From: Dunaliella salina | Taxonomy: Eukaryota; Chlorophyta; Chlorophyceae; Chlamydomonadales; Dunaliellaceae | Assembly (NCBI GenBank): GCA_002284615.2 | Contig: MU069556.1 | Span: 326,823 to 342,350 of the forward strand | Direction: 5' to 3' | DNA length: 15,528 nt | Shown here: positions 1 to 15,528 of the stretch, one piece after another | Layout of the letters: the number at the start of each line of letters is the position of its first letter | Position numbering within the stretch: position 1 is the first letter of the stretch | Program-made: the position numbers and the translations under genes | Notes under the pieces: model-generated | Database searches by the model: none | What the model was told of the DNA's origin: nothing | What the model saw: the letters and a program-made list of their open reading frames with translations, nothing else

Positions 1-63
1 GTGTGTGTATGTGCGTGTTTACGTGTGTTTGTTGAAGTGTGTGGGTGTGTGGGTGTGTGTGTA
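1..63. repeat. GT-rich microsatellite
   Basis: The first 63 bases are almost wholly alternating G and T with occasional A or C interruptions. This is an imperfect (GT)n simple repeat. It has no coding content, and its left boundary lies outside the window. Confidence 0.9.
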
Positions 64-192
64 ACGTTATCAGGCTTTTCTAGAGCAGATCGCCAGCCAC
101 CAACAACCATCCAGGCTTAGGCTTCGGGAAGCCCCTTTAACTCCTGTCACCATACAGACTGACAGCGTTGTTCTTCCGCTGTTCTTATAGCA

Positions 193-541
193 GCAAGACT
201 CTTTGTATCTCAACTTCAACAGACCATCATCAAAATTCAGCACAACTCACTCAAGGCGCAGGAAAGGTAGAAGGTACAGGCTGACACGCATAGGCACAAT
301 GTCAAATATTCAGTTGGGGCACGTTGCCTCTTCTTCAGGGCACAAGCTAAGGGCACAAGCAAAGGGCACAAGGAAATTTCCCCCTTGGATTCATTGGGCC
401 TTTTACAGTCAAGGAGCAGCTAGGCAAGGTCATTGTGCGATTGCAGTTGCATTTAAGCGATCGAATTCATCCAGTCTTCCATGTGTCTATTCTTAGGCTG
501 CATCATAAATCCGAGCACACTGTCACACCCCCACTGCCCCT
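193..541 (+). pseudogene. Ty3/gypsy integrase C-terminal remnant
   Basis: This is the decayed end of a retrotransposon integrase, the enzyme that inserts the DNA copy into the host genome. In one frame from 193 it reads ARLFVSQLQQ, then SLKAQER, a TAG at 268-270, and KVQADTHRHNVKYSVGARCL. That is the usual chromovirus pattern of a basic helix (KAQERQKxxAD) followed by a short beta segment. After frame shifts it continues from 399 as PFTVKEQLGKV and then SDRIHPVFHVSILRLHH, matching the integrase signature GPFxVxE...HPVFHVSxLRxHH. Three frames and an internal stop show it is dead. The chromodomain at 542-844 follows in the expected place. Traces of the preceding GFxPxTP segment may exist near 110-150 but are too weak to call. 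Confidence 0.8.
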
Positions 542-844
542 GTGCAAGTTAATGCTGATGGTGTTCCTGTCTGTGAGGTTAAAGAGGTGCTGGCGCATAA
601 ACCGCTGAAGCAGAATAGGCAGAACACATGGCAGTTTCTGATGCAATACAAAGGCTATGGCCATGAACAAAATTCACGGGAACCATACGTAAACATAGCC
701 AGCCCGAATATCACATTGCAACCATACTGGTATTCTCTGAAAGGCATTCAAAAGTGTCCTGAACGTGGACTCAAATGCAAGGCTCCTCAGGCAATTGTGC
801 GTCCAAAGGCAACAGCGTTGAGCTCTGCTCATGAGCAAGGCTAA
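542..844 (+). pseudogene. Chromodomain of a Ty3/gypsy chromovirus
   Basis: An open stretch of 100 codons begins with VQVNADGVPV. It then shows the chromodomain pattern: EVKEVLAHK at residues 12-20, FLMQYKGYG at 32-40, NSREPYVNI at 44-52 and LQPYW at 59-63. Chromodomains at the end of chromovirus integrases bind methylated histone tails and direct insertion into heterochromatin. Two usual tryptophans are changed: the W of VKWKGYG is Tyr36, and the W of NTWEP is Arg46. Methyl-lysine binding is therefore probably impaired. It lies in a different frame from the preceding integrase stretch, so a frameshift separates them. The first codon is GTG and is only the edge of the open frame, not a real start. 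Residues after about 63 are low in recognisable motifs. Confidence 0.82.
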
Positions 845-1184
845 GCATGCAGGCAGGCACGGAGATCACCATTTGTGCATCCCTCATGCATGCGTAGGCA
901 ACGCGCAGCTGTAAAATTGTGCAAGCTTTCCAGGCATAGACAGACTGAACGCACGTGAAAAGGCAATTTTAGGCTAGAATTTTTCCAAACATTCAGGCTT
1001 CTCAGGCAATAACTGGCATTCACAAGGCTTGAGGCTTTTTCTGGAATTCAGACAGCTGTTGGTTGGAAGTCACTTTGAGTGTATTCACGCACCTCAGAAT
1101 TCTGGAATTTTTGTTAAACCAGATTCTTATGGCCGGGACGCCCATAAACAGGCAGTAGGGAATATAACAATATCAGGCTTTTCG
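845..1184. other. Non-coding stretch, possibly chromovirus LTR remnant
   Basis: No domain is readable here on either strand. The stretch is rich in the tetramer AGGC. Near its right edge, 1171-1183 (TATCAGGCTTTTC) repeats exactly the 13 bases at 68-80 and shares a TAAC a few bases upstream. The two sites bracket the integrase and chromodomain remnant, as LTR-related or flanking sequence would. That reading is an inference from a short match. Confidence 0.3.
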
Positions 1185-1379
1185 AATACTTCCCACTGTC
1201 AGGTTCTAGAGACAGGTGCTTCTAGTAACCCTCCAGATCCACATTAGCATTCTCTTTTTCATACCTTGTGGTGGAGGGGGCACACGGCTCTTTTTTGAGC
1301 CAATGTGTCTCCTTTTCCTTAATCGATGTAGGGAGAGTTTCTCTGCCTACGTAGTTTTTCTTTTCTTTTCTTTTCTTAG
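1185..1379 (+). repeat. Family X 3' tail, copy A
   Basis: This stretch is a direct repeat of 3710-3902, about 88% identical by eye. It encodes the last residues NTSHCQVLETGASSNPPDPH with a TAG at 1245-1247. A 3' UTR of about 130 bp follows and ends in a (TTTTC)n run closed by TTAG. Simple-repeat tails are typical of the 3' ends of non-LTR retrotransposons. Only about 60 bp of coding sequence precedes the stop, so this copy is severely 5'-truncated. Copy B begins within a few bases of its end. Confidence 0.85.
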
Positions 1380-1380
1380 C

Positions 1381-2160
1381 AAGAAGATCAAAGACTCTTT
1401 TTCAAGAGCCCTCCCAACTCACATCCATACTGCCCTCCAAAAATGAGCTTTGGTAACCCAAGAAAAAATGGCCTCCCCACTAGACCACGACCCACAATAC
1501 CAGAATTATTGGAGTGCGGACTCCCGAGACTCTCTTTTTGGTGCCATGCATAGTGCCTTGTCATCCGAATTCACTGGCTTTTCAGTCTGTCATCCCATTC
1601 ATGGCGAGGGAATAATGACCCAAGCTTTGCAACATGCCATTTACTCTGCCATTCTCAACACAGAAGCTACTGCTACATTCATGTTCCTCCCAACTTGGAA
1701 TAAGGACATGATAACCAACCCCTACTCCAAACTTTTCACTGCCTACCCCCACCTCTATTACGAACTTGGAACAATACCTCGCGAAAAACCTGATTACAGT
1801 GCCCCTCAATCCTGCCCTAACCAAGAGATACCTTTACCTAAGCATACCTGGGACCTTCGTATCTTTGCTGTTTGGAACGCTGCAGCTCGAGTCCATCTTA
1901 ACATCCATAACAAAGACTGGCTACAAGGCCTGAAAGGAGATTTGAAAGAAGCCACAGAGTGGAAACTGACGAATGTCAGCAGCCACCCTGTCCTAAATCC
2001 CATGCATGTCCACATGCCAGGTTTTAATAAACTGGAACGCCTTTCATTTGCCAAACAACACATCTCCAAGCACCATAGAAATTCACACATTAGTATCCAA
2101 GATACAGACTTGGTGCCCAGCCAATCTAGTACTCTCCTAACTCTCAAAGTTGCTGACTAG
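1381..2160 (+). pseudogene. Methyltransferase-like domain of family X, copy B
   Basis: The frame opens with KKIKDSFSRALPTHIHTALQK, a TGA at 1444, then ALVTQEKMASPLD. This aligns with copy D at 6087-6180. The 236 codons from 1450 to the TAG at 2158 contain the conserved block FGA (30-32), FTGFSVCHPIH (41-51), an alpha-helical stretch, TATFMFLPTW (about 74-83), YSKLFTAYPH and a later beta segment DLRIFAVW. The order of an FGA motif, a G-x-S-x-x-x-P turn, a helix and a strand ending LPxW resembles the core of N6-adenine methyltransferases with an NPP[FY] motif, including PCIF1-like and phage Dam-like enzymes. The catalytic Asn position would be His48, so activity is unlikely. The fold assignment is an inference. 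The homology to copy D is directly visible. Confidence 0.5.
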
Positions 2161-2565
2161 AGAACATGGGCATACACAGATGGCAGCTGCCTTGCCCAGA
2201 ACGGTAAGCAAGAAATTGGAGCAGGCGTCTACTGCCCATCCACTGACAGCAAGAACTTCGTAGAACCAAACGGTGCTGGGATTATTAAAACCATCACTAT
2301 AGCTGAATTAGCAGCAATTGCTGCTGCTATCATCACCAAAAATGCAGATATTGCATCAGGCAGCCTCATCTTTTTTAACCAAATACGTAAACAACTTCTT
2401 TATCCTGAAAGACACCTCAGGCATATCCAAGGAGACGTCCTTAAAATGATTTGAACTCTCATTAGAGACTTCCATACCAAAATTCGAATTTACAAGGTGA
2501 AGTCCCATGCTGGCATCGCTGGAAATGAATGTGCAGATGCTATTGCAAAACATCAAGCAAAGCAA
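2161..2565 (+). pseudogene. RNase H domain of family X, copy B
   Basis: RNase H removes RNA from RNA-DNA hybrids during retrotransposition. In the frame of the preceding domain, right after the TAG at 2158, the sequence reads WAYTDGSC (first catalytic Asp at 2179-2181), TIAELAAI (catalytic Glu at 2305-2307), IASGSLIFFNQIRKQ, a TGA at 2452-2454, then YKVKSHAGIAGNECADAIAK (His at 2506-2508, last catalytic Asp at 2536-2538). Three of the four metal-binding acids are intact. The third, normally Asp in T/S-D-S, is Gly (GGC at 2359-2361). The internal TGA follows ATGATT and could derive from CGA by a CpG transition. This is a clear RNase HI-type fold of the LINE kind, but inactivated by two stops and the lost acid. 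Confidence 0.92.
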
Positions 2566-2946
2566 GCCCAGAACTGCGTGGCAGACACCAAGATTCCTGG
2601 TGCAGGCCCTGGTGGAAATCCATTTACAAATATTTTCTGGTTAGCCAAGGAAGAAAGAGTGCATGCTGCAGGTACATCTGCAGGTCCAACGCCCGTCCAC
2701 AAGCTCACCTATTTCCCCAATCTTCAAGATGCCCTCAAATCCCACATGCATTCTAATCACAAGCTTGGATATGCCAATGCCAGAACAGGCTACTACTCTA
2801 AATATAAAAACTTATTACCGCAAGTAGATTAAAAGTCAGCAATGCCTTCAGAAATATGCCAAAAATTTCCATACCCATGAAGCGTACCATCCTGCAGTAC
2901 CGCACAGGCACCCTCTACAACCAAAAACATGCAGTACGTTTTATGT
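2566..2946 (+). pseudogene. Linker after RNase H, family X copy B
   Basis: The open frame continues from RNase H with KLTYFPNLQDALKSHMHSNH, GYANARTGYYSKYKNLLPQV and a TAA at 2830-2832. One frame over, from about 2832, it reads KVSNAFRNMPKISIPMKRTI and then LQYRTGTLYNQKHAVRF. The YRTGTLYNQKHA segment is the usual lead-in to the LINE zinc finger (compare SLLNRYCAHNF in antisense copy C). No enzymatic motif is visible. The stop and frame change at about 2832 mark a small indel. Confidence 0.7.
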
Positions 2947-3080
2947 TTTAAAAGGTTAACTGATCCATCTTGCCCCCTCCCAGGCTGCCATCACTTGGAT
3001 AGCGCACTACACATGCTCTCAGGCTGCCAAAACCATATCATCTCCAACATGAACACTGAACGCATAACATCGCAGGCAGA
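2947..3080 (+). pseudogene. CCHC zinc finger before the nuclease, copy B
   Basis: Reading FKRLTDPSCPLPGCHHLDSA then LHMLSGCQNHIISNMNTER gives a C-x4-C-x7-H-x4-C finger. In R2-type LINEs a CCHC finger followed by an RHN-like motif sits just before the restriction-like endonuclease and contributes to DNA binding. Here the reading reaches ER and then shifts: GAACGCATAAC lacks one C compared with what would encode ERHN. A 1-bp deletion near 3064 therefore broke the protein. Antisense copy C keeps an intact NRHHAG at this place. Confidence 0.8.
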
Positions 3081-3602
3081 ATGATTACAAAATCCCTCAA
3101 AAAATGCCCCGTAGGGGCAGGCCTAGTATATACAGACATAGGAAGCGATTCTAAGCTTGCTCAACACAACCTCCAACCCCCTACACATGCCTCAAACAGA
3201 ACTTTACCTGCCTACTTCTTCCCTCGCAACCTCCCAGAGAGGAAAAGACTCAACTCCAGTTGACCAGATGCTGTTCTGATCACCCCTTTTAATGCCAAAC
3301 ATACTTCTAACGGTGTTTCTCCTACCCATTCCCGTCACGCTTTGCGCAGCTCCTCACAGAGGACCACCAGAACTAGCCACATGAGACAACCCCATGAACT
3401 TCATGCAAATGAACGCCATGTGCACCTAATAGAAATCAAGTTCTGTGAAGACACAAGGCCAGTGCATCAGTTGAATGCGGTAAAGCAGCAGAATGCAGAC
3501 CTTTGTAAATTTATTAACGCTAAAGCTGTTACAATTCACCCTATTCTCCTGGATGTAAGTGAAACTATTTACACTGAACATACCCTGAAGCAATTCAAAT
3601 AA
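3081..3602 (+). pseudogene. PD-(D/E)xK restriction-like endonuclease, copy B
   Basis: This would be the nuclease that nicks target DNA during insertion. One frame runs from 3065 to the TAA at 3600-3602 with a single internal TGA at 3261-3263. The TGA sits immediately before PDAVLITPF (PD at 3264-3269), where RPD is expected, so CGA to TGA is likely. After a Ser/Thr-rich insertion comes HVHLIEIKFCEDTRPVHQL with E-I-K at 3432-3440. Then come ADLCKFINAKAVTIHPILL and TIYTEHTLKQFK. PD, a long spacer, then E-x-K on a beta strand, with a Gln-containing helix after, is the restriction-like endonuclease core. Its place after a CCHC finger matches R2-type LINEs. The PD to ExK spacing of about 54 residues is long, presumably because of the low-complexity insertion. 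Confidence 0.72.
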
Positions 3603-3772
3603 CTACAATTGGATCACCAGCGTGCCACAAAGCTTGCTCAACAACTTCATGCCCATTCTTTTAATATGCCCACAAACTAGTCACCACACGCCGCGCTACT
3701 GAAAACAATAATACTTCCCACAGCCAGGTCCGGGAGCCAGGTGCTCCTAGTAACCCTCCAGATCCACATTAG
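3603..3772 (+). pseudogene. C-terminal end of family X protein, copy B
   Basis: After the TAA at 3600 the same frame reads LQLDHQRATKLAQQLHAHSF. It then shifts at about 3665 to YAHKLVTTRRATENNNTSHS and QVREPGAPSNPPDPH, with the terminal TAG at 3770-3772. The final 20 residues match those of tail copy A (CQVLETGASSNPPDPH), which identifies this as the true C-terminus of the family. The segment is basic and has no recognised domain. Confidence 0.75.
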
Positions 3773-3902
3773 CATTCTCTTTTGCATTCCTTGTGATGGA
3801 GGGGGCACACAGCTCTTTTTTGAGCCTTTGTGTCTCCTCTTCCTTAATTGATGTAGGGAGAGTTTTCTCTGCTTATGTAGTTCTTCTTTTCTTTTCTTTC
3901 AG
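3710..3902 (+). repeat. Family X 3' tail, copy B
   Basis: Direct repeat of 1185-1379, covering the last coding residues, the TAG stop, a UTR with GGAGGGGGCACAC and CTCTTTTTTGAGCC, and a terminal (TTTTC)n run ending TTTCAG. Mismatches are spread evenly and are mostly transitions, consistent with two old copies of one family end rather than a recent duplication. The conserved UTR is probably the RNA region recognised by the mobilising reverse transcriptase. Confidence 0.88.
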
Positions 3903-3952
3903 GAAGTGTTGGCATGGTCCAGAAGGCATCATGCCTGTCAAGAAAAAGGCTA

Positions 3953-4201
3953 GTAACGATTCATTCTTTTATTGACAGGGGAAGTAGGCTTTGGCAAAAA
4001 GAGTAGTAGTATCCTGTCTTGGTGTTGGCTAATTCAATGGACAGAGCAGAGCTAGCTGTAAATTCTATAGCCCTGTAGCAAGGGCACACTTCTATTGCAA
4101 CTGGTAGTCCTTCAGCACTGAATCAGATTAGGAAACAGTTCCTCAAACCCATGGGTGTTTCCACCCACATACAGCATGATAGTGGAGTTAGGTTGCAGTA
4201 A
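3953..4201 (+). pseudogene. RNase H fragment, copy F
   Basis: Too broken for a long open frame, but one frame reads HSFIDRGS (Asp at 3974-3976, the TDGS motif with one extra residue), two TAGs at 4004-4009, LANSMDRAELAVNSIAL (Glu at 4049-4051), a TAG at 4076-4078, then SIATGSPSALNQIRKQFLKP, ending TAA at 4199-4201. The RAEL and IATxSxSALxQIRKQ segments match copy B clearly. The third catalytic acid is again Gly (GGT at 4103-4105) instead of Asp. The fragment begins about 50 bp after the tail of copy B and lacks the C-terminal SHxGxxGNExAD part. Confidence 0.75.
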
Positions 4202-4690
4202 AGGAAACTAAAAGGCACACAAAACCTACACTAGACACAGCTAGCTAGGTGGGAACCAGAAACAGGTCTGATGAGGACCTGGTGGGTTGTTCACCGCGCC
4301 CCTGGCCGTCCGGACGGTCCTTTTCCTGCTCTCCTCCACCGCACGCCCAGCAGACACCCCCCCCCCCCCGAAGTCCCCTGAAAATGAAGAGCATGTCTGG
4401 TGTTCATGATGGATAGCAATTTTTAGATGGTGTGGCAGCTAAGCTTTGTTGCTAGTGGTTTAGCCTTTTGCTTGGTGTGGCCCAGATTTCTGAGAAATTC
4501 AATTATACATTCATTGTGAACAGTGCCAGCCACACCAAATGAGATGATGTGCAGAGTCACTCTGTTATTTCTTTAAATTTCTTGATCTGCGGTATTGAAC
4601 TCTGGTTACAGTGTGAGAGTGCTGAGCTGCACGTTCAAGAGTGATATAGGGTTGGTGTTGGACCAAATATTTTCCAACTCAACGAGGTGG
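4202..4690. other. Stretch with no recognised gene
   Basis: No domain is readable on either strand. Local features are a GC-rich island at about 4290-4375, a perfect 12-bp palindrome CCGTCCGGACGG at 4306-4317, and a run of 13 C at 4357-4369. The rest is ordinary mixed-composition sequence. Confidence 0.6.
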
Positions 4691-4701
4691 ATATCCCTGT
4701 T

Positions 4702-5110
4702 TTAATCAGGGATCTTGGAGGGATCCAGGTGAATTGGTTCACTTGGAATAGAGCGCACAAAAATAGCGTCTGGGCAGCTTTGGTGGCTGAGGAGCCAGTA
4801 CCAGCAAGGAGAACCCAGGCAGGGATGCTGTGCGTTGTGTATCAGGGGCCTGCATGCCCCGTTCCTGGAGTTTCTCATTACTGCAGCCATCCATATCAAT
4901 AAGGGATGAGCCATACCGGCTTTTACTGAGGGCTCTAGCACAGAGACCAAGGCCTGCATGGTGTCTGTTGGTGTGCATCCCACTAATTGCTGAGTTTGTA
5001 CATCTGACGAGTATGTGATCAATGTTGTCTGTATTATTACAGAGTGGGCATCTTCCAGGATTGGAAGACAAGTTGAAATTGTGTGCACAGTACCTGTTTA
5101 ATAAAGACAC
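4702..5110 (-). pseudogene. Antisense zinc finger and nuclease start, copy C
   Basis: On the minus strand from 5110 the frame reads SLLNRYCAHNFNLSSNPGR, then CPLCNNTDNIDHILVRC, a C-x2-C-x7-H-x4-C finger (plus-strand 5000-5050). Then come NRHHAG (4958-4966), ALSKSRYGSSLIDMDGCSNEKL and SLPGFSLLVLAPQPPKLPRR. In another frame the start of the nuclease is visible as CPDAIFVRSIPSEP (PD at 4768-4773). The order and spacing match copy B at 2955-3290 (CPLPGC...ERxxAGRM...LPAYFFPRNLPERKR...PDAVLI). The copy stops before the E-x-K. It is better preserved in the finger than copy B and lies head to head with copy D, about 90 bp apart. Confidence 0.72.
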
Positions 5111-5201
5111 ACTTGCAATTACAATACCTCATTCATTGGGAGCCAATGATAATTGAAAGGCGGGCTCTAAAGATCTGCCAATCCTTTGAAAGACAGGCCT
5201 C

Positions 5202-6095
5202 ATGGTAGCTCATCTTGAGCCCTTCCCCGGAAGCCAAAAAGAAGATGATACCTGCCAGATCTGCTGGACTCCCACCAGCTTGGAACATGAAGAACATAAC
5301 TTCATTGACATGCCTGAATGTGACACATGCCAGCGCACATATCACTGGAAATGCCTACTCCACCACAACCTCTGCACCCCATCACAGCGCACCCAGGCAG
5401 ACCAAATGTCCACTTGGGAAGGCCCTTCTTGCACTCACCTTACTAATTCTCAAAAAAGACAGCGTACCAAGACAGCAGAAGAAACAAAGATGGCCAAAGT
5501 CACCTGGCAGCCCACTTGGGAACCAACTTCTGTGCTCCTTGAACATCCAGACTTCAAGGACTATGTCCACAGATTCGAGCAATCTCATACAGACAACTTT
5601 TCTTCTCCACAACAACACTCACCACCTGCTGACGACACTGTAGACAACCTCACCCGTCAAGGTTTTGAGGGAGCCACACAACCTCCAAACAGGCACTGGC
5701 GCACAGCCCAGGACCACCCCATGCGCAACAAGGCACACTTCGACATCAAGACTACTAATCCCCAGACAGACATCATACCAACAAAGAGGTGTGAAATTTG
5801 GCTGAGAAATGTGGATCTCATGGTACCAGGATCCAATAAGGATAGTGATGAACAACCAAAAATCCCTCTTGCATTCACCACTCAAGCTGCATGCATTCAT
5901 GACACCAAAGGGAAATGCGCAGGCATTATCACCCCTCACCGTCTTCAAATTCTGCTTCAAGCATACAGTGCGGCCAGGCAAGCTGGCCTACACGCTTCAA
6001 TTCAGCCCCCTGTTCAAAATGAAGCAACAGAAATGATGAGTCTTCCACACAGGTACACTTCCCATCTTACAAAAGGCAATCAGAAAATAAAATAA
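5202..6095 (+). pseudogene. PHD finger and N-terminal part of family X, copy D
   Basis: The longest open frame of family X here is 297 codons. Residues 18-77 form a PHD-type finger: C18-x2-C21, C40-x2-C43, H48-x2-C51, then W72 and C77. PHD fingers read histone tails and occur in some LINE proteins. The seventh ligand, expected two residues after W72, is Gly74 (GGC where TGC would be expected), so one zinc site is incomplete. Residues 100-126 (VTWQPTWEPTSVLLEHPDF and onward) resemble the W-x(n)-TWEP core of a chromodomain. A Pro/His/Gln-rich linker follows, then RCEIWLRNVDLMVPGS (about 202-217), a beta-rich block of unknown role also seen at 11288-11560. The frame ends at TAA 6093-6095, but homology to copy B continues past it (QKIK then the VTQE block), so this is a premature stop. 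The true start is uncertain; ATG 5202 is the first in frame after upstream stops. Confidence 0.75.
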
Positions 6096-6506
6096 TCCAA
6101 TTCTTTGCGCACACCAGTTAACATTCTTACAGCTCTCATGCGCTGTGTGATAGTTACCCAAGAAATACTTGTGAGCCCCCTTGATTATGATATGCACTTC
6201 AAAGCATACTGGAGCCCTTTTGCTCGAGACAGAGTTTTTGGGGCCAACACTGATATGTTTGGAACCAAATTTACAGGGTTCTCCTTTTGCCACCCTGCCT
6301 ATGATGATGAATTCATCTACTACCTTGTCATGCATGCCCTGTCTTCAATCACTAGCACAACTACCCCAACGGCCGCCTTCATGCTCCTCCCCAGCCTGAT
6401 GGGATGGACCAAAAAAGGATACATGCGCTTGTTCACATGTTACCCACACCATGCCACAATCCTAGCCAAATTCCCCTCAGGGAGTCTAACGTTCCAGCCA
6501 CCTTAA
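6096..6506 (+). pseudogene. Methyltransferase-like domain, copy D
   Basis: In the same frame as 5202-6095, after the TAA, the sequence reads SNSLRTPVNILTALMRCVIV then TQEILVSPLDYD, FGANTDMFGTKFTGFSFCHP with AYDD after it, a helix, TAAFMLLPSLMGW, YMRLFTCYPHH, ending at TAA 6504-6506. It aligns residue by residue with copy B: VTQE, SPLD, FGA, FTGFSxCHP, HA, TAxFMxLP and LFTxYPH are all shared. The motif at the putative NPP[FY] position is CHPAY (6288-6302). The N6-adenine methyltransferase comparison is an inference; see copy B for the argument. Confidence 0.5.
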
Positions 6507-6857
6507 GCCTATCTAACTCCTCTTGCTCCTCCCAAAAAGAATATAAGACAGGTGCAACTTATAGCCTTTTGGAAAAATGAAGGAAATCAAAAGCTCTTCT
6601 GTAATAACCCAAATTGGCTTGAGGGTCTAAAACAAGAGATCTATGTAGGAAGCTGGTACCACAGAAGCAGTCAACAGTTTGCAGAAATTCAAAACACTAT
6701 TCTCTCTTTTAAAGCGCCCTGCACATGGAGGAAACAATTTGCACTCTTGCATCATGACACACACAACATTTTCAGAGTCTGCAGCCAACAAAGAGCCATC
6801 ACACCTAACGCATAACCATACCTGCAACTCCTGCAACCAAAGATCCCAGGCTGGCGA
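6507..6857 (+). pseudogene. Linker between methyltransferase-like domain and RNase H, copy D
   Basis: The same frame continues past the TAA at 6504 with RQVQLIAFWKNEGNQKLFC and NNPNWLEGLKQEI, matching DLRIFAVW...NKDWLQGLKGDL of copy B. It runs to another TAA at 6813-6815. The strand-turn-helix pattern suggests this is still part of the folded domain upstream of RNase H. Its last 107 bases (6751-6857) have an inverted copy at 7027-7133. Confidence 0.6.
6751..6857 (+). repeat. Inverted repeat, left arm
   Basis: This 107-bp arm matches the reverse complement of 7027-7133 without gaps, with 13 mismatches by hand count (about 88%). The arm is the sequence just upstream of the RNase H motif in copy D. 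Confidence 0.9.
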
Positions 6858-7017
6858 CACCTAACATTTACAGATGGCAGTGTCATAAAGTCCAACAACA
6901 AGAATACACAGCAAGCAGGAGCATTCTTTTTCATCTCGGAAGACGTCTCCTCCTCTGAAAGTGTCACCTGCACAATAAATCCCAAGAGCCATGGTCCCAC
7001 TTATACAATTAAATGCC
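6858..7017 (+). pseudogene. Truncated RNase H N-terminus, copy D
   Basis: In the same frame, WRHLTFTDGSVIKSNNK (first catalytic Asp at 6873-6875) is followed by QAGAFFFISEDV and NPKSHGPTYTIKCQ. This is the first beta hairpin of RNase H. The sequence is lost exactly where the TIxRAEL motif should follow, at the junction with a 14-bp tandem duplication and an inverted fragment. Only one of the four catalytic acids remains. Confidence 0.72.
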
Positions 7018-7042
7018 AGCTTAGGATCGCCAGCTTAGGATC
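7015..7042. repeat. 14-bp perfect tandem duplication
   Basis: GCCAGCTTAGGATC occurs twice back to back (7015-7028 and 7029-7042) exactly at the junction between the truncated RNase H and the inverted arm. Such a short duplication is typical of end-joining repair or template slippage at a rearrangement point. Confidence 0.9.
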
Positions 7043-7133
7043 TTTGGTTGCAGAGGTTGCAGGTATGGCTGTTCGTTAGGTGTGCTGGCTCTTTGTTGGC
7101 TGCAGACTTCAAAAATGTTGTGCGTGTCGTGAT
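7027..7133 (-). repeat. Inverted repeat, right arm (family X fragment, copy G)
   Basis: Reverse-complement copy of 6751-6857, separated by 169 bp. It is an antisense piece of the same family joined to the broken end of copy D. Weak similarity may continue to about 7165 but is not convincing. Confidence 0.88.
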
Positions 7134-7654
7134 CCATACTGCATTTCTCCTAATACCATGCTAAGGCACAACAAGCGGCCATGCCGAATTTCTCATCTGA
7201 AATCAGGTTTGCCTGCCTTTTATGGGGCATCCTGTGGGTGTATGCGGCCAAAAATGACCAGAAATCTGCTATTTTCAAGCGCAGAATGCCTAATAGGCAA
7301 CAGTTCCCCCAGATTAGCAAATCCATGGATAATTATCCATATCCAATACTTATAAGTATTGATCTCACTCATCCACTCATGCAAAAACTGTCCCATTTGG
7401 ACCAGGTCCAGGTCTGGATTTATTTTATGTGATCTGAGCTGAAGTGACGCTTTTGGGAGCTCCCTTAATTCCCCTGGGGTCGATTTTTGGAATTCTAAGT
7501 ATGCACAGGTAGCCTGCTGCTGTGGCCTTGGCAGAGCATCGGGTCAGGCAAGAGTCCAGGTCCGTCAATCAAGGGGTTAGTCAACCATGGTGCTGTCGTG
7601 TGTGGCTCACATTCAAATGTAAATCCCTCATCACTGGCACGAGCTTGATGGCAT
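7134..7654. other. Stretch with no recognised gene
   Basis: Short open frames here have no readable motifs and look like chance. No repeat structure stands out apart from the duplication that starts at 7655. Confidence 0.6.
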
Positions 7655-7728
7655 GGGCTCGCTGTTGTCCATTTCAATGCTTAGATTTGATGGGCTTGCT
7701 CTTGTCCATTTCAATGCTTGGATTTGAT
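7655..7728. repeat. 37-bp tandem duplication
   Basis: 7655-7691 and 7692-7728 are two adjacent copies sharing the core TGTCCATTTCAATGCTT and differing at a few positions. It lies just before the start of the reverse transcriptase remnant. Confidence 0.9.
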
Positions 7729-7762
7729 TGTGTAGCTGCCCCTTTTTATTAAATATGCGACT

Positions 7763-8088
7763 GTGGTGCGCCCGCGGGCCAATGGCCGGGGCACTGAGAG
7801 GGTGAATGTGCTGGTGCCATACATTGCTCGGCTTTTCAAGCTTTTCTATGACAAGGCTCGCATCCCTGATTGTTGGAAAAAGGTTAAGCTGGCCCCTTGT
7901 ACAAAAAGGGCCCTCTCCTTAAACCTAACTGCTACTGCATGCTGGCTTTTAGTGGCACAAAGCACTGCTTGTATGCTAATGTGATTTGTTCTCTTGTCAC
8001 AGACTGGTGCTTGGCGTCAATAAGATTCCTGACACACAATTTGGTTTCTGCCCAGGCAGGAACACCCTCCAGCCCATCTACATCTTAA
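7763..8088 (+). pseudogene. Reverse transcriptase fingers region
   Basis: The readable sequence is VLVPYIARLFKLFYDKARIP, then DCWKKVKLAP in frame 2, continued as YKKGPLLKPNCYCMLAFSG and LYANVICSLVTDWC in frame 1. The P-x-x-W-K-x-x-x-L-x-P-x-Y-K-K-G pattern is the conserved start of LINE RT domains (motifs 0-1). A frameshift at about 7890-7900 and another at about 8015 separate it from the palm domain. The first few codons (RPRANGRG) do not look like RT and may be flanking sequence. Confidence 0.85.
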
Positions 8089-9479
8089 GGCACCTACAGC
8101 ATGCTGCATGCACGATCTAGCCTGGGCGATCTAGCCGGCTACACACAGCTTTCATTGACTTTAAGCAAGCCTACAATATCATCTTTAGGCAGGCACTCTG
8201 GCAGCACCTGCAGCGCACACGCATGCCCACTCCTCTCTTGTCCATCATGGAAAGTATGTACGATGCTGATGAGTATATTTTGAGGGATGGACAGAAGACT
8301 GCTCGGGTGAGCCCTAACACGGGTGAGCCCTAACACGGTGAAAAGCAGGAATGTCCTTTATCCCCTCTGCTTTTCTCTCTGTCTGTGAATGACATTGATG
8401 AAATTGTGGAGAGGGTGCAAGGTGCTGTCACGGGTACAGCTGAGTTCCATGTGACGCACATGTTGTACGCTGATGACCTGACTCTGATGGCCAATGATCC
8501 TCATGCTTTGCAGGCCATGCTGAATCGCTTGCATGCATATGCTCAGCAAAAGCACTTAATTATCAACACCGCAAAGTCTGAGGTAATTCACTTCAATTCC
8601 TCAGGCTCAGATTTGCCTGTGTTTCATGTTAAGGGGGTGCCACTGGCACACAAGGAGTCTTTTAAGTACCTCGGCATGACGTTTCACAAGCGGATGAGCA
8701 TGACTAAGTCCTCTGAGCATGCTACTGGTCCGTTCATGGCGTCTGCTTTTCAGGTCCGTCAATTTGTTCGTGAGCACTCTCTGGCAAATAGGCCATATGT
8801 CTCTCTGTGGCTTGGGAAGACGTATGTGGTTCCGGCTGGACTGTATGCAGGGCAGGTGTGGGGAACTGAGTACATTAAAGAGGGCAAGGAGTTTGCGAGT
8901 GACCTGCAAGTGCGGCACATGGGTTATCTAAAAAGCACGCTGGGTGTCAAACGTACCACTCCAAACTGGGCCGTTTTGCGGGAGTGTGGTCATGAGCCGC
9001 TCCAGTTTTATTGGTTCAGATCTGTTGTTAAAATGTATAATAGCATGCTCAGGTCCAATAGCAAGACGCTGAGAAGCGTGCTGAAAGTGGATCTGAACAT
9101 TCATTCTCATGAGCCTTCTTGCTGGACTACTCAAGTCTTAGATGCCCTTCAAGGCTTGCGGCGCTGTGATTCCTTTGTTGAAGCTGTGTGGCAGGGTACT
9201 CCTACTCCTACTCAAGAGTTCACTGCTGACCTCAGACACAGGTTGCGGGCAGTGTGGAAGGGTGTTGAGGGAGTAAACCCGCGAGAGACTTACAGTAAAT
9301 TGGCAACCTATCAAACTTCGTTTGCACTGCCTTTTGACCACAATGTGCGTGCCCCAGCCCGCTTACCAAGACACATGCATTTGGATCTGTCTCAACATGT
9401 CGTGAGGGATGTTAGCCGTTTCAGATTCAGGGCACACAGACTGAAGGCGGAGACAGGGGCTTGGGATTCTCTTGTGTGA
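8019..9479 (+). pseudogene. LINE reverse transcriptase palm and thumb
   Basis: One frame runs from 8019 to the TGA at 9477-9479 with two stops (TAG 8118-8120, TAA 8331-8333), the last 364 codons being open. Visible motifs are KIPDTQFGFCPGRNTLQPI (motif 2), TAFIDFKQAYNIIF (motif A, first catalytic Asp), QECPLSPLLFSLSVNDI (motif B), HMLYADDLTLMAN (motif C with the YADD catalytic pair), LNRLHAYAQQKHLIINTAKS (motif D region) and FKYLGMTF (motif E). The thumb includes VKRTTPNWAVLRECGHEPLQ and FYWFRSVVKMYNSML. RT copies element RNA into DNA at the target nick. Compared with usual LINE motifs, AYD is AYN and QGCPLSP is QECPLSP. The second weakens the dNTP pocket. A 16-bp tandem duplication at 8305-8336 creates the TAA. 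Confidence 0.97.
8305..8336 (+). repeat. 16-bp tandem duplication inside RT
   Basis: GGGTGAGCCCTAACAC is present twice (8305-8320, 8321-8336). The second copy brings TAA into frame just before motif B. The frames upstream and downstream agree as the sequence stands, so a compensating small deletion must lie next to the duplication. Confidence 0.92.
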
Positions 9480-9777
9480 TTGCTTTTCTTGTGATGAGAT
9501 TCAGGATGAAGTCCATGCCCTTTTGACGTGCAGAAACGCAGGTGTTTGTGATATGAGGAGAAAATTTGCTTACTTGTTCAGCTGCTTCTCTGGTGTTTTT
9601 TCAATGGAAGAACCTTATTTACAGCAAGTTAGTCTCCAAGTTGTGCATGAATTCCTCTTGCAACACAACAACAAGCTTTATTTGTTGATTTCTGAGCTTA
9701 TGGATATTATGTTGGCTGGCGAGGACCAGTCACAGGCCGATCAGTCGAACAATCTGGCTGAAGGCCCCCCCATTTAA
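9472..9777 (+). pseudogene. C-terminal CCHC knuckle of the LINE protein
   Basis: One frame over from RT, CDCFSCDEIQDEVHALLTC gives a C-x2-C-x7-H-x4-C knuckle. It follows the RT thumb end SRFRFRAHRLKAETGAWDS. Then come FSMEEPYLQQVSLQVVHEFL and NNKLYLLISELMDIML, a helical tail, and the TAA at 9775-9777. A one-base insertion near 9470 moved it out of the RT frame. The knuckle binds nucleic acid in LINE proteins. The first codon TTG is only the edge of the frame. Confidence 0.85.
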
Positions 9778-9797
9778 ATCTGTAAATCTGTAAATCA
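9778..9797 (+). repeat. Probable LINE 3' end
   Basis: Directly after the stop codon, AATCTGTA and AATCTGTA repeat in tandem and then continue as AATCAATG. Short tandem units at the very end are common LINE 3' termini. If correct, this element has almost no 3' UTR. Confidence 0.4.
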
Positions 9798-10641
9798 ATG
9801 CTTACACGGTTCACGCAACAAGCCAGATCAATGCTGCACCGTCAGAAGCTCACCTCCTACTGCCCGTTATCTGCTGCAGCTACGCCATTTTTCCAAATTC
9901 TACTTCCAGGAATTTCAATTTATTTGCACTTCACTCTCATTTCGTAATACTTTGTACTTGAAGCAAGGGATTAGTTCTTTGACTTCGTAAGGTTTCGTTT
10001 TTGGGTCAAATAATTACTAATTTACGAACCTATGATATTAGATTTTCAAGTCATGTGGTGAAAGTCACCTTGGGGTGTGAACACTACTACATTGAAGAAA
10101 ACCCAGGTTGGATGCCTTGATCCGCAATGCTTTCTGCCATATGAAAGCAGTGACCCATTAGCATGATCAAATACTGCAACCTTAACACTCCCCTGAGGTG
10201 GGTATCTGAACTGAGCCCAAGCCTGCAGCTGAGAGGTCCATTACAGATCTGCACAGTGGAATCCTTTCCCTCATACAATGCTCACAACTGGGTCATCACT
10301 GGTTTCGTGAAATCGATCTCCTGCATCAGAAGGCTCTTAAATTGCAATCATCGTCCCATATTCTATCTGTCCTAATCTAGGAGCTGAGCTTAAGTGTTCA
10401 GGATGACCAAAGCAATCGGAGATATGGCCTTCTACTTGCCAGCTGTTGCTACATAATCAATCCTGAAAAGCGACAACTTAGCAGAAACAAACACGCATTG
10501 GATCCCAGGAATCAATGAAGGCTGGAAGTCCCAATTCTATGCCCATTTAATGGCTGAGACGCAAAAGGATGAGCCAGAGCTTCTCATGCCTGCTGCCAAT
10601 CTTCGATTTGGAGACAGTGGAAGTGAGAGTCTATGCTGACA
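9798..10641. other. Stretch with no recognised gene
   Basis: No motif is readable in any of the short open frames, including those at 10087-10278 (-) and 10163-10375 (+). A stretch near 10494-10635 reads WIPGINEGWKSQFYAHLMAE and onward without a stop, but shows no domain I know. Confidence 0.55.
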
Positions 10642-10864
10642 CAGCCAGCGTGCATATAAAGGAAAGACTCAACAGCCAGCGTGCATATGAAGGAAAGACT
10701 CAACATCCAGCGTGCATATGAAGGAAAGATTCAACAGCCAGCTTGCATGAAGGAAAGACTCAACAGCCAGCGTGCATATGAAGGAAAGACCCAACAGCCA
10801 GCGTGCATATGAAGGAAAGACTCAACAGCCAGCGTGCATATGAAGGAAAGACCCAACAGCCAGC
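10642..10864. repeat. 31-bp minisatellite, about 7 copies
   Basis: Units start at 10642, 10673, 10704, 10735, 10764, 10795 and 10826, followed by a partial unit at 10857. The unit begins CAGCCAGCGTGCATATGAAG and continues GAAAGACTCAA. The fourth unit is 29 bp because it lacks AT, and several units carry C for T in GACTCAA. A period of 31 bp cannot keep a reading frame, so it is not coding. There are no variable spacers, so it is not a CRISPR array. Confidence 0.96.
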
Positions 10865-11287
10865 ACTGATAAACAGGGTCCCACCGACTTTTGATTAGGA
10901 AACCTCCTAATAAACAGATTCAAAAGTTCAACACAACAAACAGAAAATACAGCGACAAATCCCAGGTCCTCCACAACAAGATCACTATCAACTTAACGCG
11001 TCCACAAGCAGGTATGATGAAAGCTATGAATTCTGGACCACAGGCGTCGACCCTGTTACGCATGTGGAGCCCCACAATACAATGGACTCCCAACCAGAGA
11101 AGACGCCACCCCCAGCACTGCGGGGCATCTACTCCTTTTGGGTAGCATTTGTCTCAGGCACAAACTTTGTCCATTGGATGAAAAGTTTAAAGGCGCCCAA
11201 TCTTCACCCTCCATAAAGCACATGTTAGAGCCAAGCATGCTAAGACACATGACAGCCTCCTCATAAAAGTCTTTCCTGTGAGCATGT
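10865..11287. other. Stretch with no recognised gene
   Basis: Two short open frames without motifs. One frame reads YDESYEFWTTGVDPVTHVEP and then GIYSFWVAFVSGTNFVHWMK. This may be part of the same decayed unit as 11288-11560, but nothing in it can be assigned. Confidence 0.5.
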
Positions 11288-11560
11288 ATGCCTGTGATTA
11301 CATTCTACAACGATCAACAACAAACACCAGATCAGGAAGATCGAGGACTTGAACATGCATACCCTGCCTGGTCATTATTACCCAGCCATGCAGAAGTTGG
11401 CTGTGACAGGATGATAGTCAGGTTTAGAAATGCTAATTTGCTCATCCCGGGAACAGCAGAAAGACACAGCACACAATTTATTCAGCTCAACCTGAAACAT
11501 CATGATGGCATGCAGCGACTCTGTTACCAAGCACAGCAAGCATGTATGCTGGCATGCTAA
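11288..11560 (+). pseudogene. Possible family X N-terminal fragment, copy E
   Basis: The 90-codon frame contains CDRMIVRFRNANLLIPGTAE followed by QLNLKHHDGMQRLCYQAQQA. Copy D has RCEIWLRNVDLMVPGSNKDS followed by a region ending KGKCAGIITPHRLQILLQAY. The shared pattern is C-x-I/M-x(2-4)-R-N-x-x-L-x-x-P-G, at a comparable distance before a helix of aromatic and Gln residues. The match covers only about 20 residues and could be chance, so this is a tentative remnant of the block between the PHD and methyltransferase-like domains. Confidence 0.35.
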
Positions 11561-11592
11561 TGGAATGGTACCCCTCAGATGATCACACAGGG

Positions 11593-12255
11593 CTGACGTT
11601 GACCTTGCACGACAGCACAGCCTTTTGGCGAGTTGCGTAGCTGTCTTCACTTTCCTTTGTCATGGCCACTTCTATCAATTACAGTTGGCCACTCTTACAT
11701 GGCCTGCTGTAAGCAACACTGGACTGGCACGGCAGCACAGAAGCTTCGGCGTACTGGTAAGTCGCGCAGCTGTATTCCCTCCTTTCCTCTTTTCATGCCA
11801 CTCTTGCATGGTTGTATGCAACTGGCAGACGCTGGCCTTGCTTGACAGCACGGAAGTGCCGACCTATTAGCAGAGTGCTGTCTTCTCTTTCTTTGTTTTG
11901 CCACTCTACATGGCCTTCTCTAACTGATGCTGGCCTTGCATGACAGCATGGAAGCGCCAGCCTGTTGGCAAGTCCTATAGCTGTCTTCCCCTTCCTCTTT
12001 TTGGTGCCACTCTACGTGGTCGTATGTGACTGACCGTGACTGTGGCTATAGCCCAGCAGTCATGCGTTCTGACTGAGTGGCTCCTTCCATGTAAACCTGT
12101 TAAGCTGTATGTGACTGACCAATTGACGCTGACCTTGCGTGATAGACAGCACAAAACCCTTCTTGGCCTTCAGCTTAGTCGAATGGCATTCATTACCTGC
12201 GACCACCACACCAGGAAAAACCGGAAGCATGCCACACTGGTAAGTCGCGAGACCT
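11593..12255. repeat. Degenerate tandem array, unit about 100-120 bp
   Basis: The anchor GACAGCAC (or one base off) recurs at 11611, 11731, 11844, 11942 and 12145, each preceded by CTGRCCTTGC-like sequence. It is followed by AAGTCGCGTAGCTGTCTTCC-like text, a pyrimidine run and GCCACTCTACATGGCC. Spacings are 120, 113, 98 and 203 (two units with one eroded). The units are strongly diverged, so the array is old. Short open frames across it carry no motif. Confidence 0.75.
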
Positions 12256-12774
12256 CAACATCCAATGGTGCACAAGCGTTTAGGACTGAGGCAGGTCTCT
12301 GGGGTGCAAGAATTTGAAACCGACGCAACAGAAGCTGTACATGGCAGTATCTACTACTCGAGAGGGTGTGTTGCATAGTGCACTGGATTTCATTCCAGCT
12401 GCTGTTGGCATGCACTCACTGTGACTTGCATCTGATCACTACATCTATTATGTATCCACATTGTTGCTGGCGTCTTTGATCACCCTCCCCAACTGCTCGT
12501 CACAATTAAATAATCAATAAATTCATATTTGACAGCAACAAGTGCCCATAAATTGTCCATGATGATTGATGAGCCCAGGAGGGCTATACGTCTTCCGAGG
12601 CCACAGGTCCAGCACTACCCAATTATGAAGGGGCATCCAGCCCTTGCAATGTAGTGCCAGGCCATTTTGGCAATGATATCCTTTTATAGAAGCTGCATGC
12701 AAAGGATACAAGACACCCTATCGGGCACACCAGCCAAGAATGGCACGGGCATGACCGCACTGGACAGGCACAAG
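12256..12774. other. Stretch with no recognised gene
   Basis: No motif, RNA gene or clear repeat is visible. Composition is mixed with a short AT-rich part near 12505-12530. Confidence 0.55.
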
Positions 12775-13035
12775 CTGGCTGCATGGCACAAGCACAAGCA
12801 TGACTGAATGGAAGCATGGCCGCATGCCCGCATGGCTGCATGGCACAAGTATGAGCATGGTTGCATGGATGCATAGCACAAGCACAAGCACGGTTGCATG
12901 GCTGCATGATTGCACGGCACAAGCCCAAGCATGGCTGCATGATTGCACGGCACAAGCCCAAGCATGGCTGCATGATTGCATGGCACAAGCGTGAGCATGG
13001 TCGCTTGGCTGCATGGCACGAGCAAAAACATGGCC
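12775..13035. repeat. 33-bp minisatellite rich in GCATGG and CACAAGC
   Basis: Clear units lie at 12855-12887, 12896-12928, 12929-12961, 12962-12994 and 12995-13027. The units at 12896 and 12929 are identical; each starts GCATGGCTGCATGATTGCAC. Earlier units from about 12775 are shorter and more diverged. Because 33 is a multiple of 3, open frames of up to 143 codons appear on both strands as 11-residue repeats. They are a product of the repeat, not evidence of genes. Confidence 0.93.
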
Positions 13036-13143
13036 AAAAGATTGTATAGCACAATCATGGAATAGAATCAAACTGAGTTCTACTGCACTTTCTGTACTTT
13101 TGCTCTGGGAAGAGCCAGCAAATGGCGAATGCATGCTTGAAAT

Positions 13144-13395
13144 TTGTCCTTAACCAGAGGGTCCAAGGTGTTGGGAGTGCCTTACATCGTTTTGGATTGG
13201 GCTTTAGGGTTTGTCTGGGCTTTTATCATGGCACACCAAGCACACCAGTGGATTCCCCAGCCTCAACTAATCCCTGTGGATCAGTTCATTTTCAGCACCA
13301 ATGTTTCAAGGTGGGGTCTGTATGTAGGACCACAGGTGCATGCCACAGATTGCGGGCCACAGGATAGGCAAAGGCACTGCAGATCATACATGTGA
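13144..13395 (+). other. Open stretch, possible retroelement RNase H trace
   Basis: An 83-codon frame contains HQWIPQPQLIPVDQFIFSTN followed by VSRWGLYVGPQVHATDCG. This recalls the start of RNase H in DIRS-like and related elements, where a strand ending in TDAS is followed by WGA and a second strand. The key Asp would be Asn here and only one motif is present. No neighbouring domain supports it, so treat it as unassigned. Confidence 0.2.
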
Positions 13396-13464
13396 GTGAT
13401 GGGCCCAACACCTTCACATACATACAAGTCTTCCTTCCACGAGGCACAGACACAACAAACCCTT

Positions 13465-13604
13465 CCACATTCCCCATGTAGTCTCCATCATTTCCTAGTA
13501 ATCCCCAGAGTAGTGCCATCTTCAGACCATGTGGATCCTCCCACCCTTTCCTATTGTTTCCGGACCATGATGATCAGACCATGCAGATCAGTCCACACCT
13601 CCAG
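13465..13604 (+). repeat. Dispersed 129-bp-period repeat, left block
   Basis: This stretch matches 14975-15095 and 15085-15147 at roughly three quarters of positions by eye. Shared landmarks are TCCATCAT-TCC-AGTAAT, CCAGAGTAGTGCC, CCATGATGATCAGACCATGC and GATC near CCACC. A little over one unit is present. Confidence 0.78.
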
Positions 13605-13877
13605 TGTTGTTTCAGATGGGGGCGACGGAGGCCGGAAATGGGAATGTTTCAAATGTTCCCTGAGTATCTGCGCCCCAACTGCAGAGGTTGAAGCTTAGGA
13701 CCAATTCCTGTGGCATCCATCGCACCTGAGCTTAAATCTTGCCAGTCAGGGCGCACCTGCCTATCGGCCACAGCGTGAACCCTAGCTTTGACCACCAAAC
13801 CTCCATCCCAGATCACCCACTGCACCGAATTGGTTGACTTCTAGTGACTTGGTGTCCTTGTATCAAAATAATGTCCC
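13605..13877. other. Stretch with no recognised gene
   Basis: Nothing recognisable on either strand. It separates the left 129-bp repeat block from the terminal inverted repeat element. Confidence 0.5.
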
Positions 13878-13901
13878 GTAGCTCCACGACCAGTTCGAAG
13901 G
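13878..13901 (+). repeat. Left terminal inverted repeat
   Basis: First 18 bases are the exact reverse complement of 14561-14578; the next six match at four positions. Confidence 0.9.
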
Positions 13902-14055
13902 GTCCCCCCAAAATATTCAATTTATTCAGTTTGAATGGCTCATTTCAAACCTGCAGAAATTAATATGTCAATTCGAAGGGCACTTCGAAGGATTCGAATG
14001 GCTCAATGATGGCCTTAATTTCTCAATACGAATACCCAATTCAAATCTTGCTGCA

Positions 14056-14057
<2 letters not shown>

Positions 14058-14087
<30 letters not shown>
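14058..14087. repeat. (GCT)10 trinucleotide repeat
   Basis: Ten perfect GCT units followed by interrupted GCT/GAT/GTT units to about 14140. It lies inside the inverted-repeat element and produces a polyserine readout on the minus strand. Confidence 0.97.
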
Positions 14088-14088
<1 letters not shown>

Positions 14089-14227
14089 GCTGCTGGAGGG
14101 CTGCTGATGCTGTTGGAGGTTATGCTGATGCTGATGCTGCCACAAGGAAGCTTGCACAGGCCTGGAAGAGCTGTCAGAAGTGGAGTTACATGAGAGAGGT
14201 TACAGTGCGCCCATGCAAAAACACTCG

Positions 14228-14260
14228 AGCCCATGCAACATTTGATGTTGCAACCGGGCT
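14228..14260. repeat. Short hairpin
   Basis: GCAACAT and ATGTTGC (14235-14251) form a 7-bp stem with a 3-base loop, enclosed by AGCCC and GGGCT. It lies within the inverted-repeat element. No U-run follows and no role is evident. Confidence 0.55.
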
Positions 14261-14554
14261 GTCACCTAAAGGACACCCTACGGGGAACCTTTTGCTGTAC
14301 TGACGGCCCCTTCCTGCCTGCCTGGGCCTTGGCAAGCTTGTTCTGGGTCGCTAAGAGCTGCTGGGTGGGGGAAACAGGCTCCAGCCACTTAGCTAAGGGG
14401 TTAGAGCTTGAGATGGGGTCCTCAGAGGCCATTTTCAGCACTTGCTCTTTTCAGCCCCGAAATGAATTAATAATTTGAACAAAATTCGACAGCCCAGGAA
14501 ATAATTAATTGCAGATTTTGAATTTTGGGGTTCAAACGCCCAAGAATTAATTAA

Positions 14555-14578
14555 CTTTCAAACTGGTCGTGGAGCTAC
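14555..14578 (-). repeat. Right terminal inverted repeat
   Basis: Reverse-complement partner of 13878-13901. Confidence 0.9.
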
Positions 14579-14955
14579 AGTCATTGCAAAAAATGGCGTG
14601 AAAAGACCTTGTGGTTGGTGAGAAACAGAATGTCAGCCATTTTTCTTAGAGAAAGTATAGCACAAGGGGTGCCAAGCATGTCGGTTTTGACCTCCTCCTT
14701 TCCTTTTTTTGAACATGCAGGATGTTTACTTACTGTATGGGTACTACAAGCACAAAATGTTGGGAGTGAAAAATGGTCCCAGGGCGAAGCTCTGGACCAC
14801 TTTTAGGTGATCTGAGGCCAGAAGAGTGATCTGGGATCCTCCAATTTTCTTCATTTTTCCTCAATAATAATAATAATTATGGATAATAATGGTTGAAATG
14901 GTCAGATTCGAAAAAGAAAGGAGGTGAAGAACATAATTAGTGGTATAAGCCAGTT
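14579..14955. other. Stretch with no recognised gene, ending in AAT repeats
   Basis: No motif is visible in the short open frames. 14863-14893 is a (TAA)n-like microsatellite with interruptions. Confidence 0.55.
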
Positions 14956-14974
14956 GACCCCCCCTGGCGTTTTT

Positions 14975-15147
14975 TCCATCATATCCCAGTAATTTCCAGT
15001 ATAGTGCCCTCGTTTGGCCATGCAGATCCTTCCACGCTTTCCTCCCAGGTCCCAGGCCATGATGATTAGACCATGCAGACCACTCCACATTTACAGAGCG
15101 GTCCCCATCAGTTCCTTGTAATTTCCAGTGCAGTGCCTTCATTAGAC
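14975..15147 (+). repeat. Dispersed 129-bp-period repeat, right block
   Basis: Contains one nearly full unit (14975-15095) and the start of a second (15085-15147), with TAATTTCCAGTATAGTGCC near 14990 and TAATTTCCAGTGCAGTGCC near 15119. Offset between the two is about 129 bp. Both match 13465-13604 in the same orientation. Confidence 0.78.
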
Positions 15148-15175
15148 GACACGACTAAGCGTCATGGAATGCTGT

Positions 15176-15327
15176 GGCATCAGGAAGGCAAATGTTGGCA
15201 TCAGGAAGGCAAATGCTGGCAAATGCTGGCATCAGGAAGGCAATGCTGGTCGACAAAGGCAATGCTGGCATCAGGAAGGCAATGCTGGACGATTAAGGGT
15301 CATGAAATGCTGGCATCAGGAAGGCAA
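15176..15327. repeat. Interrupted array of GGCATCAGGAAGGCAA
   Basis: Five exact copies of this 16-base core start at 15176, 15197, 15228, 15267 and 15312. The shortest spacing is 21 bp; other gaps hold partial units such as AAATGCTGGC. The sequences GTCATGGAATGCTG before the first copy and GTCATGAAATGCTG before the last suggest a higher-order unit of about 136 bp. Not coding. Confidence 0.93.
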
Positions 15328-15528
15328 TGTGAGAATGCCAAACAGGTGCACCGCGGCATTTACACTTGCACAACATATGATACAAGGAAGGGTCCAGAGC
15401 TGAAGACTCGGGTCCCCTGCCAAAAAAAAGGGAAAACATACAAGTATAAAAAAGACAAGACATACCCTTTGCCAATTGCACTTTTTGTCGATCCAGTCAT
15501 GGCACTCGAACATCCAGGCCTCGCCAGT
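15328..15528. other. Stretch with no recognised gene
   Basis: No motif seen. An A-rich stretch occurs at 15420-15456. The window ends without a clear feature boundary. Confidence 0.5.

Follow-up and report, generated by a model that had tools for sequence, protein, structure and literature searches.

The mobile-element copies in this window (the whole 15,528-nucleotide stretch of Dunaliella salina contig MU069556.1 that was analysed) are very probably dead, 5'-truncated members of two families, here called B and D, of one Dualen/RandI-like non-LTR retrotransposon. With similar confidence, we regard their methyltransferase-like (MTase-like) part as a true homologue of PCIF1, comprising a helical part and a Rossmann core, which has been kept across distant relatives. 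The intact element in all likelihood consists of one long ORF, encoding in order APE, reverse transcriptase (RT), a PHD finger, the PCIF1-derived domain, RNase H, a CCHC knuckle and a restriction-like endonuclease (RLE). It is equally probable that a Josephin-type domain precedes APE in some relatives, and that the ORF of family B is followed by a short-repeat tail. The features identified in the window are collected in Table 1.

Table 1 Features of the element copies in the window
Feature	Position	Strand	Evidence or remark
Copy A, 3' UTR and (TTTTC)n-type tail only, family B element	1184..1379	+	97% to L060 3' end over 1184-1369
Copy B, family B element lacking its 5' part and extending from shortly before the MTase core through the tail	1380..3905	+	91% to L060 over 1377-3895
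Copy B PCIF1-like domain	1381..1972	+	PF12237 E 3.1e-4, 20.8 bits, cut-off of 31.1 not reached
Copy B motif IV, CHPIH	1588-1602	+	Within PCIF1-like domain
Copy B RNase H, two pieces flanking a stop	2170..2559	+	PF00075 E 4.3e-6 and 6.9e-4
Copy B CCHC knuckle, CPLPGCHHLDSALHMLSGC	2971..3027	+	Frame reading; C and H columns near-invariant in alignment A2
Copy B putative restriction-like endonuclease core, PD...EIK	3240..3602	+	Stop is the codon preceding PD
Copy B 3' UTR and tail	3710..3905	+	
D-type copy, RNase H continuation	4041..4173	+	Corresponds to C666 8313-8445 (5108-7012 corresponds to C666 6411-8313)
Copy C, CCHC-region fragment, apparently of a third family	4739..5128	-	Frame read by eye
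Copy D, family D element, truncated, spanning PHD to RNase H start	5108..7012	+	90-91% to C352 and C666
Copy D PHD-like finger	5253..5438	+	PF00628 E 0.064, under cut-off
Copy D PCIF1-like helical and MTase region, start approximate	5870..6503	+	PF12237 E 3.2e-7, 30.5 bits against a cut-off of 31.1
Copy D motif IV, CHPAY	6288-6302	+	Within PCIF1-like region
Copy D RNase H start	6861..7007	+	Frame reading
Antisense family D piece, adjoining copy D	7021..7136	-	

The MTase-like domain, RNase H, CCHC knuckle and PD...E-x-K motif that the original prediction placed in copy B were all confirmed, and the repeat at 1185-1340 and 3710-3865 is real, its two members being 90% identical and corresponding to the 3' end of family B. 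For copy D, the MTase-like region and the start of RNase H held up and the PHD finger is visible but weak, whereas the proposed chromo-like segment was not confirmed and is provisionally rejected, since five short pieces of relatives gave no Chromo match in Pfam. Copy B begins at the residues KKIKDSF and copy D at about 5108, each being truncated at its 5' end. The D-type segment at 4041..4173 takes up the element sequence where copy D leaves off, so that the two perhaps represent one rearranged insertion.

Copies B and D had been joined into a single composite on the strength of their overlap. The overlapping parts are indeed homologous, but the composite unites two families of one architecture, which are 36% identical over 565 aa and have their domain order in common (34% identity in RNase H, 31% in the CCHC-RLE part). 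Identity of this extent together with the common order rules out B and D as unrelated families, and identity of only 36% rules them out as one family. In a first look, the genome yielded 5120 candidates for the B domain and 718 for a family D piece, unverified as copies in both cases, and the 150 and 40 places that were scored showed 80-100% and 91-100% identity, respectively. Copies of family B carry (TTTTC)n-type tails.

The truncated copies in the window show no RT, as the original prediction had stated, yet this does not hold for the element to which they belong. The family D copy C666 contains a 710-aa RT frame with a FADD motif, heading toward the PHD finger, of which the first 308 aa match RVT_1 at E 1.7e-22, and a second family D copy, C352, carries an APE domain (E 2.3e-12) further upstream; RT and PHD lie in different frames in decayed copies of this family. 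In the family B copy C24, RT, PHD, MTase and RNase H share one frame (1076-6691) in which three stops occur, and the CCHC-RLE part is read from a different frame. Moreover, a single ORF joins RT to the PHD-to-RNase-H part in the relatives P0013, P0022, P0027 and P0034. Since RT lies ahead of PHD in C24, in C666 and in these unbroken ORFs, it is part of the element. The suggestion that an RT would lie upstream of the PHD finger was thus borne out, although not as a separate ORF, given the single frame of C24, and RT precedes the PHD finger rather than standing between it and the nuclease.

The arrangement stands unbroken in natural ORFs from a public collection. In P0034 (2502 aa) APE, RT, PHD, PCIF1_WW and RNase H each exceed the Pfam cut-off. 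P0022 (3115 aa) has PCIF1_WW below cut-off and an additional Josephin-like domain slightly below it, P0027 (3061 aa) has its PHD under the cut-off, and in the Haematococcus protein P0031 Josephin is above it. PHD passes the cut-off in P0013, P0022 and P0034, and RNase H (PF00075) does so in L020, L052, L060 and P0034.

Because copies B and D in the window carry no RT, one might suppose an element without RT that depends on another LINE for mobilisation in trans, or an element of two ORFs. We consider this very improbable: RT precedes PHD in frame in C24, is found on one stretch with it in C666 and belongs to one ORF with it in the four relatives above, which rules out an RT-less or trans-mobilised element. 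With RT inside the element, mobilisation in trans by the LINE at 7763-9777, as originally proposed, is not needed. The RT of that LINE gives only a weak match to the RT profile of the present clade, scoring 27.5 bits across 150 of its 466 positions, and a PDB search with it returned nothing at E 0.001.

Toward the C-terminus, a CCHC knuckle is followed by PD...E-x-K, and in an alignment of 20 rows the P, D and E are invariant and the CCHC columns nearly so, while the K is not invariant. In P0022 and P0034, both with APE above cut-off, PD...E-x-K could be read by eye close to the C-terminus. C352 ends in an RLE-like part that can be aligned to that of L060, its PD reading PA where C666 reads PD. 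The RLE assignment, putative as it is, is based on this motif and the alignment. Its CCHC followed by a PD...E-x-K nuclease is also the arrangement of R2-type LINEs; an R2-type LINE was what the RLE model matched best in VIA, and what P0034 matched best by sequence in the PDB (E 4.2e-31, in the RT part). R2 elements are not known to carry APE, RNase H, a PHD finger or an MTase domain.

Dualen is described as encoding both APE and RLE, and RNase H has been reported for Dualen/RandI (PMC4640811). The presence of APE and a putative RLE in one element agrees with the definition in PMC4640811, RNase H is present as well, and the pointer to this group in the original prediction was a good one. Further likenesses are the green-algal host and a short-repeat tail in place of poly(A), with Dualen/RandI being recorded from green algae (PMC8226300) and cryptophytes (PMC12747079). 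However, the (TTTTC)n-type tail of family B differs from the tails (ATT)n and (CTATTT)n listed for green-algal RandI in PMC3747384, and the present element may be set apart by what lies between its RT and RNase H, namely a PHD finger and a PCIF1-derived domain. By the above definition, the element most likely works like a Dualen/RandI LINE and is one. In an RT tree with 46 relatives, the RT of family D fell beside P0030 (support 43), with six Haematococcus proteins close by; this tree, built by a quick method (LG+G4, midpoint root) with three long branches, serves to indicate neighbourhood only. No PCIF1-type domain in Dualen LINEs was reported among the literature matches listed, the best 4 to 30 of up to 241 papers, a set that leaves most subscription literature outside its scope and does not include the original Dualen description. 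Captured cytosine methyltransferases are known from other retrotransposons (PMC5890265), which resemble the present element in bearing a methyltransferase; as described there, they differ in the type of enzyme and in their hosts, which are dinoflagellates and charophytes.

Two observations identify the MTase-like part as PCIF1-derived. PF12237 exceeds its curated cut-off in L010, L060, L052 and P0034 (42.3 bits against 31.1 in the sister ORF L010), the window copies falling below it, and a fold test for PCIF1 was positive for the domain. As to its spread, the search with P0013 gave 47 proteins, P0013 being counted, and 30 of them have RT and RNase H among their precomputed domains; a domain profile built from 11 relatives, all outside these 30, matches 29 of them at E < 1e-5, P0064 being the exception. 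It is conceivable that the domain belongs to a different kind of Rossmann methyltransferase, such as the Dam type, and that it matches PCIF1 in the common fold only: phmmer comparisons of single sequences with PCIF1 in the PDB were weak (E 0.34 and 0.28), and PCIF1 was absent from the best 60 of 213 rows of the A1 profile search. We give this reading very little weight. The domain is a PCIF1 homologue, and its status as a cap methyltransferase is left at putative.

Unlike PCIF1/CAPAM, the cap-specific m6Am methyltransferase, the present domain is part of a retrotransposon polyprotein, and the NPPF of that enzyme is replaced in the elements by HPPY (as in P0009), HPIY (P0006), NPEY (P0020), FPGH and others. 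NPPF occurs in none of the 40 relatives having all four columns, and N stands first in nine. Among 161 columns, the first P ranks 19 in conservation, while columns 272, 274 and 275 rank just 89, 91 and 90. Since the catalytic loop is altered in most lineages, the domain may serve there as a module that binds RNA or SAM. This is our tentative preference, though at somewhat under an even chance, and such a module might, for instance, grip the RNA of the element itself at its capped or its 3' end.

A less probable reading, but one with points in its favour, is that of an active writer, in which the domain would transfer a methyl group to N6 of the cap adenosine on the element RNA (or to DNA adenine), at least in lineages like family D. 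Motif I is well kept, with P and L each present in 41 of 42 relatives, S in 32 of 42, and the form [ED]...[ST]PL readable in 33 of 41; conservation is among the highest at D251, G255, G267 and N366. In family D, 18 of 30 copies show HPPY and 16 show CHPPYDD, the latter fitting [DNSH]PP[YFW], given as the pattern for m6A enzymes in PMC7927073. Yet only four of the 40 relatives fit this pattern, two of which (P0053, with HPPF, and P0054) lack the motif I acid, and in family B the copies read HPI(Y/H) in 13 of 20 (CHPIYDEG in nine; two copies are unmatched and two gapped there). Changes to NPPF residues abolish the activity of METTL16, according to PMC7927073, and a change from NPPF to NPPH is offered as a reason for missing m6Am in the case of Drosophila PCIF1 (PMC9479742). 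Judging from these motifs, most lineages may keep the fold for binding, and a few, such as family D with its HPPY, could still methylate.

We also looked for selection on the domain by tallying shared differences between copies by codon position (1, 2, 3). In family B, RNase H (5, 3, 18) and the CCHC-RLE part (19, 13, 46) lean toward third positions, as does the MTase part (13, 5, 22) in a sample biased by the choice of copies on MTase protein score; the least biased sample, comprising 18 of the 20 copies chosen by RNase H DNA (the other two were unmatched), gave 10, 5, 16 (p 0.053). The corresponding counts for the family D MTase are 14, 16, 26, and an excess of third over first positions was absent elsewhere in this family, in PHD (3, 2, 2), the linker (18, 10, 18) and the part between (28, 15, 27). 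The third-position excess in the MTase part is a trend at most, agreeing with constraint without proving it; a stronger indication comes from the conservation of the domain in distant relatives.

By analogy with LINE biology, the element would move in cis by target-primed reverse transcription, and both 5' truncation and a repeat tail are seen on its copies. The PCIF1-derived domain could hold the element's own RNA in the manner suggested above, and the PHD finger would probably read histones at the target site. If so, the PCIF1-type domain would represent a new accessory module for target or template recognition by LINEs.

PCIF1 is treated in PMC8868631 as an enzyme of eukaryotes only, without prokaryotic homologues. 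A tblastn search of phages gave no match. A LINE-borne domain offers a possible route for the spread of PCIF1. The broader proposition, that a large green-algal clade of dual-nuclease LINEs carries a PCIF1-type cap reader or, in some lineages, writer for its own RNA, and that cellular PCIF1 shares a history with mobile elements, is speculative and in our judgement unlikely. Across copies and LINE relatives, the drifting active sites may provide a natural series of variants for functions of the PCIF1 fold besides NPPF catalysis.

The PCIF1-type domain occurs at 150 or more places in one algal genome, which are putative LINE copies. No scored place exceeded 47.3 bits and none was recognised as a cellular PCIF1, which exons could hide. 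PF12237 matches in algal genomes may be pieces of LINEs, and annotations should be read with this in mind; six gene models of Dunaliella salina contain family B-like fragments (80-88% identity). Lastly, the name of P0039 includes GHRQ, which we take to be a transcriptome accession, and reads as that of a complete transcript-assembly ORF, so that transcription of one or more such elements is probable.

Comparison with C666, a genomic family D copy used as the element coordinate reference, places the shared junction of window pieces 4041-4173 and 5108-7012 at its position 8313. Both pieces abut at this element position, as if derived from a single D-type insertion, which would have been split and then rearranged in order. 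At 1379-1381, copy A ends in its (TTTTC)n tail and the truncated copy B starts immediately afterwards, so that B possibly inserted within the tail of this sister element.

Other probable mobile-element pieces in the window
Feature	Position	Strand	Basis
Chromodomain-like piece	509-841		PF00385, E 4.8e-4, under cut-off
CCHC-region fragment	4739-5128	minus	sequence reading
Separate LINE (RT and downstream part)	8334-9777		RVT_1, E 2.6e-14

From its sequence, the CCHC-region fragment looks like a third family belonging to the same Dualen/RandI-like clade as families B and D. The RT of the separate LINE matches the RT profile of this clade only weakly (27.5 bits). Judged by eye, the chromodomain-like piece may be the end of a Gypsy-type element. 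Related LINE proteins (P0022, P0031 and P0061) carry a Josephin-like (deubiquitinase-type) domain on the N-terminal side. Tandem repeats occupy 10610-10895 (period of approximately 31 bases) and 12776-13066 (approximately 33 bases).
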